Assembly (NCBI RefSeq): GCF_001570405.1
Contig: NZ_BBYM01000015.1
Coordinates: 42,274 to 106,273, forward strand
From: Microtetraspora niveoalba
GTDB lineage: Bacteria; Actinomycetota; Actinomycetes; Streptosporangiales; Streptosporangiaceae
Direction of reading: 5' to 3'
DNA length: 64,000 bases
Numbering within the stretch: position 1 is the first letter of the stretch; each line of letters begins with the position of its first letter. Below the pieces are notes generated by a model. It worked only from the letters and a program-made list of their open reading frames with translations. It had not been told where the DNA came from and did no database searches. This document shows positions 1 through 64,000 of this stretch, piece by piece. The translations under genes were made by a program, and so were the position numbers.

Positions 1-588
1 GGGCAGCACCGTCGGCTTGGGGAAGCGCAGGCGGCGGATCTGCGAGGACCGCATCGCCGCGTAGAAGGCGATGCCCTTGAGGTTCTCGTCGGGGAACTTC
101 GCCGCGGCCTCCTTCTTCACGCGGTATCCGACGTAGAACGAGTTGCCGAGGACCGCGATCATCACGATCGGCAGGGCCAGCGTGTACACCGTGAGGACGA
201 CGCTGCGGATCTGCAGCGGGAACGGGACCATCGACAGCAGCATGATGACCAGCACCGCGGGCAGGAAGTACTGACCTGGGAGACGCCGGGAGTCGACCCA
301 GTCACGGGCGAACCTCCGCACGGGGCCCTTGTCACGGGGGAGGAGGTACTTCTCCTCGCCGCGGAGCATGCCCTCGCGCTGGCGGGCCCGCATGGCCCGG
401 TCCCGATCGCGCTGCTGCCGGTAGGCTTCCTTGCGGTTGGCCGGCGCGGTCACGGGCGAGCGGCGGCGCCCCTGCGCCTCGCTCCGCTTGGGGGTGGGAC
501 GACCCTTACCCGGAGTCCCCTGGGGCTTAAGATCTTCGGCGGGGACGGGGGCCTCGTCCGTAGCGGCCTGGTTACGACGTCCGAACAC
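1..588 (-). CDS. DUF3043 membrane protein (partial, C-terminus off the window)
   Basis: The visible 196 codons start at a GTG at 588 (VFGRRNQ...). They begin with a long basic and proline-rich cytoplasmic stretch (about residues 1-90, with KGRPTPKRSEAQ and many Arg), followed by two hydrophobic helices (YFLPAVLVIMLLSMVPF and VVLTVYTLALPIVMIAVLG). This is the layout of the actinobacterial DUF3043 family, whose function is not known. The family is about 200 residues long, so only a few residues should be missing. It is divergent from pspA, and both promoters must lie in 589-730. The start could be slightly different because the ribosome site before the GTG is weak. Confidence 0.8.
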   Translation of the reverse strand, partial: MFGRRNQAATDEAPVPAEDLKPQGTPGKGRPTPKRSEAQGRRRSPVTAPANRKEAYRQQRDRDRAMRARQREGMLRGEEKYLLPRDKGPVRRFARDWVDSRRLPGQYFLPAVLVIMLLSMVPFPLQIRSVVLTVYTLALPIVMIAVLGNSFYVGYRVKKEAAAKFPDENLKGIAFYAAMRSSQIRRLRFPKPTVLP

Positions 589-730
589 GTCGCCCAGCCT
601 ACCGGGCGTGCAACTTAGTGACGCCCTCACGCGTTATGCGTAGGGTGAACCCAGGCGGCTCTGCCGCTTTTGGGCGACTAATACGGCTGGGGCTACCCAC
701 GCAACCTTGAGAAGGGGACGGCCGACGCGC

Positions 731-1528
731 ATGAGCGTGATGAAAAGACTTTCCATGATCTTCAAGTCGAAGGCCAACAGGGCACTGGACAAGATGGAGG
801 ATCCGCGGGAGACGCTGGACTACTCCTACCAGCGCCAGCTGGAGCTGCTGCAGAAGGTGCGCCGGGGCGTGGCCGACGTCGCCACCAGCCGCAAGCGGGT
901 CGAACTGCAGATCAACCAGCTGGAAAGCCAGGCCAAGAAGCTGGAGGACCAGGGCCGGCAGGCGCTGTCCGTCGGGCGGGAGGACCTCGCCCGTGAGGCG
1001 CTCACCCGCCGCAACGGCCTGAACGCCCAGATCGCCGACCTGCGGATCCAGTACAACAACCTGCACGGCGAGGAGGAGAAGCTCACCCTCGCCAGCCAGC
1101 GGCTCCAGGCCAAGGTGGACTCCTTCCGTACGAAGAAGGAGACGATCAAGGCCACCTACACCGCGGCCGAGGCGCAGACCCGGATCAACGAGGCGTTCTC
1201 CGGCATCTCCGAGGAGATGGGCGACGTCGGCCTCGCGATACAGCGCGCCGAGGACAAGACGGCGCAGATGCAGGCCCGCGCCGGCGCGATCGACGAGCTG
1301 CTCGCCAGCGGCGCGCTCGACGACTTCACCGGCCAGCGCGACGACATCCAGGCCGAGCTCGACCGCATGGGCGGCGGCACGGACGTCGAGCTGGAGCTCG
1401 CCAGGATGAAGGCGGAGCTGGGGCAGGGGCCGGCTCCCAAGAGCGCCATCGAGGCCGGGCAGCCCGGCCAGGCGCACCAGCAGTCGCCGCAGACTCAGCA
1501 GATCCGCCAGCCGGGGGAGGGCCTGTGA
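731..1528 (+). CDS. pspA: PspA/IM30-family membrane stress protein
   Basis: This 265-residue protein is almost entirely charged coiled coil. It has the family N-terminus (FKSKANRALDKMEDPRETLDYSY) and the conserved RRGVADVATSRKRVE stretch. PspA/IM30 proteins are ESCRT-III-like and polymerise on damaged membranes to protect them. The ATG at 731 is chosen because family members start near MSVMKR; a TTG at 707, a GTG at 737 and an ATG at 740 are alternatives, and an AAGGGG lies at 711-716. The C-terminal tail is rich in Gln and Pro. The gene overlaps pspAA by 4 bases and leads an operon with htpX and pspAB. A possible -10 (TAATAC) lies at 680-685. Confidence 0.93.
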   Translation: MSVMKRLSMIFKSKANRALDKMEDPRETLDYSYQRQLELLQKVRRGVADVATSRKRVELQINQLESQAKKLEDQGRQALSVGREDLAREALTRRNGLNAQIADLRIQYNNLHGEEEKLTLASQRLQAKVDSFRTKKETIKATYTAAEAQTRINEAFSGISEEMGDVGLAIQRAEDKTAQMQARAGAIDELLASGALDDFTGQRDDIQAELDRMGGGTDVELELARMKAELGQGPAPKSAIEAGQPGQAHQQSPQTQQIRQPGEGL

Positions 1529-1803
1529 TCGTCCGAATCATGGGAGAGGGCCAGATCCAGATCGAGGACGCCGACCTCGACGTCCTGAACGCCTTGGACG
1601 ATGAGCTTGAGACCGCCATCGAGTCCGACGACGAGACGGTCTTCCGGGTCAAGCTGCACGCCCTTCTGGACAAGGTCCGCCAGGTGGGCAAGGCGCTGCC
1701 GGACGACTCGCTGGAGCCGTCCGAGCTGATCCTGCCGCCCGCCGACGCCTCGATAGAGGAAGTGCGGGAGATGCTCGGCGACACCGGGCTCATCCCGGGC
1801 TGA
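1525..1803 (+). CDS. pspAA: PspA-associated protein PspAA
   Basis: A 92-residue acidic protein beginning MIVRIMGEGQIQIEDADLDVLNALDD. This matches the small PspAA domain that is encoded directly after actinobacterial pspA and is thought to partner it. It is rich in Asp and Glu and has no membrane segment. The GTG start overlaps the pspA stop (GTGA), and its own stop shares a base with the htpX ATG, so translation of the three genes is coupled. The molecular role is not established. The call rests on length, composition and position. Confidence 0.88.
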   Translation: MIVRIMGEGQIQIEDADLDVLNALDDELETAIESDDETVFRVKLHALLDKVRQVGKALPDDSLEPSELILPPADASIEEVREMLGDTGLIPG

Positions 1804-2699
1804 TGTCCCGGACCAGGTTCGCCCCTGATCGTGGTCTGACCACCCGGATGGTCACGACCATGTTCTTGCTCGGCCTGCTCTACGTCGCGTTCGTGGCCAT
1901 CCTGATCGCGGTCGGAGTGCGCGCCGTCGTGGTGCTGGTGATCGCCGGAGGCTTCCTGCTGGTGCAGTACTTCCTGTCCGACAAGATCGCGTTGTTCGCG
2001 ATGCACGGCCGGGAGGTCTCCCCTCAGGAAGCCCCTGAGCTGCACGGCATCATCGACCGGCTGAGCGCGATGGCGGACATGCCGAAACCCAGGGTGGCGA
2101 TCGCCGACTCGGACGTACCGAACGCGTTCGCCACCGGGCGCAACCAGAAGAACGCGGTCGTCTGCGTGACGACCGGGATCCTGCGCAGGCTCGACGCGCG
2201 GGAGCTGGAAGGCGTCCTCGCCCATGAGATGTCCCACGTCGCGCACCGCGACGTGGCGGTCATGACGATCGCCTCGTTCCTCGGGGTCGTGGCCGGGCTG
2301 ATGACCCGGTTCGCGCTCTACAGCGGCCTCGCGGGAGGGCGCAGGGACAACAACAACGGCCCGCCCGTCGGGCTGATCATCCTGCTGGTGTCCGGCCTCG
2401 TCTACGCGGTGAGCTTCCTGCTGACACGGGCCCTGTCCCGCTACCGCGAGCTGGCCGCGGACCGCGCGGGCGCCCTGCTGACCCAGCAGCCGTCCGCCCT
2501 GGCCAGCGCGCTGACCAAGGTGAGCGGCGAGATCGCGCGGATTCCCACGCAGGATCTGCGCGAGGCGCAGCCGTTCAACGCGTTCTACTTCGCGCCCGCC
2601 CTCTCGGGGCAGAGCGTCGCGTCGCTGTTCTCCACCCACCCGTCGCTGGACCGGCGCCTGGCGCAGCTGTCCAGGATCTCGGCCGAGCTGGGGCGCTGA
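1803..2699 (+). CDS. htpX: HtpX-like M48 zinc metalloprotease
   Basis: A 298-residue membrane protease. Two hydrophobic helices lie near residues 16-60, followed by the zinc motif HEMSH (141-145) in LEGVLAHEMSHVAHRD, a further hydrophobic pair, and the third zinc ligand region YRELAADRAGA. HtpX proteases degrade misfolded or damaged membrane proteins in the cytoplasmic membrane. Its place inside the psp operon (TGATG overlaps on both sides) fits an envelope-stress role. The length is normal for the family and no catalytic residue is missing. Confidence 0.93.
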   Translation: MSRTRFAPDRGLTTRMVTTMFLLGLLYVAFVAILIAVGVRAVVVLVIAGGFLLVQYFLSDKIALFAMHGREVSPQEAPELHGIIDRLSAMADMPKPRVAIADSDVPNAFATGRNQKNAVVCVTTGILRRLDARELEGVLAHEMSHVAHRDVAVMTIASFLGVVAGLMTRFALYSGLAGGRRDNNNGPPVGLIILLVSGLVYAVSFLLTRALSRYRELAADRAGALLTQQPSALASALTKVSGEIARIPTQDLREAQPFNAFYFAPALSGQSVASLFSTHPSLDRRLAQLSRISAELGR

Positions 2700-3256
2700 T
2701 GGGCTGGTTCGACGCGCTTCTCGGCAGGTCGAAACCGGCCAGACCGGACCTCGACGCGCTGTTCGCGCTGCCGTCCGCGGCGGTCACCCTGCAAGCGGCG
2801 ACCGGGTTCACGCCTGCCGGCGTCGGGTCGGTGTGCTTCCGTGCCGCGGAGGGCGCCGCGTTCATCCAGCTCGAACAGGAGATCCAGGCCCTGCTGGGCA
2901 CGGGCACCGAGCTGACGCCCGACTCCTACGGCTACACCTGGCTGGTGGTCCGCCGCCCCGCCGAGGACGTGGCCTCGCTGGTCACGGACCTGCACGCGGT
3001 CAACTCGACGCTGGAGGCGAACGGCTTCGGGCCGTCCCTGCTGTGCTCGCTGGTGACCTTCGCCGACCCGCGCGGCCGCCGGCTCGCCGTCGTCTACCTC
3101 TACAAGCAGGGCACCTTCTACCCGTTCGCGCCCACCGGCGGCACCCACCGGGACAACGCCCTGGAGCTGCAGGTACGCGGCGTGCTCGCGGGCGAGCTCA
3201 AGATCGAGCCCGACCTCGCCCGCTGGTTCCCGGTCTGGGGCGCCCCCGGCCTGTGA
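2699..3256 (+). CDS. pspAB: PspA-associated protein PspAB
   Basis: A 185-residue soluble protein beginning MGWFDALLGRSKPARPDLDALFALPSAA. It contains the family features FIQLEQEIQALL and YLYKQGTFYPFAP. PspAB is the usual last gene of actinobacterial psp clusters with HtpX. No enzymatic motif can be seen. The ATG overlaps the htpX stop by one base. A 9-bp hairpin follows the stop codon at 3266-3290. Confidence 0.87.
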   Translation: MGWFDALLGRSKPARPDLDALFALPSAAVTLQAATGFTPAGVGSVCFRAAEGAAFIQLEQEIQALLGTGTELTPDSYGYTWLVVRRPAEDVASLVTDLHAVNSTLEANGFGPSLLCSLVTFADPRGRRLAVVYLYKQGTFYPFAPTGGTHRDNALELQVRGVLAGELKIEPDLARWFPVWGAPGL

Positions 3257-3265
3257 GCCCGCCGG

Positions 3266-3290
3266 GTGGCGGCCTCGGAAGGGCCGCCAC
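3266..3290. terminator. Hairpin between convergent pspAB and nadA
   Basis: Perfect 9-bp stem (GTGGCGGCC / GGCCGCCAC) with a 7-nt loop. It lies between two convergent stop codons, so it could end transcription from both sides. There is no U-tract, as is usual in high-GC actinobacteria. Confidence 0.55.
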
Positions 3291-3304
3291 GCCGGCGTGG
3301 CCGG

Positions 3305-4459
3305 TCAGGGGAGCGCGAGCATCCGGTCGAGGGCGACCTTCGCCCAGTGCGTCGTGTCGGGGTCGACCGTGATCTGGTTGACGACCTCGCCGTCGGCGAG
3401 CGACTCCAGCGCCCACACCAGGTGCGGCAGGTCGATGCGGTTCATCGTGGAGCAGTAGCAGACGGTCCGGTCGAGGAAGGTCACGTCCTTGTCCGGGAAC
3501 ATGCCCGCGAGCCGCTTGACCAGGTTCAGCTCGGTGCCGACCGCCCACGAGGAGCCGGCGGGGGCCTCCTGGAGCGTGCGGATGATGTACTCCGTGGAGC
3601 CGACGTGGTCGGCCTTGGTCACGACCTCGTGGCGGCACTCCGGGTGCACCAGCACGTTCACGCCCGGGATGCGGGCGCGCACGTCGTCGACGCACCCGGC
3701 CGTGAACCGGCCGTGGACCGAGCAGTGGCCCTTCCACAGGATCATCCGGGCGTTCTCCAGCTGCTCCCGCGTGAGGCCGCCGTTGGGGCGGTGCGGGTTG
3801 TAGACGACGCAGTCGTCGAGGGAGAGGCCCATCTCCAGCACGGCGGTGTTGCGTCCCAGGTGCTGGTCGGGGAGGAAGAGGACCTTCTCTCCCTGCTGGA
3901 ACGCCCATTCCAGCGCCTTGCGGGCGTTGGAGGAGGTGCAGACGGCGCCGCCGTTCCTGCCGCAGAACGCCTTGATGTCGGCGCTGGAGTTCATGTACGT
4001 GATCGGGACCACGCGGTCGGCGAGCCCCGCGTCCTCCAGGGCGTCCCAGCACTCCTCGACCTGGTCGAAGGTCGCCATGTCGGCCATCGAGCAGCCGGCC
4101 GCGAGGTCGGGCAGGACGACCTTCTGCGCGTCGGAGGTGAGGATGTCGGCCGACTCCGCCATGAAGTGGACGCCGCAGAAGACGATGTACTCGGCCTCGG
4201 GGCGCGCGGCGGCCTCGCGGGCCAGCTTGAACGAGTCGCCGGTCACGTCGGCGAACTGGATGACCTCGTCGCGCTGGTAGTGGTGGCCGAGCACGAAGAG
4301 CCGGTCGCCGAGCCGTTCCCTGGCCTTGCGGGCGCGCTCGACCAGCGCGGGATCGGAGGCGAGGGGCAGCTCGCCCGGACAGTCCACTCCGCGTTCGCTG
4401 TGCGGGTCGGCGCCCTGACCGAGGATGAAGAGCGGGATCCCGGTGTCGGTGGTCGTCAC
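3305..4459 (-). CDS. nadA: Quinolinate synthase NadA
   Basis: NadA is a [4Fe-4S] enzyme that condenses iminoaspartate with dihydroxyacetone phosphate to quinolinate in de novo NAD synthesis. The protein shows GHHYQRDEVIQFAD, the Cys in CGVHFMAESADIL, the TYMNSSADIKAFCG region, NPHRPNGGLT and the late HPECRHEV and CYCSTMNR cysteines that complete the cluster. It belongs to the long, actinobacterial-type NadA. I take the GTG at 4459 because AAGGGG at 4468-4473 is then 8 nt upstream; the GTG at 4465 is possible. nadB and nadC are not adjacent. Its promoter region is shared with erpA and holds a possible operator at 4481-4502. Confidence 0.95.
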   Translation of the reverse strand: MTTTDTGIPLFILGQGADPHSERGVDCPGELPLASDPALVERARKARERLGDRLFVLGHHYQRDEVIQFADVTGDSFKLAREAAARPEAEYIVFCGVHFMAESADILTSDAQKVVLPDLAAGCSMADMATFDQVEECWDALEDAGLADRVVPITYMNSSADIKAFCGRNGGAVCTSSNARKALEWAFQQGEKVLFLPDQHLGRNTAVLEMGLSLDDCVVYNPHRPNGGLTREQLENARMILWKGHCSVHGRFTAGCVDDVRARIPGVNVLVHPECRHEVVTKADHVGSTEYIIRTLQEAPAGSSWAVGTELNLVKRLAGMFPDKDVTFLDRTVCYCSTMNRIDLPHLVWALESLADGEVVNQITVDPDTTHWAKVALDRMLALP

Positions 4460-4480
4460 GACCACACCCCCTTCGGGGAC

Positions 4481-4502
4481 TTATCGTCGAACTGACGACT
4501 AA
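4481..4502. promoter_or_regulatory. Imperfect palindrome upstream of nadA (candidate NAD-pathway operator)
   Basis: TTATCGTC and GACGA(C)TAA are inverted around a 5-nt spacer; the right arm carries one extra base. It lies 22-43 nt upstream of the nadA start, beside an AT-rich stretch (TAATTA on the minus strand) that could be its -10. NAD genes in actinobacteria are often repressed by NrtR-family proteins at such sites. The assignment is an inference. Confidence 0.35.
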
Positions 4503-4726
4503 TAATTACACACCCTTCGTCCGTTTCACGCCAGCGGCCCGGGGCCGTACCGGGAGGGGACGCGGGAATGTGTGGGGCCGGACCGGTGTTGGTAGCGTCT
4601 ATCTGGGGAGAGCTCCGGGGAGTGACCTTCGACGAAGGTGGAAACATCCCTTTGAGTCCACCCTGAGACGTCAGAATCCATCGACCGCTCCCGGTGGGCG
4701 GTTGACGCAGACGCGGGAGTCAGCAC

Positions 4727-5080
4727 ATGACGGTTGAGAGCAGCGAGACCACGCAGCAGGGCCTGACCCTGACTGATGCGGCCGCCGCCAAGGTGAAGAG
4801 CCTGCTGGAGCAGCAGGGCGAGGAAGGGCTGCAGCTGCGTGTCGCCGTGCAGCCGGGCGGCTGTTCCGGCCTGCGTTACCAGCTCTTCTTCGACGACCGC
4901 TCCATGGACGGCGACGTCGTTTCGGACTTCGGCGGCGTCAGCGTCGTGACCGACCGGATGAGCGCGCCGTACCTGACCGGCGCCACGATCGACTTCGTCG
5001 ACACGATCGAGAAGCAGGGCTTCACGATCGACAACCCGAACGCCACGGGCTCCTGCGCCTGCGGCGACTCGTTCAACTAG
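4727..5080 (+). CDS. erpA: Iron-sulfur cluster insertion protein (HesB/IscA/ErpA family)
   Basis: A 117-residue A-type Fe-S carrier. It has the three conserved cysteines: C46 in QPGGCSGLRY and C110/C112 in GSCACGDSF. These proteins receive clusters from the assembly scaffold and pass them to targets. NadA next door is a 4Fe-4S enzyme, and QcrA nearby is a 2Fe-2S protein, so local clients exist. The ATG is preceded by GGGAG. A strong hairpin at 5130-5158 follows the gene. Confidence 0.93.
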   Translation: MTVESSETTQQGLTLTDAAAAKVKSLLEQQGEEGLQLRVAVQPGGCSGLRYQLFFDDRSMDGDVVSDFGGVSVVTDRMSAPYLTGATIDFVDTIEKQGFTIDNPNATGSCACGDSFN

Positions 5081-5129
5081 CGGCCCCGGCGGGCCACGCC
5101 CCCGGCGGGCCCGCGCACCGCGACACGCA

Positions 5130-5158
5130 CGCCCCGTACGGCCGAGCCGTGCGGGGCG
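5130..5158 (+). terminator. Hairpin after erpA
   Basis: 13-bp stem with one G-T wobble (CGCCCCGTACGGC / GCCGTGCGGGGCG) around a 3-nt loop, 50 nt after the erpA stop. No U-tract follows. It probably ends the erpA transcript. Confidence 0.6.
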
Positions 5159-5345
5159 TCGGCGTGCCCCGGCGCGGGGAGAGATCCCCACCGCACCCTG
5201 GTCGCGTATCCTTGCGGGGTTTGCCGGAACGTTCATCGAGTACGTCCGCGAAGACGTGTGCGCAGACGTTCGCCGAGGCGTCCATCCGGCTCTTTCGGCT
5301 CACCCAGTTCATCCAGATGATGCTGACAACGAGGAGAACGACCCC

Positions 5346-6332
5346 GTGCGCATCGCCGTCACCGGCTCCATCGCGACCGACCACCTGATGACCTTCCCCG
5401 GCAGGTTCGGGGACCAGCTCGTCGCCGAGCAGCTCGACCGGGTCTCCCTGTCCTTCCTGGTCGACGAACTGCAGATCCGTCGCGGGGGGTGCGCGGCGAA
5501 CATCTCCTTCGGCATGGGATGCCTGGGCCTGCGGCCCATCCTCGTCGGCGCCGTCGGCACGGACTTCACGGATTACCGGTCGTGGCTGGAGCGGCACGGG
5601 GTCGACTGCCAGTCGGTGTACATCTCCGAGCTGCACCACACGGCACGCTTCCTCTGCACCACCGACGAGGAGCACAACCAGATCGCCTCGTTCTACACCG
5701 GCGCGATGGCCGAGGCCAGGGAGATCGAGCTGGGCCCGATCATCGACCGGGTCGGCGGCCTGGACCTGGTCCTGGTCAGCCCGAACGACCCGGACGCCAT
5801 GCTGAGGCACACCGACGAGGCGCGCGGGCGGGACATCCCCTTCGCGGCCGACCCCTCACAGCAGCTCGCCCGGATGGACGGCGAGGACATCCGCCAGCTC
5901 GTCGACGGCGCGGCGTACCTGTTCGGCAACGACTACGAGAAGGGCCTCATCGAGCAGAAGACCGGCTGGTCGGACGAGGAGATCCTGGGCAAGGTCGGCG
6001 TACGCGTCACCACGCTCGGGCCGAAGGGCGCCAGGATCGACCGCGCAGGCGAGCCGAGCCTGCACGTCCCCCCGGCCCCCGAGCTGGGCAAGGCCGACCC
6101 GACCGGCGTCGGCGACGCCTTCCGGGCCGGCTTCCTCTCCGCCCTCTCCTGGGACCTCTCGCTGGAGCGCTGCGCGCAGGTCGGCAACCTCACCGCGACG
6201 CACGTCCTGGAGCAGGTCGGCTGCCAGGAGTACGAGCTGGGCCAGCGCGTGTTCCTCGACCGCTTCGGCGCGGTCTACGGCCGGGACGCCGCGGACGAGG
6301 TCGCCGAGCACGTGAAGTGCCACTACGCGTAG
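5346..6332 (+). CDS. PfkB-family carbohydrate kinase (adenosine/ribokinase type)
   Basis: A 328-residue kinase. It has the N-terminal substrate region (GSIATDHLMTFPGRFGD), the RRGGCAANISFGM glycine patch and the C-terminal PfkB signature DPTGVGDAFRAGF with catalytic D257. PfkB enzymes phosphorylate sugars or nucleosides with ATP. Actinobacterial proteins of this subgroup resemble adenosine kinase, but the substrate cannot be read from sequence. The GTG at 5346 is preceded by GAGGAG. The reading frame runs open further upstream, but the conserved protein starts here. A possible -10 (TATCCT) lies near 5206. It is convergent with the CBS gene. Confidence 0.88.
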   Translation: MRIAVTGSIATDHLMTFPGRFGDQLVAEQLDRVSLSFLVDELQIRRGGCAANISFGMGCLGLRPILVGAVGTDFTDYRSWLERHGVDCQSVYISELHHTARFLCTTDEEHNQIASFYTGAMAEAREIELGPIIDRVGGLDLVLVSPNDPDAMLRHTDEARGRDIPFAADPSQQLARMDGEDIRQLVDGAAYLFGNDYEKGLIEQKTGWSDEEILGKVGVRVTTLGPKGARIDRAGEPSLHVPPAPELGKADPTGVGDAFRAGFLSALSWDLSLERCAQVGNLTATHVLEQVGCQEYELGQRVFLDRFGAVYGRDAADEVAEHVKCHYA

Positions 6333-6342
6333 CCGACTCCTG

Positions 6343-6774
6343 TCAGAGGCGCGGCGTGCTCTCCGCGTAGATCCTGGTGACCGCCTCGGCGAGCTGATGC
6401 TCGGACAGGTGGGCGGCCAGGTCGGCCTCGCTGATCACCCCGACGAGGCGGTGGTTCTCCAGCACGGGCAGCCGCCGGATCTGGTGCTCCTCCATGGTGT
6501 GGAGGGCCTCGTCCAGATCCGCGTCGGCGTCGACCCAGACGAGCGTGCCCTGCGCGAGGTCCCGCGCCCTGACGTCGGCGCAGTCCTTACCGGCCGCGAC
6601 GCACTTGATGACGATGTCGCGGTCGGTGATGATCCCCTTGAGCCGGTCGTCCTCGCCGCACACGGGCAGCGAGCCGACGCCGAGGTCGCGCATCATCCGC
6701 GATGCGGTGAGCAGGTCCTCGTTCTCGCCGATGCACTGCACGCCGAAGTGCATGACGTTGCGTGCCGTGGTCAT
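6343..6774 (-). CDS. CBS-domain pair protein
   Basis: A 143-residue protein made of two CBS domains (MHFGVQCIGENEDLLTASRMMRD... and the second at DLAQGTLVWVDADADLDEALHTMEEHQIRRLPVLEN). It includes the typical GIITDRDIVI and GVISEADLAAHL strands. Stand-alone CBS pairs bind adenosine nucleotides and act as sensors or regulators. The partner is unknown. The ATG at 6774 has GGGGGA upstream; the open frame further upstream is not coding. It lies just downstream of the tusA-like gene and may be co-transcribed with it. Confidence 0.88.
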   Translation of the reverse strand: MTTARNVMHFGVQCIGENEDLLTASRMMRDLGVGSLPVCGEDDRLKGIITDRDIVIKCVAAGKDCADVRARDLAQGTLVWVDADADLDEALHTMEEHQIRRLPVLENHRLVGVISEADLAAHLSEHQLAEAVTRIYAESTPRL

Positions 6775-6836
6775 GGAATCCCCCGAAAACAGATCGATGT
6801 GCGTTTCCAGGGACCCCCTACCCAGGGGGAGGGCGG

Positions 6837-7157
6837 TCAGTAGTTGCGCCGCACCCGGATCGCCCAGCCGCCCTGGGGGATCTCGGCGCTGTCCACGTGC
6901 GCGTGGGACTTCAGCCGGCACCACGCCGGGATGTCGGTGTACGCGGCCGGGTCGTCGGCGAGTACCTCGACGACCGCCCCCATGGGCACCTGGTTGATCT
7001 GGTCGGCCAGCATGATGATCGGGATGGGACACTTGCGGCCCAGCGCGTCGATCGTCAGGGCGGCGGGCTCACGCGTCACGGCCTGAGTCTCGGCCCGCGC
7101 CTCCGCCCGCGGCTCCTCGGTCTCGCTCCGGCCGGCCCCCGAACGCCTCCGCCACAT
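6837..7157 (-). CDS. TusA-family sulfur carrier
   Basis: The 106-residue product has a 30-residue charged N-terminal extension followed by a TusA fold. The family motif is KCPIPII, with the sulfur-carrying C43. TusA proteins accept persulfide sulfur from cysteine desulfurases and relay it to tRNA thiolation, molybdenum cofactor or other sinks. Its ATG overlaps the stop of the upstream cysteine desulfurase gene (TGATG), so donor and carrier are translationally coupled. This supports the call. Confidence 0.87.
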   Translation of the reverse strand: MWRRRSGAGRSETEEPRAEARAETQAVTREPAALTIDALGRKCPIPIIMLADQINQVPMGAVVEVLADDPAAYTDIPAWCRLKSHAHVDSAEIPQGGWAIRVRRNY

Positions 7158-8299
7158 CAGTGCACTCCCAAACTCGCTCGGATGCGTCGCACGATGTCCG
7201 GTAGTGCGGCGAGGAACCGGTCGACGTCGCCCTCGGACACGCCCTGGGGCAGCGATACCCGGACGTTCCCGTGCGTAAGCACCCCCATCGCCTCCAGCAC
7301 GTGCGATGGACGAAGCGTACTCGCGGTGCAGGAGCTCCCGGACGAGACCGCGAACCCGGCCCGGTCCAGCTCGGTCAGCAGCGCCTCGCCCTCGACGTAA
7401 AGACACGAAAAGGTGACGATGTGCGGCAGCCGCCGTACCGGGTCGCCGACCACCTCCACGTCGGGCACCAGGCGCGGGACCTCCGTCCGGACCCGCTCGA
7501 CCAGGGCCGACAGCCGCGCGTTCTCCGCGGCCTGCGCCGCCGCGTCCCCGGTCCTCGCCCGCAGCGCCGCCGCCGCGGCGACGATCGCCGGGACGTTCTC
7601 GAACCCGGGCGCCCGCCGCCGCTCCCGCTCGTCCTGCGGGTACGGCGAGCGCCAGCGGGTCCCCTTGCGCACGGCCAGGACCCCCACACCCGCCGGCCCG
7701 CCCCACTTGTGCGCGCTCGCCGTCAGCACCGACCAGTCGCGGGGGAGCGGCAGCCGGCCCGCCGACTGCGCGGCGTCGACCAGCAGCGGCACGCCCGCCG
7801 CGCGGCAGGCGGCGGCGGCCTCCTCGACGGGCTGGAGCGTCCCCACCTCGTGGTTACCCGTCTGCAGGCAGGCCAGCGCCGTGCCGGGCCGGGACACCGC
7901 CTCCGCGAACGCCTCCGCGTCCACCTCGCCCGTACGGCTCACGCCGACAACCTCGACGGTGCCACCCCCGTGCTCGTGCTCCTCGGCCGCGTGCAGCACA
8001 CTGGAGTGCTCGACCGCGCCGATCACCAGGTGGCGGCCGATCCGCCTGCGCCCGTTCAGCGCGCCCAGGACGCCGAGATGGACCGCCTGGGTGCCGGACG
8101 CGGTGAACACCACCTCGTCCGGGCGGGCGCCGAGCACGTCGGCGACGTCGGCGCGGGCCTGTTCGAGGAGCATCTGCGCGCGCCGCGCCGCGCCGTACAG
8201 GCGGGCCGGGTCGGCCCAGCCGGAGTCGAGCGCGGCCAGCAGCGCGTCCCGCGCCGCGGGGTGAAGGGGCTCGGTCGAAGCAGCGTCCAGATAGACCAC
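7157..8299 (-). CDS. Cysteine desulfurase (NifS/IscS family)
   Basis: A 380-residue PLP enzyme that removes sulfur from cysteine as a persulfide. Visible residues are the PLP lysine K198 in SAHKWGGP, the His of AVEHSSVL, the DAAQSAG aspartate and the catalytic loop cysteine C324 in VSSGSSCTAS. The loop is short and the spacing suggests an IscS/NifS (group I) rather than a SufS enzyme. The start is a GTG (VVYLDAAS). It is coupled to the tusA-like gene and divergent from ctaC. Likely physiological roles are Fe-S assembly or sulfur relay. Confidence 0.92.
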   Translation of the reverse strand: MVYLDAASTEPLHPAARDALLAALDSGWADPARLYGAARRAQMLLEQARADVADVLGARPDEVVFTASGTQAVHLGVLGALNGRRRIGRHLVIGAVEHSSVLHAAEEHEHGGGTVEVVGVSRTGEVDAEAFAEAVSRPGTALACLQTGNHEVGTLQPVEEAAAACRAAGVPLLVDAAQSAGRLPLPRDWSVLTASAHKWGGPAGVGVLAVRKGTRWRSPYPQDERERRRAPGFENVPAIVAAAAALRARTGDAAAQAAENARLSALVERVRTEVPRLVPDVEVVGDPVRRLPHIVTFSCLYVEGEALLTELDRAGFAVSSGSSCTASTLRPSHVLEAMGVLTHGNVRVSLPQGVSEGDVDRFLAALPDIVRRIRASLGVH

Positions 8300-8486
8300 A
8301 GATAGGACATTAACGGGGGCTGGTCAGAGGGGCGGTGCCGGTCCGCGCTAATGTGTCCCCCAGCGTGAACTCAATCAAGTAAAGGGGTGACCGGTCCGAG
8401 ACGGCCCCGGTCCCTTCTGATCGTGCAACTTGGAAGATCCGCCCAGGAGAGGGACTCTTGGGCTTCACCTGTGGGGTAGGCAATCC

Positions 8487-9317
8487 GTGAGTCCGACCCG
8501 CCGTACGACACGGCGACCGTTGGCCCGCCGCCGGTTGCCACGCGTCGCCGCTCTGGCGGTGCTCGTGGCGGCCGCGACGGCGTGTAGCGCCCAGACGACT
8601 GAGCAGTGGTCCCGTGGCGGCATGCCCGAAGGCGCCACCGAGCAGGCGCACCTTACCCAGACGCTCTGGAACGGGGCCTGGATCGCGGCACTCGCCACCG
8701 GCATCGTCGTGTGGGGCCTGATCCTCTGGGCGTGCGCGTTCCACCGCAAGAAGAAGAACTCGCCGGACCAGCTGCCGCCTCAGGTGCGGTACAACCTGCC
8801 GATCGAGATCCTGTACACCGTGGTGCCGATCATCATGGTCTCGGTCTTCTTCTACTTCACCGCCCGTGACGAGACCGAGATCATGAAGGTCACCGGCAAC
8901 GCCCCGGTGAAGGTCAAGGTCGAGGGCCGCATGTGGAGCTGGGGCTTCACCACCGAGTACCAGGGCAAGAGCGCCAGGGTCGAGGGCGTCCCGGTCGACC
9001 TCGCCAAGCAGAGCGTGGAGAACCCCGAGGGCCCGCAGCTCGTGCTGCCGACGGGCGCCGAGGTCGAGTTCGAGCTCCACTCGCCCGACGTCATCCACTC
9101 CTTCTGGGTGCCGGCCTTCCTGTTCAAGCAGGACGTGTTCCCCGGTAACGTGCGCAACAAGTTCCAGATCAAGACGCTGAACCGCCCGGGCGTCTTCGTC
9201 GGACGCTGCGCCGAGCTCTGCGGCGTCGACCACAGCAAGATGCTGTTCTCCGTGAAGCTCGTGCCGCAGGCGGAGTTCGACCAGTACATCCAGAGCCAGG
9301 CGGGGAGTGCCCAGTGA
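8487..9317 (+). CDS. ctaC: Cytochrome c oxidase subunit II
   Basis: A 276-residue membrane-anchored subunit. A twin-arginine-like basic start and hydrophobic segment end in ATAC (a weak lipobox), followed by two transmembrane helices ([18 protein letters not shown] and [18 protein letters not shown]). The cupredoxin domain follows, with the binuclear CuA ligands C241, C245, H249 and M252 in [12 protein letters not shown]. It receives electrons from cytochrome c or the QcrC haem domain. The GTG at 8487 is preceded by GGGGTAGG. It overlaps ctaD by 4 bases and forms a ctaC-ctaD-ctaF operon. Confidence 0.96.
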
Positions 9318-10978
9318 CCGCCATCCACCACCAACCCTCCGCCATCGCCGCCCGGCCGTACACCAAGGGCTCGGTCGTGGCCAAGTGGCTTTCCACCACC
9401 GACCACAAGGTGATCGGGCACCTGTACCTGATCACGTCGTTCGTGTTCTTCCTGATCGGCGGCGTCATGGCGCTGGTCATGCGCGCCGAGCTGGCCGCCC
9501 CGGGCCTGCAGTTCGTGTCGAACGAGCAGTTCAACCAGCTGTTCACGATGCACGGCACGATCATGCTGCTGATGTTCGCGACGCCGCTGTTCGCGGGCTT
9601 CGCCAACGCGATCATGCCGCTGCAGATCGGCGCGCCGGACGTGGCCTTCCCCCGGCTGAACATGGTGAGCTACTGGCTCTACCTGTTCGGCAGCACCATC
9701 GCGGTGGCCGGCTTCATCACCCCGGGTGGCGCCGCCGCCTTCGGATGGACGGCCTACGCGCCGCTGTCCAACGCGGTGACCTCGCCCGGCATCGGCGGTG
9801 ACATGTGGATCATGGGTCTGGCGCTGTCCGGACTCGGCACGATTCTCGGCGCGGTGAACTTCATCACCACGATCATCACGATGCGCGCGCCCGGCATGAC
9901 GATGTTCCGGATGCCGATGTTCACCTGGAACATCCTGCTCACCAGCATCCTGGTGCTGCTGGCCTTCCCGGTCCTCGCGGCCGCGCTGCTGGCCCTGGAG
10001 GCCGACCGCAAGCTCGGCGCCCACATCTTCGACTCCGCCACCGGCGGCGCGATGTTGTGGCAGCACCTGTTCTGGTTCTTCGGCCACCCCGAGGTCTACA
10101 TCATCGCGCTGCCGTTCTTCGGCATCATCACCGAGGTCATCCCGGTGTTCAGCCGCAAGCCGGTCTTCGGCTACATCGGCCTGGTCGGCGCGACGATCGC
10201 GATCGCGGGCCTGTCGATCACCGTGTGGGCGCACCACATGTTCGTGACCGGCCAGGTGCTCCTGCCGTTCTTCTCGTTCATGACGTTCCTCATCGCGGTC
10301 CCGACCGGTGTGAAGTTCTTCAACTGGATCGGCACGATGTGGCGCGGCCATCTGACGTTCGAGTCGCCGATGCTCTTCGCGATCGGCTTCCTGGTGACGT
10401 TCCTCTTCGGCGGTCTCACCGGCGTCATCCTGGCGTCGCCGCCGCTGGACTTCCAGGTCAGCGACACCTACTTCGTCGTGGCCCACTTCCACTACGTGAT
10501 CTTCGGCACCGTGGTGTTCGCGATGTTCTCGGGCTTCTACTTCTGGTGGCCCAAGTTCACCGGGCGGATGCTGAACGACCGGCTCGGCAAGGTCCACTTC
10601 TGGATCACGTTCTTCGGCTTCCACCTGACGTTCCTGGTGCAGCACTGGCTGGGCGTCATCGGCTTCCCCCGGCGCTACGCCGACTACTCCGCGGTGGACG
10701 GTTTCACCGACCTGAACATGATCTCGTCGGTGGGCGCGTTCCTCCTCGGCGCCTCGCTGCTGCCGTTCATCTACAACGTGTGGATCACGTGGAAGAAGGC
10801 GCCGAAGGTCACCGTCGACGACCCGTGGGGCTACGGTGGCGCGCTCGAATGGGCGACCTCCTGCCCGCCGCCGCGACACAACTTCACGTCGCTGCCGCGC
10901 ATCCGGTCTGAGCGTCCCGCGTTCGACATCAAGTACCCGCACCTTTCCGCGAAGCCCGCACTGGAGGAAGGTCGATGA
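9314..10978 (+). CDS. ctaD: Cytochrome c oxidase subunit I
   Basis: The 554-residue catalytic subunit of the aa3 oxidase has about 12 membrane helices. Visible haem and CuB ligands are the His in [26 protein letters not shown] (CuB His with the cross-linked Tyr), AHHMF and the [11 protein letters not shown] haem histidines. It reduces oxygen to water while pumping protons. The start is a GTG that overlaps the ctaC stop. The next gene, ctaF, overlaps its stop (ATGA). Confidence 0.97.
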
Positions 10979-11370
10979 AGATCCAGGGATGGATGTTCGT
11001 GCTCTGCGGCCTCTTCTTCGCCGCAGTGGACGTGGTCTACTGGTTCTGGTCCAAGGAGCCGACCGGCACCGCGGTCCTGGCCATCTCCGTCGGCCTCGCC
11101 CTCATGATCGGCTACTACCTGCTCTTCACGGCTCGCCGCATCGGTGACCAGCCGGAGGACAGCAAGGAGGCCGACATCAGCGACGGCGCCGGCGAGCTGG
11201 GCTTCTTCAGCCCGCACAGCTGGTGGCCGCTGTTCGTCTGCCTCTCCGCGGCGCTGACGTTCTTCGGCTTCGCCATCGGGATGTGGCTGTTCCTGATCGG
11301 TGTCTTCGCCACCGTCATGAGCATGATCGGATTCGTGTTCCAGTACTACCGGGGCAACTTCTCGCACTGA
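10975..11370 (+). CDS. ctaF: Cytochrome c oxidase subunit IV (actinobacterial CtaF)
   Basis: A 131-residue protein with four hydrophobic helices (starts [19 protein letters not shown]). The [18 protein letters not shown] stretch is typical of the actinobacterial accessory subunit IV of the aa3 oxidase. The ATG overlaps the ctaD stop. A very strong terminator with a T-run follows at 11397-11444 and marks the end of the operon. Confidence 0.93.
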
Positions 11371-11396
11371 CCCGGAGGAGCGCGTCTCCCAGGCCT

Positions 11397-11444
11397 CGTC
11401 GCGGCCGGCCAACGATCAGTTGGCCGGCCGCGACGCTTTTCTTT
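11397..11444 (+). terminator. Strong terminator after ctaCDF
   Basis: Perfect 16-bp stem (CGTCGCGGCCGGCCAA / TTGGCCGGCCGCGACG) with a 7-nt loop, followed by CTTTTCTTT. It is the clearest classical intrinsic terminator in the window. Confidence 0.9.
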
Positions 11445-11531
11445 GCCAGCTGCCATCCCTGAACTGAGGGCGGACCCAACGTAATCGGGTACTTACCCCA
11501 TGCAAGTGGTACGTGGCGGGGGGAGGCCGAC

Positions 11532-12710
11532 GTGCGAGCTGGTGCTGGGCTGCTTGCCCTACTCATGGCGACCGGGTGTTCCGCCGCCGCGGCGGATCGC
11601 GAGAAGGAAGCCGCGGTCGTGCCGCCGGCGGCGGTGGGCGTCACGCCGGAGAACGGGGCGCGGGATCTCGCCCCCGAGCTGCCCATCATGATCGCGTCCG
11701 CCGGGGGGACGCTCAAGGGCGTCACGGTAGAGGCGAAGGGCCGGCCGGTGGCCGGGATGTACAGCGCCGACCGGACCAGATGGCGCAGCGCGCGACCCAT
11801 GACACCGGGCACCGACTACAGCGTGACCGCCGTCGCGGTCAACGCCGCGGGCAAGACGACCGAGACCAGGAGCGTCTTCTCGACCCGCAAGGCGGTCAAG
11901 GCCTTCGACGTCCAGACGATCCTCCCCAACAAGGAGATCACCGGCCTGACCGTGGGCGTCGGGATGCCGATCATGATCACTTTTGACCACGACGTCACCG
12001 ACCGTGTCTCGGTGGAGAAGAACCTGCAGGTCCACGCGTCCAAGCCGGTGCAGGGCGCCTGGCACTGGTTCGACAACCGCCGTGTGTCGTTCCGTCCGAA
12101 GGAGTACTGGCCGGCCCACACCAAGGTGCGGCTCGTCGCCCGGCTCGCGGGCGTGCGCGGCGCCGACGGCATGTACGGCGCGAAGGACTACGTCCGCGAT
12201 TTCACCATCGGCCGCTCCCAGATCAGCTACGCGGACACCGGCACGCACTACATGAAGGTGAAGCGGGACGGGAAGACCATCCGGAACATGCCGATTAGCG
12301 CCGGCAAGGGCGGCGAGATGAAGTACTACACGACTTCTGGCATCCACCTCGCCATGGACCGGGAGCTCGTCACGGTCATGACCTCGCCTGGCATCGGCCC
12401 CGGCAGCCCCGGCTACTACCAGACCACCGTCTACGACACCGTGCGGATCTCCGACACCGGCGAGTACGTGCACGGCGCCCCGTGGTCGGTGGGGGACCAG
12501 GGGAACTCGAACGTGAGCCACGGCTGCGTCAACGTCAGCCCGGCGAACGCGAAGTGGTTCATGACCAACACGCTGATCGGCGACCCGATCGTCATCACCG
12601 GATCGCCGCGCCCGCTCGACCCCACCAACGGCTGGGGGCACTGGCAGGAGCCCTGGAAGCAGTGGCTCAAGTGGAGCCGGCTGCGCGGCGCCAGCACCGA
12701 GCCGCTGTGA
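11532..12710 (+). CDS. L,D-transpeptidase lipoprotein with Ig-like domains
   Basis: A 392-residue exported cell-wall enzyme. The lipobox is LMATGC with C16. Two Ig-like domains (about residues 35-125 and 130-225) are followed by the YkuD catalytic domain, with the nucleophile C332 in SHGCVN. It resembles mycobacterial LdtMt2, which makes 3-3 crosslinks in peptidoglycan and covers roughly the same length. The GTG start has GGGGGGAGG upstream. The C-terminal tail is rich in Trp (WGHWQEPWKQWLKW), as in family members. It sits alone between the two halves of the respiratory cluster and has its own hairpin at 12729-12760. Confidence 0.93.
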   Translation: MRAGAGLLALLMATGCSAAAADREKEAAVVPPAAVGVTPENGARDLAPELPIMIASAGGTLKGVTVEAKGRPVAGMYSADRTRWRSARPMTPGTDYSVTAVAVNAAGKTTETRSVFSTRKAVKAFDVQTILPNKEITGLTVGVGMPIMITFDHDVTDRVSVEKNLQVHASKPVQGAWHWFDNRRVSFRPKEYWPAHTKVRLVARLAGVRGADGMYGAKDYVRDFTIGRSQISYADTGTHYMKVKRDGKTIRNMPISAGKGGEMKYYTTSGIHLAMDRELVTVMTSPGIGPGSPGYYQTTVYDTVRISDTGEYVHGAPWSVGDQGNSNVSHGCVNVSPANAKWFMTNTLIGDPIVITGSPRPLDPTNGWGHWQEPWKQWLKWSRLRGASTEPL

Positions 12711-12728
12711 GCACCGCCGTGAGCGCCC

Positions 12729-12760
12729 CTCTCAGGGCGGGCGCGACGTCGCCCTGAGAG
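12729..12760 (+). terminator. Hairpin after the L,D-transpeptidase gene
   Basis: Perfect 11-bp stem (CTCTCAGGGCG / CGCCCTGAGAG) with a 10-nt loop, 18 nt after the stop codon and followed by CTCTCCC. It probably terminates the transpeptidase transcript. Confidence 0.6.
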
Positions 12761-13015
12761 CTCTCCCAGAGCCGTTCTGACGGCCTCCACGACGGCCCGC
12801 ATCCCCATCGCAGGGGACGCGGGCCGTTCGCGCCTGCGGCCGAATGAGGGCCGCGCGGGCGGCGCGGCCTCCGGAGGGTCCGGGGAGGGACGAGCCTTCG
12901 ACCGAGGTCGGGGGAGCCCTGAGGGCGGGCCGCCGCGACTCGCGGTCCGGCATCGGCGCCGTCCCCCCGAGCCCGCTCTCGGGACGGCGCGGGACGGCTG
13001 TGGGACAAAAGAGAA
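12761..13015. other. Gene-free stretch between convergent ldt and qcrB
   Basis: I see no conserved gene, RNA or repeat here. Together with the flanking hairpins the gap between the two stop codons is 358 bases. Reading frames in it are artefacts of the high GC content. Confidence 0.5.
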
Positions 13016-13047
13016 GCGGCCCGGGTGGGAAACCCCACCCGGGCCGC
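13016..13047 (-). terminator. Terminator of ctaE-qcrCAB
   Basis: Perfect 14-bp stem (GCGGCCCGGGTGGG / CCCACCCGGGCCGC) with a 4-nt loop, 21 nt after the qcrB stop. On the minus strand it is followed by TTCTCTTTTG, a T-rich run. Confidence 0.82.
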
Positions 13048-13068
13048 TCATGTGCGGCTCATCGAGCC

Positions 13069-14694
13069 TCAGTGAACTTCCTTGCGCTCCCCGGCGCCGA
13101 CGGCGACGTGCTCCTCGCCGTGCCCCTCCTCAAGAGGGATCCGGTCGGTGCCGTACGCCCGGCTCATCTTGGCGCGGAGCCGGCCGATCAGCGAGCGGGC
13201 GCCCTTCGGCGGGATCCCCTCGCGGTCGGCGCCGCCCTCGATGATCGGGATCTCCTTCTTGCCGCGGAGGTGCGCCAGGATGTCGTCCGCGGGCGGCGTG
13301 TGGACCTCGATGTACTCGCCGTTCGGCATCCGCTTGATGACGCCCGACTCGACACCGTGGGACACGATCTCGGCGTCCTTGCGCTGCAGGCCGAGGCAGA
13401 TCCGGTAGGTGACGAAGTAGGCGATCACCGGGCCGACGAAGATGGCCACCCGGCCGAACATCGTCGTCTCGTAGAGGCCGATGTGGAAGTTGGCCGAGAT
13501 CTCGTCGTTGGCGCCCAGCAGCCACAGGATGCCGTAGAACGTGATCGCCGCGAAGCCGATGGAGGTGCGGTGCGGGTTGTTGCGCGGCCGGTCGGCGATG
13601 TGGTGCTCGCGCCGGTCGCCGGTCACCCACTGCTCCAGGAACGGGTACAGCGCGAGGCCCGTCATGATGATCCCCAGCGGCACCAGCGCCGGGATCAGCA
13701 CGCTCAGCGGGATCGTGCCTCCGGACGTGCCGAAGAGGTTGATCTCCCACGGGACCATCAGACGCAGTGAGCCTTCGAGGAAGCCCATGTACCAGTCGGG
13801 CTGGGAGCCCGCCGAGATGTCCGCCGGCGTGTAAGGCCCGAACAACCAGATCGGGTTGATCTGCGCGAACGTGCCCAGCAGCGCCAGCACACCGAACGTG
13901 AACAGGAAGTACGCGCCCGCCTTGGCCATGAAGGCCGGGTAGAACGGCGCACCCACCACGTTCTTCTCGGTGCGGCCCTTGCCCGGCATCTGCGTGTGCT
14001 TCTGCACCCACATGAGGATCATGTGAGCGGTGATCAGCGCCAGCAGGATGCCCGGGATGAGCAGGATGTGCAGCGTGAAGAACCGGGAGATGATGTCCTC
14101 ACCCGGGTACTCGCCGCCGAACAGGAAGAACTGGATGTACGTGCCGATCAGCGGGATCGACAGGATGACGCCCTGGGTGATCCGCAGACCGGCGCCCGAG
14201 AGCAGGTCGTCCGGCAGCGAGTAACCCGTCAGACCCTCGAACAGGGCCAGGGTCAGCAGGCCGATGCCGATCAGCCAGTTCAGCTCGCGCGGCTTGCGGT
14301 ACGCCCCCGTGAAGAACACGCGGAGCATGTGCACCATCATGCCGGCGACGAACAGCAGGGCCGCCCAGTGGTGGATCTGCCGGATGAGCAGACCGCCGCG
14401 GACGTCGAACGAGATGTTCAGCGCCGAGGCGTACGCCTCCGACATCATGATGCCCTTGAGCGGCTCGTACGAGCCCTCGTACATCACGTGGCCCATGCTG
14501 GGCTTGAACCAGAACGTCAGGAACGTACCGGTCAGCAGCAGCACGACGAACGAGTAGAGCGCGATCTCGCCCAGCAGGAACGACCAGTGGTCGGGGAACA
14601 TCTTCCGCAGGTTGCGCTTGAGGAAGCTTCCCGCGCCCAGGCGGTCGTCGAGGAAGGTCGAGACGCCGGCGATTGCCTTGGGAGGAGTGTCCAT
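13069..14694 (-). CDS. qcrB: Cytochrome bc1 complex cytochrome b subunit
   Basis: The 541-residue quinol-oxidising subunit of the bc1 complex. It has 8 or more membrane helices, the haem-ligand histidines in RQIHHWAALLF and HMLRVFF, and FTLHILLIPGILLALITAHM. The b/c-type Qo region PDWYMGFLEG is also present. A long C-terminal cytoplasmic tail (about 120 residues) is typical of actinobacterial QcrB. The ATG overlaps the qcrA stop (TAATG). QcrB is the site hit by Q203-type inhibitors in mycobacteria. Confidence 0.96.
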   Translation of the reverse strand: MDTPPKAIAGVSTFLDDRLGAGSFLKRNLRKMFPDHWSFLLGEIALYSFVVLLLTGTFLTFWFKPSMGHVMYEGSYEPLKGIMMSEAYASALNISFDVRGGLLIRQIHHWAALLFVAGMMVHMLRVFFTGAYRKPRELNWLIGIGLLTLALFEGLTGYSLPDDLLSGAGLRITQGVILSIPLIGTYIQFFLFGGEYPGEDIISRFFTLHILLIPGILLALITAHMILMWVQKHTQMPGKGRTEKNVVGAPFYPAFMAKAGAYFLFTFGVLALLGTFAQINPIWLFGPYTPADISAGSQPDWYMGFLEGSLRLMVPWEINLFGTSGGTIPLSVLIPALVPLGIIMTGLALYPFLEQWVTGDRREHHIADRPRNNPHRTSIGFAAITFYGILWLLGANDEISANFHIGLYETTMFGRVAIFVGPVIAYFVTYRICLGLQRKDAEIVSHGVESGVIKRMPNGEYIEVHTPPADDILAHLRGKKEIPIIEGGADREGIPPKGARSLIGRLRAKMSRAYGTDRIPLEEGHGEEHVAVGAGERKEVH

Positions 14695-15779
14695 TACGCC
14701 TTCTCCGCCTTCTCCCTGGCTTCGTGCTCCGCGTCCCCGCGCTCCCAGAAGCTGGGACCGACGGGCACGTTGAAGTCGGCCTTGGCGACGAGGAAGCCCT
14801 CTTCGTCGATCCCGATCGGAAGCTGCGGGAGCGGCCGGGCCGCCGGGCCGAAGACGACCTTGGCGCCGTCGGAGGCGTCGAAGGTCGACTGGTGGCACGG
14901 GCAGAGGATGTGATGGGTCGTCTGCTCGTACAGCGCCGCGGGGCACCCCACGTGGGTGCAGATCTTCGAGTAGGCGACGATGCCGTCGTGCGTCCAGTTC
15001 AGGTTCGTGCCGGACTTGAGCTCCTCCGGACGGAACTTGAGCAGGATCAGCGTGGCCTTGGCCAGGGCGTTGAGATCGTGTTCGTAGCCCTCGGGGACCA
15101 CCGAGAGGATGCCGCCGGGGGAGTTGAAGTCCGCGGCGCGGATCGGCTGGCCGGTGCCCTCGGTGATGAGGCGGCGCGGCTTGCCGTTCTTCGTGGCCTC
15201 GCCCCAGACCGTGTGCCGGAGCTTGTTGCCCGGCAGCGGGCCGAGGTCCTTCAGCAGGACGAGCGGAGCCAGGCCCAGCGGCGCCGCCGCCAGCAGCAGC
15301 GTGCGGCGGAGCAGCTTGTGCTTGACGAAGCCGCTCTCGTTCGCGCCCGCCAGGAACGTCTCCTTGACGTACTCGCGGGTGTCGGAGTCGGACACCATCG
15401 GGTGACGCTCCTGGATCATGCTGTACTTCGGCATGATCTTGCGCACCCAGGTCGTGATGCCGGCCGCCAGTGCGAGCAGCGCCAGCGTCAGCGTGCCGCC
15501 GAGCGCGAAGTTGGACGTCGACGTCTTCTCGATCGTCCCGACCTGGAAGATGACGTACGAGGCGATGAAGCCGATGCCCGCGAGGAAGGCGATCGCGAAC
15601 AGAAGCGCGACCGCCTTCTCGGCCTTGCGGGCACTGACCGGGTCCTGGTACTGCACCCCCGGCAGGGCCTCGGGCTCGTGGGCCCGCTCGTCCTTCAGGA
15701 TGGCCTCGGTGGGAGGCGGCGTGCCGATGACGCGCTTCGGCACGCGATCCTCGGGCTGGTCGATGGTGTTTTCTGTCAT
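14694..15779 (-). CDS. qcrA: Cytochrome bc1 complex Rieske iron-sulfur subunit
   Basis: A 361-residue protein with an acidic N-terminus, three membrane helices (two near residues 57-110 and one after the TLLLAAAPLGLAPLVLL stretch) and a C-terminal Rieske domain. The [2Fe-2S] ligands are C274 and H276 in CTHVGC and C293 and H296 in CPCHQS; C279 and C295 form the disulfide. It carries electrons from quinol to the diheme cytochrome. Three N-terminal helices are characteristic of the actinobacterial form. The ATG overlaps the qcrC stop (ATGA). Confidence 0.96.
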   Translation of the reverse strand: MTENTIDQPEDRVPKRVIGTPPPTEAILKDERAHEPEALPGVQYQDPVSARKAEKAVALLFAIAFLAGIGFIASYVIFQVGTIEKTSTSNFALGGTLTLALLALAAGITTWVRKIMPKYSMIQERHPMVSDSDTREYVKETFLAGANESGFVKHKLLRRTLLLAAAPLGLAPLVLLKDLGPLPGNKLRHTVWGEATKNGKPRRLITEGTGQPIRAADFNSPGGILSVVPEGYEHDLNALAKATLILLKFRPEELKSGTNLNWTHDGIVAYSKICTHVGCPAALYEQTTHHILCPCHQSTFDASDGAKVVFGPAARPLPQLPIGIDEEGFLVAKADFNVPVGPSFWERGDAEHEAREKAEKA

Positions 15780-16609
15780 GAGTGCGCCTGTCGCTTCTTC
15801 GCGGTGATCCAGATGGCGGCGAGGACCAGCAGGCTGATGCCGACGATCCAGGCCACCAGGCCCTCGGTCACCGGACCGATCCTGCCGAGGCTGGCACCGC
15901 CCGGGTCCGCCTGGCCGCGGACGCTGGTGATGTAGGCGATCATGTCCCGCTTCTGCTCGGGAGTGATCACTGAGTCGTTGAAGACGGGCATCGCCTGCGG
16001 CCCGGTGGCCATCGCCTCGTAGATCTGCGTCGGCGACGACTCGTGCAGCGGCGGGGCGTACTTGCCGTAGGTCAGCGCGCCGCCGGCGCCGACGAAGTTG
16101 TGGCACTGGATGCAGTTCGCGCGGAACAGCTCGCCACCCTTCGCCGGGTCGCCCTTGGCCGGGTCGACCTGCTCGGCCGACGGCCGGGTCGGGCCGCCGC
16201 CCAGCGACTGGACGTACGCCGAGAGCTGGTCGATGGCCTCGGGGGTCACCCACTCGTCGAGGGGCTTGCGCGGAGCCTGGGCCCCCGGGTCGGACGCGGG
16301 CATGCGCCCGCTGCTCACCTGGAAGTCCACGGCAGCCGCGCCCACGCCCACGAGGGTGGGACCGGACTTGGTGCCCTCAGCGTTCAGCCCGTGACAGCTG
16401 GCGCAGTGGGCGACGAAGAGGTCCTTGCCCTTCGCCACGTCGTCGGCCTTCCCGGACGCGACCGCCGCGTCCGCGGTGCCGCCGTTCGGCGCGGCGAGCG
16501 CGTATCCCCCGCCGAGGAGGCCCAACGCGAGTGCCACAACGGCAAAACGCGCGAGGGGATGCCGCCGTCGCGCGGTGATGGATTTCACCGATCTCCCCGT
16601 TCCGATCAT
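15776..16609 (-). CDS. qcrC: Diheme cytochrome c subunit of the bc1 complex
   Basis: A 277-residue protein with an N-terminal signal anchor ([20 protein letters not shown]), two c-type haem sites (CASCHG and CIQCH) with Met ligands in each half ([15 protein letters not shown]), and a C-terminal membrane helix ([21 protein letters not shown]). Actinobacteria use this membrane-bound diheme protein in place of a soluble cytochrome c, to pass electrons straight to the aa3 oxidase. The start and stop both overlap neighbours (ATGA), so ctaE, qcrC, qcrA and qcrB form one translationally coupled unit. Confidence 0.96.
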
Positions 16610-17223
16610 TTGATGATGTAGATGGTCGCGAAAAGGCCGATCCAGACCACGTCCACGAAGTGCCAGTAGTAGGACACGACGATCGCGCTGGTGGCCTGCT
16701 CATGCGTGAAGCGCTTCGCGGCGTACGTGCGTCCCAGGATGAACAGGAACGCGATCAGTCCACCCGTCACGTGCAGACCGTGGAAGCCTGTGGTCAGGTA
16801 GAACACCGAGCCGTAGGCGCTGGAGGCGAGGGTCACGCCCTCCTCCACCAGGACGCGGTACTCGTTCAGCTGGCCCGCGACGAAGATCGCGCCCAAGATG
16901 AAGCTGAAGATGTACCAGAACCTGAGCTTCTTGACCTGGCCCTTTTCCGCGGCCCATACACCGAACTGGCACGTCACGCTGGACAGGACCAGGATGATCG
17001 TGTTCGCCGTGGCGTACGGGATGTCGAGATGGGCGTCCGGCCAGGGTTTGCCCTGGCCGAGGCTGACCGACCGGATGGTGAAGTACATCGCGAACAGCGC
17101 CGCGAAGAACATGAGCTCAGAGGACAGCCACACGATGGTCCCGACCTGAACCAGGTTCGGCCGGCGGGACCCGTAGGGCGTCGTCGTCGTTGTAATTGCG
17201 GATGCTGTCGCCACGGGCAGCAT
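16606..17223 (-). CDS. ctaE: Cytochrome c oxidase subunit III
   Basis: A 205-residue subunit with five membrane helices. Family landmarks are [17 protein letters not shown], the [11 protein letters not shown] motif and the C-terminal [20 protein letters not shown]. The ATG at 17223 has AGGGGAG eight bases upstream; an in-frame extension further upstream is not conserved and I leave it out. It leads the qcrCAB operon, which ends at 13069. Confidence 0.95.
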
Positions 17224-17388
17224 TATTGCGGCTCCCCTGGTCGGGTCGCCGCACGGCCCCCCGTTAGAGGCGGTTTGCTGGGGTTTAGAACCGAAGAATC
17301 TTGGCAAGAACCCTGGGCTACGCGTTCGGCGGGGTCGCCGGTAGCATCACGATGACCATACCCAGCGATTCGACCCTGTGAGCGTGAC

Positions 17389-17805
17389 ATGAGGGTTCTC
17401 GTCTACAGCGACGACGCAGGCACCCGTGAGAAGGTGCGGCTTGCCATCGGACGGCGCCCCGCGGCGGACGTGCCCCTCGTCGAGATCGTCGAGTGCGCCA
17501 CGCAGCCCGCGGTGCTCAAGTACCTCGACTCCGGAGACATCGACGTCGCCGTCCTCGACGGTGAGGCCGCCCCGGCCGGAGGCATGGGCGTGAGCCGGCA
17601 GGCCAAGGACGAGGTGCACAACTGCCCGCCGATCCTGCTCATCATCGCCCGCAAGGACGACCGCTGGCTCGCCAACTGGTCCCGCGCCGACGCTGTCGTC
17701 GCCCAGCCGCTCGACCCCATGGCCGTCGCCGAGGCCGTCGCCGACCTCATGCGCGGCCGGCTCAGCCTGACCGGATCGTCCCGCCCAGCCCAGCCCGTCT
17801 CGTAA
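17389..17805 (+). CDS. Degenerate receiver-domain protein
   Basis: A 138-residue protein that is a single response-regulator-like fold ([20 protein letters not shown]..., [16 protein letters not shown]). The acidic pair and a central Asp (in AVLDGEA) remain. The Thr/Ser switch position is replaced (LLIIARKD), and the invariant Lys-Pro is Gln-Pro (VVAQPLDP), so phosphorylation signalling is doubtful. There is no output domain. It sits between ctaE and trpD, the position in which a similar protein occurs in other actinobacteria. It may act by protein-protein contact; the function is unknown. Confidence 0.72.
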
Positions 17806-17819
17806 CGGAGCCTCTCCAT

Positions 17820-18863
17820 ATGGACTCGCGTACCACCTGGCCGTCCCTGCTGAACGCCTTGCTCGCCGGCGAGCACCTGAGCGCCGACGAGACCGCGTGG
17901 GCCATGGGCGAGATCATGTCCGGCGACGCCACGCCCGCCCAGATCGGCGCGTTCGCCGTCGCGCTGCGCGCCAAGGGCGAGACGGTCGCCGAGACGTCCG
18001 GGCTGGCCCGGACCATGCTCGACCGGGCGGTCCCGCTGTCCATCGAGGGGCCCGTCGTCGACATCGTCGGCACCGGAGGGGACCGGGCGCACACCGTCAA
18101 CGTCTCCACCATGGCGGCGGTCGTCGTCGCCGCGGCCGGCGCCCGGGTGGTGAAGCACGGCAACCGCGCGGCGTCCTCCCTGTGCGGGGCGGCCGACGTC
18201 CTGGAGCACCTCGGCGTCGTCCTCGACCTGTCGCCGGCGGCCACCGCGCGGCTCGCGGACGAAGCCGGGATCGCCTTCTGCTTCGCGCCCGTCTACCACC
18301 CGGGGTACCGGTTCGCCGGGCCGCCGCGCAGGGAGATCGGCATCCCCACCGTCTTCAACTTCCTCGGCCCGCTCACCAACCCGGCGCGCCCGACCGCCCA
18401 GGCGATCGGCGTGTTCGACGCCCGCATGCTGCCCGTGGTCGCGGGCGTCTTCGCCGAGCGCGGCGTCTCGGCGCTGGTCTTCCGCGGCGAGGACGGGCTC
18501 GACGAGCTCTCCACCGCCGGTCCCTCGCGGATCTTCATCGTGCGCGACGGGGAGACCCACGACCTGATGTTCGACCCCGCGGACATCGGCGTGGCCCGCT
18601 CCCAGCCGGACGACCTGCGCGGCGGCGACGTCGTCTTCAACGCGGCCGCCGTCCACGACACGCTTGCGGGCAAGACCGGTCCGGTGCGTGACGCCGTCCT
18701 GCTGAACGCCGCCGCGGCCCTGGTCGCCTTCGACGGCCCCGGCGACGACCTGGTCGCCGACCTCGGCGCCGCCTACGTGCGGGCCGCCGAGGCGGTCGAC
18801 TCCGGCCGGGCGACCGCCACGCTGGAGCGCTGGGTCGAGGTCAGCCGCTCCCTCGCCTCCTGA
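17820..18863 (+). CDS. trpD: Anthranilate phosphoribosyltransferase
   Basis: A 347-residue enzyme of tryptophan synthesis that joins anthranilate with PRPP. The PRPP loop is [17 protein letters not shown], followed by [21 protein letters not shown], the substrate region [16 protein letters not shown], and [11 protein letters not shown]. It stands apart from other trp genes, as is usual in actinobacteria. A hairpin follows at 18883-18911. Confidence 0.95.
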
Positions 18864-18882
18864 GCCGTACGTCCTCCTGAGT

Positions 18883-18911
18883 GAGCCGCGCCGCCTCCTG
18901 GGCGGCGCGGC
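18883..18911 (+). terminator. Terminator after trpD
   Basis: Perfect 11-bp stem (AGCCGCGCCGC / GCGGCGCGGCT) with a 7-nt loop, followed by TGCCGTCTTTCCC. It is 19 nt after the trpD stop. Confidence 0.7.
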
Positions 18912-19069
18912 TTGCCGTCTTTCCCGGCTTGTCGAGCGGTGTGGCGTGGGCGCCTTCGTGGCGCGGCCTCCAGACGCTCGCGGCTGCTGAGGGGCGCGGG
19001 GCCGGGATCCGTCGGAGGAGGGACTCCAGGTCCGCCTCCGAGATGACGCGTGCGGCCGGGCGGGAGCCC

Positions 19070-19081
19070 TACGTTTCCCGC
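19070..19081 (+). promoter_or_regulatory. Leaderless -10 element (TACGTT, 6 nt before ATG)
   Basis: TACGTT at 19070-19075 lies 6 nt before the ATG at 19082, with no ribosome binding site. This spacing puts the transcript start at or next to the start codon. The same arrangement recurs at several other genes here. Confidence 0.5.
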
Positions 19082-19852
19082 ATGACGCGCCTCCTCCTCG
19101 TCCGCCTCGCTCGCCTCGCCCGCGAACGCCTGCCCGCGCTCCCCGGCATCCGGCGCGGCCGTGCGTCCGCGCCCGGGGGGCGCCCGCGGTTCCCGCCCGC
19201 CGGGGATCGGCTCGACATCCTGCGCGTCGGGGAACGGCTCCGCATCGCGTCCGAGCTGCACGACGTCGTCGCCCACGACCTGAGCGTGATGACACTGGCC
19301 GTGGGCGCCGGGCGCGTGTTCATGGACAGGGATCCCGCGCGGGCGGTCCAGACGCTCCGTGCCGCGGAGGAGTCGGGCCGCCGGGCGCTGTCCGACCTGC
19401 AACGCGTGATGGCGCTGCTGCGCGTGGACGATGTCCCGCGCGTCCCGCAGCCCCGCCTCGCCGAGCTGCCCGCCCTGCTGGACGCGTTCACCGCCGCGGG
19501 ACTGGAGGTCACCCTCACCGAGGAGGGCGTACGGCAGGCCGCCCCCGCGCTGGAGTTGTCGGCGTACCGGATCGTCGAGGAGGCCCTCGGCAACGCCGTA
19601 CGTCCCGGCGCGGCGCGGACGGCGGCGGTCACGCTCCGCTGGACCCAGAGCGTGCTCGACCTGACCGTCCGGGACGACGGCGCGCCACGGGAGCGGCTGT
19701 GCAGCACTTGGGAGCGGGCGTCGCTGTTCGGCGGCTCCGTTTCGGCGCGCGCGCTGCCCGGCGGCTTCGAGGTGCGGGTCCGGCTGCTCGCCGGTCAGTC
19801 CGCCTCGGTCAGGCCGATCGAGAAGGCCGCGTCCAGGTCGTGGCGGGAGTAG
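19082..19852 (+). CDS. Soluble NarL-type sensor histidine kinase, probably degenerate
   Basis: A 256-residue protein with a basic N-terminus and no membrane segment. A HisKA_3 dimerisation domain carries the phospho-acceptor motif ASELHDVVAHDLSVM. The ATPase domain keeps the N-box (AYRIVEEALGNAV) and a DDG, but the usual glycine-rich lid (GLRGM type) is replaced by CSTWERASLFGGS. ATP binding is therefore doubtful. No response regulator is adjacent. Its 3' end overlaps the convergent Lrp-like gene by 58 bases. The start is a leaderless ATG; an upstream extension from 18881 is unlikely. Confidence 0.7.
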   Translation: MTRLLLVRLARLARERLPALPGIRRGRASAPGGRPRFPPAGDRLDILRVGERLRIASELHDVVAHDLSVMTLAVGAGRVFMDRDPARAVQTLRAAEESGRRALSDLQRVMALLRVDDVPRVPQPRLAELPALLDAFTAAGLEVTLTEEGVRQAAPALELSAYRIVEEALGNAVRPGAARTAAVTLRWTQSVLDLTVRDDGAPRERLCSTWERASLFGGSVSARALPGGFEVRVRLLAGQSASVRPIEKAASRSWRE

Positions 19853-20082
19853 GTGCGGAAGGCGATGTGGGTCTCGGTCTGCAGCACCCCGGGCACCTTG
19901 TTGATCCGGCCCGGCACGACCTCGGCGATCTCCTCGTACCGCCTGACGCGGATCATGGCGAGCAGGTCGTACTCACCGGTGATCGAGTAGACCTCGCTCA
20001 CCCCGTCGAGCTCGGCGACCGTCTGCGCGACCTCGGGGATCCGGTCGACATCAGCCTTGATGTGCACGATCGCGGTGACCAT
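19795..20082 (-). CDS. Lrp/AsnC-type ligand-binding (RAM) domain protein
   Basis: A 95-residue protein consisting only of the AsnC ligand-binding domain (MVTAIVHIKADVDRIPEVAQ..., GEYDLLAMIRVRRYEEI). There is no DNA-binding helix-turn-helix. Stand-alone RAM proteins can bind amino acids or modulate full-length Lrp proteins. The AGGAG before the ATG fixes the start. A trpD-linked location suggests, but does not show, an amino-acid role. Confidence 0.88.
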   Translation of the reverse strand: MVTAIVHIKADVDRIPEVAQTVAELDGVSEVYSITGEYDLLAMIRVRRYEEIAEVVPGRINKVPGVLQTETHIAFRTYSRHDLDAAFSIGLTEAD

Positions 20083-20161
20083 TCGCGTTCTCCTGTTTTC
20101 CAGTCGGGGTTCGTCGTCGCGCCCGGCCCGCGCCCCATTGCGCGGGAGGCGGGATCGTGCT

Positions 20162-21916
20162 TCATCGTAGGGGCTTCCCCTCGCGCGGCTGGTGCCCGGG
20201 GAGTCCCTGGTAGGCGCGCTCCATCCGTGCCCTGAGCCGGCCCGCGCCGTACGCGGGGAGGCTCCACGTGCCGTCGACGCGGACCAGCCGCACGCCGGGC
20301 GACTCGAGCCAGCGCAGCACGCACTCGGTCTCCTCCGCGCTGGCGGCCGGGATCGGGCCGGGGCCGGGCGACACGGTCTCGGCCGTGGCGACCAGGGCGT
20401 CGACGTAGGGCACGGGGTGGGCGCCGCGCGGCATCACCCCGGCGGCGGCGAGCCGCCCGTGGCGCACCACGTGGATGTCCCAGCCCCCGTCGAACGCGGG
20501 GGCGGCCGCCACCATCTGCGGGATCGCGGTGAGCGAGCGCAGCCGCTGCATGCGCGCGGCGGTCCGGACGTAGGCGGCGAGCCGGTCGCGGTCGACCGCC
20601 GCCTCCTCGTAGCGCTGCTCCGCCGACAGGCGGCGCATCCGCGTCTCGATCGCGGACACGACCACCTCGGGGTCGCGCTCCATCGCGTGCCGGGCGCTCT
20701 CGACGTGCCGCGCGTAGTCGTCCTCGCTCTCGCGCCCCTCGCAGGGCGCGCCGCACCGGCCGAGCTCCGCCAGCGTGCAGGCGGCGCGGCGGACCCGTGG
20801 GGACAGCCGCTGCGTGCACTGCCGCAGCGGGAGCGCCTCGTGCAGGGCCGCCCGGGCGTCGTCGGCCACCCGGCTGCCGGAGAACGGCCCGAGATAGGTG
20901 CAGCCGTCGTCCCGCAGCTCGCGGACGACGCTGAGCCGGGGGAACGGCTCGTCGGTCAGCTTGAGCCAGACCACCCGCTCGGGGAAGCGGGACCGCTTGT
21001 TGTAGCGCGGCTTCGCCGCCCCGATCATGCGCAGCTCGCGGACCTCCGCCTCCAGCGCGGTCGCGCACACGATCGTGCGGACACTCTCGGCGATGCCGAC
21101 CATCTCGCGGACGCGCGGCCGGGTCTCGCTCGCCGTGAAGTAGCTCCTGACCCGGTTGCGCAGGTTGGAGCTCTTGCCGATGTAGAGCGCCTCGCCCTTC
21201 GCGTCCTCGAAGACGTACACACCCGGGGCGCCGGGCACCGACTGCGCCAGATGCCGCTTGCGCTGCTGCTCGGGCGTGGGGGCGCGGACGAAGCCGCGCA
21301 GGTCCTCCAGGGTGTGCACGCCGAACGACCCGGCCCGGCCGATCAGGCCGTGCAGCACGTCCACCGTGGCCCTCGCGTCGGCGAGCGCCCGGTGGCAGGG
21401 CTCGGTGGAGCTGCGGAACAGCCGGGCGAGGGTGCCCAGCTTGCAGTTGGGCGTCTCGTCCCTGGTGAGCACCCGCCGGGCCAGGTCCGCGGTGTCGACC
21501 ACGGGATTGGCCGGCGGCGGATAACCGCCGGCGGCGCACGCCGCCTTGATGAACGCCATGTCGAACGGCGCGTTGTGCGCGACCAGCGCGGCGCCGGTGA
21601 TGAACTCCAGGAAGCCGGGCAGCACCTCGGGCATCTTGGGCGCGGCCACGACCATGGCGTCGGTGATGCCGGTCAGGACCGAGATGAACGGCGGGATCGG
21701 GCCGCCGGGATCGACCAGCGTGGCGAACTCGCCGACGACCTCGCCGCCGCGCACCTTGACCGCCCCGATCTCCGTGATGGCGTGCTCGGCCGCGGCCCCG
21801 CCCGTCGTCTCCAGGTCGAAGACCACGAACGTCACATCGCGCAGGGGAGTGCCCAGCTCGTCCAGAGTGCCCTGTACCGCTTCCACGCGCCCGACCTTAG
21901 AGACGGCCACCGACAT
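20162..21916 (-). CDS. DEDD exonuclease / UvrC-like GIY-YIG fusion
   Basis: A 584-residue nuclease. The N-terminal DnaQ-type exonuclease (about residues 25-190) has FDLETTGG, AHNAPFDMAF and HRALADARAT, giving the DEDDh acidic residues. The C-terminal half begins with a GIY-YIG domain (PGVYVFEDAKGEALYIGKSS) and contains a cysteine cluster and a UVR-type coiled segment (RMRRLSAEQRYEEAAVDRDR). It resembles Cho-like proteins and is widespread in actinobacteria, where a DNA repair role is presumed. Compared with UvrC it lacks the RNase H and HhH domains. Start ATG at 21916. Confidence 0.9.
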   Translation of the reverse strand: MSVAVSKVGRVEAVQGTLDELGTPLRDVTFVVFDLETTGGAAAEHAITEIGAVKVRGGEVVGEFATLVDPGGPIPPFISVLTGITDAMVVAAPKMPEVLPGFLEFITGAALVAHNAPFDMAFIKAACAAGGYPPPANPVVDTADLARRVLTRDETPNCKLGTLARLFRSSTEPCHRALADARATVDVLHGLIGRAGSFGVHTLEDLRGFVRAPTPEQQRKRHLAQSVPGAPGVYVFEDAKGEALYIGKSSNLRNRVRSYFTASETRPRVREMVGIAESVRTIVCATALEAEVRELRMIGAAKPRYNKRSRFPERVVWLKLTDEPFPRLSVVRELRDDGCTYLGPFSGSRVADDARAALHEALPLRQCTQRLSPRVRRAACTLAELGRCGAPCEGRESEDDYARHVESARHAMERDPEVVVSAIETRMRRLSAEQRYEEAAVDRDRLAAYVRTAARMQRLRSLTAIPQMVAAAPAFDGGWDIHVVRHGRLAAAGVMPRGAHPVPYVDALVATAETVSPGPGPIPAASAEETECVLRWLESPGVRLVRVDGTWSLPAYGAGRLRARMERAYQGLPGHQPREGKPLR

Positions 21917-21931
21917 TCCCCGCCGGTACGG

Positions 21932-22492
21932 CTACGCCGTGGCGGTCCACTCCCGCCGGAGCATCCCGTAGACGAGCTCGTCGCTCCACTCGCCCTTGAA
22001 GATCTCGTTCTCCACCAGATGGGCCTCGCGGCGCATGCCGAGACGCTCCATGACCCGGGAGGAGGCCGTGTTTCGGCTGTCGCAGCGCGCGTAGATCCGG
22101 TGCAGGCCGAGGTCCGCGAACCCGAGCCGCAGCAACTCCCCGGACGCCTCCGTGGCGTACCCCCGGCCGTGGTGGGCCGGGTGGAAGGCGAAGCCGATCT
22201 CGCCCTGCCGGTGTTCTCGGCTGCGCCAGAACAGGTAGAGGTCGCCGATCAGCGCTCCCGTCTCGCGCAGCTCCACGGCGATGCTGAGGGTGTCGTTCTC
22301 CTCGCTCAGTGCGGCCTGCCTCGTCTTCGCCTCCAGGGCCGTCCTGGTCTCGTCCCGCGTGCGCGCCTCCCAGTAGAGGTAGCGGGCCACGTCGGGACGC
22401 GAGTGGAAGGAGTGCAGCTCGTCGAGGTCGTCCATCGTGAAGGGGCGGAGCAGGAGTCGGGGGGTTTCGATGGGATAGGACGGGTTCAGCAC
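21932..22492 (-). CDS. GNAT-family N-acetyltransferase (RimJ/RimL type)
   Basis: A 186-residue acetyltransferase. It has IETPRLLLRPFTMDDLDELH, the acetyl-CoA binding HPAHHGRGYATEAS loop and the C-terminal NTASSRVMERLGMRREAHL of the RimJ/Acetyltransf_3 group. The substrate is unknown and could be a protein N-terminus or a small molecule. The start is a GTG with AGGA 7 nt upstream. It lies 4 nt after the WXG-like gene and is probably co-transcribed with it. Confidence 0.87.
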   Translation of the reverse strand: MLNPSYPIETPRLLLRPFTMDDLDELHSFHSRPDVARYLYWEARTRDETRTALEAKTRQAALSEENDTLSIAVELRETGALIGDLYLFWRSREHRQGEIGFAFHPAHHGRGYATEASGELLRLGFADLGLHRIYARCDSRNTASSRVMERLGMRREAHLVENEIFKGEWSDELVYGMLRREWTATA

Positions 22493-22496
22493 CGGA

Positions 22497-22730
22497 TCAT
22501 CCTATTGCCGGACCGGCGGGCCCGCGCGCCTCCCGATCCAGCCGTGCCGCGACGCCGCGCAGGTCCTCGGCGACCAGGTGCAGCGTCACGCGCCAGCCGT
22601 ACAGCTCCCGGTCGAACCGCTCGGCCGCCGGGCCGGTCCAGCGGGGGGACCGCCGCAGCGCCGCCACCGGATCGAGCAGGTCGTCGAACCAGGGCGCGGC
22701 CCTGCGCATCGCGTCGCTCTCGAACGTCAC
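22497..22730 (-). CDS. Small helical WXG100-like protein
   Basis: A 77-residue, mostly helical protein with a central Trp-x-Gly turn (RSPRWTGPAAERF) between two amphipathic helices. This is the layout of WXG100/ESX-type proteins, which often act as secretion partners or helical chaperones. It begins at a GTG (VTFESDAMRR) and is divergent from the DUF1023 hydrolase gene, 57 bp away. Such pairs are common in actinobacteria, which supports the call, but no secretion system is visible nearby. Confidence 0.6.
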   Translation of the reverse strand: MTFESDAMRRAAPWFDDLLDPVAALRRSPRWTGPAAERFDRELYGWRVTLHLVAEDLRGVAARLDREARGPAGPAIG

Positions 22731-22774
22731 ACGCCCAGCCTGGCAGAAGCGGGAACAGAGCGTGACCGATGGCC

Positions 22775-22787
22775 TACGATCCGCAAG
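22775..22787 (+). promoter_or_regulatory. Leaderless -10 element (TACGAT, 7 nt before GTG)
   Basis: TACGAT at 22775-22780 is followed by 7 nt and the GTG at 22788. No ribosome site is present. Confidence 0.5.
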
Positions 22788-24206
22788 GTGACCATGCTGT
22801 GGTTGGCCGACGCGCCGTCCCTGCGCGCGCTCGCCGCCCGCCTGGACGATGTGTCGGGCCACCTCGCCCCGCACGCCGGCGGAGTCCTGTCGCCCGTGTT
22901 CGGCCCCGGCCAGATGGCACGCCACCCGGAGCTGGCACAGCACGCCGACCGGCTGCGGGCGCTGCGGCGCTGGTGCGAGGAGGCGTCCGCCGACCTGCGG
23001 CGCAGGGCCGCGATCGCCGAGCAGGCCGAGGCGGTGGCCCTCGACCCCGTCGAGCCGCCCGCCGTACGGACCGGGCTGGTCGCCGCCGCGTCCGGCGCGG
23101 GCGACGCCGCCCTGTCCGAGCTCCGGCTCCTGGTCGAGGGACGGGAGGCGGGGCCCGGGCGCGACGAGGCGGTGGCCGCGTTCTTCGCCGCCCTCCCGCC
23201 GGACGCCGCGTTCGCGGTCGCCCTCGCAGGCGCCGCCCTGGTCGGCCCGCTCGGCGGCGCGCCGTACGAGCTGCGCTACGCGGCGAACCGGCTGCTCATC
23301 CGCCAGGCCCGCGCAGAGGCGGCCGCCCTGTGGCTCACCGACCGGGCCGCCCTGCTCGCCCGGCTGCTGGAGCCGCGCGCGGTGCCGTTCACCCGCGACG
23401 GGAAGGTCGTCGTGCGGCCGGCGCCCAGGCAGTTCCTGCTGTTCGACCCGAGAGGGAACGGCCGCGTCGCCGAGGTGTTCGGCGACCTCGCCTCCGCGAC
23501 CTCCGTCGCCGTCACCGTGCCCGGCACCGGGAACAACCTCACGACCTACAGCGACGGCCCGGGCACGAACGCGCTCGCCCTGCACGACTTCGCCGAACGC
23601 TTCTCGGCGGGACGTACGGCGACGATCGCCTGGATGGGGTGCGACCTGCCGCAGACGCTCCCGCAGGCGGCGTGGACGTCGTACGCCGAGGCCGGCGGGC
23701 CGATGCTGCGCGACTTCGTGGCCGGCCTGCGTCTCCGGGACGACGTCCACACCACCCTCGTGGGCCATTCGTACGGCAGCACGGTGACCGGGCACGCCGT
23801 CACCGCCGGTCTGCGGCCCCGGAACCTCGTCGCCGTGGCGAGCCCGGGATGGGGGGTCTACTCGGCCGACGGCCTGCACGCCCCCGGCACCCGCCTGTAC
23901 GCCCTGCGTCACCCCCACGACGTGATCGGCGTGGCCCCCGTGCTGTCGCTGATGTCCAAGACGGGGCTGCTCGGCCTGCTGGCCACGCCGTGGACGGGCC
24001 ACGGGCAGGACCCCGTCCTCCTCGACGGCGTCACCCGGCTGGCCACCGGCACCGACCGCGATCTCGTACAACTCGGCTTCGACGTCGACGCCCACGGCGA
24101 CTACTTCACGACCACGGGAAGAAGCCGTGTGGCCACCGAGAACATCGCACGCGTCATCGTCGGGGATCCGCCTTCGATCGGCTTAAGGAAAACGAGGAAC
24201 AGGTGA
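22788..24206 (+). CDS. Alpha/beta hydrolase with DUF1023 domain
   Basis: A 472-residue protein. The first 200 residues are helical and Ala-rich, like the WXG-type N-terminal region of this family. The C-terminal part is a DUF1023 alpha/beta hydrolase with the nucleophile S328 in GHSYGST and the region SVAVTVPGTGNNLTTYSDGPG. Catalytic partners are likely the Asp in HPHDVIG and the His in VDAHGDYF. DUF1023 proteins are actinobacterial and of unknown substrate; many accompany WXG-like proteins. The GTG at 22788 is leaderless. The stop shares a base with the ATG of the following lipoprotein gene. Confidence 0.85.
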   Translation: MTMLWLADAPSLRALAARLDDVSGHLAPHAGGVLSPVFGPGQMARHPELAQHADRLRALRRWCEEASADLRRRAAIAEQAEAVALDPVEPPAVRTGLVAAASGAGDAALSELRLLVEGREAGPGRDEAVAAFFAALPPDAAFAVALAGAALVGPLGGAPYELRYAANRLLIRQARAEAAALWLTDRAALLARLLEPRAVPFTRDGKVVVRPAPRQFLLFDPRGNGRVAEVFGDLASATSVAVTVPGTGNNLTTYSDGPGTNALALHDFAERFSAGRTATIAWMGCDLPQTLPQAAWTSYAEAGGPMLRDFVAGLRLRDDVHTTLVGHSYGSTVTGHAVTAGLRPRNLVAVASPGWGVYSADGLHAPGTRLYALRHPHDVIGVAPVLSLMSKTGLLGLLATPWTGHGQDPVLLDGVTRLATGTDRDLVQLGFDVDAHGDYFTTTGRSRVATENIARVIVGDPPSIGLRKTRNR

Positions 24207-24673
24207 TGAAGCGTCCGTTGTTGGTTGCGCTTCTGACCATTGCGACAGGTGTCGGGGGGTGCGGAACGGTGAGTGATGAGAAGCACGATCCCACAATCGC
24301 CGAGGCGATCCTTCAGCTCACGCGCGCTGTGGACGAGACTCTGCGAACAAGTGATGTGCAAGGCGGCCGCAGGGGAGAAAGGCGCCCCTGGCCCTGTGAT
24401 CTAGAGGGACATCATGCCGTTTCCTACAGTTACGACGTTGATTCGACGAACCCTGAGGCGGTGGTGAAAAGGGCCCTCGCCTACTGGACCGCACGGGGCG
24501 TTCGGGTGGTAGACGACAGTTCCGGTAGATCGATACACCCGAGCGTCACATTGGCGGGAGAACTGTTCGAACTCGGGATATACGCGTTTCCCGAAAGAGG
24601 TCAGGTGTGGATCGCGGGCAACACGGTTTGTCTGGCGGGGGAGGTTCCGGAGGGCTGGCGGGACGTCCGGTGA
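24206..24673 (+). CDS. Small lipoprotein of unknown function
   Basis: A 155-residue protein with a lipoprotein signal (MKRPLLVALLTIATGVGGC, lipid-attachment C19). The mature part has two Cys (PWPC, NTVC) and a compact alpha/beta look (AVVKRALAYWTARGVRVVDD, IYAFPERGQVWIAG). I do not recognise the family. The region is clearly less GC-rich and has different codon use from its neighbours, which hints at later acquisition. Its ATG overlaps the stop of the DUF1023 gene, so the two are co-translated; it may protect against or cooperate with that hydrolase (inference). Confidence 0.75.
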   Translation: MKRPLLVALLTIATGVGGCGTVSDEKHDPTIAEAILQLTRAVDETLRTSDVQGGRRGERRPWPCDLEGHHAVSYSYDVDSTNPEAVVKRALAYWTARGVRVVDDSSGRSIHPSVTLAGELFELGIYAFPERGQVWIAGNTVCLAGEVPEGWRDVR

Positions 24674-24913
24674 GGGGACGGACGGCCGTGTGAAGGGGGC
24701 GTGCGCGCCGCCCGGAGTGGGCCGTCCTGAGTCCGTATCGCAACCAAGCGGTTGGCTGAAGTCCGTTAACCTCGCAGTTCGGCATCGTACGGGCTGCCCG
24801 GCGATGCCGGGAGAGGGCGCCGAGGGGCGGCCGCGCGGGCGGCAGAGGGCCCGACCTGGCCAGGGGCGCGACAGCCGTACCCTTTAAAAAGGACAAGGAT
24901 GAGGAGCAAGCGG

Positions 24914-26230
24914 ATGAGTTCAGCCGGAGAGGGCCTGTCTCGTCCGCTGCCGGAGCAGGTGCGCTTACACGTGGTGGAGCTCGCGGCTCAGGTGCTGGGA
25001 TCCATGCCGGCCGCCGCGATCCCGCCTCAGTTGCGCGGCATCGCCAAGTTCGACCCGCGCAAACGCGCCCGCCTCGGCGGCGCGCCGATCGCCGCCCTGC
25101 TGGAATCCGACAAGGAGTTCCGCGAGACGGTCGCGGAGACGCTGAGGACCGCCTGGCCCGACCTGGTCGCCGGTCTCGCCGAAGGTGTGGTCCCGGCGGC
25201 CGCCGAGCCGGTGCTCGTCGCGGCCGCTGCCTATCTCACCCGCCCCGCGGGCTGGCCCGATCTGGTCGAGCGGGCCCGCGAGGACCTGGAGCAGAGCTCG
25301 TCCGCCGAGGCGGGGCGGGACCAGGTGGAGTCGCGGCTCCGCGAGCAGCTCGCCGCTCAGCGTACGGCCGCCAAGGAGGAGGCCGAGCGTTTCCGCGAGC
25401 AGCTCAGGGTCGCCCGCGCGGAGAACGCCGATCTGCGGCGCAAGCTGCACGACGCGCGGGAGCGGGCCAAGGCGGCCGAGCTCCGGGCGGTCGAGCTGGA
25501 GGCCGAGACCGCCGAGGCCAGGGCCAGGGTGGCGAACGCCAGCGGCGCGGCCGAGACCGAGGTGCGCAGGCTCAAGGAGCGTCTCGCGGACGCGGAGCGC
25601 CACCTGGAGGCGAGCCGGCGGGCCGCCCGGGAGGGGCGCAGCGTGGAGGACGCCCGCATCCGGGTGCTCATGGACGCGTTGCAGGACGCCGCCGCCGGGC
25701 TGCGCAAGGAGCTGGCGCTGCCCACGATGATCAGCAAGCCGGCCGACTACGTGTCGGCGGTGGTCCCGGGCGCGCCGAGCGTGCGGGCGGTGCCCGCGAG
25801 GGCGCTCGCCGACGACGACCCCCAGCTCTTCGACCAGTTGCTGGCCATCCCGAACCTGCACGTCATCATCGACGGCTACAACGTCACCAAGACGGGCTAT
25901 CCGACGCTCACGCTGGCGGACCAGCGGGCGCGGCTCCTCACCGGGCTGGGCGGCCTCGCCGTACAGGCTCGCGTGGAGGTGACCTGCGTCTTCGACGGGG
26001 CGGAGCTCAACGGGCCGGTCCAGGTCTCGGCCCCGCGCGGGGTCCGGGTGATGTTCAGCGCCCCCGGCCAGATCGCCGACGACCTCATCCGGCAACTGGT
26101 CAAGGCGGAGCCGATGGGCCGTGCCATCGCCGTCGTCTCCTCCGATCGCGAGGTGGCCGATTCCGTACGCCGGATGGGGGCCCGGCCGGTGCCGTCGCTG
26201 CTGTTGCTCCGCCGTCTCGGCCGCGCCTGA
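24914..26230 (+). CDS. NYN-domain (YacP-like) putative RNA-processing protein with coiled coil
   Basis: A 438-residue protein. A short N-terminal domain (residues about 1-110) is followed by a long charged coiled coil (roughly 125-250, rich in Ala, Glu, Arg). A C-terminal NYN/PIN-like nuclease domain carries the acidic residues of IIDGYNVTKTGY, CVFDGAE, ADDLIRQL and VVSSDREV. NYN domains are metal-dependent RNases; the substrate is unknown. The ATG at 24914 has GAGGAG 7 nt upstream; the ATG at 24899 is also possible. Confidence 0.88.
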   Translation: MSSAGEGLSRPLPEQVRLHVVELAAQVLGSMPAAAIPPQLRGIAKFDPRKRARLGGAPIAALLESDKEFRETVAETLRTAWPDLVAGLAEGVVPAAAEPVLVAAAAYLTRPAGWPDLVERAREDLEQSSSAEAGRDQVESRLREQLAAQRTAAKEEAERFREQLRVARAENADLRRKLHDARERAKAAELRAVELEAETAEARARVANASGAAETEVRRLKERLADAERHLEASRRAAREGRSVEDARIRVLMDALQDAAAGLRKELALPTMISKPADYVSAVVPGAPSVRAVPARALADDDPQLFDQLLAIPNLHVIIDGYNVTKTGYPTLTLADQRARLLTGLGGLAVQARVEVTCVFDGAELNGPVQVSAPRGVRVMFSAPGQIADDLIRQLVKAEPMGRAIAVVSSDREVADSVRRMGARPVPSLLLLRRLGRA

Positions 26231-26356
26231 TCACCCAGCGTTCCGCATTGATCGCCATAGGTGATGACCAGGTCGAATACCTGCGAATAGGTTGAATCGC
26301 CATGATCGCCTGAGTAAAGTCGCGCCCCAGATTTGTCTATATCGAAGGGGGCCTGA

Positions 26357-27316
26357 GTGCGAGGGCGTGTACCGGTGGCCGTCGGCTTGGCGGCGGTGGC
26401 GCTGCTGCTGCCCATGACTGGCGCGCAGGCCGACCCCAAGCCCACGGTCGCGCAGGCCAAGGCCAAGCTGAAGAAGCTGAACGAGCAGGCCGACAGGGTC
26501 GTGGACCAGTACAACGCGGCCAACGAGAAGTGGAAGAAGGCCAAGAAGCAGTACGCCGAGATCAACGCCAGCTACGCCGAGAAGGCGGAGCGGGTCGACG
26601 TGCTGCGTACGACCCTGGTGACGGTCGCCTCCAGCGCGTACCAGACCGGCGACGTGATCAGCATGGGCCTGTTCTACAGCGCGGATCCCGACTCGATGCT
26701 CAGCGGTCTCGCCGCGCTCGACCAGCTCTCCCAGGGGCGGGCCAAACGGCTTGAGGAGTACCAGGGCGCGATCGCCGATCTCAAGCGGCAGCGCGACCAG
26801 AAGAAGAGCGTCTTCGACGAGGCGGCCAAGGTCAAAAGCGACCTTCTCAAGGAGAAGAAGAAGGCCGACAAACTGGTCAAGGAGCAGACCGAGCTGCTGC
26901 GCCGCCTCGGGGCGTTCAACGCGGGTAATCCCAACAGCGCGGGCGTCGCCTATTCCGGCCCCGCCTCGGGCAACGCGCTCGCGGCGCTCCAGTTCGCCTA
27001 CCGGCAGATCGGCAAGCCGTACCGTTACGGCGGGACCGGGCCGAGCGGATGGGACTGCTCGGGGCTCGTCCAGGCCGCCTGGTCGGCCGGCGGGGTGTCG
27101 CTGCCGCGTACGAGCTACGAGCAGTGGGCGTGGGGGGCGAGCCGCAGGGTCTCGCTCAGCGAGTTGCAGGCCGGCGATCTGCTCTGGCACGCCGGGTACG
27201 GGCACGTGGGCATCTACGCCGGGGACGGCAAGGTCGTCCACGCCCCCCAGACCGGTGACGTGGTGAAGGTCGTCACGCTCGCCGAGTACCACGCGATCGG
27301 GGCGGTGCGTCCCTGA
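26357..27316 (+). CDS. Secreted NlpC/P60 endopeptidase with coiled coil (RipA-like)
   Basis: A 319-residue exported cell-wall hydrolase. A signal peptide (cleavage after GAQA) is followed by a helical coiled-coil part (about residues 30-190) that resembles the autoinhibitory or FtsX-binding segment of RipA proteins. The C-terminal NlpC/P60 domain contains the catalytic C234 in WDCSGLV, H283 in GYGHVGIY and a third polar residue in VVHAPQTG. These enzymes cut the D-Glu to diaminopimelate bond. The GTG has AAGGGGG upstream. A 23-bp hairpin follows. Confidence 0.92.
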   Translation: MRGRVPVAVGLAAVALLLPMTGAQADPKPTVAQAKAKLKKLNEQADRVVDQYNAANEKWKKAKKQYAEINASYAEKAERVDVLRTTLVTVASSAYQTGDVISMGLFYSADPDSMLSGLAALDQLSQGRAKRLEEYQGAIADLKRQRDQKKSVFDEAAKVKSDLLKEKKKADKLVKEQTELLRRLGAFNAGNPNSAGVAYSGPASGNALAALQFAYRQIGKPYRYGGTGPSGWDCSGLVQAAWSAGGVSLPRTSYEQWAWGASRRVSLSELQAGDLLWHAGYGHVGIYAGDGKVVHAPQTGDVVKVVTLAEYHAIGAVRP

Positions 27317-27358
27317 CCTCGCGTCCCTGATCTCCGTCGCCGGCGGCGACGGCTTCCC

Positions 27359-27408
27359 CGAACACGAGAGCGGGGCACCGGTCAGCCGGTGCCCCGCTCT
27401 CGTGTTCG
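27359..27408 (+). terminator. Very long perfect hairpin after the NlpC/P60 gene
   Basis: A perfect 23-bp stem (27359-27381 with 27386-27408) closed by the 4-nt loop TCAG. The core is GAGAGCGGGGCACCGG. It is 42 nt after the stop codon. There is no U-tract. It is the longest perfect stem I find in the window. Confidence 0.8.
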
Positions 27409-27577
27409 CGGCCCCGGTTCTCGCTTCGCGCGGGGATCCGAGCCGCCGGCGGCCTGCCTGAGAGGCCGGCCGCGCACCCGCGCATCAGTCCCTGGCACCC
27501 TGCTCACCGGACTCGGCGCCCGCGATCGCGAGTCCGGCTCGCCATCGGAAGAATGGGCGCCCCTGCCGCCCGGAGCG

Positions 27578-27599
27578 AAATGTGATGACTTTCACATTT
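27578..27599. promoter_or_regulatory. CRP/FNR-family operator 1
   Basis: TGTGATGACTTTCACA is a perfect TGTGA-N6-TCACA palindrome, extended to 8-bp arms (AAATGTGA / TCACATTT). This is the consensus of cAMP receptor proteins (Crp, GlxR). It lies in an unusually AT-rich stretch about 510 bp before the second NlpC/P60 start. Confidence 0.75.
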
Positions 27600-27670
27600 T
27601 CATCGCTTCGACAGACCTGGACGGCCGATCTTCTTCGGTAAAGAAATCACCAAAATCGATCTACCACTGC

Positions 27671-27714
27671 TGTGGCTTTTGTGGTTGATGTGGCTGATTT
27701 GTGGCGTGTTGTGG
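27671..27714 (+). repeat. Five helically phased TGTGG direct repeats
   Basis: TGTGG begins at 27671, 27680, 27689, 27700 and 27710, with spacings of 9, 9, 11 and 10 bp. All copies are therefore on about the same face of the helix. They sit directly before CRP operator 2. This looks like a cooperative protein-binding array; the protein is unknown. Confidence 0.5.
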
Positions 27715-27718
27715 CAAA

Positions 27719-27734
27719 TGTGAGCAGCGTCACA
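27719..27734. promoter_or_regulatory. CRP/FNR-family operator 2
   Basis: TGTGAGCAGCGTCACA is a second perfect TGTGA-N6-TCACA palindrome, preceded by the same AAA as operator 1. The two centres are 138 bp apart. Confidence 0.75.
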
Positions 27735-27816
27735 ATTGGGTGTCGAATGTATCGGGTATGCAGGCACTTTCGCTTTGCCGGGCCGTTTATTCGATCTCTA
27801 TTTCTTGGCCGGGCCT

Positions 27817-27846
27817 TTGCCGACTTGTGGCACGAATCGGTAACTT
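27817..27846 (+). promoter_or_regulatory. Candidate promoter upstream of the c-di-AMP riboswitch
   Basis: TTGCCG at 27817-27822 and TAACTT at 27841-27846 are separated by 18 bp. A transcript starting near 27853 would contain the whole riboswitch. Other hexamer pairs exist nearer CRP operator 2, so the choice is tentative. Confidence 0.35.
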
Positions 27847-27936
27847 CTGCCCCGCGGTGAGCCGGTCGGCCACCGCCGCGGACACCGGCCCGGTGCCGGG
27901 TTCGCGCACCATCCGTCGCCGTCACGATTTCCGACC

Positions 27937-28088
27937 CCAGGGGCGGCGACCTGCCGAGTCCGTGCAGTCAGGAGGCACGGAGCCGGGGACCCATCGACCT
28001 TCACCGAAGGTCCGGGGTGAATCGGCGCGTTTCGCGCCGTAGGGCGACTTCCCCGCCCGAACCCGTCAGCTAACCCGGTAGGCGCAAG
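27937..28088 (+). promoter_or_regulatory. c-di-AMP (ydaO/yuaA) riboswitch
   Basis: The conserved core is read directly: CCGGGGACCCA, then GGGGTGAATCGG, a GGCGCG/CGCGCC stem, GTAGGGCGACTTCCC, GACCC-type CCCGAACCCGTCAG and CTAACCCGGTAGGC. These blocks, in this order, are the signature of the ydaO family that binds cyclic di-AMP and turns genes off. In actinobacteria it usually precedes wall hydrolases such as rpf and NlpC/P60 genes, exactly as here. The edges given are approximate. Confidence 0.93.
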
Positions 28089-28109
28089 CGGAAGACCATA
28101 GGAGCGATC

Positions 28110-28718
28110 CTGTCCAGCACCCCTGCACGCCTGTCCCGCCTTGCCCGCTTCACGCTGGGCGGCGCCGCGATCACCGTCTCCATGGGAGCCGTCGCGGCCC
28201 CGCCGGCCTCGGCCGACCCCGCGACGGACGGCCTCACCGTGGAGAAGGTCACCACCACCGGCACGACGACCACGACGGAGGCCTCCGCGGAGGCCACCGC
28301 GACCGCCGCCATCGTCTCGAAGACCACCCTCCGGCAGGCCAAGGCGGCCCGCCAGAAGCGACTGGCCCGCAAGGCCATCGACGTGGCCAAGAAGCAGATC
28401 GGCGACCCCTACCGCTGGGGAGCGACCGGCCCCGGCGCCTTCGACTGCTCGGGCCTCGTCCAGTTCGCCTGGCGCAAGGCGGGCGTGGACATCCCGCGCA
28501 CGACCTGGTCCCAGCTCAGCGGCGTCAAGAAGAAGGTCTCCTGGGACCACCTCAAGCCGGGTGATCTCATCTTCACCAGCGGCGGCGGCCACGTCGGCAT
28601 GTACGTCGGCGGCGGCAAGATGATCCACTCACCGCACACCGGCGCCCGGGTCCGCATCGACAAGCTCGACGCGTACCGCAAGAACAGCTTCGTCGGCGCC
28701 GTACGTCCCGGCGCCTAG
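28110..28718 (+). CDS. Secreted NlpC/P60 peptidase under c-di-AMP control
   Basis: A 202-residue cell-wall hydrolase. The start is taken as CTG at 28110 because AGGAG lies 5 nt upstream and this start gives a complete signal peptide (SSTPARLSRLARFTLGGAA..., cleavage near ASA). The first in-frame ATG, at 28182, would cut the signal in half, and there is no ATG, GTG or TTG between. After a Thr/Ala linker comes the NlpC/P60 domain with catalytic Cys in FDCSGLV and His in GGGHVGMY. It is the gene controlled by the riboswitch at 27937-28088, about 20 nt upstream. A hairpin follows at 28746-28765. Confidence 0.88.
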   Translation: MSSTPARLSRLARFTLGGAAITVSMGAVAAPPASADPATDGLTVEKVTTTGTTTTTEASAEATATAAIVSKTTLRQAKAARQKRLARKAIDVAKKQIGDPYRWGATGPGAFDCSGLVQFAWRKAGVDIPRTTWSQLSGVKKKVSWDHLKPGDLIFTSGGGHVGMYVGGGKMIHSPHTGARVRIDKLDAYRKNSFVGAVRPGA

Positions 28719-28745
28719 AGGCCCGCCGCCGCGGCCGGCGCTCAG

Positions 28746-28765
28746 CCGGACCTCCCGAGGTCCGG
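28746..28765 (+). terminator. Hairpin after the riboswitch-controlled NlpC/P60 gene
   Basis: Perfect 8-bp stem (CCGGACCT / AGGTCCGG) with a 4-nt loop, 28 nt after the stop codon. No U-tract. Confidence 0.5.
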
Positions 28766-28770
28766 TGGGA

Positions 28771-28858
28771 CGTTCCCCCCGCCCCGCACCGGCCCGGCGC
28801 CCCCCAGGGCGTTTCCCCCCGCCCGCATCGGCCGGGCTCAGGGCGTTCCCCCCGCCCG
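28771..28858. repeat. Three imperfect direct repeats
   Basis: CGTTCCCCCCGCCC-like units start at 28771, 28810 and 28844, each followed by a GCCGG-rich segment. The spacing is 39 and 34 bp. They occupy the gap between two genes; I see no coding or RNA feature here. Confidence 0.4.
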
Positions 28859-29000
28859 AGCCGGCCGGATCGCCCGGCGCGGGACCCCATCCCGGGCGCG
28901 CCCGGGACGCCCCCGGCCGGGGTGGGGTCCTCACCGGGCCCGTTTCGCGGCCCCGTCCCTCCTTCCCGAGGGGCGGGGCCGCGGCGCGTCCGGCCGCTCG

Positions 29001-29012
29001 TACGATTTCCGC
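29001..29012 (+). promoter_or_regulatory. Leaderless -10 element (TACGAT, 6 nt before ATG)
   Basis: TACGAT at 29001-29006 plus TTCCGC leads straight into the ATG at 29013. There is no ribosome binding site. Confidence 0.55.
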
Positions 29013-29906
29013 ATGCGTGCTGTGGCCCGCCTCTCGGCGGCCGTGCTGGTCGCGGCGCCGGTGTTGTCCGGCCTGGCCGCCGACGCGCCGCACGACCGGG
29101 CGCTCGCCACGGCGCGTGCCGTCATGCGGGAGCACCCCGGGATCTGGGCCGGGGCCTCCGTCTCCAGAGGCGAGCACGCCGTCGTCGTCACGGGACGGGC
29201 GGCCGCCGGCGTGGCGCCCCGATCGTCGATATCCGCGCCCGAGGCCCCTCACCCGGGCGGGACCGGGGCCGGGGCCGTCGCGGGGCTGGCCGCCACGGCC
29301 GACACCGCCCGCCGTACGGTCGCCCGGGTGTGGGGGCCGGTGGACGCGGTCGTCCTCGTCCCGGCGACCGACGAGCAGGCGGCGGCGCTCGCGTCGCCCG
29401 CCGGGGTGGAGGGCCTCGCCGCCCTGGCCGACGTCGATCACGTGATCGTCGTGCCGTCCGGGTTCGGCCGGCTCTCCCCGACAGGCCGCCGCGTCGTGCT
29501 CGCGCACGAGCTGACGCACGTCGCCGCCGGAGCCGCGCTCGCCGGCGACATGCCGGCCTGGCTGGTGGAGGGCTTCGCCGACTATGTCGGCCATCTCGGC
29601 AGCGGCCTGCCCGTACGGGCGATCGCGGCGGAGCTGGCCGCCGAGGTCCGCGCGGGAACGCCGCCCGCGGCGCTGCCGGGGCGCGAGGCGTTCCGTCCCG
29701 GCTCGCCGCGGCTTCCGCAGGCGTACGAGGAGGCCTGGCTGGCCTGCCGGTACATCGCCGGACGGTACGGCGAGCACGCCCTCGTGGCCCTCTATCGTGC
29801 GGCGCGCGACCACGACATCGCCACCGCGCTGGTAGAAACGTTAGGCACCGACCTGGCGGAGCTCACCGCGGCCTGGCGAGGGTACCTGCGGAGCGAACTC
29901 GCCTGA
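29013..29906 (+). CDS. Secreted gluzincin metalloprotease (peptidase MA-like)
   Basis: A 297-residue protein with an N-terminal hydrophobic segment (RLSAAVLVAAPVLSGLAA) that can act as signal peptide. Its zinc site is H165-E166-L-T-H169 in LAHELTHVAAG, and the third ligand E186 lies in LVEGFADYVGH. This HExxH plus EGFADY pattern is typical of peptidase MA-like gluzincins. The substrate is unknown. The start is leaderless. It is followed within about 50 bp by an M48 protease gene, so two proteases lie side by side. Confidence 0.8.
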   Translation: MRAVARLSAAVLVAAPVLSGLAADAPHDRALATARAVMREHPGIWAGASVSRGEHAVVVTGRAAAGVAPRSSISAPEAPHPGGTGAGAVAGLAATADTARRTVARVWGPVDAVVLVPATDEQAAALASPAGVEGLAALADVDHVIVVPSGFGRLSPTGRRVVLAHELTHVAAGAALAGDMPAWLVEGFADYVGHLGSGLPVRAIAAELAAEVRAGTPPAALPGREAFRPGSPRLPQAYEEAWLACRYIAGRYGEHALVALYRAARDHDIATALVETLGTDLAELTAAWRGYLRSELA

Positions 29907-29957
29907 CCGCGCCGCCCGCCGTCGGGACCGCCGGGGGACTGTGAAGGGGTGATGGGG

Positions 29958-31259
29958 ATGTCACGCAGCGACGTCGCCGACCGCGTCGGCAGGTCGGGCG
30001 CCGGACGGGATCCCGGGATCCGGGCGGCGGGCATCGCGCTGCTGGTCCTGGGCGCGGCCCTGGTGGCGGTCGTCGCCGTCACGACCCCGTGGCGTCCCCT
30101 CGGCCCCGAGGCGCCCGACGTGCGGGCCGAGCCCGCGCTGGACTTCACCCGCGCCCAGCTCGACCGCGCCGACGCGTTCGACGCGGCCACGTCGGCTCCC
30201 GGCTACCTGTCGCTCGCGCTGACCCTGGTCATCGCGGGCGTGCTCGTCCTCACGCCGGTCGGCTCCCGGCTGATCGGGCGGCTGCGGGGGCCGTGGTGGC
30301 TCAGGGCGGCCGCCGGCGTGCTGGGCGTCTACGTCGTGACGCTCGTGCTGCGCTGGCCGCTCGGCATGTGGATGGAGAGCCTGCTGCGGGACTACGGCCT
30401 GTCCACGCAGACCTGGGGCTCCTGGACCGCCGACCGGCTGAAGAACTTCGCCCTCCAGATCGTGCTCTCCGGCGTCGCCGTGCTGGTGATCGTGGCCCTC
30501 GCCCGGAAATGGCCGCGCACCTGGTGGATCCCGGCGTCGCTGGGCGCCTTCGCGCTGACCGTCGTGGTGTCCTTCGCCTACCCGGTCGTGGTCGAGCCGA
30601 TGTTCAACACCTTCACGCCGCTGCCCGCCGGACAGCTCCGCACCGACCTGCTCGCGATGGCCGACCGGGACGGGGTCCCCGTCGAGGACGTGCTGGTCGC
30701 CGACGCCTCCCGCCGCACCACGGCGCTCAACGCGTACGTCTCCGGGTTCGGGGCCACCCGCCGGATCGTCGTGTACGACACGCTGGTCCGCCAGCCGGCG
30801 AAGGAGGTCGAGCTGGTCGTGTCGCACGAGCTGGGCCACGCCAAGAACGACGACGTCCTGTACGGCACGCTGGTGGGCGCCCTGGGCGCGGCAGCGGGCA
30901 CCTGCCTGCTGTTCGTCGCCTTCCAGGCGCTGCGCCGCCGAGCGGGCGTCCCGTCGGCGGGCGACCCACGGGCCGTCGCGCTGCTCGTCGGACTGATCTC
31001 CCTCGGAAGCGTGTTGTCCGGCCCCGCGCAGAACGTGGTGAGCAGGCAGATCGAAGCCCGCGCCGACGTGCACGCGCTCGACCTCACCCGCGACCCCGCC
31101 ACGTTCGTCACGATGCAGAAGAGCCTCGCGCTGCGCAACATCTCGGACCTGTCGCCGAACCCCTTCGAATACATCATGTACGCCTCGCATCCCTCGACCG
31201 CCGAGCGCATCGCGATGGCCCGGTCCTGGGCGCGCCTCAACGGCGTCCCCCGGCCGTGA
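29958..31259 (+). CDS. M48 family (Ste24-like) membrane metalloprotease
   Basis: A 433-residue integral membrane protease. It has about six hydrophobic segments, the N-terminal Ste24-type domain (PLGMWMESLLRDYGLSTQTW, EPMFNTFTPLPAG), the zinc motif H290-ELGH in VVSHELGHAKNDD, and the third ligand region RQIEARADVHAL. Family members process CAAX or membrane proteins; bacteria lack prenylation, so quality control is more likely. The ATG at 29958 has AAGGGG 8 nt upstream; GTG 29949 and ATG 29952 are alternatives. Confidence 0.9.
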   Translation: MSRSDVADRVGRSGAGRDPGIRAAGIALLVLGAALVAVVAVTTPWRPLGPEAPDVRAEPALDFTRAQLDRADAFDAATSAPGYLSLALTLVIAGVLVLTPVGSRLIGRLRGPWWLRAAAGVLGVYVVTLVLRWPLGMWMESLLRDYGLSTQTWGSWTADRLKNFALQIVLSGVAVLVIVALARKWPRTWWIPASLGAFALTVVVSFAYPVVVEPMFNTFTPLPAGQLRTDLLAMADRDGVPVEDVLVADASRRTTALNAYVSGFGATRRIVVYDTLVRQPAKEVELVVSHELGHAKNDDVLYGTLVGALGAAAGTCLLFVAFQALRRRAGVPSAGDPRAVALLVGLISLGSVLSGPAQNVVSRQIEARADVHALDLTRDPATFVTMQKSLALRNISDLSPNPFEYIMYASHPSTAERIAMARSWARLNGVPRP

Positions 31260-31299
31260 CGGAACGGCCGTGACAGGCGGCGGGCCCGGAGGAGAGCCC

Positions 31300-32487
31300 G
31301 TGGACAGGACACTGTTCGTCACCAACGACTTCCCGCCGCGGCCCGGCGGCATCCAGGCGTTCGTCCACGGGCTCGCCTCCCGCCTCGCCCCGGCCTCGGT
31401 CGTGGTCTACGCCCCGAAGTGGAAGGGGTGCGAGGCGTTCGACGCGCGGCAGCCGTACGAGGTGGTGCGGCACCCGACGTCGCTGATGCTGCCGACGCCG
31501 TCGGTGGCGCGCCGGGCGGCCGAGCTGGCCCGCGGCTGCCGCACCGTCGTCTTCGGCGCCGCCGCGCCGCTCGGGCTGCTCGCCCCGGCGCTGCGCGACG
31601 AAGGGGTCCGGCGCGTGGTGATGCTGACGCACGGCCACGAGGCGTCCTGGGCCCTGCTGCCCGTCGCCCGCGACGTCCTGCGCCGCATCGGCGACGCGGC
31701 GGACGTGGTCACCTACCTCGGCGGATACACGCGCCGCCGCCTCGCGCCGCAGATCCCCGACACCAAGCTCGTACGGCTCGCGCCGGGAGTGGACACGTCC
31801 GTCTTCCACCCCGGCGCCGGCGGCGCCCGGGTCAGGGTGTCGCTGGGCCTGGGCGAGCGGCCCGTGGTCGTGTGCGTCTCCCGGCTGGTGCCGCGCAAGG
31901 GGCAGGACACGCTGGTCCGGGCCTGGCCGCTGGTCCGCGCCCGGATCCCGGACGCGGTGCTGCTGCTGGTCGGGGGCGGCCCCTCGCGCGGGGCGCTGCG
32001 GCGGCTGGCGGAGCGCGCCGGGCTCGGGGACTCCGTCGTGCTCACCGGCTCCGTCCCCTGGGCCGACCTGCCGTCGTACTACGACGCCGGGGACGTCTTC
32101 GCGATGCCGTGCCGCACCCGCCTGGGCGGGCTGGACGTCGAGGGGCTCGGCATCGTCTACCTGGAGGCGTCGGCGACCGGCCTGCCGGTCGTGGCGGGCG
32201 CGTCCGGCGGCGCCCCCGACGCCGTACGGCACGGCGAGACCGGCCTGGTGGTGGACGGGACGTCGCACGAGGAGGTGGCGGCCGCGCTCGTCGAGCTGCT
32301 GGCCGATCCCGTACGCGCACGCGCGATGGGCGAGCGCGGCCGGGCGTGGATCGAGGAGGAGTGGCGCTGGGATCTGGTGGCCGCCCGGTTCGCCGCGCTG
32401 CTCACGCCCGGCGGTCCGGCGGAGGAGGGCCCGGGAGTCCCGCCCCGGGCGGTCCCGGGCGGTGGGCCGGATCGGCCCCGGCAGTAG
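31300..32487 (+). CDS. pimB: GT4 glycosyltransferase, PimB-like phosphatidylinositol mannosyltransferase
   Basis: A 395-residue GT-B enzyme. The N-terminus TNDFPPRPGGIQAFVHGLA is the donor/acceptor loop of PimB' proteins, which add mannose from GDP-mannose to phosphatidylinositol monomannoside. Further landmarks are VSRLVPRKGQDTLVRAW, GGGPSRGALRRLAE and the C-terminal nucleotide-sugar motif EGLGIVYLEASATGLPVVAG. The GTG at 31300 has GGAGGAG just upstream; the more upstream GTG (31270) is less likely. A 15-bp hairpin overlaps the stop codon. Confidence 0.85.
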   Translation: MDRTLFVTNDFPPRPGGIQAFVHGLASRLAPASVVVYAPKWKGCEAFDARQPYEVVRHPTSLMLPTPSVARRAAELARGCRTVVFGAAAPLGLLAPALRDEGVRRVVMLTHGHEASWALLPVARDVLRRIGDAADVVTYLGGYTRRRLAPQIPDTKLVRLAPGVDTSVFHPGAGGARVRVSLGLGERPVVVCVSRLVPRKGQDTLVRAWPLVRARIPDAVLLLVGGGPSRGALRRLAERAGLGDSVVLTGSVPWADLPSYYDAGDVFAMPCRTRLGGLDVEGLGIVYLEASATGLPVVAGASGGAPDAVRHGETGLVVDGTSHEEVAAALVELLADPVRARAMGERGRAWIEEEWRWDLVAARFAALLTPGGPAEEGPGVPPRAVPGGGPDRPRQ

Positions 32488-32503
32488 CGCCGGGGCCGAT
32501 CCG
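32468..32503. terminator. Terminator with the pimB stop codon in its loop
   Basis: Perfect 15-bp stem (CGGATCGGCCCCGGC / GCCGGGGCCGATCCG) with the 6-nt loop AGTAGC, which contains the TAG stop of the glycosyltransferase gene. It also sits just after the stop of the convergent acyl-CoA ligase gene, so it can serve both. Confidence 0.75.
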
Positions 32504-32505
32504 CG

Positions 32506-34290
32506 TCACCCGTACAGCTCGTCGATCTGCTTGGCGAAGTCGCGGGCCACGACGTGCCGCTTGATCGACTGCTTCGGCGTGACGTGGCCGCTCTCCTCGC
32601 TCAGGTCGATGTCGAGGATGGCGAACTTCTTGATCTGCTCGGCCTTGGAGACGGACCGGTTGGCGTTGTCCACGGCCCGCTGCACCTCGGCCACGACGGC
32701 CGGGTCGGAGCAGAGCTCGGCCATGGACGCGCCGGCGCGGCCGTTGGCCTCCTTCCACTGCTCCATGGCCTCGGCGTCGAGGGTGACCAGCGCCGCGACG
32801 AACGGCCGGTCGTCGCCGACCACCATCACCTGGCTGACCAGCCGGTGCGCCCGGATGCTGTCCTCCAGCGGGCCGGGGGCCACGTTCTTGCCGCCGGCGG
32901 TGACGATGATCTCCTTCTTCCTGCCGGTGATCCGCAGGTAGCCGTCCTTGTCGAGCTCGCCCACGTCGCCGGTGTGGAACCAGCCCTGCGGGTCGATCGC
33001 CTCCTTGGTGGCCCGCTCGTTGTTCCAGTAGCCGCCGAAGACGTGGCGGCCCTTGACCAGGATCTCGCCGTCGTCGGCGATGCCGATCGTGACGCCGGGG
33101 AACGGCTTGCCGACGGTGCCGACCTTGTTCGCGCCGGGGATGTTCACCGTCGAGGGGGCGCTCGTCTCGGTGAGGCCCCACCCCTCGAACACCTCGATGC
33201 CGACACCGCGGAAGAAGTGGCCGAGCCGCTCACCGAGGGCGGACCCGCCGGAGACGGCCGCGCTCAGCGCGCCGCCGGTCGCCGCCCGCAGCTTGCCGTA
33301 CACGAGCTTGTCGAAGAGGGCGTGCTTGAGGCGCAGGCCGAGGGAGGCCCCGCCGGTGCTCTCCGCGGTGCTCCACTCGACCGCGACGCCGACGGCGGTG
33401 TGGAAGATCTTCCCCTTGCCCTCGGAGGTGGCCTTGAGCTCGGCGGCGTTGTAGACCTTCTCGAACACCCGGGGCACGCCGAGCAGGAAGGTCGGCTTGA
33501 ACGTCTGCAGGTCCGGGGCGACGTTCTTCATGTTGGGCGTGTGCCCGATCACGGTGGACGTCTCGATGAGGACGACCTGGATGATCCGCGCGAAGCTGTG
33601 CGCGAGCGGCAGGAACAGCAGCGCGGCCCGGTCCTGGACGTCGAACAGCAGCTCAAGCGGGCCGTGCGCCACGTTCCGGGCGGTGAACAGCAGGTTGTCG
33701 TGGCTGAGCATGCAGCCCTTGGGCCGGCCGGTCGTGCCGGACGTGTAGATGATCGTCGCGAGGTCGTGACCGCCCCGCGCGGCCCGCCGCTCGGCCAGTG
33801 TGTCGTTGGAGACGTCGGCGCCGAGCCGGGTCAGCTCCTCCAGGCCGCCGTCCTCGATGCGCCAGATCGACGCCAGGTCGGGGGCGGCCTCCCTGACCGT
33901 CTCCTCGTGGGGCTCCTGCTCGACGAACGCGCACCGGGCCCCGCTGTCGGAGATGATCCACTTCACCTGCTCCGCGGAGGAGGTCTCGTAGATCGGCACC
34001 CCGACCCCGCCCGCGGCCCAGATCGCGTAGTCGGCGACCGTCCACTCGTAACGCGTACGGGACATGAGCGCCACTCGGTCGCCCGGCTCGACGCCAGCGG
34101 CGATCAGGCCCTTGGCCGCGCCCGCGACCGCGTCGCGGAACTCGCGCGCGGTCACCGGGACCCAGGCGTCGCCCTCCTTGCGGCGGATCACCACGGTGTC
34201 CGGCTCGTCGACACCGCGCTGGAACACCGTATCTGTGCAGTTCGCGGACAACGGGACGTCCACCAGCACGGGAACGCTGTACTCGCGCAC
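32506..34290 (-). CDS. Long-chain fatty-acid-CoA ligase (AMP-forming)
   Basis: A 594-residue adenylate-forming enzyme. Motifs are TIIYTSGTTGRPKGCM (P-loop), FEGWGLTETSA (adenine binding), FGGYWNNERAT, GWFHTGDVGEL and GRKKEIIVTAGGKNVAP (hinge and C-terminal Lys region). The sequence resembles FadD15-type enzymes that activate long-chain fatty acids. GTG 34290 is taken as the start: AAGGAG is 6 nt upstream and homologous proteins begin MRE(F/Y)S; GTG 34296 is possible. It is divergent from the metallophosphoesterase gene. Confidence 0.92.
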   Translation of the reverse strand: MREYSVPVLVDVPLSANCTDTVFQRGVDEPDTVVIRRKEGDAWVPVTAREFRDAVAGAAKGLIAAGVEPGDRVALMSRTRYEWTVADYAIWAAGGVGVPIYETSSAEQVKWIISDSGARCAFVEQEPHEETVREAAPDLASIWRIEDGGLEELTRLGADVSNDTLAERRAARGGHDLATIIYTSGTTGRPKGCMLSHDNLLFTARNVAHGPLELLFDVQDRAALLFLPLAHSFARIIQVVLIETSTVIGHTPNMKNVAPDLQTFKPTFLLGVPRVFEKVYNAAELKATSEGKGKIFHTAVGVAVEWSTAESTGGASLGLRLKHALFDKLVYGKLRAATGGALSAAVSGGSALGERLGHFFRGVGIEVFEGWGLTETSAPSTVNIPGANKVGTVGKPFPGVTIGIADDGEILVKGRHVFGGYWNNERATKEAIDPQGWFHTGDVGELDKDGYLRITGRKKEIIVTAGGKNVAPGPLEDSIRAHRLVSQVMVVGDDRPFVAALVTLDAEAMEQWKEANGRAGASMAELCSDPAVVAEVQRAVDNANRSVSKAEQIKKFAILDIDLSEESGHVTPKQSIKRHVVARDFAKQIDELYG

Positions 34291-34587
34291 GGTCACTCCT
34301 TCGGGCGCGCTCCTGCCGTCTCCTCGGCCGAGCTGGAGCGGACATCGGCCTCACCGGACGCTACCGCGCGAAGTTACGCGTGGGTAGATCCGTCACCCAG
34401 GCGTTATCTGGGCATTCGCACGTTATCAGGGCGCTCGTGGCAGGTCGCCGGGCCGAACGTTCCGTGGAGGAGACCGGACCCGCTCCTTACCGTCGGACCT
34501 GTGGCCGCGCGCGGCCCGGGAACCTCCGCCGCCGGGGTCGAACACGCGATCGGGGCCGATCCGAGAGCCGGTATTACCATGTCCGGC

Positions 34588-35355
34588 ATGCGGGTCCATG
34601 TCGTCAGCGACGTCCACGGCCGGGCCGACGCCCTGGCGCGGGCGGGCGACGGCGCCGACGCCCTCGTGTGCCTGGGCGACCTCATCCTCTTCGTCGACTA
34701 CGCCGACCACTCGCGCGGGATCTTCGCCGACCTGTTCGGCCGGGAGAAGGCCGCCGAGTTCATCGGGCTGCGCACCGCCGGCCGGTTCGACGAGGCGCGT
34801 GCCATGTCCGCCGGCCTGTGGGCCACCCTCGACGGCGACCCCCGCGACCACATCGAGGCCGCGGTCCGCCGCCAGTACGCCGAGATCTTCCGGGCGATGC
34901 CGACGCCCGCCTACCTGACGTACGGCAACGTGGACATCCCGCGCCTGTGGTCCGAGTTCGTCCGCCCCGGCCACGCCGTCCTCGACGGCGCCACCGCCGA
35001 GATCGGCGGCCTCACGTTCGGGTTCGTCGGCGGGGGCCTGCGCACCCGGTACCGCACGCCGTACGAGATCGACGACGAGGAGTACGCCCGCAAGATCGAG
35101 GCGGTGGGCGAGGTGGACGTGCTGTGCTGCCACATCCCGCCCGCGATCCCCGAGCTGCTGTACGACGTGGTCGCCCGCCGGCTGGAACGCGGCAGCGAGG
35201 CCGCCCTGGAGGCGATCAGGCGGACCCAGCCGCGGTACGCCCTGTTCGGCCACGTGCACCAGCCCCTGGTGAGCAGGACCCGGGTGGGCCGCACCGAATG
35301 CGTCAACGTCGGTCATTTCCGCGGGCGCGGCACGCCTTTCGCCCTGGAATGGTGA
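34588..35355 (+). CDS. Calcineurin-like metallophosphoesterase
   Basis: A 255-residue phosphoesterase with the five metal-binding blocks of the family: DVHGRAD, LGDLILFVDY, YGNVDIPRL, CCHIPPA and GHVHQPL. The third block reads GNVD in place of GNHD. A long insert between blocks 2 and 3 (RGIFADLFGREKAAEF...) is unusual. Substrate unknown. A -10 like TATTAC lies 10 nt before ATG 34588. ATG 34579 is an alternative. It leads a chain of co-directional genes running to 40468. Confidence 0.82.
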   Translation: MRVHVVSDVHGRADALARAGDGADALVCLGDLILFVDYADHSRGIFADLFGREKAAEFIGLRTAGRFDEARAMSAGLWATLDGDPRDHIEAAVRRQYAEIFRAMPTPAYLTYGNVDIPRLWSEFVRPGHAVLDGATAEIGGLTFGFVGGGLRTRYRTPYEIDDEEYARKIEAVGEVDVLCCHIPPAIPELLYDVVARRLERGSEAALEAIRRTQPRYALFGHVHQPLVSRTRVGRTECVNVGHFRGRGTPFALEW

Positions 35356-35357
35356 AG

Positions 35358-35369
35358 TACGGTTAGCCC
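35358..35369 (+). promoter_or_regulatory. Leaderless -10 element (TACGGT, 6 nt before ATG)
   Basis: TACGGT at 35358-35363 followed by TAGCCC and the ATG at 35370. No ribosome site is visible. Confidence 0.45.
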
Positions 35370-35807
35370 ATGGCTGATCGAACCACGTCGAGCATCACGA
35401 TCGCCGCCGACCCGGCGTCGATCATGGCCGTGATCGCCGACTTCCCCGCCTATCCCGAGTGGGCCGGCCAGGTGAAGTCCGCGAGCGTCCTGGAGACGGG
35501 CGAGGGCGGCCGGCCCGCCCGGGTCAGGTTCGTGCTCGACGCCGGAGTGATCAGCGACGACTACGTCCTCGGCTACGACTGGTCCGGCGACACCGCCGTC
35601 GCCTGGCACATCGTCGAGCCCGGCAAGATGGTCTCCGGCCTGGACGGCAGCTACCGCCTCGCCGAGACCGGCGGCGGCACCGAGGTGACGTACGAGCTGG
35701 CCGTCGACCTCAAGGTCCCGATGATCGGCATGATCAAGCGGAAGGCCGAGAAGGTCATCGTCGACACCGCTCTCAAGGGGCTCAAGAAGCGCGTCGAAGG
35801 CCGATGA
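35370..35807 (+). CDS. SRPBCC (polyketide cyclase/START-like) lipid-binding protein
   Basis: A 145-residue single SRPBCC domain (SSITIAADPASIMAVIADFPAYPEW, ... YDWSGDTAVAWHIVEPGKMVSGLDG, ... TEVTYELAVDLKVPMIGMIKRK). These helix-grip proteins bind hydrophobic ligands. The next gene encodes an ArsA-type ATPase, overlapping by 4 bases; this pairing is conserved in actinobacteria. The ligand is unknown. The start is leaderless. Confidence 0.87.
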   Translation: MADRTTSSITIAADPASIMAVIADFPAYPEWAGQVKSASVLETGEGGRPARVRFVLDAGVISDDYVLGYDWSGDTAVAWHIVEPGKMVSGLDGSYRLAETGGGTEVTYELAVDLKVPMIGMIKRKAEKVIVDTALKGLKKRVEGR

Positions 35808-36964
35808 GGGTCCTCCTCTTCACGGGGAAGGGCGGCGTCGGCAAGACCACCGCGGCGGCGGCGACGGCCACACTCGCCGCCGAGCGCGGGCTGAAGACCC
35901 TGGTCGTGTCCACGGACACCGCCCACTCCCTCGCCGACGCGCTGGCCGTGCCCCCGTCACGGGAGCCGGTCCAGGCGGCGCCGGGGCTCTACCTGCAGCA
36001 GGTCGACACGCAGAAGGCGCTCGAACGCCACTGGGGCGAGCTGCGGGAGTACGCGAGAAACGTGCTGCGCGAGCTCGGCCTGGACGAGATCACCTCCGAG
36101 GAGATCACCGTCCTGCCCGGCGCCGAGGAGATCATCGCGCTCCTCGAACTGCGCGAGCAGGCCCGCAGCGGCCACTGGGACGTGATCGTGGTCGACTGCG
36201 CCCCCACCGCCGAGACACTGCGGCTGCTCGCCCTGCCCGAGGCCCTCGACTGGCACGTCAGCCGGCTGCTCCCCGGCGTGCGGCGGGTGCTGCGCCTGGT
36301 CTCCCCGGTGATCAGGAACGTCGCCAAGGTGAGCGCCCCGGAGGGCGCCGTCCTGTCCGCGGGAGAGCGGCTGCACCGCGGCCTGATGGAGGTCCGCGAG
36401 CTGCTCACCGGCGACGACACGTCGGTCCGGCTCGTGCTCACCCCCGAGGCCGTGGTCGTCGCCGAGGCCCGGCGCACCCTCACCTCGCTCAGCCTGTACG
36501 GCTACCGCGTGGACGGGGTCGTCGCCAACCGCGTCTTCCCCGCCGAGGACGCCGACGACTGGCGGCGCGGCTGGGTCGAGGCGCAGGCCAGGCAACTGGA
36601 GGAGATCCACCACTCGTTCGCCCCGCTGCCGGTCCACACCGTCCCCTACCTGCCGGCCGAGCCGATCGGCCCGCGCGCCCTCTCCGAGGTCGCCGCCGAG
36701 ATGTACGGCGACGCCGACCCGTTCGCCCCTCCGAGCGGCGAGCCCCCGATGCGCGTCGGCGGCGACGAGCTGGTGCTGGCCCTCCCGCTGGCCGACAAGG
36801 AGGCGGTGGACCTCGGTCGCAAGGGAGAGGACCTGATCGTGACGGCGGGCCCCTACCGGCGGGTGATCGCCCTTCCCGCCGCCCTGGCCCGCAGAGGCAT
36901 CGCCTCCGCGGTGCTCCGCGACGGGCACCTCCGGGTACGGTTCGAGACAGGAGGGGCGAAATGA
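35804..36964 (+). CDS. ArsA/Get3-like ATPase
   Basis: A 386-residue P-loop ATPase. It has the deviant Walker A FTGKGGVGKTTAAAATA, the Switch I region VVSTDTAHSLADAL, and the Switch II region VDCAPTAETLRLLA. A C-terminal all-beta small domain (MRVGGDELVLALPLADKEAVDLGRKG) resembles alpha-crystallin or HSP20 folds seen in this subgroup. The cysteine metal site of true ArsA pumps is not evident, and there is no arsB nearby, so an arsenite role is unlikely. A function in protein or lipid handling with the adjacent SRPBCC protein is an inference. Confidence 0.88.
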   Translation: MRVLLFTGKGGVGKTTAAAATATLAAERGLKTLVVSTDTAHSLADALAVPPSREPVQAAPGLYLQQVDTQKALERHWGELREYARNVLRELGLDEITSEEITVLPGAEEIIALLELREQARSGHWDVIVVDCAPTAETLRLLALPEALDWHVSRLLPGVRRVLRLVSPVIRNVAKVSAPEGAVLSAGERLHRGLMEVRELLTGDDTSVRLVLTPEAVVVAEARRTLTSLSLYGYRVDGVVANRVFPAEDADDWRRGWVEAQARQLEEIHHSFAPLPVHTVPYLPAEPIGPRALSEVAAEMYGDADPFAPPSGEPPMRVGGDELVLALPLADKEAVDLGRKGEDLIVTAGPYRRVIALPAALARRGIASAVLRDGHLRVRFETGGAK

Positions 36965-37443
36965 CGGAAAACAACGACACCAGCACGACCGACGACAGCG
37001 CCACCAAGGACACCGGCGCCACCAAGGACACCAACGGCTCCGCGCGCCAGGACCCGCTCGCGTCCGCGGCGGAGGAGGCCATGAAGCTCTTCGACGCCCT
37101 GCAGCGACGGGTCGGCCGCGAGCTGGGCAAGGGCTTCGTGAAGGGCGGCGTGAGCGGGCTCGGCGGCACCCTCGGCGGTGCCTTCGGCGGCGGACGCACC
37201 GACGACGTGTGGGGCGAGGCCGTCGCCGCGCACGACCACGACGAGTACGTCTGCCGGGCCTGCCCGGTCTGCCGGGTCATCGCCGCGGGCAAGGAGTCCG
37301 GAGGCGACGTCACCGACCACCTGATCGCGGCGGGCGGCGAGCTGGTCGCGGCGCTGCGCCAGGCGGTGGACGCCCTGCAGCAGCGCACGGCCCCGCCCAA
37401 GCGGCCGGAAGACTCGCGCGTAGAGCACATCGACCTGGGCTGA
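36961..37443 (+). CDS. Conserved actinobacterial protein with CxxCxxC motif (DUF5304-like)
   Basis: A 160-residue acidic protein. A disordered N-terminus (residues about 1-30, rich in Thr, Asp and Lys with two TKDTGATKDT-like copies) is followed by a Gly-rich segment and a motif CRACPVCRV that could bind zinc. It overlaps the ArsA-like gene (ATGA) and precedes glucokinase. I recall a similar protein in this place in Streptomyces, annotated as DUF5304. Function unknown. Confidence 0.68.
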   Translation: MTENNDTSTTDDSATKDTGATKDTNGSARQDPLASAAEEAMKLFDALQRRVGRELGKGFVKGGVSGLGGTLGGAFGGGRTDDVWGEAVAAHDHDEYVCRACPVCRVIAAGKESGGDVTDHLIAAGGELVAALRQAVDALQQRTAPPKRPEDSRVEHIDLG

Positions 37444-37459
37444 CGGAGAGTTCGAGCAC

Positions 37460-38404
37460 ATGGCCTTGACCATCGGCGTGGACATCGGCGGCACGAAGAT
37501 CGCTTCGGGGGTCGTCGCGGAGGACGGGCGGATCCTCGACCGCGCGCTGCGGCCGACCCCGGCCGACAGTCCCGAGCTGGTGGCGGACGCCATCGCCGAC
37601 GCGGTCGCCGAGCTCGCCGCGCGGCACGCCGTGGAGGCCGTCGGCCTGGGGGCCGCCGGGTTCGTGGACGAGACCCGGTCGAACGTCCGGTTCGCGCCCA
37701 ACCTGGCCTGGCGCGAGGAGCCGCTCCGCAAGAAGGTCACCGAGCTGGTCGGCCTCCCCGTGGTCGTGGAGAACGACGCCAACGCCACCGCCTGGGGCGA
37801 GTACCGCTTCGGCGCGGGCCGGGGCGAGAGCCACGTCGTGTGCGTCGCGCTCGGCACCGGCATCGGCGGCGGCATCGTCCTCGGCGGCGACCTCTACCGG
37901 GGCCGCTGGGGCATGGGGGCCGAGCTGGGCCACATGCAGGTGGTGCCCGAGGGGCTGCCGTGCGGCTGCGGCAACCACGGCTGCTGGGAGCAGTACGCCA
38001 GCGGGAACGCCCTCGTGCGCCAGGCGCGGATCAACGCCGCCGCCGACCCGTCCGCCGCGGCCCGCCTGCTCGACCTGGCCGGCGGCGCTCCGGACGGCAT
38101 CGTCGGGCAGCACGTCACCGCGGCCGCCCGGGAGGGGGACGCCGCGGCGCTCGCCGCGTTCGAGTTCGTCGCCGGATGGCTCGCCCAGGGGCTGGCCGAT
38201 CTGGCCGCGGTCCTCGACCCCGGATGCTTCATCATCGGCGGAGGCGTCTCCGGCGCGGCGGACCTGTTCCTCGACCGGGTACGCGACGACTACGCGGCCC
38301 GCCTCACCGGACGCGGGCACCGTCCCCTCGCCGGCATCCGCGCCGCCGAGCTGGGCCCCGCCGCCGGCATGGTCGGGGCCGCCGACCTCGCCCGGCTCCG
38401 CTGA
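37460..38404 (+). CDS. glk: ROK-family glucokinase
   Basis: A 314-residue sugar kinase. It shows the ATP site MALTIGVDIGGTKIASGVV, the substrate region ENDANATAWGEYRFG, the phosphate loop ALGTGIGGGIVLGG and the ROK zinc motif GCGNHGCWEQYASG (CxCGxxGCxE). It is the homologue of Streptomyces glkA, whose product also serves carbon catabolite control. The family length is normal. It is probably co-transcribed with the SRPBCC-ArsA-DUF5304 unit. Confidence 0.92.
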   Translation: MALTIGVDIGGTKIASGVVAEDGRILDRALRPTPADSPELVADAIADAVAELAARHAVEAVGLGAAGFVDETRSNVRFAPNLAWREEPLRKKVTELVGLPVVVENDANATAWGEYRFGAGRGESHVVCVALGTGIGGGIVLGGDLYRGRWGMGAELGHMQVVPEGLPCGCGNHGCWEQYASGNALVRQARINAAADPSAAARLLDLAGGAPDGIVGQHVTAAAREGDAAALAAFEFVAGWLAQGLADLAAVLDPGCFIIGGGVSGAADLFLDRVRDDYAARLTGRGHRPLAGIRAAELGPAAGMVGAADLARLR

Positions 38405-38451
38405 GCGGCACGGCACGCGCCGGGCGTACGGACGGGACTCGGGAGCGAGCG

Positions 38452-39165
38452 CTGCCAGGCATCAGGATCGCCACCTACAACGTGCGGGCGGGACGTGACG
38501 ACCGGCGCGCGCTCGTGCGGGTCGTCACGGCCGTCCGGCCCGACGTGCTGTGCGTCCAGGAGGCGCCCCCGCTCCCCGGCAGGCGCCGCCGCCTCGCGCG
38601 GGAGACCGGCATGGCGATCTCGGCGGGAGGGCGTCTCTCCGGGGCGCGCCTGGCCGGGGTGGCGGTGCTCACCGGCCCCGCCGTACGGCTCCTGCACGCC
38701 GAGGAGCACCGGCTGCGCTGGTTCCCCGGGCTGGAACCGCGGGCCGTCGCCCTCGCCGTCGTCGAGAAGGACGGCCTGCGGCTGGCGGTCTGCTCCTTCC
38801 ACCTCGACCTGCACCACGGAGCGCGGCTGCGGCACGCAGCCGAGATCGTGCCGATCACGGACCGGCTGGCCCGGATCTTCGGGGCGCACGCCGTCCTGTG
38901 CGGGGACGTCAACGAGGAGCCCGGCGGGGCCGCGTGGCGCCACCTCGCCGGCCGCTTCACCGACTGCTACGCCGACTCGCCGAAGGGGGAGGGCGGGACC
39001 TTCACGGCCAGGCGGCCGGCGAAGCGGATCGACGGGATCTTCGCCGCTCCCGGGCTCGCGGTGGTGTGCTGCGGCGCGGCCGACGCCGCCCCGGCCGACC
39101 TCGCCGCGGCCAGCGACCACCGCCCCGTGGTCGCGGACCTGTACGGCGGGCCGCCCCGCGGGTGA
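38452..39165 (+). CDS. Endonuclease/exonuclease/phosphatase (EEP) family protein
   Basis: A 237-residue EEP-fold enzyme. Visible catalytic parts are IATYNVRAG (metal site), CVQEAP (metal Glu), SFHLDL, the CGDVNEEPG aspartate and asparagine, and the SDHRPVVADL histidine near the end. The start is uncertain. The next ATG or GTG (38482) would remove the first metal-binding strand. CTG at 38452 (PGIRIATYNV) is preceded by GGGAG at 7 nt and is my choice. No start is seen further upstream outside glk. Confidence 0.78.
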   Translation: MPGIRIATYNVRAGRDDRRALVRVVTAVRPDVLCVQEAPPLPGRRRRLARETGMAISAGGRLSGARLAGVAVLTGPAVRLLHAEEHRLRWFPGLEPRAVALAVVEKDGLRLAVCSFHLDLHHGARLRHAAEIVPITDRLARIFGAHAVLCGDVNEEPGGAAWRHLAGRFTDCYADSPKGEGGTFTARRPAKRIDGIFAAPGLAVVCCGAADAAPADLAAASDHRPVVADLYGGPPRG

Positions 39166-39259
39166 TTCCGGGGCCGCGGGGTGACCGGGGGCAGGTTCCG
39201 GTGGCCGCGTGAGCCGGGGAGCCCGCCGTCCCGGAATAGTGGGAGGGAGATCGTCTGAT

Positions 39260-39289
39260 AGGTCACATTCGGGACCGGAATGGTGACCT
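39260..39289. promoter_or_regulatory. Palindromic operator candidate before the beta-propeller gene
   Basis: AGGTCACATTC and GAATGGTGACCT form a near-perfect inverted repeat around GGGACCG, with one extra G in the right arm. It ends 40 nt before the ATG at 39329 (and its leaderless start), a typical position for an activator or repressor. Confidence 0.4.
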
Positions 39290-39316
39290 CGCGCACATGA
39301 GCCACTCCTGTCCCCG

Positions 39317-39328
39317 TACGATTTGTTC
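39317..39328 (+). promoter_or_regulatory. Leaderless -10 element (TACGAT, 6 nt before ATG)
   Basis: TACGAT at 39317-39322 plus TTGTTC, then the ATG at 39329. There is no ribosome site. Confidence 0.55.
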
Positions 39329-40468
39329 ATGACCCGCCGCCACAGACGGCGCGCGGCACCGCTTGGTGTGCTCCTCGCCGGTCTCGTGGCCGGTTCCCTC
39401 CTGTGCGCCACCTCGGTGGCGCCCGCCCACGCCGAGCCCGGAAGCCCGGAGTCGGGCAAGCAGGCCGCCCGAAGCCGGACCTCCACCGCCAAGCTCCAGG
39501 CGGACGGCTCGCTCTCCGACGTCGCCGGCCTCTCCGAGAAGGACGTCTGGGCCGTCGGCCAGCAGGACGTCTGGGACTTCTGGCAGAACCAGGGAGTCAT
39601 CACCCACTGGAACGGCAGTTCCTGGACCGAGGTGGACGTCCGCAACGACACCACCGGCGCGGGACACCTGCGCTCGGTCGCCGCCGCCTCCAAGAGCGAC
39701 GTGTGGGCCATCGGGGACGGCCACGACGGCCTGCCGTACGTCGCGAGGGGGAACCGCGACGGGTTCGACCGGCTCGCCATCGTGCAACTGCGCGGCGGCG
39801 ACTGGCTCGGCGGGGTCGCCGCGACGACCGGCCGGGTGGTGCTCGTCGGCAGCCGGGACGGCAGGACGTTCGCGGCCACGGCGAAGGGCCCCTCCTGGTC
39901 GGGCTGGGAGACCGTCCAGGGGCCGTCCGGCGCCCTGTACGGCGTCGGCCTCACGGCCAAGGGGGAGGGGTGGGCGGTCGGCGACTCCGGCTCCCGGCCG
40001 CTGATCCTCCGGCTCACCTCCTCCGGCTGGAAGGTGTCCCACGTTCCGGTGGTGAAGGGCGGCTTCCTCCGCGACGTGTACGTCCAGAGCCGCAAGCGGG
40101 CGGTCGCGGTCGGCGGCGTCTACCAGCACTCCGGCAAGATCACGCCCCTCGTGCTGTCATGGGACGGCGAGAGCTGGACCCGGGAGCGGCTCCCGATCCG
40201 CCAGGCCGAGCTGTACGGCGTGACGGGCGACGGCGACGGCGCGTTCTGGGTGTCCGGATACGACCCCGAACGGCCCGGGACGGCGTTCCTGCTCCACTAC
40301 ACGGGCTCGAAGTGGAAGACCGAGCACGGCGACTCCCTGCCGGACCGCACGGTCCGGCTGCAGGCGGTGACCCGGGTCGGTGAGACCACCATGGCCGTCG
40401 GGCACACGCTCGACGAGGGCGACCGCTATCGCGACGTGATCGAGACATTCGGCGCCCCCGCCAAGTAG
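39329..40468 (+). CDS. Secreted beta-propeller-like repeat protein
   Basis: A 379-residue exported protein. The signal peptide (TRRHRRRAAPLGVLLAGLVAG..., cleavage after AHA) begins with a twin-Arg-like run but lacks a clear Tat motif. The mature part has at least five repeats of the type DVWAVGQ, DVWAIGD, EGWAVGD, RAVAVGG, AFWVSGYD and TMAVGH, each on a beta hairpin. This resembles the YCF48/sialidase-like beta propeller. No catalytic motif is visible. The function is unknown; binding of cell-surface ligands is possible. Its last codons are part of a 30-bp tandem duplication. Confidence 0.72.
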   Translation: MTRRHRRRAAPLGVLLAGLVAGSLLCATSVAPAHAEPGSPESGKQAARSRTSTAKLQADGSLSDVAGLSEKDVWAVGQQDVWDFWQNQGVITHWNGSSWTEVDVRNDTTGAGHLRSVAAASKSDVWAIGDGHDGLPYVARGNRDGFDRLAIVQLRGGDWLGGVAATTGRVVLVGSRDGRTFAATAKGPSWSGWETVQGPSGALYGVGLTAKGEGWAVGDSGSRPLILRLTSSGWKVSHVPVVKGGFLRDVYVQSRKRAVAVGGVYQHSGKITPLVLSWDGESWTRERLPIRQAELYGVTGDGDGAFWVSGYDPERPGTAFLLHYTGSKWKTEHGDSLPDRTVRLQAVTRVGETTMAVGHTLDEGDRYRDVIETFGAPAK

Positions 40469-40519
40469 GGGCCGCCGCACCAACCGGCCGCCAAGTAGGG
40501 GCCGCCGCACCAGCCGGCC
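40460..40519 (+). repeat. 30-bp tandem duplication across a stop codon
   Basis: Two copies (40460-40489 and 40490-40519) are 29/30 identical; one A/G differs. Each copy contains GCCAAGTAG, the last two codons and stop of the upstream gene. It looks like a recent slippage duplication. Confidence 0.75.
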
Positions 40520-40528
40520 GGGAAGCCG

Positions 40529-40963
40529 TCAGATGACGGCGCCGTCGTCCCAGCCGGAGTCGGCGGGCGGGCCGTCGCCCATCCGCACGACGAGCGCCAC
40601 GAACCCGCCGATGAACGCCGCCACGGCGGTGAAGACGATCCAGCCGTCCATCGGCCAGCCCAGCAGGGCCGCGAGCAGCAGGTACGCGGGGCCGCCGAAG
40701 AGCGCCGCCCACGCCACCTTGGTGACGCCGTCCGCGTGCGGCAGCGGCGGAGGAGGCGGCGGGACGTAGTGGTCCTCGTCGTCGACAGGATCCTGGACGG
40801 GCGCCTGAACGGGCTCGGTGTCCTCCTTCTCGTCCACGGCCGGCTCGTCCGGGATGTTCTCCCGGTCGGGCCATGGCTGACCTGCCGAGGTGTCCTCGGC
40901 CTTTTCGTTGAAGGAGGCGACGATCTGACGCCAGACCTCGTCCTCGTCACTCTGCGGCGTCAC
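40529..40963 (-). CDS. Conserved membrane protein with acidic N-terminus
   Basis: A 144-residue protein. The first 75 residues are acidic, with a proline run (YVPPPPPPLPHADG), followed by two transmembrane helices (WAALFGGPAYLLLAALLGW and WIVFTAVAAFIGGFVALVVRM). It ends in an acidic tail. This layout recurs in actinobacterial proteins of unknown role in the same neighbourhood. GTG start at 40963; there is a weak ribosome site. It probably follows the esterase gene in one transcript (12-nt gap). Confidence 0.72.
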   Translation of the reverse strand: MTPQSDEDEVWRQIVASFNEKAEDTSAGQPWPDRENIPDEPAVDEKEDTEPVQAPVQDPVDDEDHYVPPPPPPLPHADGVTKVAWAALFGGPAYLLLAALLGWPMDGWIVFTAVAAFIGGFVALVVRMGDGPPADSGWDDGAVI

Positions 40964-40975
40964 TTCGATCCCGGG

Positions 40976-41740
40976 TCAGGAGTCCTTCGTCAAGGGTACC
41001 GAGGCATGAGTGCGGATGAAGTCGAGGCTCCCCGCGAAGATGGTGGGAGCATCGTTGTCCAACGTGGCGACATGGTAGCTATCGGGCAGTTCTCTGATTT
41101 CCAGATTGTTCCCCATTCGTTCCCGAAGGAACTCCACGCTCGCCGGTTTCACCACATGATCCTGGGGGCTCCGGTATATCAGCACCGGCTGGGTGATCCG
41201 CTCCAGATCCCGCTGGACGAGCCTCCACAGGCGCGGCAACGTCGCGGCGGCCCTGACCGGGGTCCGTGCGTAGCCGAGCTCGCAGACCCCCTCCTTCTTG
41301 ATGTCGCCCGCCACACCGGGAACCGACCGCAGGAACCACTTCAGCGCCGGAGCCATCCGCAGGAGCGGCACGTCGTTCACCACGGAGGGGTTGACCACGA
41401 CCAGCCCGCGAACCGCCTCGCCGTGCACCTCCGCGAGCCGGAGCGCCATGCACCCGCCCATCGACAGGCCCATCACGAACACCTCGGCGCACTGCCCGCG
41501 CAGGTCGGCGAACGACTTGTCCAGCTCGGCGTACCAGTCCTCCCAGCGCGTACGGCTCATCTCCTGCCAGGTCGTGCCGTGGCCGGGAAGCCGGGGGAGT
41601 GAGACGGTCAGCCCCGCCCCCGCGAGATGCTCGGCCCACGGGCGCAACGACTGGGGCGATCCGGTGAAACCGTGGCACAGCAGGACGCCGATCTCGCCCC
41701 CGTCGTGCTGGTACGGCTCGGCGCCGGGAAGCAACGGCAT
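40976..41740 (-). CDS. Alpha/beta hydrolase (carboxylesterase, lipase type)
   Basis: A 254-residue hydrolase. The nucleophile elbow is VMGLSMGGCM, the oxyanion region is LLCHGFTGSP, and the C-terminal DSYHVATLD supplies the catalytic His; the likely acid is in YRSPQDHVV. It resembles bacterial carboxylesterases such as Est30. The ATG has GGAGG 7 nt upstream. It is divergent from plsC, which fits a lipid-remodelling role (inference). Confidence 0.88.
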   Translation of the reverse strand: MPLLPGAEPYQHDGGEIGVLLCHGFTGSPQSLRPWAEHLAGAGLTVSLPRLPGHGTTWQEMSRTRWEDWYAELDKSFADLRGQCAEVFVMGLSMGGCMALRLAEVHGEAVRGLVVVNPSVVNDVPLLRMAPALKWFLRSVPGVAGDIKKEGVCELGYARTPVRAAATLPRLWRLVQRDLERITQPVLIYRSPQDHVVKPASVEFLRERMGNNLEIRELPDSYHVATLDNDAPTIFAGSLDFIRTHASVPLTKDS

Positions 41741-41864
41741 GAGAGAACCTCCGTGTCGGGTGCTCCTCCTGATTCGCCCGATAGTCGCACGTTGGCCATG
41801 GTTAGTGCGAGCACCTTAAGGCATGGGAAGATGACTGGCACGTCCGACCGAAGGAGCGCCCGCG

Positions 41865-42572
41865 GTGTTGTATTGGGTGGTGAAGTACACCATCTGGCCA
41901 TTGCTCCGGCTCATTTTCCGGCCCTGGGCACAGGGGATGGAGAACGTGCCGGCCGAAGGTCCGGTGATCCTGGCAGGCAACCATCTGTCGTTCGCCGACC
42001 ACTTCTTCGGGGCGGGGTTCCTGCCGCGCAAGGTCATCTCCCTCGGCAAGGCCGAATACTTCACCGGCCGCGGCATCAAGGGCATGTTCAGCCGGGCCTT
42101 CTTCTCGGGCGTCGGCACCGTGCCCATCGACCGCTCCGGAGGCAAGGCCAGTGAGGCGGCGCTCCGCACCGGCCTGCGGATCCTCCGCGACAACCAGGTC
42201 CTCGGCATCTATCCCGAGGGCACGCGCTCTCCCGACGGACGGCTGTACAAGGGCAAGACCGGCGTCGCCCGGCTCGCCCTGGAGTCCCGCGCTCCGGTCA
42301 TCCCCTGGGCGATGGTCAACACGTTCGAGATGATGCCCCCGGGGCACCCCATCCCCAAGTTCGGCATCCGCCCCGGCGTCAGGTACGGCAAGCCGCTCGA
42401 CTTCTCCCGCTACTACGGCATGGAGGGCGACCGCCTGGTGCTCCGCGCCGTCACCGACGAGATCATGTACGCGCTGATGGAGCTGTCCGGCCAGGAGTAC
42501 GTGGACAAGTACGCCGCCAGCGCCAAGGTCGAGATGGTTCGCGCCGCCCGGGCGGCCTCCTCCAAGTCCTGA
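41865..42572 (+). CDS. plsC: 1-acyl-sn-glycerol-3-phosphate acyltransferase
   Basis: A 235-residue membrane-associated enzyme of phospholipid synthesis. The HX4D catalytic motif is GNHLSFADH, followed by the glycerol-phosphate binding motifs KAEYF and GIYPEGTRS, and by VPIDRS and APVIPWAM. The N-terminus is hydrophobic (WVVKYTIWPLLRLIF). The GTG has AAGGAG 8 nt upstream. It matches the short PlsC type common in actinobacteria. Confidence 0.9.
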   Translation: MLYWVVKYTIWPLLRLIFRPWAQGMENVPAEGPVILAGNHLSFADHFFGAGFLPRKVISLGKAEYFTGRGIKGMFSRAFFSGVGTVPIDRSGGKASEAALRTGLRILRDNQVLGIYPEGTRSPDGRLYKGKTGVARLALESRAPVIPWAMVNTFEMMPPGHPIPKFGIRPGVRYGKPLDFSRYYGMEGDRLVLRAVTDEIMYALMELSGQEYVDKYAASAKVEMVRAARAASSKS

Positions 42573-42756
42573 CCGGCGGAGGTCGTCGCGTTCACGGGAC
42601 ACAACCGCGCACGGTTCGGCGCGGACGCTGTTCCGCACGGGGAGGCGGGCGGCCGCGCCGAGAAGGGCGAACCGCCCCCCGCTTCCCCTGCCCGCCGTGC
42701 CCTGAGGTTCGTGGGATCGGCTCTGTGTCTCCGGCCCGATCCGGGCGCGTTTCCGG

Positions 42757-43620
42757 TCAGATCCGGGCGCGGATCTGGCGGATGTGCTCAGGGGTGGTGC
42801 GGCAGCAGCCGCCGACATAGGCCGCGCCTAGGGCGTGCCACCCGGCGGCGGCCTCGCCGTACTCGACGGGATCGGTGAGGCCGAGCCAGCGGTGGTTCTC
42901 GGCGTCCCAGGTCTCGCCCGAGTTCGGATAGACGACGACGGGTTTGCGGTCGAGCCGGCCGATCAGGCCGGGGATGTGCCGGGGCGCCGTGCAGTTGACG
43001 CCCACCGCGACGACCTGGGGCAACTCGGCGAACAACGCGGCGCACTCGCGCAGCGGCGTGCCGTCGTTGATGTGCTCGTCGTCCCGGCAGGAGAAGCTGA
43101 CCCAGGCCCGCGCCGACGGCAGCTCGCCGAGCAGGGTGGCCAGCGCCCGAGCCTCCGGAAGCGACGGGATCGTCTCGCACGCCAGCAGGTCCGCTCCGGC
43201 ACTCGCCAGGATCTCCAGGCGGTCCCGGTGCCATGCGAGCAGTCCCGCCTCGTCGAGGTCGTAGTCGCCCGTGTACTCCGACCCGTCGGCCAGATAGGCG
43301 CCGTACGGCCCGACACTCGCGGCCACGAGGCCGTGCCCCGCGGCGTCCCGGGCCTGTACGGCGAGCTCGACCGAGAGGCGGATGAGATCGGCCGCCTCTC
43401 GTGTTGTCAGGCCGCGCCGTACGAACCCGGGGATGCTGGCCTGGTAGCTCGCCGTCGTCGCGACGTCGGCGCCCGCGGCGAAGTAGTCGAGGTGAGCCTG
43501 GCGGATCACACCCGGATCCTCGATCAGCAGTTTGGCCGACCAAAGGTCGTCGGAAAGGTCGCAGCCAAGGGCCTCAAGATGCGTGGCGAGGCCGCCGTCG
43601 AGGATCAGTGTGGAACTCAC
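42757..43620 (-). CDS. mmuM: Homocysteine S-methyltransferase (MmuM type)
   Basis: A 287-residue zinc methyltransferase that uses S-methylmethionine or SAM to methylate homocysteine. The zinc ligands are VGVNCTAPRH and VGGCCRTTPEH. The N-terminal ILDGGLATHLEALGCD and the VYPNSGETWD strand match the family. A TAGGGT at 43627-43632 sits 6 nt before the GTG start, a leaderless arrangement. There is no SAM riboswitch. Confidence 0.92.
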   Translation of the reverse strand: MSSTLILDGGLATHLEALGCDLSDDLWSAKLLIEDPGVIRQAHLDYFAAGADVATTASYQASIPGFVRRGLTTREAADLIRLSVELAVQARDAAGHGLVAASVGPYGAYLADGSEYTGDYDLDEAGLLAWHRDRLEILASAGADLLACETIPSLPEARALATLLGELPSARAWVSFSCRDDEHINDGTPLRECAALFAELPQVVAVGVNCTAPRHIPGLIGRLDRKPVVVYPNSGETWDAENHRWLGLTDPVEYGEAAAGWHALGAAYVGGCCRTTPEHIRQIRARI

Positions 43621-43833
43621 CTGACAACCCTATGCGTTCGTGACATATGAGGCTTAAACGGCTCATTCTCCGTGTGCTGCGCCGCCGTTCTCCCGTCCCC
43701 GCAGGGGGGCGGGACGATCGGCCCGATACGGGTGGGGTGAGGGAACCTCGACGCCCCGCGCCCCGCCCGCCGTCCGACGTCATCCGCCTCGACGAGCCCC
43801 GCTGATCCGACTCCGAGTTCCCCGACGAGCGGC

Positions 43834-46800
43834 TCACCGGCCTTTCCAGAAGGGGCGGCGTTCGGAGCGTCGCCCCTTTCCACTGGGCGGCTCCTGAGCG
43901 GCACCGTCCGGCTCCCCGGCGGCCTGTGCTTCCGCGGCGGTGCCCCGGCTCCCGGCGGTGCCTGCTTCCCCGGCGGCGCCTTGCTCCCCAGCGGCCTGTG
44001 CTTCCGCGGCCGGGCTGTCGGAGAACGGGGAGCCGGGCACCTCTGCCGGCGAGGCACCGGAAAGCCGCGCCAGGAGCTCGACGGCCCGCCGCCACAGGTC
44101 GGCGAGGCCGACGTCGGCCCGCTCGGCCCGATCGAGCGCCTCCGCCAGGGCGGCCAGCTCGGCATGGCCGCCGATCATGTGATCGAGCACGCGCAGGCGG
44201 CTGGCGAGATCCGCCAGGTACCGCCGGCGAGCCGGCTCCGGGGACGTCTCCATGTCCCGCAGCCGCCGCAACTCCTCGGCCAGTTGCGGCCTGATGCCGT
44301 CGAGGGTCGTCGTCGGCGCGGTTGCGCCGCCGGGCGACCACCCCGGGGCGCCGCCCGTGAACCCTCTGCCCGGCCGAGGCGGCCGTGACGACGGGGCGGC
44401 GGCGGGCCCTCCCCCCGAGACCGGCCCGGAGGCGCGGCGACGTTCCCGGGGAGCCGGCCCGGATCCCGGTACGGCCGGCCCTGCGGGCATCGCTCCCGGC
44501 GTCGACGGCGGCGCCGGCGCGGGGGAGGGCGCCGCCGGCGGCGGGCTGATCCCGTTGTCCGCCCAGGCCAGGGGGGCGTCCGGGGGACCAGCCGGTGCGG
44601 AAGGAGGCGCGGACAAGAAGGCCATGGTCGTCATGGCGGACGTCATGACGGGCTGGGGCGGCTCCCAGCCGCTGGGCAGTTCGACCGGCTGGATCACATG
44701 ATGCTCCGGCTCGCCACCGGCGACCACGCGGGTGTCCACCGCGACGAACGCGGTGAACCGGCAGAGCACGCCGAAACGCAGTGACGTCTCGACGATGTCG
44801 TGCTCCAGCGACCGGTCGCCCACGGCGTACCGGTCCTCGAGGGCGCGTACGTGGGCCCGTGCCCACACTGCGCGCACGGCGCCTCCCTCGGCGGCGCCCG
44901 TCACGGCGACGGCGGGCACCCGCGTCTCCCACGGGCGTCCGTCCGAGGTCAGGCCCTGTACGGTCAACGCCTGCCGATCGTCCACGAGCTGTCCGGACGA
45001 GGTCCGGTCTCCCGCCGTGCCGCCAGGGGAGGCGGAACCCTCAGCCGCGTCACCTGTGCCGGACCGGGGGACCCGCCGGGGCTCTTCGGCGGGCGCGCAG
45101 GCGCGATAACGCCCGGAGACCACCAGCGGAACGCCGGGGTAGAGCGAGCCGGCGTGCGTCACCGTGCCCGGGATCAGGTCGAACCCGTCGGCCCGGACCG
45201 AGAGGCCGGTCACCAGAGGTGAGCCGATCCGGCGGTGGATGTGCTCCATCGCCTCGTCCAGGCGGTCCTCCGACTCGACCAGCTCGCACCGTCCGGAGCC
45301 GAGGAGCGCCAATCTGCCGAGGAACCCGGCGTTCACCGCCCGGTCGATCCCGACGGCGTGGACCCGGACGCCGCTCAGTCGCGCGCCGGTCCGCTCCAGG
45401 ATCTGGTCCTCGTTGCCGACCTGACCATCGGTGACCAGCACGAGCACCCGATCGCGTGACCCGGCGGGCGCGGAGGTGCGCCCGTGCGGACCACCGCCGG
45501 CCGCCTCGCCGGGCAGGGCCGCATCGATCTGATCGACGGCCTCGCCGTGACCGTTCTCGTCCGGGGCGTGATGCTCCGGCGGCGACGCGGATTCCGGCCC
45601 CTGGCCGGGGAAGTGGTCAGGGGAACGGCCGGACACCGGACGGCCGAACGGCGAATGCTGGAGATCCGGCCGGTCGGGCGGTGGGGGAGCCGAGCCGTCC
45701 AGCAGACGCAGCGCCTCCTCCAGCGGGGCGAGGATCTCGGTGCCGCCCCGCGCTTCCACCCGGCACAGATGCTCGATCGCGCGATAGCGGTTGCGGTCGG
45801 TGGCCGGTGTGAGCCCGCCGGAGAAGGCCCGCTCGATCGTCGAGTCGAACGCGAGCACGGCGAATCTGTCCCGGGCGGTCAGTGTGTCCACGATGCGCGC
45901 CGCGGCGCGCCGGGCGGCGACCATCTTCCAGCCGGCCATGCTGCCCGAACGGTCGAGCAGGAGGACGACGTCCCGCGGAGCGGTCTCGGCCGGCGGGTCC
46001 GCGGGCGGGACGACGGTCAGCGTGAACGTGCCCTCACCGGGTGACGGCTCGATCGCCACGCCTGCGTCCGGCGTTCCCGCGGTGCCGGGTTCGGTCGCGA
46101 TGCCCTGGTCGGACGCGTGCGCGTCTTCCGAGCCGGCAGGGGTCCCGATGGAGCCGGCCGGAGTCCCGGTGGGCGGCGGCTCCGACGGCCGGCCCGCGGG
46201 CGGCACCGCGACGGCAGGGGGCCGGGCGGCGGAGTCGGGGACGAGGGCCAGGGACGTGGACGGGGCGAAGGCGAATCGCAGGATGAAGTCGCGATCCAGG
46301 CGCTCTCCCGGCACCAGGCTGATGCTGTTCCCCTCGCGGGCGACCTCGTGCAGGCTGGATCGGATCGCGTCCAGCCGCAGTCCGGCCGGATCGATCGTCG
46401 TCACGAGCGAGAGCCGCACCGGGTTGGGAAATCCGGGCAGGAGCACCGGCGGCGTCACCCGGGAGGCGTCGGGCACCGCGTCCGTGTCCGGCGCGGTGCC
46501 GTCTCCCGCTCGGCCGCCGTCCAGTGGCGTGCCGGGAACGTAGCGCGGCGCCACCACGAGCGGGAAGCGGAACTCGGCCGCCCCGTCCTCGAAGGGGAGG
46601 GGCTGGCTGAGCGTGAGGTGTACCCGTACCCGCTCACCGGCCAGGACGTTGCCGACGCGGACGGTGAACACGTCGGGGCGGTCCTCCTCCGCCATCGCCG
46701 CCCGACGCCCGGCGGCGAGCGCCCGGTCGTAGTCGGCCCTGGCCTGCCCGCGCTCCTTCAGCACGCCGTCGATCACCCGGTTGTCGGCGACCATCCGGAA

Positions 46801-47037
46801 GGCCGTCACGGCGGCGCGCGGCGGCAGCGGGAAGACATAGGTCGCTTCCAGGGTGACGTCGAAGGGGTTGCGGAACCCCTGCGCCATCTCGACGCCGGCC
46901 ACGAGACCCGCGACGCGCGCGGTGATGTCGACGCTCTCCAGCGGAAGGTTGCCCTTCGCCGTTTCCAGCGCGCCGAACCCGGCGTCCGGCAGGGGATGAC
47001 ACTGCTCGGGCGGCAGTGTCGTGATCGGGACAGACAT
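43834..47037 (-). CDS. Large VIT and VWA domain protein
   Basis: A 1067-residue protein. The N-terminal VIT domain (residues about 15-150, with FRNPFDVTLEATYVFPLPPRAAV) is followed by a variable Pro-rich link. A VWA domain starts near residue 355 with the MIDAS motif DVVLLLDRSGSM (D362), plus VLVLVTDGQVGNED. A long Pro/Gly/Ser-rich region follows, then a helical C-terminus with a Lys/Arg-rich end (KGRRSERRPFWKGR). There is no signal peptide, so it is probably cytoplasmic. VIT/VWA proteins of this type (inter-alpha-trypsin inhibitor-like) have no known function in bacteria. It sits 3 nt after merR, has AAGGGAG upstream and is likely controlled by it. Confidence 0.85.
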   Translation of the reverse strand: MSVPITTLPPEQCHPLPDAGFGALETAKGNLPLESVDITARVAGLVAGVEMAQGFRNPFDVTLEATYVFPLPPRAAVTAFRMVADNRVIDGVLKERGQARADYDRALAAGRRAAMAEEDRPDVFTVRVGNVLAGERVRVHLTLSQPLPFEDGAAEFRFPLVVAPRYVPGTPLDGGRAGDGTAPDTDAVPDASRVTPPVLLPGFPNPVRLSLVTTIDPAGLRLDAIRSSLHEVAREGNSISLVPGERLDRDFILRFAFAPSTSLALVPDSAARPPAVAVPPAGRPSEPPPTGTPAGSIGTPAGSEDAHASDQGIATEPGTAGTPDAGVAIEPSPGEGTFTLTVVPPADPPAETAPRDVVLLLDRSGSMAGWKMVAARRAAARIVDTLTARDRFAVLAFDSTIERAFSGGLTPATDRNRYRAIEHLCRVEARGGTEILAPLEEALRLLDGSAPPPPDRPDLQHSPFGRPVSGRSPDHFPGQGPESASPPEHHAPDENGHGEAVDQIDAALPGEAAGGGPHGRTSAPAGSRDRVLVLVTDGQVGNEDQILERTGARLSGVRVHAVGIDRAVNAGFLGRLALLGSGRCELVESEDRLDEAMEHIHRRIGSPLVTGLSVRADGFDLIPGTVTHAGSLYPGVPLVVSGRYRACAPAEEPRRVPRSGTGDAAEGSASPGGTAGDRTSSGQLVDDRQALTVQGLTSDGRPWETRVPAVAVTGAAEGGAVRAVWARAHVRALEDRYAVGDRSLEHDIVETSLRFGVLCRFTAFVAVDTRVVAGGEPEHHVIQPVELPSGWEPPQPVMTSAMTTMAFLSAPPSAPAGPPDAPLAWADNGISPPPAAPSPAPAPPSTPGAMPAGPAVPGSGPAPRERRRASGPVSGGGPAAAPSSRPPRPGRGFTGGAPGWSPGGATAPTTTLDGIRPQLAEELRRLRDMETSPEPARRRYLADLASRLRVLDHMIGGHAELAALAEALDRAERADVGLADLWRRAVELLARLSGASPAEVPGSPFSDSPAAEAQAAGEQGAAGEAGTAGSRGTAAEAQAAGEPDGAAQEPPSGKGRRSERRPFWKGR

Positions 47038-47040
47038 CGG

Positions 47041-47934
47041 TCAGCTCCCTTCGATGGAGGATTCCGGCCGGGCGGCCAGTCCTCTGGCGACGAGGTCGGC
47101 GATGAGGGGGGCGGCCGCCTCACGGAGCGCGGCCAGATCACGGTCGGTGGGCGGGCGCGTCACGCCGTCCAGCATCACGGTCACTCCGGGGGCCAGTCGC
47201 AGGCCGTAGACGAGGTCCGGGCCGACCGAACGCGGCTGGATCGGGTCGGCCGTGTGCCCGGCCCGCGGATCGGCGAGGACGGGAGCACGAGGGGAACCGT
47301 CGGCCCACCGGGCGTCCGCGGCGTGGAGGGGCGTCGAGAGCCTGTCCACCGAGTCGTACGACATCGGTGGGGCGTTCTCGGAGACCGGCGGAGCATGGGA
47401 GACGTCCACCGGCTCCGCCGGGCCTGCTGGGACGGGAGCGGAGGAGCGGCGCGTCCAGAAACGCTCGGCCCGCCCCGCCTGTGCTGCCCGTCCCGCGCTC
47501 GTTGCAGGCGGTGCCGCGAGGGTGTCGGGCGGATCGTTGCCGCGCCCCGGCGGACCGGCGGTGCCGACGGGCGCGGCGATGCCCGGAACCGCTTCCGGCG
47601 CGCTCATCGGCGGCGTGCCTGGGGCCCCCGACAACCCGGCGACGCGTTCCAGCATGCCGTCGGTCGCGCCGGTCAACTCGGTCTGGATGGCCGCGATCGA
47701 CAGGCCCTCGGCCTGTCGGCGTTTGATCGCGACGAGTTGGAGCAGATGGCGCCGGCTGTAGAGGGCGACCCGGCCGCGCCGGGCCAGCGGGGGGTCCAGC
47801 AGGCCGATCGTCGTGTACCACCGGATGAGCCGCGCGTTCGGAACCTCGCGGACCCGCCCGTTGCGCCGCGGCTCGGCACCGAGCAGCGCCGCCGCCTGCT
47901 CGGCCAACTCTCCGATGGTCCACGTCTCGTCCAT
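47041..47934 (-). CDS. MerR-family transcriptional regulator
   Basis: A 297-residue regulator. The N-terminal winged-helix domain (about residues 5-95) reads WTIGELAEQAAALL, LIRWYTTIGLLDPPLARRG and the Y-S-R-R-H-L basic helix. A long disordered Pro/Ala-rich middle and a C-terminal part (PTDRDLAALREAAAPLIADL) follow. No metal-binding cysteines are present. It is the first gene of a two-gene operon with the VIT/VWA protein, and its promoter contains a perfect 11-bp palindrome, so autoregulation is likely. It is divergent from dps. Confidence 0.85.
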   Translation of the reverse strand: MDETWTIGELAEQAAALLGAEPRRNGRVREVPNARLIRWYTTIGLLDPPLARRGRVALYSRRHLLQLVAIKRRQAEGLSIAAIQTELTGATDGMLERVAGLSGAPGTPPMSAPEAVPGIAAPVGTAGPPGRGNDPPDTLAAPPATSAGRAAQAGRAERFWTRRSSAPVPAGPAEPVDVSHAPPVSENAPPMSYDSVDRLSTPLHAADARWADGSPRAPVLADPRAGHTADPIQPRSVGPDLVYGLRLAPGVTVMLDGVTRPPTDRDLAALREAAAPLIADLVARGLAARPESSIEGS

Positions 47935-47938
47935 GCCC

Positions 47939-47970
47939 GCATCATGACACTGTCATCGTGACAGTGTCAA
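47939..47970 (-). promoter_or_regulatory. merR promoter with perfect MerR-type dyad, leaderless
   Basis: On the minus strand, TTGACA (-35, plus 47965-47970) and a -10 near CATGAT (47941-47946) are 18 bp apart, or 20 bp if the -10 is TGATGC. The spacer holds TGACACTGTCA and TGACAGTGTCA, an exact inverted repeat with a 3-nt centre (47945-47969). MerR promoters typically have 19-20 bp spacers with the dyad between the elements. The ATG (47934) follows the -10 by 6 nt, so the transcript is leaderless. Confidence 0.6.
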
Positions 47971-47971
47971 T

Positions 47972-48010
47972 GTTTAGCGGGTGTGGAAGGGGTAGACCTG
48001 CTAGTCCGTT
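47972..48010 (+). promoter_or_regulatory. Candidate stress-sigma promoters of dps
   Basis: Two overlapping candidates are seen. GTTT (47972-47975), 14 nt, then GGGTAG (47990-47995) resembles the SigB-type consensus (GTTT-N14-GGGTAc/t). GGAAG (47985-47989), 18 nt, then GTT (48008-48010) resembles the SigH/SigR/SigE type (GGAA-N18-GTT). Either would fit a stress-induced dps gene. The sequence alone cannot choose. Confidence 0.45.
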
Positions 48011-48048
48011 GTACTGAGGAAGACTCCGATCGAGGGGGAGGTACCTTC

Positions 48049-48516
48049 ATGACCTCGATAAGCAGTCCGCTCTCGCCCGATAACAAGAAGATCGCCACGG
48101 ATTGCCTGCAGGGCGCGCTGGTCGATCTGATCGATCTGTCCCTGGAAGGCAAGCAGGCCCACTGGAACGTCATCGGACGCCACTTCCGTTCGATCCACCT
48201 GCACCTCGACGAGATCGTCGACCTCGCTCGCGAGAGCGCGGACCTCGTCGCGGAGCGTTCGGTGGCGCTCGGAGGCAACCCGGACGGCCGCCCCGGCACC
48301 GTGGCGCGAGACAGTCACGTGACGCGGGTCGACAGCGGCTACGTCGAGGACGGCAAGGTCATCGCGATCTTCACCGATGTGCTCGAGTCGATCATCCGCC
48401 GGATGCGGGAGCGTATCGAAGCGACCGAGAAGCCCGACCCTGTCACGCAGGACCTTCTCATCGGGATCACCCGTGACCTGGAGAAGCACCACTGGATGAT
48501 GCAGGCTCAGCGGTGA
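48049..48516 (+). CDS. dps: Dps-family DNA-binding ferritin
   Basis: A 155-residue miniferritin. It has the inter-subunit ferroxidase residues in GKQAHWNVIGRHFRSIHLHLDE and the DLAERSVALGG region, with the expected four-helix length. Dps proteins store iron, quench peroxide and, in some cases, bind DNA. The ATG has GGGGGAGG upstream. A catalase gene lies 15 kb away, not linked. A stress-sigma promoter is likely (47972-48010). A perfect 15-bp terminator follows. Confidence 0.92.
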   Translation: MTSISSPLSPDNKKIATDCLQGALVDLIDLSLEGKQAHWNVIGRHFRSIHLHLDEIVDLARESADLVAERSVALGGNPDGRPGTVARDSHVTRVDSGYVEDGKVIAIFTDVLESIIRRMRERIEATEKPDPVTQDLLIGITRDLEKHHWMMQAQR

Positions 48517-48520
48517 TCGA

Positions 48521-48554
48521 CGCGGCTTTCGCCGGTTCTCCGGCGAAAGCCGCG
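48521..48554. terminator. Terminator between convergent dps and the KAP NTPase gene
   Basis: Perfect 15-bp stem (CGCGGCTTTCGCCGG / CCGGCGAAAGCCGCG) with the 4-nt loop TTCT, 5 nt after the dps stop. Confidence 0.75.
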
Positions 48555-48678
48555 GCCGATTCCTCCCGGCGCTTCAGGAGCCGCTACGAAAGGCCGGCCG
48601 ACCGTCCCGGTGTCGCTAGGGAGCACGAGGGAAGACCCCGCCGGACCCGGCGGCCTCCTTGAAGCGCGGGCGGAAGCC

Positions 48679-51600
48679 TCACAGGAGCCTGCGGGCGAGA
48701 CCGGCGACGGACGGCAGGCTCGCCAGCAACTCGCGCAGGGCGTCCCATTCCGGGGCGCCTTCGTGCGTTTCACCCGCCCTCGCGTCCTTCGGTGTCGCGC
48801 CCGGCGAGCGTGCGTCCCGCGCCGTCGCGTCCCCTGGCCTTGTGTTCCCTGGCCCCGGCCCGGTCGTGTACGGCGCCGGAAGCGGCGCGTAGGGCACGAG
48901 ACCGCAGCGGGCGAGCGCGTCCGTCCACACCCGTGTGCCGTCCGCGGACGCGGCCCGTTCCAGCACCTCCAGAGCCGTCTCGCCGGAGCCGTTCTCCTTC
49001 GCCAGGGTGGACAGCAGATGCGGCCAGCGGACGGTCAGCGCCGCGACCTTCGCCACAGCGGCGTCACCGGCGCGTTCGGCGCCGGCCAGGCTCTGCCGGT
49101 ATGTCACGAAAGAGTAGAACCTGAAGACGTTCACATAGCGCTTGAGCTGCCGTGGGTTCGCCGGGGACAGGGCGGGAAGCGCGGCCTCGATCGCCCGGTA
49201 GGCGTTCTCGTCGCTGTAGAGATCGTCGTACACGCGGTCGGCCGCGAGCCGCGTCTCCGGCCACAGATCAGGTACGGCCCGGCCGTCCGGCGGCCGCCGG
49301 ACGGCTCCGGATGCGCTTTCGGGCGGCGGGCCGCCGGAGACCGCCGTCTCGTGCGCCGGGTCGGCGGCGAGCGCCTCCTGGGCTTCGCGGGCCGCCGCGT
49401 CCAGCGAGTCGGCGGCCGGCGCGGCGGCGCGGATGGCCGCCTCGAGGAGCCCGACGAGCTCCGGGTCCGGGGAACGCCGTCCGGGGGAGCGGGGCGCGCG
49501 CTCTCGCCGTCCTCCCGCCCCGGCACCCGGCTCGTCGGCGGTTCCCGCCGGGCGACCGGTCGTGTCGCCGGAGTCCGGCCCGGTCCACCCCCAGAATCGC
49601 GCGTCGGCCGGACGGGCGATCCCCAGGGGGCCGCGGTCCCCAGCGCCGTACTCCGGCCACCCGGCCCGGGACGGGGCGGTCCGCCCCCGGCCCGTCCGGG
49701 AGCGTCGAGGTCCTGGAGCGCCCCGTTCCGGGTCCCTGGGCGGCCCGTCCGTGCCGTACGTCTCGAATGAGCCGGTCCACGCCGGTCCGTCCGTGCCCGG
49801 GGTCTCAGAAGTGGCGGTCCATGCCTCCGGGGAGGCGTCCGGGCCGTCCGAACGCGGCCGCCTTGGCGTACGGGGCCGGTCCACGCCGAGCAGCGCGCCG
49901 ACGTATCCGGGCAGGCGGTGGGCGTCGTCCAGCACCGGCAGGCTGAGCGGAAGCTGGACGATCTTCTCCAGGAAACGCCACCCGAGCCCGGAACGCAGGT
50001 CCGGCGGCATGGCCTCCGCGAGATCCTGGTACGCGACCTCGACGTGGGCCGCCACCACGTCCGGCTCCATCGCCAGGACGAAGACGCAGTTCGGGAACTC
50101 CCCGGCGAGGAAGAGGTTGATCGCCTCGATCACCTGGGCGACGGTCCCGGAGCCGCACCGGTCCAGGTCGTCGACGAAGACCACGAGAGGACGCTCCTCG
50201 GTGGCCACCAGCCGCAGCACCCGTCGCATGTCGGTCTGGACGAGGTGCAGGAATCCCGTCTTCGCCCCGTAGCCGGGGTCGCCGACGAGGTCGCCCGCCA
50301 GTCCGGGAGCCGGCCCGAGCAGGTCCGGCGGCCGGATCAGCCCGCCGAACGCCGTGTCCGCCGACTCGGTCAGGAACCGGGCCATCCGTACGGCTCCCGC
50401 CGCGAGCACGCCCATCGAGCCGCACGCGCCGAGCGCGGCCGCGCCCGCGCGCAGGGCCGGGCCGAGAGCGGGCACCAGGACGGCGGCGGCGAGCGAGGCG
50501 CAGGTGAGCACGAGTGTGGCGGCGAGCCCGAGCACGACGGGCGTGAGCCGGGTGATCGCCATCCGGTAGGCCCGCCGCCGTACGGCCTCGCGGTCGACCC
50601 TGGCGAGGTTGAGCTCCAGCCAGAAGCGTTCGCGTTCCACGCGCGGCAACCGGCCGGTGACCTGCGTGATGATCTCGTGCGCGAGCCCCGCCCAGACCTG
50701 CTCGCCGTTCTGGTACATCCACGGGTTGAACCAGACCGTCGGACGCCAGTCGGAGGCGCGCAGAGACGCCCATACCGGCGCGGAGAGTCCGGGGTCCTCG
50801 CGGGCCCGCTCGCCTCCGCGCCGCCGGGCGCGCGAGAGCACCTCGGCGTTGGTCACGCGGGGAGACCCGGGAGCGCCCCGTCCCGTCCGGAGGCGGGCTG
50901 ATCGGCGGCGGCGTCCGGCGCGTTCCGCCGGGGAAGCGGGCCGGGCGAGGTGGATCTCGGCGGGGCTCCCGTTCGCCGCCCCCGGGTCGAGCAGGTCCTG
51001 GACCATGCGCATCAGCGACGTCTTTCCGGTGCCCCAGGGACCCTTGACGCCGATCGTCAGCGGCGGCAGCGACTCGGGATGGCGGATGAAGGCCGCGACG
51101 GCCTCCGCGTAGATCCCGTGCCCGAGCTGGTCGTCCACGGTCCAGCGGTCGGGGGTGAGCCGCGCCCGGGGCCGTACGGCGCGTCCGCCGGCCCGCCACC
51201 GCCGCAGCGTCGCGGAGGCGCGGGCGTGCTCCTCGCGCGTCAGCCGCGCCCGCCCGAGATCCCGTACCGCGGAGTGGGCGGGAAGGCCGCCGGCGTCCAC
51301 GAGCTCCCACGGCGTGCCCAGTTCGGCCAGAGCCTTCACCCCGAGGCCGCCCGCGTCGCCCCGGGGGCCGCTCCCTCTGGAGGCGTCCGCGCCGGGGCCG
51401 TCGGCCGCGTGCCCATGGTCCGCGTGCCCGTGGTCCGCGTGCCCGTGGTCCGCGTGCCCGTGGTCCGCGTGCCCGTGGTCCGCGAGCAGCAGCGCCGCGA
51501 GTTCGGAGGTCAGCGGCTCGCCGTCCTCCAGCAGCGAGGCCAGCCGCAGCAGATCCTGGGCGGCCGGTCCGAGATACACGTCGTAGACCCGGGCCACGAT

Positions 51601-52431
51601 CCCCCGGGCGGTGGACGGGACGGCGGCCTCGCCGCGCCTGCGGAGCTCGTCGGCCGCGGCGAGCAGCTCGCCCGGCACCGCTCCTGCCGCCGCCCGGCCC
51701 GTACGCGCGAGCGGAACGGCGGCCGCGTCGCCGTACACGCTGAGGATGGGACGCAGGCCGCCGTCCGCGCACGCGTCCACGGCGAACCGGTGCAGATCGG
51801 CGACGGTGACCACGCCGTCGCCGTCGGTGTCCGCCGCTCCGGTGAGGAGGCCGTCGGCGATCAGACCGGTGAGCGAGAAGCCGCGGAGCGGCGGGCGCTC
51901 GCCCACCGCCAGGCCGGTCGTCAGCGCCGCCGCCGTGATCGAAGGCTCGCCGCGTACGGGAAGTGCGCTGACGCCGCGCGCCGGGCCCTCCGCGTCCGCG
52001 TCGCCGGGCGCGCTGTCCACGACCCAGCCGAAGTCGACGATCATCACGAGGGCGTCCGCGGCGCAGTCACCCGCGCGGCGGGCGAATCCGCTGATCAGGG
52101 CGGCGAAGTCGCGCGAGGTCCAGCCCTGGCCGGTCGGCCACCGTACGACGAGGAGGTCGCCCTGCTCCGCCGCGTCCAGGAAGCGGGCCAGGTGGTGATG
52201 GTCTTGTGAGCTCCCGCCGGGCACGGACTCCACCGCGTACCCGTTGGCCGCCAGCGCGCCGACGAGCCTGCGCGCCGGCAGGCCGGAACCGGCGCTATCC
52301 GCGCGGCCGGGATCCTCCGGATCTTCGGGGTCGAGGAACACCAGTGCCTTGCGCGCGGGGACCGGACCGTCCGTCGGCTCGACGGCGGGGCGGGCGCCGG
52401 GAACCTGGACGTCTACCGTGCCGTGCCTCAT
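48679..52431 (-). CDS. KAP P-loop NTPase fused to a caspase-like domain lacking catalytic residues
   Basis: A 1250-residue protein. The N-terminal domain (about 28-270) has the shape of bacterial caspase-like domains: RKALVFLDPED, DLLVVRWPTGQG, LVMIVDFGWVVDS and a calcium-loop-like DTDGDGVVTVADL. The His (usually GHG) and the Cys (DxCxSG type) are absent, so it should not cut. Residues about 277-400 look like a winged-helix segment of STAND proteins (LLRLASLLEDGEPLTSELAALLL ... SAVRDLGRARL), interrupted by ADHGH repeats. The KAP NTPase follows, with Walker A GPWGTGKTS (K470), about two to four membrane helices near 625-685, and Walker B VVFVDDLDRC (D754-D755). The C-terminus has NPRQLKRYVNVFRFYSF. 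The start is uncertain (ATG 52431, GTG 52443 or TTG 52476). Confidence 0.8.
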   Translation of the reverse strand: MRHGTVDVQVPGARPAVEPTDGPVPARKALVFLDPEDPEDPGRADSAGSGLPARRLVGALAANGYAVESVPGGSSQDHHHLARFLDAAEQGDLLVVRWPTGQGWTSRDFAALISGFARRAGDCAADALVMIVDFGWVVDSAPGDADAEGPARGVSALPVRGEPSITAAALTTGLAVGERPPLRGFSLTGLIADGLLTGAADTDGDGVVTVADLHRFAVDACADGGLRPILSVYGDAAAVPLARTGRAAAGAVPGELLAAADELRRRGEAAVPSTARGIVARVYDVYLGPAAQDLLRLASLLEDGEPLTSELAALLLADHGHADHGHADHGHADHGHADHGHAADGPGADASRGSGPRGDAGGLGVKALAELGTPWELVDAGGLPAHSAVRDLGRARLTREEHARASATLRRWRAGGRAVRPRARLTPDRWTVDDQLGHGIYAEAVAAFIRHPESLPPLTIGVKGPWGTGKTSLMRMVQDLLDPGAANGSPAEIHLARPASPAERAGRRRRSARLRTGRGAPGSPRVTNAEVLSRARRRGGERAREDPGLSAPVWASLRASDWRPTVWFNPWMYQNGEQVWAGLAHEIITQVTGRLPRVERERFWLELNLARVDREAVRRRAYRMAITRLTPVVLGLAATLVLTCASLAAAVLVPALGPALRAGAAALGACGSMGVLAAGAVRMARFLTESADTAFGGLIRPPDLLGPAPGLAGDLVGDPGYGAKTGFLHLVQTDMRRVLRLVATEERPLVVFVDDLDRCGSGTVAQVIEAINLFLAGEFPNCVFVLAMEPDVVAAHVEVAYQDLAEAMPPDLRSGLGWRFLEKIVQLPLSLPVLDDAHRLPGYVGALLGVDRPRTPRRPRSDGPDASPEAWTATSETPGTDGPAWTGSFETYGTDGPPRDPERGAPGPRRSRTGRGRTAPSRAGWPEYGAGDRGPLGIARPADARFWGWTGPDSGDTTGRPAGTADEPGAGAGGRRERAPRSPGRRSPDPELVGLLEAAIRAAAPAADSLDAAAREAQEALAADPAHETAVSGGPPPESASGAVRRPPDGRAVPDLWPETRLAADRVYDDLYSDENAYRAIEAALPALSPANPRQLKRYVNVFRFYSFVTYRQSLAGAERAGDAAVAKVAALTVRWPHLLSTLAKENGSGETALEVLERAASADGTRVWTDALARCGLVPYAPLPAPYTTGPGPGNTRPGDATARDARSPGATPKDARAGETHEGAPEWDALRELLASLPSVAGLARRLL
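51413..51487 (-). repeat. 15-bp in-frame tandem repeat (ADHGH)n inside the KAP gene
   Basis: Five near-identical 15-bp units encode ADHGH in tandem within the winged-helix-like region (about residues 315-339). Such repeats vary in number by slippage and keep the frame. The His content suggests a flexible or metal-binding tract. Confidence 0.75.
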
Positions 52432-52722
52432 GGGAGCGATCACCGTGGTTCGTCGGAGGGCTGGTGGGGGCCTCAATGTAGACCTGGGCGAGTCCGAGAT
52501 GATCGCGACGGGCGGCGTCGATTACGTACTTCTCGCGCAAAGTTTGCGCGGACGAAGCGTGGGGATTCCCCGGGCGTTCATAACGTTTTGATCGGCTGTC
52601 CGGACCGACCGTGCGTAGCGCGCCAACGAGACGCAGCGGACACGGCCCGGTGGCGGGAGGCGGGAAACGGGTCCGGGGCTCGCCCGGGCCCGTGCGCCAC
52701 GAGCAGGCCAAAGGAGACGATC
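52432..52722. other. Divergent intergenic region between the KAP gene and the PhoX-like gene
   Basis: This 291-bp stretch must hold both promoters. TACATT, on the minus strand, is near the KAP start. AAAGGAG at 52710-52716 serves the PhoX-like gene. I see no clear palindrome. Confidence 0.4.
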
Positions 52723-53997
52723 ATGTCGCGTCGTACGTCCGTGCGGCCGGAGACGGCCCCCGTGCTGACCGGCCCGTTGTGGCGTTCCGCCTGTGCGGCG
52801 GAGCGGCTCCGGAGGAGGAGCGGCGACCCGCCCGCGCTCCCCGGCGCCCCTGACCCGAGGCCGTACGGGAGCCGCGACACGAGCCCGTACGGGGACCTGG
52901 AGGCGCCGGACCGCAACGGGATCGCCCTGGCGCACGGGTTCACCAGCAGGGTCGTCGGGCGCTCCGGCAGCCGGGTGGGCGGGGTGACCTGGCACGACGC
53001 GCCCGGTGGAGGGGCGTGTTTCCCCGACGGCGACGGATGGATCTACGTGTCCAACTCCGAGGTGCCGCTGCTCGGCGGCGTATCGGCGATCCGGTTCGGC
53101 CCGGACGGGACCATCAGGAGCGGATACCGCATCCTGTCCGGGACGGACCGCAACAGTGCGGGCGGGGCGACCCCCTGGGACACCTGGCTGTCCTGCGAGG
53201 AGACGAGCCGCGGCCGGATCTTCGAGTGCGACCCGTACGGGGAGAGGGCCGCCGTGCCGAGGCTCGCGATGGGCCTGTTCCGGCACGGGGGCGCCGCGTT
53301 CGATCCGGCGAGGACGGCGGTCTACCTGACCGAGGGAGAGCCGGACGGCTGCTTCTACCGCTTCCGGCCGGAGGAGTGGGGCGACCTGACGACCGGCGTC
53401 CTGGAGGTCATGGCGGGCGGCCCGGGGCCGGGGCCGGTCACCTGGCTGCGGGTCCCGCACCCGGCGGCGGCCCACGAGCCGACGCGCGACCAGGTCGAGG
53501 GCGCCCGGCGGTTCGACGGGGGCGGAGGTTGCCACTACTCCGGAGGCTTCTGCTACTTCACCACGGCGGGGGACGGGCGCGTCTGGGCGTACGACGCGGA
53601 GAACGAGTGGATCACCGTCCTCTACGCCGCGCCGCCGCCCCCGCCCGAGCGCGGTCTCCGGCCGGATGACGGCCACGGCGGCGCGGACGACAGCCTGGGC
53701 CAGGGCTCACCCGGCGGTGCGCGCGCCGGACTCGGCCACGACGCCGAGGCGGCGATGGCGGGGCTCGCCGGGGGGCTCTTCGCCGCCGATCGCGACGGGG
53801 ACGCGGAGATGACGATCCTCACGGAGGACGGCACACCGGCGCCGTTCCTGCGTGTCGTGGGCCTCGGCGGCGCCGGGATCACCGGTCCGGCCTTCTCACC
53901 CGACGGCGGCAGGCTCTACTTCTCCTCGCGTCGCGACGCTGAGGGGGAGCCGACGGCGGGCGTCACCTACGAGATCACCGGTCCCTTCCGCGGCTGA
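52723..53997 (+). CDS. PhoX-like phosphatase family protein (DUF839)
   Basis: A 424-residue protein with beta-propeller blades typical of PhoX/DUF839: GGVTWHDAPGGGACF, GWIYVSNSEVPLLGG, NSAGGATPWDTWLSCEE, FRHGGAAFDPARTAVYLTEGEPDGCFYRF and a late GPAFSPDGGRLYFSS. The catalytic Ca-Fe site of PhoX is built from such residues. Unlike most actinobacterial PhoX proteins there is no Tat signal peptide; the N-terminus MSRRTSVRPETAPVLTG is not hydrophobic, so it may be cytoplasmic. Two-thirds of the usual length is present. Confidence 0.8.
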   Translation: MSRRTSVRPETAPVLTGPLWRSACAAERLRRRSGDPPALPGAPDPRPYGSRDTSPYGDLEAPDRNGIALAHGFTSRVVGRSGSRVGGVTWHDAPGGGACFPDGDGWIYVSNSEVPLLGGVSAIRFGPDGTIRSGYRILSGTDRNSAGGATPWDTWLSCEETSRGRIFECDPYGERAAVPRLAMGLFRHGGAAFDPARTAVYLTEGEPDGCFYRFRPEEWGDLTTGVLEVMAGGPGPGPVTWLRVPHPAAAHEPTRDQVEGARRFDGGGGCHYSGGFCYFTTAGDGRVWAYDAENEWITVLYAAPPPPPERGLRPDDGHGGADDSLGQGSPGGARAGLGHDAEAAMAGLAGGLFAADRDGDAEMTILTEDGTPAPFLRVVGLGGAGITGPAFSPDGGRLYFSSRRDAEGEPTAGVTYEITGPFRG

Positions 53998-54054
53998 GCG
54001 GCCGGCCCCGCAGCCCGAACCCACCGAGCGCCGGCCGGCCGCGGCGGAGACCCG

Positions 54055-55500
54055 TCAGGACGCCCAGCCGCGTGCCCGATCGACCGCCTTCTTCCAGGTG
54101 GCGTACGCGCTGCCGTCGTCCGGCCCGGGCTCGAAGCGGCGGTCGAGCCGCCAGGTCTCGCGCAGCTCCTCCTGCGAGGACCAGACCCCCGCGCCGAGTC
54201 CGGCGAGGAACGCCGCCCCCAGAGCCGTCGTCTCCTGGATCACCGGCCGCTCGACCGGCGTGCCGATCTGGTCCGCCTGCATCTGCATCAGGAGGTCGTT
54301 CGCGCTCGCCCCGCCGTCGGCCTTCAGCACCGGCGCCGGCAGGTCCATCGTCTCCACGATGTCGCGCACCTCGAAGGCGATCGCCTCCAGCGTCGCCCGT
54401 ACGAGATGGGCCCGCGTGGTGCCGCGGGTGATGCCGAGGATCGTGCCGCGCGCCTCGGGATCCCAGTACGGCGCGCCGAGGCCGGTCAGGGCGGGGACGA
54501 AGACCACACCGCCCGAGTCGGGTACGGTCCGGGCGACGGCCTCGGTCTCGTCGGCGCTCCGGATCACGCCCAGCCCGTCGCGCAGCCATTGGACGGCGGC
54601 GCCGGTGACGAACACCGCGCCCTCCAGCGCGTACGTCATGGCGCCCGAAGGGGCCTGCCAGGCCACCGTGGTGAGCAGTCCGGCCGCCGAGCGGACGATC
54701 TCGTCCCCGGTGTTGACCAGGATGAACGAGCCGGTTCCGTAGGTGCACTTCACGTCGCCGGGCGCGAAGCAGGTCTGGCCGAACAGGGCCGCCTGCTGGT
54801 CCCCGGCCATGCCGCTGATCGGAAGGTCGAGCCCGAGGAACGCCTCGGGGGACGTGCGGCCGATCTCCCCGTAATTGGGGACGAGCTCCGGCAGCGCGTC
54901 CCGCGGCACCCCGAACAGCTCGCAGAGCTCGGGCGACCACGCGCCGCGCGTGATGTCGTACAGCAGGGTCCTGGACGCGTTGGACGGATCGGTGACGTGC
55001 CGCGCGCCGTTCGTGAGCCTCGCGATGAGATAGGAGTCGACCGTGCCGATCGCGATGTTGCCCGCGTTCCAGGCGCGGGGGTCGTTCTCGGCGAGCCAGG
55101 CCAGCTTGGTGCCGGTGAAATAGGGGTCGAGCCGCAGGCCCGTGAGCTCCGACACCCGGGGCTCGTGCTCACGCAGCCGCTCGCAGACGTCCGACGAGCG
55201 GCGGTCCTGCCAGACGATCGCGCGGCGCGGGGCGGCGAGCGTGGTGCGGTCCCACAGGACCGCGGTCTCCCGCTGGTTCGTGATGCCCACGCACCGCGGC
55301 GTCGCCGAGGCGCCGTCCAGTGCCGTACGGCACGCGGCCAGCGTCGCCTGCCAGATCTCCTCGGGGGCGTGCTCGACCCAGCCGGGCCGGGGGAAGTGCT
55401 GCGCGAACTCCTCGTATCCCCGTGACTCGATCCGGCCGTCCTCGGACACCACCAGGGCCATGACCCCGGTCGTTCCCGCGTCGATCGCCAGGACGCTCAC
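54055..55500 (-). CDS. glpK: Glycerol kinase
   Basis: A 481-residue FGGY kinase that phosphorylates glycerol. It has the ATP-binding LAIDAGTTGVMALVV, the glycerol site residues NQRETAVLWDR and GMAGDQQAALFGQ, and the signature EGAVFVTGAAVQWLRDGLG. The GTG at 55500 has GGAGG upstream. The glpF and glpD genes are not adjacent. It is convergent with the PhoX-like gene and divergent from pfkA. No glycerol regulator is visible here. Confidence 0.94.
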   Translation of the reverse strand: MSVLAIDAGTTGVMALVVSEDGRIESRGYEEFAQHFPRPGWVEHAPEEIWQATLAACRTALDGASATPRCVGITNQRETAVLWDRTTLAAPRRAIVWQDRRSSDVCERLREHEPRVSELTGLRLDPYFTGTKLAWLAENDPRAWNAGNIAIGTVDSYLIARLTNGARHVTDPSNASRTLLYDITRGAWSPELCELFGVPRDALPELVPNYGEIGRTSPEAFLGLDLPISGMAGDQQAALFGQTCFAPGDVKCTYGTGSFILVNTGDEIVRSAAGLLTTVAWQAPSGAMTYALEGAVFVTGAAVQWLRDGLGVIRSADETEAVARTVPDSGGVVFVPALTGLGAPYWDPEARGTILGITRGTTRAHLVRATLEAIAFEVRDIVETMDLPAPVLKADGGASANDLLMQMQADQIGTPVERPVIQETTALGAAFLAGLGAGVWSSQEELRETWRLDRRFEPGPDDGSAYATWKKAVDRARGWAS

Positions 55501-55830
55501 CGCGCCTCCTTCACCGGCACGTTGGTTACTGTGGCTGTTGGGCGGATGGTAACCCGCCGGGTCGCGAGCCGCGCCGGGCCGGGAAAAGGACACCGGTCAG
55601 CGAAAAGGCGCCGGTCAGCGAAAGCCGATGCTCCGGGGGAGGCTGATAGGAGAGCGAAGGCACGCGGCCGCTCGCCGGAATCCCGGCGCGAGGCGGGCCC
55701 GCTCGTTAGGCTTGATCACTCAACCGCAGTTTGGTCTAGACCAATACTGCCGCCTCGGGCAGAATGCCTTGCGTTGACGTGCTGGAGTGCCGGCATGGTC
55801 TGGCCGTGTATCCATATGGAGGAACCCGTC
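55501..55830. promoter_or_regulatory. Divergent glpK-pfkA regulatory region
   Basis: This 330-bp stretch holds no gene. It contains the DasR-type palindrome at 55731-55744 and GGAGGA before the pfkA start. The glpK promoter should lie near 55510-55560. Confidence 0.5.
55731..55744. promoter_or_regulatory. DasR-type (dre) operator upstream of pfkA
   Basis: TTGGTCTAGACCAA is a perfect 14-bp palindrome. It matches the centre of the DasR box (ACTGGTCTAGACCAGT type) used by the GlcNAc-sensing GntR regulator of Streptomyces. It ends 86 bp before the pfkA ATG. Confidence 0.65.
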
Positions 55831-56856
55831 ATGCGTATCGGAGTGCTGACCGGCGGCGGCGACTGTCCCGGGCTGAACGCCGTGATCCGCGCCGTCGTCC
55901 GCAAGGGCATCGGCGTCTACGGATACGAGTTCGTCGGCTTCCGTGACGGCTGGCGCGGCCCGCTCGAGGGCGAGACCATGAAGCTGGGCATCCCGGCCGT
56001 GCGCGGCATCCTTCCGCGCGGCGGCACGATCCTCGGCTCCTCCCGTACGAACCCGATCAAGATCGAGGGCGGTGTCGAGCGGATCAAGGAGAATCTCGCC
56101 GCGTCCGGCGTCGACGCCCTGATCGCGATCGGCGGAGAGGACACCCTCGGGGTCGCCAAGCAGCTCTACGACCGGGGCGTGCGGGTCGTCGGCGTGCCGA
56201 AGACGATCGACAACGACCTCAACGCCACCGACTACACCTTCGGCTTCGACACCGCGGTGAACATCGCGATGGAGGCCATCGACCGCCTCCACACCACCGC
56301 CGAGTCCCACCACCGCGCGCTCATCTGCGAGGTGATGGGCCGTCACGCGGGCTGGATCGCCCTGCACGCCGGCATGGCGGCGGGCGCGAACGTCATCCTG
56401 ATCCCGGAGAAGCCGTTCGACATCGACCGCGTCTGCTCCTACGTGGAGTCCCGCTTCAAGACCCGCTACTCGCCGATAATCGTCGTCGCGGAGGGCGCGC
56501 ACCCCATGGAGGGCCAGATGGCGCTCCAGACCGGCGAGCTCGACGCGTTCGGGCACGTCCGTCTCGGCGGCATCGGCGAGCTCCTCGCGCAGGAGATCGA
56601 GAAGCGCACCGGCAAGGAGGCCCGCACCACGGTCCTCGGCCACATCCAGCGCGGCGGCACGCCGACCGCCTACGACCGGGTCCTGGCCACCCGCTTCGGG
56701 CTCGGCGCCATCGACGCCGTCCACGAGGGTGACTACGGCAAGATGATCGCCCTGAACGGCACCGATATCGTGCGGGTCGGCCTCGACGCGGCGACCGCCG
56801 AGCTCAAGACCGTCCCCGTCTCGCGGTACGAGGAGGCCGAGGTCTTCTTCGGCTGA
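55831..56856 (+). CDS. pfkA: 6-phosphofructokinase, probable pyrophosphate-dependent type
   Basis: A 341-residue phosphofructokinase (MRIGVLTGGGDCPGLNAVIRAVV..., ILGSSRTNP, AFGHVRLGG, HIQRGGTPTAYDR). Position 104 is Asp (GGEDT) and 124 is Lys (PKTIDND; catalytic Asp 127). These two residues replace the Gly104/Gly124 of ATP enzymes and are the known mark of the pyrophosphate-dependent group, such as the Amycolatopsis methanolica enzyme. If so, this step is reversible and saves ATP. The ATG has GGAGGA upstream. A DasR box lies in its promoter. Confidence 0.93.
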   Translation: MRIGVLTGGGDCPGLNAVIRAVVRKGIGVYGYEFVGFRDGWRGPLEGETMKLGIPAVRGILPRGGTILGSSRTNPIKIEGGVERIKENLAASGVDALIAIGGEDTLGVAKQLYDRGVRVVGVPKTIDNDLNATDYTFGFDTAVNIAMEAIDRLHTTAESHHRALICEVMGRHAGWIALHAGMAAGANVILIPEKPFDIDRVCSYVESRFKTRYSPIIVVAEGAHPMEGQMALQTGELDAFGHVRLGGIGELLAQEIEKRTGKEARTTVLGHIQRGGTPTAYDRVLATRFGLGAIDAVHEGDYGKMIALNGTDIVRVGLDAATAELKTVPVSRYEEAEVFFG

Positions 56857-56887
56857 CGGGAGCCGGGAGTTCCGTCACGAGGACCGA

Positions 56888-56920
56888 GAAGGGCCGCCCC
56901 GGGTTCGGGGGCGGCCCTTC
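56888..56920 (+). terminator. Terminator after pfkA
   Basis: Perfect 13-bp stem (GAAGGGCCGCCCC / GGGGCGGCCCTTC) with a 7-nt loop, 32 nt after the stop codon and followed by GCCTG. Confidence 0.72.
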
Positions 56921-56944
56921 GCCTGTGGGAGACGGCCGGCGCCG

Positions 56945-57772
56945 TCAGTCGCGCCGGCGGTGGTGGTGCCGCCCGGCGGGGAGGGGGGCCGTCGATCCCT
57001 CCCGTCGCTCGGCCAGCCACTCCTCAAGCTCCGCCTCCGCGCGCAGCTCGTGCTCGGAGGGGGCGAGGATGACCGAGAGCAGCATGACGAGGGTGAACAT
57101 GCTGATGAGGACCAGCAGCGGCACCAGGAAGTCGAGCGCCTGGGCGCCGGGGACCGTCCCGGGATCCGGGTCGAGCCGCACGCTCATCGCGAACATCCCG
57201 GTGTAGTGCATCCCGCTCACCGCGACACCCATGATCAGCGCCGCGCCGGTGGTCGGGAGCGCCCCCCGCACGCGCAACGTGAACCACAGCGCCGCCGTCG
57301 CCGCGACGACCGCGATCAGGACCGAGCCGGTGACGACGGCGGGGTCGTAGCTGACGTGCCCCGGCATGTTCATGGCGGCCATCCCGACGTAGTGCATGCA
57401 CGCGACACCGCCTCCGGTGAGGGCCCCGCCCGCGAGCAGCGGAGCCGGCCGGGCGCCGCCGTACGCGACGATGAACAGCCCGGCGCCCACCACCGCCACC
57501 GCGATGAGCGCGGAGGCGACGGTGAGCGGGATGTCATAGCGGATCGGGATGTTCCCGACGTCGAACCCCATCATCGCGATGAAGTGCATGACCCAGATGC
57601 CGGTGCCGCCGATCGACACCGCACCGCCGACCAGCCAGCGCACCCGCTCGCCGCCCGCCACGAAACGGGCGCGTGCCGTCAGCATCAGCCCGAGCATCGA
57701 ACCGATGCTGGACATCACGTAGGCGAGCAACGGGGTGAGCAGGCCGTACGAGAAGTGGTTTATGTGCGCCAC
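56945..57772 (-). CDS. MHYT-domain integral membrane protein
   Basis: A 275-residue protein with seven hydrophobic segments and three MHYT-type motifs: VMHFIAMM, CMHYVGMAA and GMHYTGMFA. MHYT domains may bind copper or another metal and sense oxygen, CO or NO. In many bacteria they are fused to GGDEF-EAL output; here there is only a charged C-terminal tail (residues 245-275, rich in Glu, Arg and His). The output is unknown. GTG start at 57772 with AAAGG upstream. Confidence 0.85.
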   Translation of the reverse strand: MAHINHFSYGLLTPLLAYVMSSIGSMLGLMLTARARFVAGGERVRWLVGGAVSIGGTGIWVMHFIAMMGFDVGNIPIRYDIPLTVASALIAVAVVGAGLFIVAYGGARPAPLLAGGALTGGGVACMHYVGMAAMNMPGHVSYDPAVVTGSVLIAVVAATAALWFTLRVRGALPTTGAALIMGVAVSGMHYTGMFAMSVRLDPDPGTVPGAQALDFLVPLLVLISMFTLVMLLSVILAPSEHELRAEAELEEWLAERREGSTAPLPAGRHHHRRRD

Positions 57773-58347
57773 GATTCGCCTTTCCGACTAAATCGAGATG
57801 TCGGGAGTATGGCAACACGGCAGCATTTTTCAGTTTGACGTCGACGACGGTGAAGGTCGCGGGAAAAGGCTTTTCTTCCTGGGGGAGTGCTAATTCCTCA
57901 CCCGTACGGAAAGGTGCACTCCGAGTGAGGTTCGGTTCATGTTTCCCGTGGTCGTGATCGTGGCTCGCGTCGTGATCGCTTCCAGGAGCGCGAAATTCTC
58001 TCGCGTTCGGGGGATCCGAGTTCGCCGACGACGGCCGCGATTCGACCGCCCCGGATCCGGGCGAGCGGAATGCCGGCCGGGACGGAGATTCGGGGACGGC
58101 GCGGCCGAACGCCCCCGATTCCCGGCGGGAGAAGGGCTGAGCGGGCGGTTCCACAGCGGGGGGGAGGGGCCGGAGGGGGACCGGTCTCCACAGCGAGGGC
58201 GGACGAGGCGCGCGCGCGGACTAAAGTAGCGGGATCGCGGCGTTGTCCCTTGCCGGGCCGGTTTCCTTCCGGTTCGCCGCGGCCGCCCGCAGCCGCCACA
58301 CTTGCGGTAGCCGTACTGTCCCCGACCGCTTCGCCGGAGGTAACACG
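57773..58347. other. 575-bp divergent intergenic region (MHYT / thiI)
   Basis: No gene is seen. The part from 57780 to 58000 is less GC-rich than usual and contains small inverted repeats (for instance CGCGAAATTCTCTCGCG), and it should carry the MHYT promoter. TAAAGT near 58223 could be the thiI -10, leaving a leader of about 120 nt; no known riboswitch signature (no THI box) is visible. Confidence 0.4.
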
Positions 58348-59556
58348 ATGTCCGTGACGGCCATGTCGGCCCTGGGTGAGCCCTGCGTGCTGCTCAAGCT
58401 GGGCGAGGTCGTCCTCAAGGGCAGGAACCGCGAGCTCTTCGAGAGCCGGCTGCGCTCCAACATCAAGGCCGCGCTCAAGGAGTTCACGGTCGACATCCGG
58501 CAGCGGCACGGCGTGATCGCGCTGTTCCTCCCCGAGGGCACGTCCGTGGACGTCGCCGAGGCGGTCGCGCGACGCGTGTCCGAGGTGCCCGGCCTGGTGC
58601 GGGTCAACCTCGCCTGGCGGGTCGCCAAGACCCCCGAGGCCGTGACCGAGGCCGCCGTCGAGCTGATCAGGGACAGGGACGAGGTCGCCCGCAAGGCGCG
58701 GTTCGCCGTGCGCTCCCGGCGCAGGGACAAGCGCTTCCCGCTGCGCTCGAACGAGCTGGACCGGCTCGTCGGCGGCACCATCAACGACACGTACGGCCTG
58801 CCGGTCGACCTGCGCAACCCCGAGCTGACCGTCTACATCGAGGTGGACAGGGACGAGGTCTTCGTCTTCACCGACGGGCTGCCCGGTCAGGGCGGCCTTC
58901 CGGTCGGCTCCAGCGGCCGGGCGCTGGTCCTGATGTCCGGCGGCATCGACTCGCCGGTCGCCGCCTACCGGATGATGCGGCGCGGGCTCCGGGTGGACTT
59001 CCTGCACTTCTCCGGCATCCCGTTCACCACGTCCGAGTCCATCTACAAGGCGTACGCGCTGGTCCGCCGGCTCGACCGGTTCCAGGGGAAGTCGCGCCTG
59101 TGGGTGGTGCCGTTCGGCAAGGCCCAGCAGTCGATCAGGGCGTCCGGGCAGGACCGGCTCGCGGTGATCGCGCAGCGGCGGCTGATGCTGAAGACGGCGG
59201 AGGAGGTCGCGCACCGCATCCACGCGGAGGCGCTGGTCACCGGTGACTCGCTCGGCCAGGTCTCGTCCCAGACGCTGACCAACATCACCGCGCAGGACAA
59301 CGCGGTGGACATGCCCATCCTGCGGCCGCTGATCGGGCTGGACAAGACCGAGATCATGGCCGAGGCGCGGCGGATCGGCACGCTGGAGATCTCCGAGCTG
59401 CCGGACGAGGACTGCTGCACCCTCCTCGCCCCGCGTACGGCGGAGACCCGGGCCAAGATCGAGGACCTGAAGGTGATCGAGAAGCGGCTCGACGCCGAGG
59501 AGCTGGCCGTCCAGCTCGCCGACTCGCTCCAGGAGTACAAGCTCGAGGACGCCTGA
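58348..59556 (+). CDS. thiI: tRNA 4-thiouridine synthetase ThiI
   Basis: A 402-residue enzyme. An N-terminal ferredoxin-like and THUMP region (residues about 60-165) is followed by a PP-loop with SGGIDSP (197-203) for tRNA adenylation. The C-terminal rhodanese domain of E. coli ThiI (482 residues) is missing, as in many Gram-positive bacteria, so sulfur must come from a partner such as the cysteine desulfurase/TusA pair at 6.8-8.3 kb. The ATG has GGAGG 7 nt upstream. Confidence 0.92.
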   Translation: MSVTAMSALGEPCVLLKLGEVVLKGRNRELFESRLRSNIKAALKEFTVDIRQRHGVIALFLPEGTSVDVAEAVARRVSEVPGLVRVNLAWRVAKTPEAVTEAAVELIRDRDEVARKARFAVRSRRRDKRFPLRSNELDRLVGGTINDTYGLPVDLRNPELTVYIEVDRDEVFVFTDGLPGQGGLPVGSSGRALVLMSGGIDSPVAAYRMMRRGLRVDFLHFSGIPFTTSESIYKAYALVRRLDRFQGKSRLWVVPFGKAQQSIRASGQDRLAVIAQRRLMLKTAEEVAHRIHAEALVTGDSLGQVSSQTLTNITAQDNAVDMPILRPLIGLDKTEIMAEARRIGTLEISELPDEDCCTLLAPRTAETRAKIEDLKVIEKRLDAEELAVQLADSLQEYKLEDA

Positions 59557-59668
59557 CCTGGTCCGCGAACCGGTCGAGGACCCTCCGTTCCCCGTCGCGG
59601 TCGATGACGTCGTCAGGCCCGGGCGGCATGCGGGGCAGCGTGTCGTCCCCGCTCGCCCGCCCGTCGGC

Positions 59669-59690
59669 GTTCCAGGAAAGTTCCAGGAAA
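59669..59690 (+). repeat. Two tandem 11-bp repeats
   Basis: GTTCCAGGAAA occurs twice in tandem at 59669-59679 and 59680-59690. It lies between thiI and the terminator and is not in a recognised gene. Confidence 0.45.
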
Positions 59691-59744
59691 CCCGTCCGGC
59701 TCGCCGTCATACGTGGATTCCGCGACGAATGAGCCCCGCCCGTC

Positions 59745-59778
59745 GGTACGGCTCGCCGCTCGTGGCGCAAGCCGTACC
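59745..59778. terminator. Bidirectional terminator between thiI and aroF
   Basis: GGTACGGCT and AGCCGTACC are perfect 9-bp arms; a smaller CGCC/GGCG stem sits inside the 16-nt loop. It lies in the 304-bp gap between two convergent genes. The rest of that gap holds no gene. Confidence 0.6.
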
Positions 59779-59860
59779 CGGTCGTCTGCGGCCGGACGGC
59801 CGGAAGGTCACGGGCGCGGGGTCACGCGGTGGCGGGCCGCGCCCGTAGGCGGAAGGAAGG

Positions 59861-60907
59861 TCACGCGGGCACCGGGGCGGCGTGCGTGACGTCGGTGAGC
59901 GTACGGCCGAGCAGCGGGGGGAACTGGCGCATCACCCGCGCGAGCTCGCGCAGGTCGCCGTTGACCAGTGCCTGGGGGCCGTCGCAGAGGGCCTGCTCGG
60001 GGTGCGGGTGGACGTCGATGATCACGCCGTCGGCGCCGACCGCGACCGCCGCGCGGGTGAGCGGCAGGACGAGGTCGCGGCGCCCGCCCGAGTGGGACGG
60101 GTCGACGATCACGGGGAGGTGGGAGAGCCGCTGCGCGACCGGGACCGCGGAGACGTCCAGGGTGTTGCGGGTGGCGGTCTCGAACGTGCGGATGCCGCGC
60201 TCGCACAGCACGATGTCGAGGTTGCCGCGCTGGGCGATGTACTCGGCCGACATCAGCCACTCCTCGATCGTGCCGCTCATCCCGCGCTTGAGCATGACCG
60301 GCTTGCCCGCCTTGCCGACCGCCTGGAGCAGCGCGAAGTTCTGCGTGTTGCGGGTGCCGATCTGCAGCATGTCGGCGTAGGACGCGACCAGCTCGACGTC
60401 GTGGGCGTCCACCACCTCGGTGACGATCGGCAGGCCGGTCTTCTCGCGTACGTCGGCGAGGATGCGCAGGCCCTCCTCGCCCAGCCCCTGGAAGGCGTAC
60501 GGCGAGGTGCGCGGCTTGAAGGCGCCGCCGCGCAGCAGGGTCGCGCCCGCGGCCTTGGCCATCTCGGCCGCCTCCAGGGTCTGCTGCGGCGTCTCGACCG
60601 CGCACGGGCCCGCGATGAGCGTCACGGTGTCGGGACCGATCGGCACCCCGCCGACCCTGACAGTGGACCGCTCGGGATGGTTCTCCCTGCTGACCAGCTT
60701 GTACGGCACGGACACGCGCATGACGTCCGCGACGCCGGACTTGCCGCGCAGGTTCAGCGCCGCGAACCGTTCGACGTCGCCGACCAGCCCGATGATCGTC
60801 CGGCTCACGCCGCGGCTGACGAACGCCTCGCCGCCGGCAGTGGCGACGAGCCCGACGATGGACTCGATGTCGTCCTGGCTCGCCTCGGATCCCATGACGA
60901 TGACCAT
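59861..60907 (-). CDS. aroF: DAHP synthase, type I-beta, with regulatory ferredoxin-like domain
   Basis: A 348-residue enzyme that condenses PEP and erythrose-4-phosphate, the first step of the aromatic amino acid pathway. Residues 1-75 form the FL domain that confers Phe/Tyr feedback in Thermotoga-type enzymes. The TIM barrel follows, with LIAGPCAVETPQQ, LRGGAFKPRTSPY, IGTRNTQNF, PVMLKRGMSGT and VDPSHSGGRRD. The ATG at 60907 has AGGAG 5 nt upstream; GTG 60913 is too close to it. Upstream lies a leader peptide and terminator (60935-61079), so it is controlled by attenuation. Confidence 0.94.
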   Translation of the reverse strand: MVIVMGSEASQDDIESIVGLVATAGGEAFVSRGVSRTIIGLVGDVERFAALNLRGKSGVADVMRVSVPYKLVSRENHPERSTVRVGGVPIGPDTVTLIAGPCAVETPQQTLEAAEMAKAAGATLLRGGAFKPRTSPYAFQGLGEEGLRILADVREKTGLPIVTEVVDAHDVELVASYADMLQIGTRNTQNFALLQAVGKAGKPVMLKRGMSGTIEEWLMSAEYIAQRGNLDIVLCERGIRTFETATRNTLDVSAVPVAQRLSHLPVIVDPSHSGGRRDLVLPLTRAAVAVGADGVIIDVHPHPEQALCDGPQALVNGDLRELARVMRQFPPLLGRTLTDVTHAAPVPA

Positions 60908-60947
60908 GGTCACTCCTAGTTGGTGCTGTCGTTTTCCTCGCGAAACG

Positions 60948-60984
60948 CGAAAGGCCCCGGGTCCTGTGGACCCGGGGCCTTTCG
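60948..60984 (-). terminator. Attenuator terminator hairpin of aroF
   Basis: Perfect 17-bp stem (CGAAAGGCCCCGGGTCC / GGACCCGGGGCCTTTCG) with a 3-nt loop, lying between the leader peptide stop and the aroF start, 41 nt before the aroF ATG. GGGTCC of its left arm can pair instead with GGACCC of the leader (plus 61031-61036). That is the mark of an attenuator. Confidence 0.75.
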
Positions 60985-60997
60985 TTCGCCTTGGCTG

Positions 60998-61066
60998 TCA
61001 GCGCAGCGCTAAGGGGCGAGCGGTCCCTGCGGGTCCGTCGCCATACCAAAACTCAGCGGTACGCAT
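60998..61066 (-). CDS. Aromatic leader peptide (Phe-Trp-Tyr) of aroF
   Basis: A 22-codon ORF, too short for ordinary gene callers. It starts MRTAEFWYGDG, so Phe, Trp and Tyr codons (6-8; TTT TGG TAT) lie in a row. These are the three end products of the pathway whose first enzyme lies downstream. The ATG follows a -10 TATATT (61074-61079) by 7 nt, with no ribosome site, so it is read as a leaderless start. A GGCGACGG...CCGCTCGCC hairpin begins right after the Tyr codon. All three features fit ribosome-mediated attenuation. Confidence 0.7.
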   Translation of the reverse strand: MRTAEFWYGDGPAGTARPLALR

Positions 61067-61073
61067 GCCAGGC

Positions 61074-61079
61074 AATATA
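61074..61079 (-). promoter_or_regulatory. -10 element (TATATT) of the aroF leader
   Basis: TATATT on the minus strand, 7 nt before the leader ATG at 61066. It is the most AT-rich -10 in the region. A convincing -35 is not visible. Confidence 0.5.
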
Positions 61080-61186
61080 GCGCATGTCCGGCGATGCCGA
61101 CGTCACCGTCCTCGCCGGCCCCGGTCGCCGGACCGGTGACGGGGGGCGGTGCCGGTGAGCGGAACGGCTGGTGGCAGTATGGCGAC

Positions 61187-61798
61187 GTGCCGGAGATTCC
61201 CGAAGAGGAGAACCGTCTGCCCCCCGGGCAGTACATCCCACGTGGCCGGCCCGTCATCCACTATGGCCGGGTTCCGGCCTTCCGTCCCCAGAGCTGGCGG
61301 TTCCAGGTCTTCGGCGCGACGGCGTCGGGTGACGCGCACATGCTCGGGTGGGACGAGTTCGCCGCGCTGCCCAGGACCGCGATCATCGCCGACTTCCACT
61401 GCGTCACCAAGTTCTCGATCATGGGTAACGAGTGGGCGGGCGTCGCGGCGAGGACGCTGATGGAGCACGTCCCCCCGGCCCCAGGCGTACGGCACGTCAT
61501 GATCTGGGCCGAGTACGGCTACAGCGCCAACATCCGCATGAGCGACTTCGACCGCGAGACCACGCTGTTCGCCACCGAGCTGGACGACAAGCCGCTCACC
61601 CCCGAGCGCGGGTTCCCCGTACGCATCGTGGTGCCGCACCTGTACGCCTGGAAGAGCGTGAAGTGGGTGCGCGGGGTCGAGTACCTGACGGAGGACAGGC
61701 GCGGTTTCTGGGAGGAGCGGGGCTACCACAACGTCGCCGACCCGTGGAAGGAGCAGCGGTACTCCTATCAGGAGGAGCCCGGCGAAGGACCGCCCTGA
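61187..61798 (+). CDS. Molybdopterin-dependent oxidoreductase, sulfite-oxidase fold
   Basis: A 203-residue protein that carries the molybdopterin-binding core: the single Cys that binds molybdenum in ADFHCVTKFS, with the preceding GWDEFAALPRT and the MIWAEYGYSANIRM region. The C-terminal dimerisation domain of sulfite oxidases is absent, so it is a short YedY/MsrP-like form. There is no export signal at this start. The GTG at 61187 follows CAGTAT by 6 nt (leaderless); an in-frame upstream start (61094) would add a low-complexity stretch and is unlikely. Substrate unknown. Confidence 0.85.
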   Translation: MPEIPEEENRLPPGQYIPRGRPVIHYGRVPAFRPQSWRFQVFGATASGDAHMLGWDEFAALPRTAIIADFHCVTKFSIMGNEWAGVAARTLMEHVPPAPGVRHVMIWAEYGYSANIRMSDFDRETTLFATELDDKPLTPERGFPVRIVVPHLYAWKSVKWVRGVEYLTEDRRGFWEERGYHNVADPWKEQRYSYQEEPGEGPP

Positions 61799-61799
61799 T

Positions 61800-61879
61800 C
61801 CCGCCCGGACCCGTCGCCAGGATCCACGCCGGTCCCGCCCGGCCCCGTCGCCAGGATCCACGCCGGTCCCGCCCGGACC
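61800..61879 (+). repeat. 34-bp tandem repeat (2.4 copies)
   Basis: Units 61800-61833 and 61834-61867 differ by one base; a 12-bp piece of a third follows (61868-61879). The unit contains CCAGGATCCACGCC. It starts 2 nt after the stop of the oxidoreductase gene. The remaining sequence to 62090 is GC-rich and holds no gene. Confidence 0.7.
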
Positions 61880-62090
61880 TCATGCCCGGCTCCAGCCCGA
61901 TCCTGCCCGGCGCGCCCGTCCTGCTCGGCCCGCCCGGTCCCGCTGCCCGGATCCCACCTGGTCCGGCCCGCTCTGAATCTCGCCCGTCCCACACCGTGAG
62001 CGCGGCCGGGGATTTCGGTTCGTAGCCGATCGCCCACTCTTCGTCGCCGAATCCCTTGCGGGCGGGCGGGAGAGGGGGCACCGTGGCCTC

Positions 62091-62864
62091 ATGTTGCGTG
62101 TCATGGCCATCGACGACGAGGCGACCGCGCTGTCGGAGCTCGCGCACCTCCTGCGCCAGGACGAGCGGATCGAGCACGTCACCACCGCCCGGGACGGGCT
62201 TTCCGCGCTGCAGACCGTGATCGCCATGAGGGGGGCGGGGGAGCGCCTCGACGCGGCCTTCCTGGACACCCGGCTGCCGGGTCTCGACGGCCTCGAACTG
62301 GCCAGGATGATCGGCGGATTCCCGTCGCCGCCCCGCCTCGTCTTCGTCAGCGCGTACGACCGGGCGGTCCGCGCGTTCGAGCTGGGAGCGGTCGACTATC
62401 TCCTCAAGCCGATACGCGCCGAGCGGGTCGCGGAAGCCGTACGCCGGCTCTGCTCGGCCGCCGCGGCGGCCCCCGGAGGCGCCGGGGGAGCCGTGCGGGC
62501 CGGAGACGGCGAGACCGACGTCATCCCGGTCGAGCTGGGCGGCCGGACCAGGTTCGTCGCCCGCCAGGCCGTCCGGTACGCGCAGGCGCACGGGGACTAC
62601 GTGCGGCTGCACACGGTGGACGGCGCGTTCCTGGTGCGCATGCCGCTGGCCGCACTGGAACGCCGCTGGAGCGGCTCGGGGTTCCTCCGCGCGCACCGCA
62701 GCACCCTCGTCAACGCCCGGCACGTCAGCGAGCTGCGGTTCGACGGCGGACGCATGGTGCTCCAGGTGGGGCCGGAGGCGGTGCCGGTCAGCAGGCGGCA
62801 CGCCCGGGAGGTGCGGGACCAGCTCGTCCGCCGCTTCCGTCTCGCCGTCGCCGCGCCGTCCTGA
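62091..62864 (+). CDS. LytR/AlgR-type response regulator (receiver plus LytTR)
   Basis: A 257-residue regulator. The receiver domain (1-120) has the acidic pair AIDDEATAL, the phosphorylation site D59 in AAFLDTRLPG, and the conserved Lys in YLLKPIR. The C-terminal LytTR domain (about 160-250) has AQAHGDYVRLHT, FLRAHRSTLVNARHV and PVSRRHAREVRD. LytTR proteins bind direct repeats in promoters. No sensor kinase is adjacent, so it is an orphan or its partner is elsewhere. It could use its own promoter just upstream. Confidence 0.88.
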   Translation: MLRVMAIDDEATALSELAHLLRQDERIEHVTTARDGLSALQTVIAMRGAGERLDAAFLDTRLPGLDGLELARMIGGFPSPPRLVFVSAYDRAVRAFELGAVDYLLKPIRAERVAEAVRRLCSAAAAAPGGAGGAVRAGDGETDVIPVELGGRTRFVARQAVRYAQAHGDYVRLHTVDGAFLVRMPLAALERRWSGSGFLRAHRSTLVNARHVSELRFDGGRMVLQVGPEAVPVSRRHAREVRDQLVRRFRLAVAAPS

Positions 62865-62908
62865 CCGCGTCTCGTTCCCGCCGCCCCCGTCGGCGGGCTC
62901 CAGGAGCG

Positions 62909-62964
62909 CGGGACGGTCCCGGGAGCCGGGCGGGACGGTCCCGGGAGCCGGGCGGGACGGTCCG
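62909..62964 (+). repeat. 22-bp tandem repeat (about 2.5 copies)
   Basis: The unit GGACGGTCCCGGGAGCCGGG-type repeats at 62911, 62933 and 62955 with a 22-bp period. The unit itself contains the palindromic GGTCCCGGGA core. It is in a gene-free stretch. Confidence 0.6.
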
Positions 62965-63514
62965 CCGGAGGAGGTGGTCCCGGAGTCGGGTGGCATGGCT
63001 CCGGAGGCGCGGCGGAACGCTCGGCGCGGTGCGGGAGGGTGAGGCGGCCCGGATGACCGCTCGTCGCGCCTCGCCCGCCGCCCGTCCCCCCGTCTCCTCC
63101 CGCGCGTCGCGAAACCTCGACCGCTCGCCGGAAGTCCGGTCGCGCGCGTCACCCCGCGCCATAGTCTCTCCGTCATCGCAAGGCCACGCCGCGTAGCTGA
63201 CATGAGTTCGTGACCATGCCGCGCGGATGCCGGGCAGACCTTGACCGGGGGGCAAGGTCAATCGGAAATATCCGACAAAAAGGGGCGCGCCAGGATAAGG
63301 CGTGTTTTGTGGGATAGGACCAGTGCGGGTGTCCGTGGAAGCGGTCCGGCCATCGGGGGCGCCGGACCGCGAGCGGACCTCCTCCCGCTCGCCGTCTCCC
63401 GATCCGCCCAGGTCGCAGGCGTGGGTTTTACGCCGGACAGGTGTGTAGAGACCGGACCCGGGTAATCGCGACCAAAGCCACAAAGTGGACACCTGATGGT
63501 CGAGGAGACTCGTC
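62965..63514. promoter_or_regulatory. Regulatory region of the catalase gene
   Basis: No gene is supported here. Two palindromes stand out. GACCTTG (63237-63243) and CAAGGTC (63253-63259) are 9 nt apart, and TCGGAAATATCCGA lies at 63262-63275, in the most AT-rich part. They could bind a peroxide regulator (FurA/CatR, OxyR type). GAGGAG precedes the catalase ATG. Confidence 0.4.
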
Positions 63515-64000
63515 ATGACGGACGTGGCCGACCAGAGAGCCCGCACCCGCGACGAACGGCCGGAGCTGACCGACCGGCAGGGGCACCCCATCACCGACAA
63601 CCGGAACCTGCGCACCGTAGGTCCGCGGGGACCGGTGACACTGGAGAACTACAGCTATATCGAACGGCTCAGCCACTTCGACCGCGAGCGCATACCCGAG
63701 CGGGTCGTACACGCCCACGGGGTCACCGCCTTTGGCTACTTCGAGGCGTACGGCACCTGGGGGGACGAGCCGATCTCGCGCTACACCCGGGCCGCGCTGT
63801 TCCAGGAGCGGGGCAAGCGGACCGACGTGGCCGTACGGCTGTCCACCGTGATCGGCGGACGGGAGTCGGCCGAGACGGCTCGCGACCCCCGCGGCTTCGC
63901 GGTCAAGTTCTACACCGAGGACGGCAACTGGGACCTGGTCGGCAACAACCTCGGGGTGTTCTTCATCCGCGACCCGGTCAAGTTCCCCGACGTGGTCCAC
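63515..64000 (+). CDS. katA: Catalase (monofunctional, partial: C-terminus off the window)
   Basis: The visible 162 residues are the N-terminus of a haem catalase. They include [20 protein letters not shown]-like sequence ([19 protein letters not shown]), the catalytic His in [22 protein letters not shown]-type [13 protein letters not shown], and the catalytic Asn region [17 protein letters not shown]. Catalases dismutate hydrogen peroxide. The ATG is preceded by GAGGAG. Confidence 0.93.

Follow-up and report, generated by a model that had tools for sequence, protein, structure and literature searches.

Probable joint control of a secreted NlpC/P60 hydrolase gene by cAMP-Crp and a c-di-AMP riboswitch in the Streptosporangiaceae

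Do two nucleotide messengers, cAMP at the level of transcription and c-di-AMP at the level of RNA, gate one and the same cell wall hydrolase? An earlier note on this stretch of DNA had proposed that they do, and the conservation of one Crp box, an intact riboswitch aptamer and the presence of genes for Crp, an adenylate cyclase and DisA support this, while the two-box looping design that came with the proposal is not supported as a general feature. Taken as a whole, the region is in our judgment quite probably the control region of a secreted NlpC/P60 hydrolase gated by cAMP-Crp and a c-di-AMP riboswitch.

The hydrolase gene and its upstream elements

The window analyzed here is a 64-kb stretch of a genome of 8.47 Mb (99.86% complete), which by protein identity (81% to homologs from Microtetraspora malaysiensis and M. 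fusca) is that of a member of the Streptosporangiaceae near Microtetraspora. The gene at 28110-28718 on the plus strand has a probable CTG start, and by its domain content (PF00877, 5.5e-25 in a domain search) and its signal peptide-like N terminus its product is a secreted NlpC/P60 wall hydrolase, in agreement with the earlier note, which had placed the boxes and the riboswitch ahead of one NlpC/P60 gene. The listing of open reading frames recognizes ATG, GTG and TTG only and therefore begins this frame at 28182, within the signal peptide. A second NlpC/P60 gene is the upstream neighbor (26357-27316, plus strand, start uncertain; PF00877, 1.6e-23), and a perfect 22-bp inverted repeat with a 4-base loop and no T run, read from the sequence between both genes at 27360-27407, is the probable terminator of this upstream gene. 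The next gene (window 29013-29906) encodes a product with a HELTH zinc-protease-like motif, and a similar protein follows the hydrolase in the loci L113 and L122.

A search for related loci yielded 46, from which L055, a distant Oscillospiraceae locus without a riboswitch core, was dropped in all counts. The promoter alignment omits the two Actinomadura loci (L053 and L054) and consists of 43 loci and the window, giving 44 rows which are kin, so that conservation and hairpin counts are not counts of independent events. In Planotetraspora, the gene is present in two copies (L022/L037, L023/L031, L025/L039, L027/L032 and L056/L035), each with a riboswitch and a Crp box, and the second copy resembles the Microbispora type. 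Both Actinomadura loci have a second riboswitch-like core about 0.8-0.9 kb downstream of the first (near 3686 in L053 and near 3842 in L054).

Two Crp boxes lie upstream of the hydrolase gene, a distal one at 27581-27596 (TGTGATGACTTTCACA), the arms of which extend to 27578-27599 (AAATGTGA/TCACATTT), and a proximal one at 27719-27734 (TGTGAGCAGCGTCACA). The two perfect TGTGA-N6-TCACA palindromes described previously are exact: they are the only matches without mismatch in the 64 kb, where the chance mean is 0.02 and two perfect boxes were reached in none of 100 shuffles, and a scan of the same 64 kb with one mismatch allowed gave no match beyond them. In the 8.47-Mb genome, 21 perfect palindromes were counted versus 0 for the reversed control, and the motif is therefore a real signal in this organism. 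Two of the 21 are the boxes discussed here, 138 bp apart; five of the 21 cluster in about 16 kb (C3:36383-52648).

The proximal box keeps its place with no or one mismatch in 42 of 44 sequences (perfect in 36, one mismatch in 6) and is decayed in L042 and L052, with two and three mismatches, respectively. Neither Actinomadura locus has a proximal box, the best matches showing 3 and 4 mismatches. Over the 44 rows, the TGTGA half-site carries 2.0 bits per position versus a mean of 0.27 over the ten bases 27744-27753; the proximal half-sites are nearly invariant, and the next 20 bases rank among the least conserved. Among the five c-di-AMP riboswitches of the genome, only that of the hydrolase gene has an upstream box at two mismatches or fewer, and in the window 322 bases separate box and riboswitch core. 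We also scanned 62 riboswitch loci, 58 from riboswitch searches and four paralogs. Perfect boxes occurred in 5 of the 62, all of this NlpC/P60 gene family (here L113 and L126 are apparently the loci L028 and L031 again), and boxes with at most one mismatch in 12, two mycobacterial-type rpfA loci among them; with the half-sites swapped as a control, none of the 62 had a box, and downstream of the riboswitches there was no perfect box and two with one mismatch. Comparative evidence thus supports a real cAMP-Crp input at the proximal box, from which we infer binding by Crp itself.

The second input is encoded directly ahead of the gene. A c-di-AMP (ydaO/yuaA) riboswitch aptamer on the plus strand matches the complete RF00379 model (positions 1-134) with 79.1 bits against a cut-off of 38, and its coordinates, 27942-28099, are slightly shifted from the 27937-28088 given before for a full ydaO riboswitch. 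The aptamer is intact in all 40 loci run through Rfam, out of 46 relatives, and this comparative evidence supports a real c-di-AMP input. In addition, the genome holds the matching regulator genes. Among its 24 HTH_Crp_2 matches three were examined, and L062 is the Crp ortholog, aligning with M. tuberculosis CRP (3d0s) at 288 bits (223 residues, with the stretch VGASRETVNKALADFA identical) and at 275 bits with 4byy, which we take to be the structure of C. glutamicum GlxR. The genome further contains a DisA linker domain (183 bits) and one class III adenylate cyclase domain (54 bits).

Where transcription may start

Between the box and the aptamer, two blocks stand out, (C/T)TTT(G/A)C and TANNTT, which lie 25-26 bases apart in 44 of 44 rows. 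We read them as a plus-strand promoter, P2, with a -35-like TTGCCG at 27817-27822, within the near-invariant CTTTGC block, a spacer of 18 bases and a -10-like TAACTT at 27841-27846 (TANNTT in all rows). This promoter-like pair is found about 95 bp upstream of the riboswitch, with a structured leader between, and the alignment predicts a transcript start here, most likely near 27853, 89 bases before the riboswitch. The center of the proximal box would then lie at about -126, and therefore too far away for the usual class I or class II contact with P2. A scan for consensus sigma-70 promoters found no site.

The box could instead serve a class II promoter, P1, with TATGCA at 27757-27762 as its -10 element and the box center at about -42, in which case the P2-like pair would be a second, Crp-independent promoter or the site of another factor. 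The TATGCAG block to which this element belongs (27757-27763, plus strand) is conserved 19-23 bases behind the box in all 44 rows, with T in 42 and C in 43 at the positions that define it (T...C.G), a distance that suits class II. However, only 26 of 44 rows have an A as the second base of the -10, the sequence in the Microbispora group is TGACCT, and the leader helices with compensatory changes start directly after P2. We therefore regard P1 as possible, if on the unlikely side, and keep it as a rival, but favor P2, with Crp working from upstream together with other factors. The unusual spacing between box and promoter that had been pointed out earlier accordingly would hold with respect to the conserved pair, at about -126, but not with respect to the weaker element, at about -42.

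With P2 as the promoter, cAMP-loaded Crp would bind the proximal box, and in the Microtetraspora group the distal box as well, and would promote transcription that begins ahead of the leader. It is likely that cAMP-Crp raises transcription in germination or outgrowth and that c-di-AMP lowers hydrolase output. Here the sign of Crp action is taken from S. coelicolor and mycobacteria, and the available part of PMC5693915 describes an accumulation of cAMP at that stage in streptomycetes.

The leader, the CTG start and the level of riboswitch action

A transcript from P2 would open with two conserved hairpins and continue into the c-di-AMP aptamer. These are, on the plus strand, a leader hairpin with compensatory changes at 27854-27876 and the P0 hairpin at 27915-27950 (27915-27921 paired with 27944-27950), which immediately precedes the aptamer core; they are followed by the P2 hairpin of the aptamer (27960-27980), the loop of which (27966-27974, AGTCAGGAG) holds a Shine-Dalgarno (SD)-like AGGAG. 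For these three helices combined, 86.9% of cells are paired and both sides are changed in 39 cells versus 13.2 in shuffled and 5-17 in slid controls, a count which leans towards our reading because the helices were picked by eye beforehand, and in which the Herbidospora rows, out of register at P0, were scored as broken there. P0 is unconvincing in L024, L026 and L045. RNAalifold gave a weak partial structure lacking P0 and the leader hairpin for the entire 44-row leader alignment, owing to its long gaps, and the whole-leader fold is not clearly more stable than shuffles (z -1.17).

In all 46 sequences read, the window included, an in-frame ATG, GTG or TTG is absent between aptamer and start. 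A short way behind GGAG, 43 of them have CTG and the other 3 TTG, and codons 2-26 likewise contain no ATG, GTG or TTG in 24 of these 46 sequences. When four further relatives were included, 46 CTG and 3 TTG were counted among 49 sequences read (50 given) by a script that admitted CTG and TTG starts only, so that support for the start codon rests on the absent in-frame ATG, GTG and TTG. We believe that the coding start is most likely the CTG at 28110. Retention of such a start in nearly all relatives read is unusual, and gene finders tend to miss or shorten the hydrolase gene; it also suggests that initiation strength is itself part of the control.

The start codon is included in a putative SD hairpin at 28098-28113 (plus strand), AUAGGA-GCGA-UCCUGU, which in the window has six pairs and -5.9 kcal/mol and is present in the predicted fold of the entire leader. 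The AGGA of the SD pairs with UCCU, which in most sequences ends within the start codon, around a loop of GAGA, GCAA, GCGA or GAAA; variants are a UUCG loop with UUCU in L123 and GGGA with UCCC in L036, L046, L047, L049 and L051. Such a stem, with at least three pairs and a GNRA or UUCG tetraloop, is found in 40 of 49, and this count, over 49 of 50 sequences, is cleaner than a comparison with shuffled spacers. In the latter, the hairpin was present in 37 of 44 members of the hydrolase family (10.6 expected), where 48 sequences were given, 4 were left unparsed (the window, L031, L032 and L039) and 6 were scored as misses after being assigned a false start (L023, L025, L027, L056, L111 and L127). 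For other riboswitch genes it was present in 16 of 43 (12.5 expected), the 43 being those parsed of 55 loci, some onto unlikely starts.

These observations bear on how the riboswitch acts. One possibility is that it ends transcription prematurely, which has been reported for S. coelicolor rpfA (PMC10117811), and that the SD hairpin is incidental. Yet a scan from 27290 to 28900 that required a T run found no terminator-like hairpin, and the SD hairpin far exceeds its shuffled expectation in the hydrolase family but not in other riboswitch genes, which makes termination rather unlikely. The pairing of SD and start codon in a local hairpin, with no terminator, is one mark of a translational riboswitch with a sequestered ribosome site. 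The riboswitch hence probably acts at translation, via a CTG start held in a hairpin, an element that the earlier note had missed; the missing terminator and the SD hairpin speak for this level, as does the precedent of C. glutamicum nlpC, the riboswitch of which most likely acts at translation (PMC9960051, as far as its available part goes). Binding of c-di-AMP would then lower translation by fixing which pairing forms, its OFF direction being that of the known riboswitch class.

How ligand binding might be coupled to the SD hairpin is a matter of proposal. The SD AGGAG and the CUG start would share the tetraloop hairpin that closely follows the aptamer, and the AGGAG of the P2 loop could pair with the same UCCUG: CAGGA at 27969-27973 is complementary to UCCUG at 28108-28112, the segment with the anti-SD and the start codon. 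The P2 stem shows compensatory change, with one GC pair replaced by AU in 8 rows, and its loop, mostly of 7-9 bases, has AGGA or GGAG in 43 of the 49 sequences read (50 given; L040 and L053 mis-parsed), with changed loops in L027, L045 and L111 and no motif in L054. Such a string occurs in 3 of 32 other riboswitch loci read (55 given), in long or mis-parsed loops and none in a comparable one. Covariation cannot test the pairing between loop and start because both segments hardly vary, and in the Microbispora relatives it would amount to 3 pairs only. Tentatively, then, a decoy SD in the P2 loop and the true SD may compete for one UCCUG, such that the ligand-folded aptamer would hold the loop on the start codon and stop translation while cAMP-Crp sets transcript supply. 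If so, this would be a new kind of c-di-AMP expression platform, and the competition for a UCCUG that contains the start codon would explain why the latter stayed CUG across the family.

Other upstream signals and known systems

We next consider whether the two boxes cooperate through looping, the design suggested in the earlier note. The spacing of 138-140 bp, about 13 helical turns, is kept in the window and in L011, L012 and L013, that is, in Microtetraspora and the window, but a second perfect box at this spacing is absent in 40 of 44 sequences; in the other two-box case, L026, the second box lies 83 bp upstream, where the sequence looks like the end of the neighboring coding region. Looping is on this evidence improbable.

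A response regulator of the MtrA type, rather than Crp, could be the main input, with the GTGAC/TCACA half-sites belonging to its direct repeats. Just upstream of the proximal box, at 27671-27715 (plus strand), repeat scans found TGTGG repeats 9-11 bp apart, which in relatives are of a TGTGAC type (GTNAC-like); the 9-bp pattern has a single exact match with three copies. At least three GTGRC or GT(T/A)AC units at 8-11 bp spacing are present in 13 of 44 rows, the window included (for example TGTGACTGATGTGACTGATGTGAC in L040), a level reached for those rows by none of 200 shuffles, and in 5 of 44 the right half of the box shares bases with a GTNAC repeat. These repeats resemble MtrA half-sites as described in the accessible part of PMC13189361, MtrA represses C. 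glutamicum nlpC according to that of PMC9960051, and the genome encodes MtrA (396 bits). However, most of the 31 rows with fewer than three repeats retain the N6-spaced palindrome, and the repeats of the window are TGTGG and not GTNAC, their GTGGC units fitting the MtrA half-site less well. MtrA as the main input is thus very improbable, and as a possible third input besides Crp and c-di-AMP it is a lead. The conserved -10-like block (window 27840-27846) reads GGTAAC or GGTAGT in many relatives and overlaps a GTNAC-like half-site, where a bound response regulator would block the promoter. Elsewhere in the genome, a response regulator gene of the OmpR/MtrA type (C33:14183-14833; 247 bits against the MtrA model) is preceded, at a distance of about 150 bp, by a perfect Crp box (C33:14019-14034). 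Chance as the origin of boxes or riboswitch is ruled out by the box counts, the reversed control and the recurrence in relatives.

A Crp-type site and a ydaO riboswitch in one region upstream of a peptidoglycan hydrolase gene are an already known pairing, since joint control of wall hydrolases by cAMP and c-di-AMP has been published for S. coelicolor rpfA and C. glutamicum nlpC (PMC9960051, PMC5693915; these and the following papers are cited from part of their text). The closest likeness is to C. glutamicum nlpC (cg2402), likewise an NlpC/P60 gene with a c-di-AMP riboswitch, the promoter of which has sites for GlxR (the Crp homolog), MtrA and EsrR (PMC9960051). Its authors suggested that the GGAG of the ribosome binding site and a GGAG of the riboswitch compete for one CTCC (PMC9960051). 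The competition logic is common to both leaders and the parts differ: in C. glutamicum the shared anti-SD lies within the riboswitch, whereas here it overlaps the CTG start and the decoy would be the P2 loop, and an SD tetraloop hairpin or a CTG start goes unmentioned in the available part of PMC9960051. Similarly, S. coelicolor rpfA is a wall hydrolase gene controlled by Crp and by a riboswitch of the ydaO type, as part of a network that involves cAMP and ppGpp (PMC5693915, PMC9960051, PMC10117811), but it encodes an enzyme of the Rpf class, and premature termination has been reported as the mode of action of its riboswitch (PMC10117811). Mycobacterial rpfA, which encodes another enzyme, is activated by Crp (Rv3676; PMC3871856), and in the rpfA-like loci L099 and L101 a riboswitch is accompanied by a box with one mismatch. 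New here are the conservation of dual control in another family, a CTG start retained among relatives, the tetraloop hairpin of the SD and the resemblance of the P2 loop to an SD; we found no description in the open literature of this hydrolase family in the Streptosporangiaceae, nor of its CTG start, SD hairpin or P2 loop, which is weak evidence of novelty.

Finally, the pairing of cAMP at the DNA level with c-di-AMP at the RNA level on wall hydrolases extends through a third actinobacterial family, and the leader described here offers a testable answer to the question raised in C. glutamicum of how a c-di-AMP riboswitch without a terminator may reach the ribosome.

Follow-up and report, generated by a model that had tools for sequence, protein, structure and literature searches.

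The window analysed here is a stretch of 64,000 nucleotides from the soil actinobacterium Microtetraspora niveoalba, in which positions 48679-52431 of the reverse strand encode a protein of 1250 amino acids with its ATG at 52431. The original prediction had placed one polypeptide of this length there, and the open reading frame proved real; its start, M-x-HGTVD, is common to all Microtetraspora orthologues compared. The protein consists of three regions: an N-terminal pseudo-caspase domain, a winged-helix-like helical bundle, and a KAP NTPase that makes up the C-terminal two thirds. As had also been read from the sequence, the gene stands alone, convergent with dps and with no effector gene adjacent, and its flanks hold dps, MerR, VIT-VWA and PhoX genes. 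The features of the locus are as follows:

43834..47037 (-), VIT-VWA protein gene, adjoining the MerR gene (PF08487, 1.8e-32; 32 of 40 loci)
47041..47934 (-), MerR-type regulator, present also where the KAP gene is absent (PF13411, 8.5e-10; 35 of 40 loci)
47983..48516 (+), dps/ferritin-like gene, convergent, downstream (PF00210, 1.1e-20; 34 of 40 loci)
48679..52431 (-), pseudo-caspase / winged-helix-like / KAP NTPase protein, 1250 aa (40 orthologues)
50155..50187 (-), Walker B LVVFVDDLDRC, residues 749-759
50332..50562 (-), predicted hydrophobic membrane hairpin, residues ~624-700 (hydropathy; long helices in the orthologue model)
51016..51042 (-), Walker A GPWGTGKTS, residues 464-472
51157..51639 (-), winged-helix-like bundle of helices, residues ~265-425 (pLDDT about 90 for these helices in the modelled orthologue)
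51676..52362 (-), predicted caspase fold, residues 24-252, catalytically dead
51814..51831 (-), DTDGDG EF-hand-like loop, residues 201-206
52024..52035 (-), D133-F134-G135-W136 at the site of the DCC(Y/F) active-site motif, G135 at the catalytic Cys position (identical in 37/37)
52129..52149 (-), VVRWPTG, end of strand 3, with invariant R97; no counterpart here of the His loop (CHGLKD) found in active caspases
52723..53997 (+), PhoX-like gene, divergent, upstream (PF05787, 2.3e-20; 28 of 40 loci)

Caspases are cell-death proteases, and the N-terminal domain had been described from its sequence as caspase-like. Neither Pfam, which returned an EF-hand match only, nor HMMER against the PDB detected a caspase fold in this domain, and therefore profile comparison and structure prediction were required to see it. 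The AlphaFold2 model, built from an alignment of the 37 orthologous N-terminal domains, reached a pLDDT of 83.7 and a pTM of 0.85, and its best structural matches were caspases in every case: MALT1 at the top (Z 14.5 over 165 residues, 3.2 Å), followed by the caspase-8/c-FLIP(L) complex (Z 14.2) and c-FLIP(L) (Z 13.3). Structure prediction with comparison against caspases and paracaspases, the check put forward with the original prediction, thus returned the expected fold. Comparison by hhalign with a profile of eleven active actinobacterial caspases gave a match of 98.6% (E 1.1e-15) over the whole domain length, with a score of 107 against at most 18.6 for 20 shuffled or reversed versions, and the alignment still reached 88.4% (E 2.8e-6) when the calcium-loop part was left out. 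Taken together, the structural matches, the profile match and the shuffle controls make a caspase fold at residues 24-252 well supported as a prediction. The calcium-loop insert DTDGDG, likewise foreseen, matches the loop of the active actinobacterial caspases; in the 37-sequence alignment it is kept in most orthologues and lost in several Nonomuraea members.

Alignment with the active actinobacterial relatives, which carry CHG at the His position and DCC(Y/F) at the Cys position, revealed how the active site has changed. All 37 orthologues carry Gly at the catalytic Cys position, within D-F-G-W, and the His loop has no counterpart in the pseudo-caspase domain, where the hhalign alignment shows a gap. 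Arg97, near the dead site, is equally invariant (37/37), and together with Asp133 it makes up the only invariant charged residues of the domain in the 37-sequence alignment. Since the catalytic His-Cys dyad is present in 0 of 37 orthologues, the domain is classed as a pseudo-caspase and not as a peptidase, and membership in the active caspase family was rejected on the same count. The survey of homologues that had been proposed for the His/Cys pair accordingly found it absent in 37/37; the claim that the domain has no His or Cys holds at the catalytic positions and fails for the domain as a whole, which contains four His and two Cys in this protein. Judging from the aligned sequences, the active-site change looks like replacement, not decay, and the DFGW/Arg replacement at the old active site could have a structural role instead of forming a ligand site. 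No intermediate between active and dead sites was found among the weak caspase-like matches read (20 loci of the same order), because nearly all of them retain the active-site His and Cys.

Pseudo-orthocaspases share with this domain a p20/caspase fold without the His-Cys dyad (PMC6426788; SyOC, PMC7889975). Their commonest published variant is Tyr-Ser, and cyanobacteria and alphaproteobacteria account for most of it; only 3 of 636 come from Actinobacteria (PMC6426788). The present domain differs from them in the Gly for Cys within DFGW, the missing His loop, and the fusion to KAP. Dead caspases in the effector position are common in another setting as well, and about 70% of the caspases fused to the vWA component of conflict systems are inactive (PMC7159879). 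The caspase part might be a decaying relic, retained neutrally on a KAP protein that still works. The lost catalytic residues speak for this, as does the calcium loop, which is gone in some Nonomuraea, two of whose loop-less members are also without the winged-helix-like part. However, R97 and DFGW are invariant over 37 species, the frame is open in all orthologues examined, and dN/dS, compared among Microtetraspora species, amounts to 0.21-0.36 for the caspase domain, against 0.66-0.76 for the linker and 0.03-0.16 near Walker B. The pseudo-caspase gene is under purifying selection, and in view of dN/dS and invariance we rejected the relic reading as extremely improbable.

The bundle at residues ~265-425 aligned by hhalign (90%, E 1.6e-6) with the helix-turn-helix that follows NB-ARC in sister proteins. 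In the model of an orthologue, in which the bundle was folded within the full-length protein, this part consists of helices only and has no beta wing. The STAND-like winged helix of the original prediction is supported by profile kinship to the helix-turn-helix after NB-ARC, while the wing itself is not seen in this model. The description of the C-terminal part as a KAP NTPase with Walker A and B motifs and putative membrane helices between them was borne out: KAP_NTPase (PF07693) matches with E 5.7e-27 and 95.2 bits against a gathering score of 20, both Walker motifs are intact, and hydropathy analysis shows a hydrophobic hairpin, putatively inserted in the membrane, at residues ~624-685, between Walker A at 464 and Walker B at 749. 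The full-length orthologue folded, from Acrocarpospora (964 aa), gave a pLDDT of 79.7 and a pTM of 0.57, at which the orientation of its domains is unreliable. The KAP region of this model aligns with the AAA+ core of RdrA of RADAR (Z 14.2, 237 residues), with no caspase part matched and an rmsd of 6.2 Å, so that the likeness is distant and a ring assembly is no more than hinted at. In RADAR, the deaminase partner is separate from RdrA (PMC9994260).

The best matches of the protein are 39 further Streptosporangiaceae proteins of the same architecture, and orthologues occur in at least seven genera (Microtetraspora, Streptosporangium, Acrocarpospora, Sphaerisporangium, Herbidospora, Nonomuraea, and Rhizohabitans). 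Among 201 sampled genomes of the order, 37 contain the pseudo-caspase domain, all from one family and all with open frames (942-1881 aa). A tree built on the KAP part unites the 40 pseudo-caspase proteins in a group of single origin with 99/99 support. The locus is fixed as well, and the convergent dps gene is not incidental, being found downstream in 34 of the 40 orthologous loci. Beside the sister KAP genes, PhoX, dps, MerR and VIT-VWA genes were found in 0 of 12 cases. Family members without the KAP gene have an empty site, where dps directly adjoins phoX (L163-L165, in a phoX-dps-MerR-VWA block) or phoX adjoins MerR (L155-L158). This pattern agrees with a single insertion and vertical inheritance thereafter, with possible loss in some lines. 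Because the gene is kept in at least seven genera of one family, mostly at the same chromosomal spot, the distribution suggests a once-mobile immune-type protein that became a fixed part of the cell.

The same synteny could point to a stress or developmental regulator tied to dps, PhoX, MerR and VIT-VWA, in which the membrane ATPase would integrate oxidative or phosphate stress and the dead caspase would serve as a scaffold. Beside the conserved neighbours, the cyanobacterial pseudo-orthocaspase SyOC, which influences survival of oxidative stress (PMC7889975), favours this proposal. However, the neighbour order is unchanged in genomes without the KAP gene, so the synteny may merely mark the insertion site, and dps and phoX lie on the opposite strand, which leaves no operon. 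We regard such a regulator as rather unlikely.

In the distant KAP relatives, the N-terminal slot is occupied by other modules, identified mostly by Pfam. These are a Ser/Thr kinase (L041, L048), NB-ARC (L043, L045, L049), an NTPase preceded by a weak TIR match (L044), a cold-shock domain (L051), and an intact caspase in Phytohabitans flavus (L052); the labels TIR-like for L040 and trypsin-like for L050 come from reading the sequence and have no Pfam match. The modules of the sisters, including active caspase, Ser/Thr kinase, TIR-like, NB-ARC and cold-shock domains, would make this an enzymatic or signalling slot. The Phytohabitans flavus protein has the same architecture, with Peptidase_C14 (4.1e-13) and KAP_NTPase, and differs in its intact catalytic CHG and DCC, in a frameshift that splits its KAP reading frame, and in its location away from phoX and dps. 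It falls outside the pseudo-caspase clade in the KAP-part tree, where both frames of its split gene were entered next to each other and where its long branch makes the placement unsure. Homologues of the same architecture that keep His and Cys, which would have spoken against the proposed dead protease, are represented by this frameshifted gene outside the clade, and none was found within it. When 148 class-level genomes were sampled using the KAP region and a cut-off of E 1e-30, the search matched the window alone; its threshold and first filter were probably too strict, and no absence is claimed from it.

To look for partners, the host genome was searched for an active caspase, and none was found with PF00656; the custom profile recovered the pseudo-caspase protein alone. 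EACC1 (PF19953) was absent from the host genome and four searched congeners, and no EACC1 gene lies 5' of the pseudo-caspase gene, where the upstream gene is the divergent PhoX-like one. With neither detected in its own genome, a c-FLIP-like dimer partner of this caspase type is argued against. The PF00656 search missed a real caspase, the caspase-FtsK protein in genome G005, and since it misses some caspases the absence is strong for the active actinobacterial type and weaker for caspases generally. c-FLIP acts by pairing with caspase-8, and a comparable regulator would heterodimerise with an active caspase and control it. The catalytically dead caspase fold of c-FLIP(L), matched by our domain, agrees with this scheme, as do the Peptidase_C14 matches in 20 of the 34 searched genomes. 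However, unlike c-FLIP, the protein sits in a genome without a detected active caspase, and 14 of the 34 genomes gave no Peptidase_C14 match in a search that can miss diverged caspases. The case for an active caspase partner is thereby weakened, and we hold a c-FLIP-like regulator to be very unlikely. The EACC1-caspase conflict system of multicellular actinobacteria, in which EACC1 is the constant partner of related active caspases (Kaur et al. 2020, PMC7159879), resembles the present protein in the caspase fold, the DxDxDG loop plus helix, and an N-terminal caspase ahead of a C-terminal domain that varies. Its caspases examined almost always keep His and Cys, whereas the present one is dead and without EACC1; membership was rejected on the dead site and the lack of an EACC1 gene adjacent or in the host genome.

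The KAP core also relates the protein to Tmn, PifA and QatA, for which the sources consulted report no caspase domain. PADLOC matched QatA (2.2e-20) and PifA (1.8e-16) over the KAP parts, the PifA match reflecting KAP kinship only. Tmn is a phage-blocking KAP NTPase with two membrane segments (PMC11846954), a feature predicted here too, and in the architectures of bacterial immunity the place of STAND ATPases can be taken by KAP (PMC8195603). These points favour a Tmn/PifA-like anti-phage protein encoded by a single gene, in which KAP and hairpin would form the effector and the dead caspase would sense an infection product. However, the NCBIfam model of QatA scores 91.2 bits, far below its curated cut-off of 600. 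In at least seven genera the gene keeps its place among housekeeping-type genes, neither scattered nor island-like, and an adjacent effector gene is absent. An anti-phage protein of this kind is unlikely in our judgement. Membership in the Qat system was rejected on the QatA score and the absence of adjacent qatBCD genes.

Among modular NTPases of a known kind, the protein is a variant that the whole clade keeps by vertical inheritance, and by analogy with the sister architectures and published models KAP-caspase may have begun as a conflict (immune) protein. The reading we prefer, with about an even chance of being right, is a domesticated switch ATPase of KAP/STAND type, encoded by a single gene and anchored in the membrane, whose dead caspase serves for binding or assembly. 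The protein would insert in the membrane, its KAP domain would bind and hydrolyse ATP and probably assemble as a membrane ring, and the winged-helix-like bundle would couple KAP to the N-terminal signalling slot. In this reading the caspase fold lost its His/Cys dyad a single time, in the clade's common ancestor, and kept the invariant Arg and Asp-Phe-Gly-Trp at the old active site, and the dead fold may bind a ligand, a peptide or a neighbouring subunit without cutting. A sensor or scaffold role, as first proposed, is plausible; in that proposal the dead protease would recruit a partner, and the most specific form of this idea, an active caspase as with c-FLIP, is weakened by the partner searches. 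A more specific and only tentative possibility is that an immune-type receptor was domesticated once and the caspase site rebuilt as a strictly conserved ligand-binding site (Arg plus Asp-Phe-Gly-Trp) controlling the membrane ring ATPase, which would make it a bacterial counterpart of animal pseudo-caspase regulators that works without an active caspase. Dead caspases in bacteria and KAP ATPases in phage defence are already known; no description of a caspase-KAP fusion, clade-wide or otherwise, was found in the open-access literature searched. The fusion poses a testable question, namely the role of a caspase fold on a switch ATPase once cutting is lost, for which three groups can be compared: the sister with an intact caspase joined to KAP, the roughly 40 orthologues with a dead site, and near relatives whose site is empty.

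Within the pseudo-caspase KAP gene, the ADHGH repeats of the winged-helix-like region are the product of a 15-bp tandem repeat:

window 51405-51484, tandem repeat of 15 bp within the KAP gene (5.3 copies, 98% match)

The repeat was not seen in the compared orthologues of the gene and is therefore probably a recent expansion. Two Nonomuraea orthologues (L035 and L037) have lost the winged-helix-like part but retain the KAP domain as well as the dead caspase. In the family, the position of MerR and VIT-VWA genes beside dps and phoX is conserved, with the KAP gene present or absent:

window 43834-47934, MerR regulator, then VIT-VWA protein

Caspases were also noted at three further loci:

L052:4590-7973, caspase-KAP gene of Phytohabitans flavus
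L067:1541-6040, active caspase fused to an apparent FtsK/EccC-like ATPase
L077:163-2717, EACC1 gene (PF19953 match), then active caspase

The caspase part of the Phytohabitans flavus gene is intact, and a frameshift, either real or an assembly error, splits its KAP reading frame. The active caspase at L067, which was missed by the genome search with PF00656, is fused with an apparent FtsK/EccC-like ATPase of several domains. At L077, the active caspase appears to be fused in one 684-aa frame with an electron-transfer-flavoprotein-alpha-like sequence, a label assigned by reading the sequence by eye.
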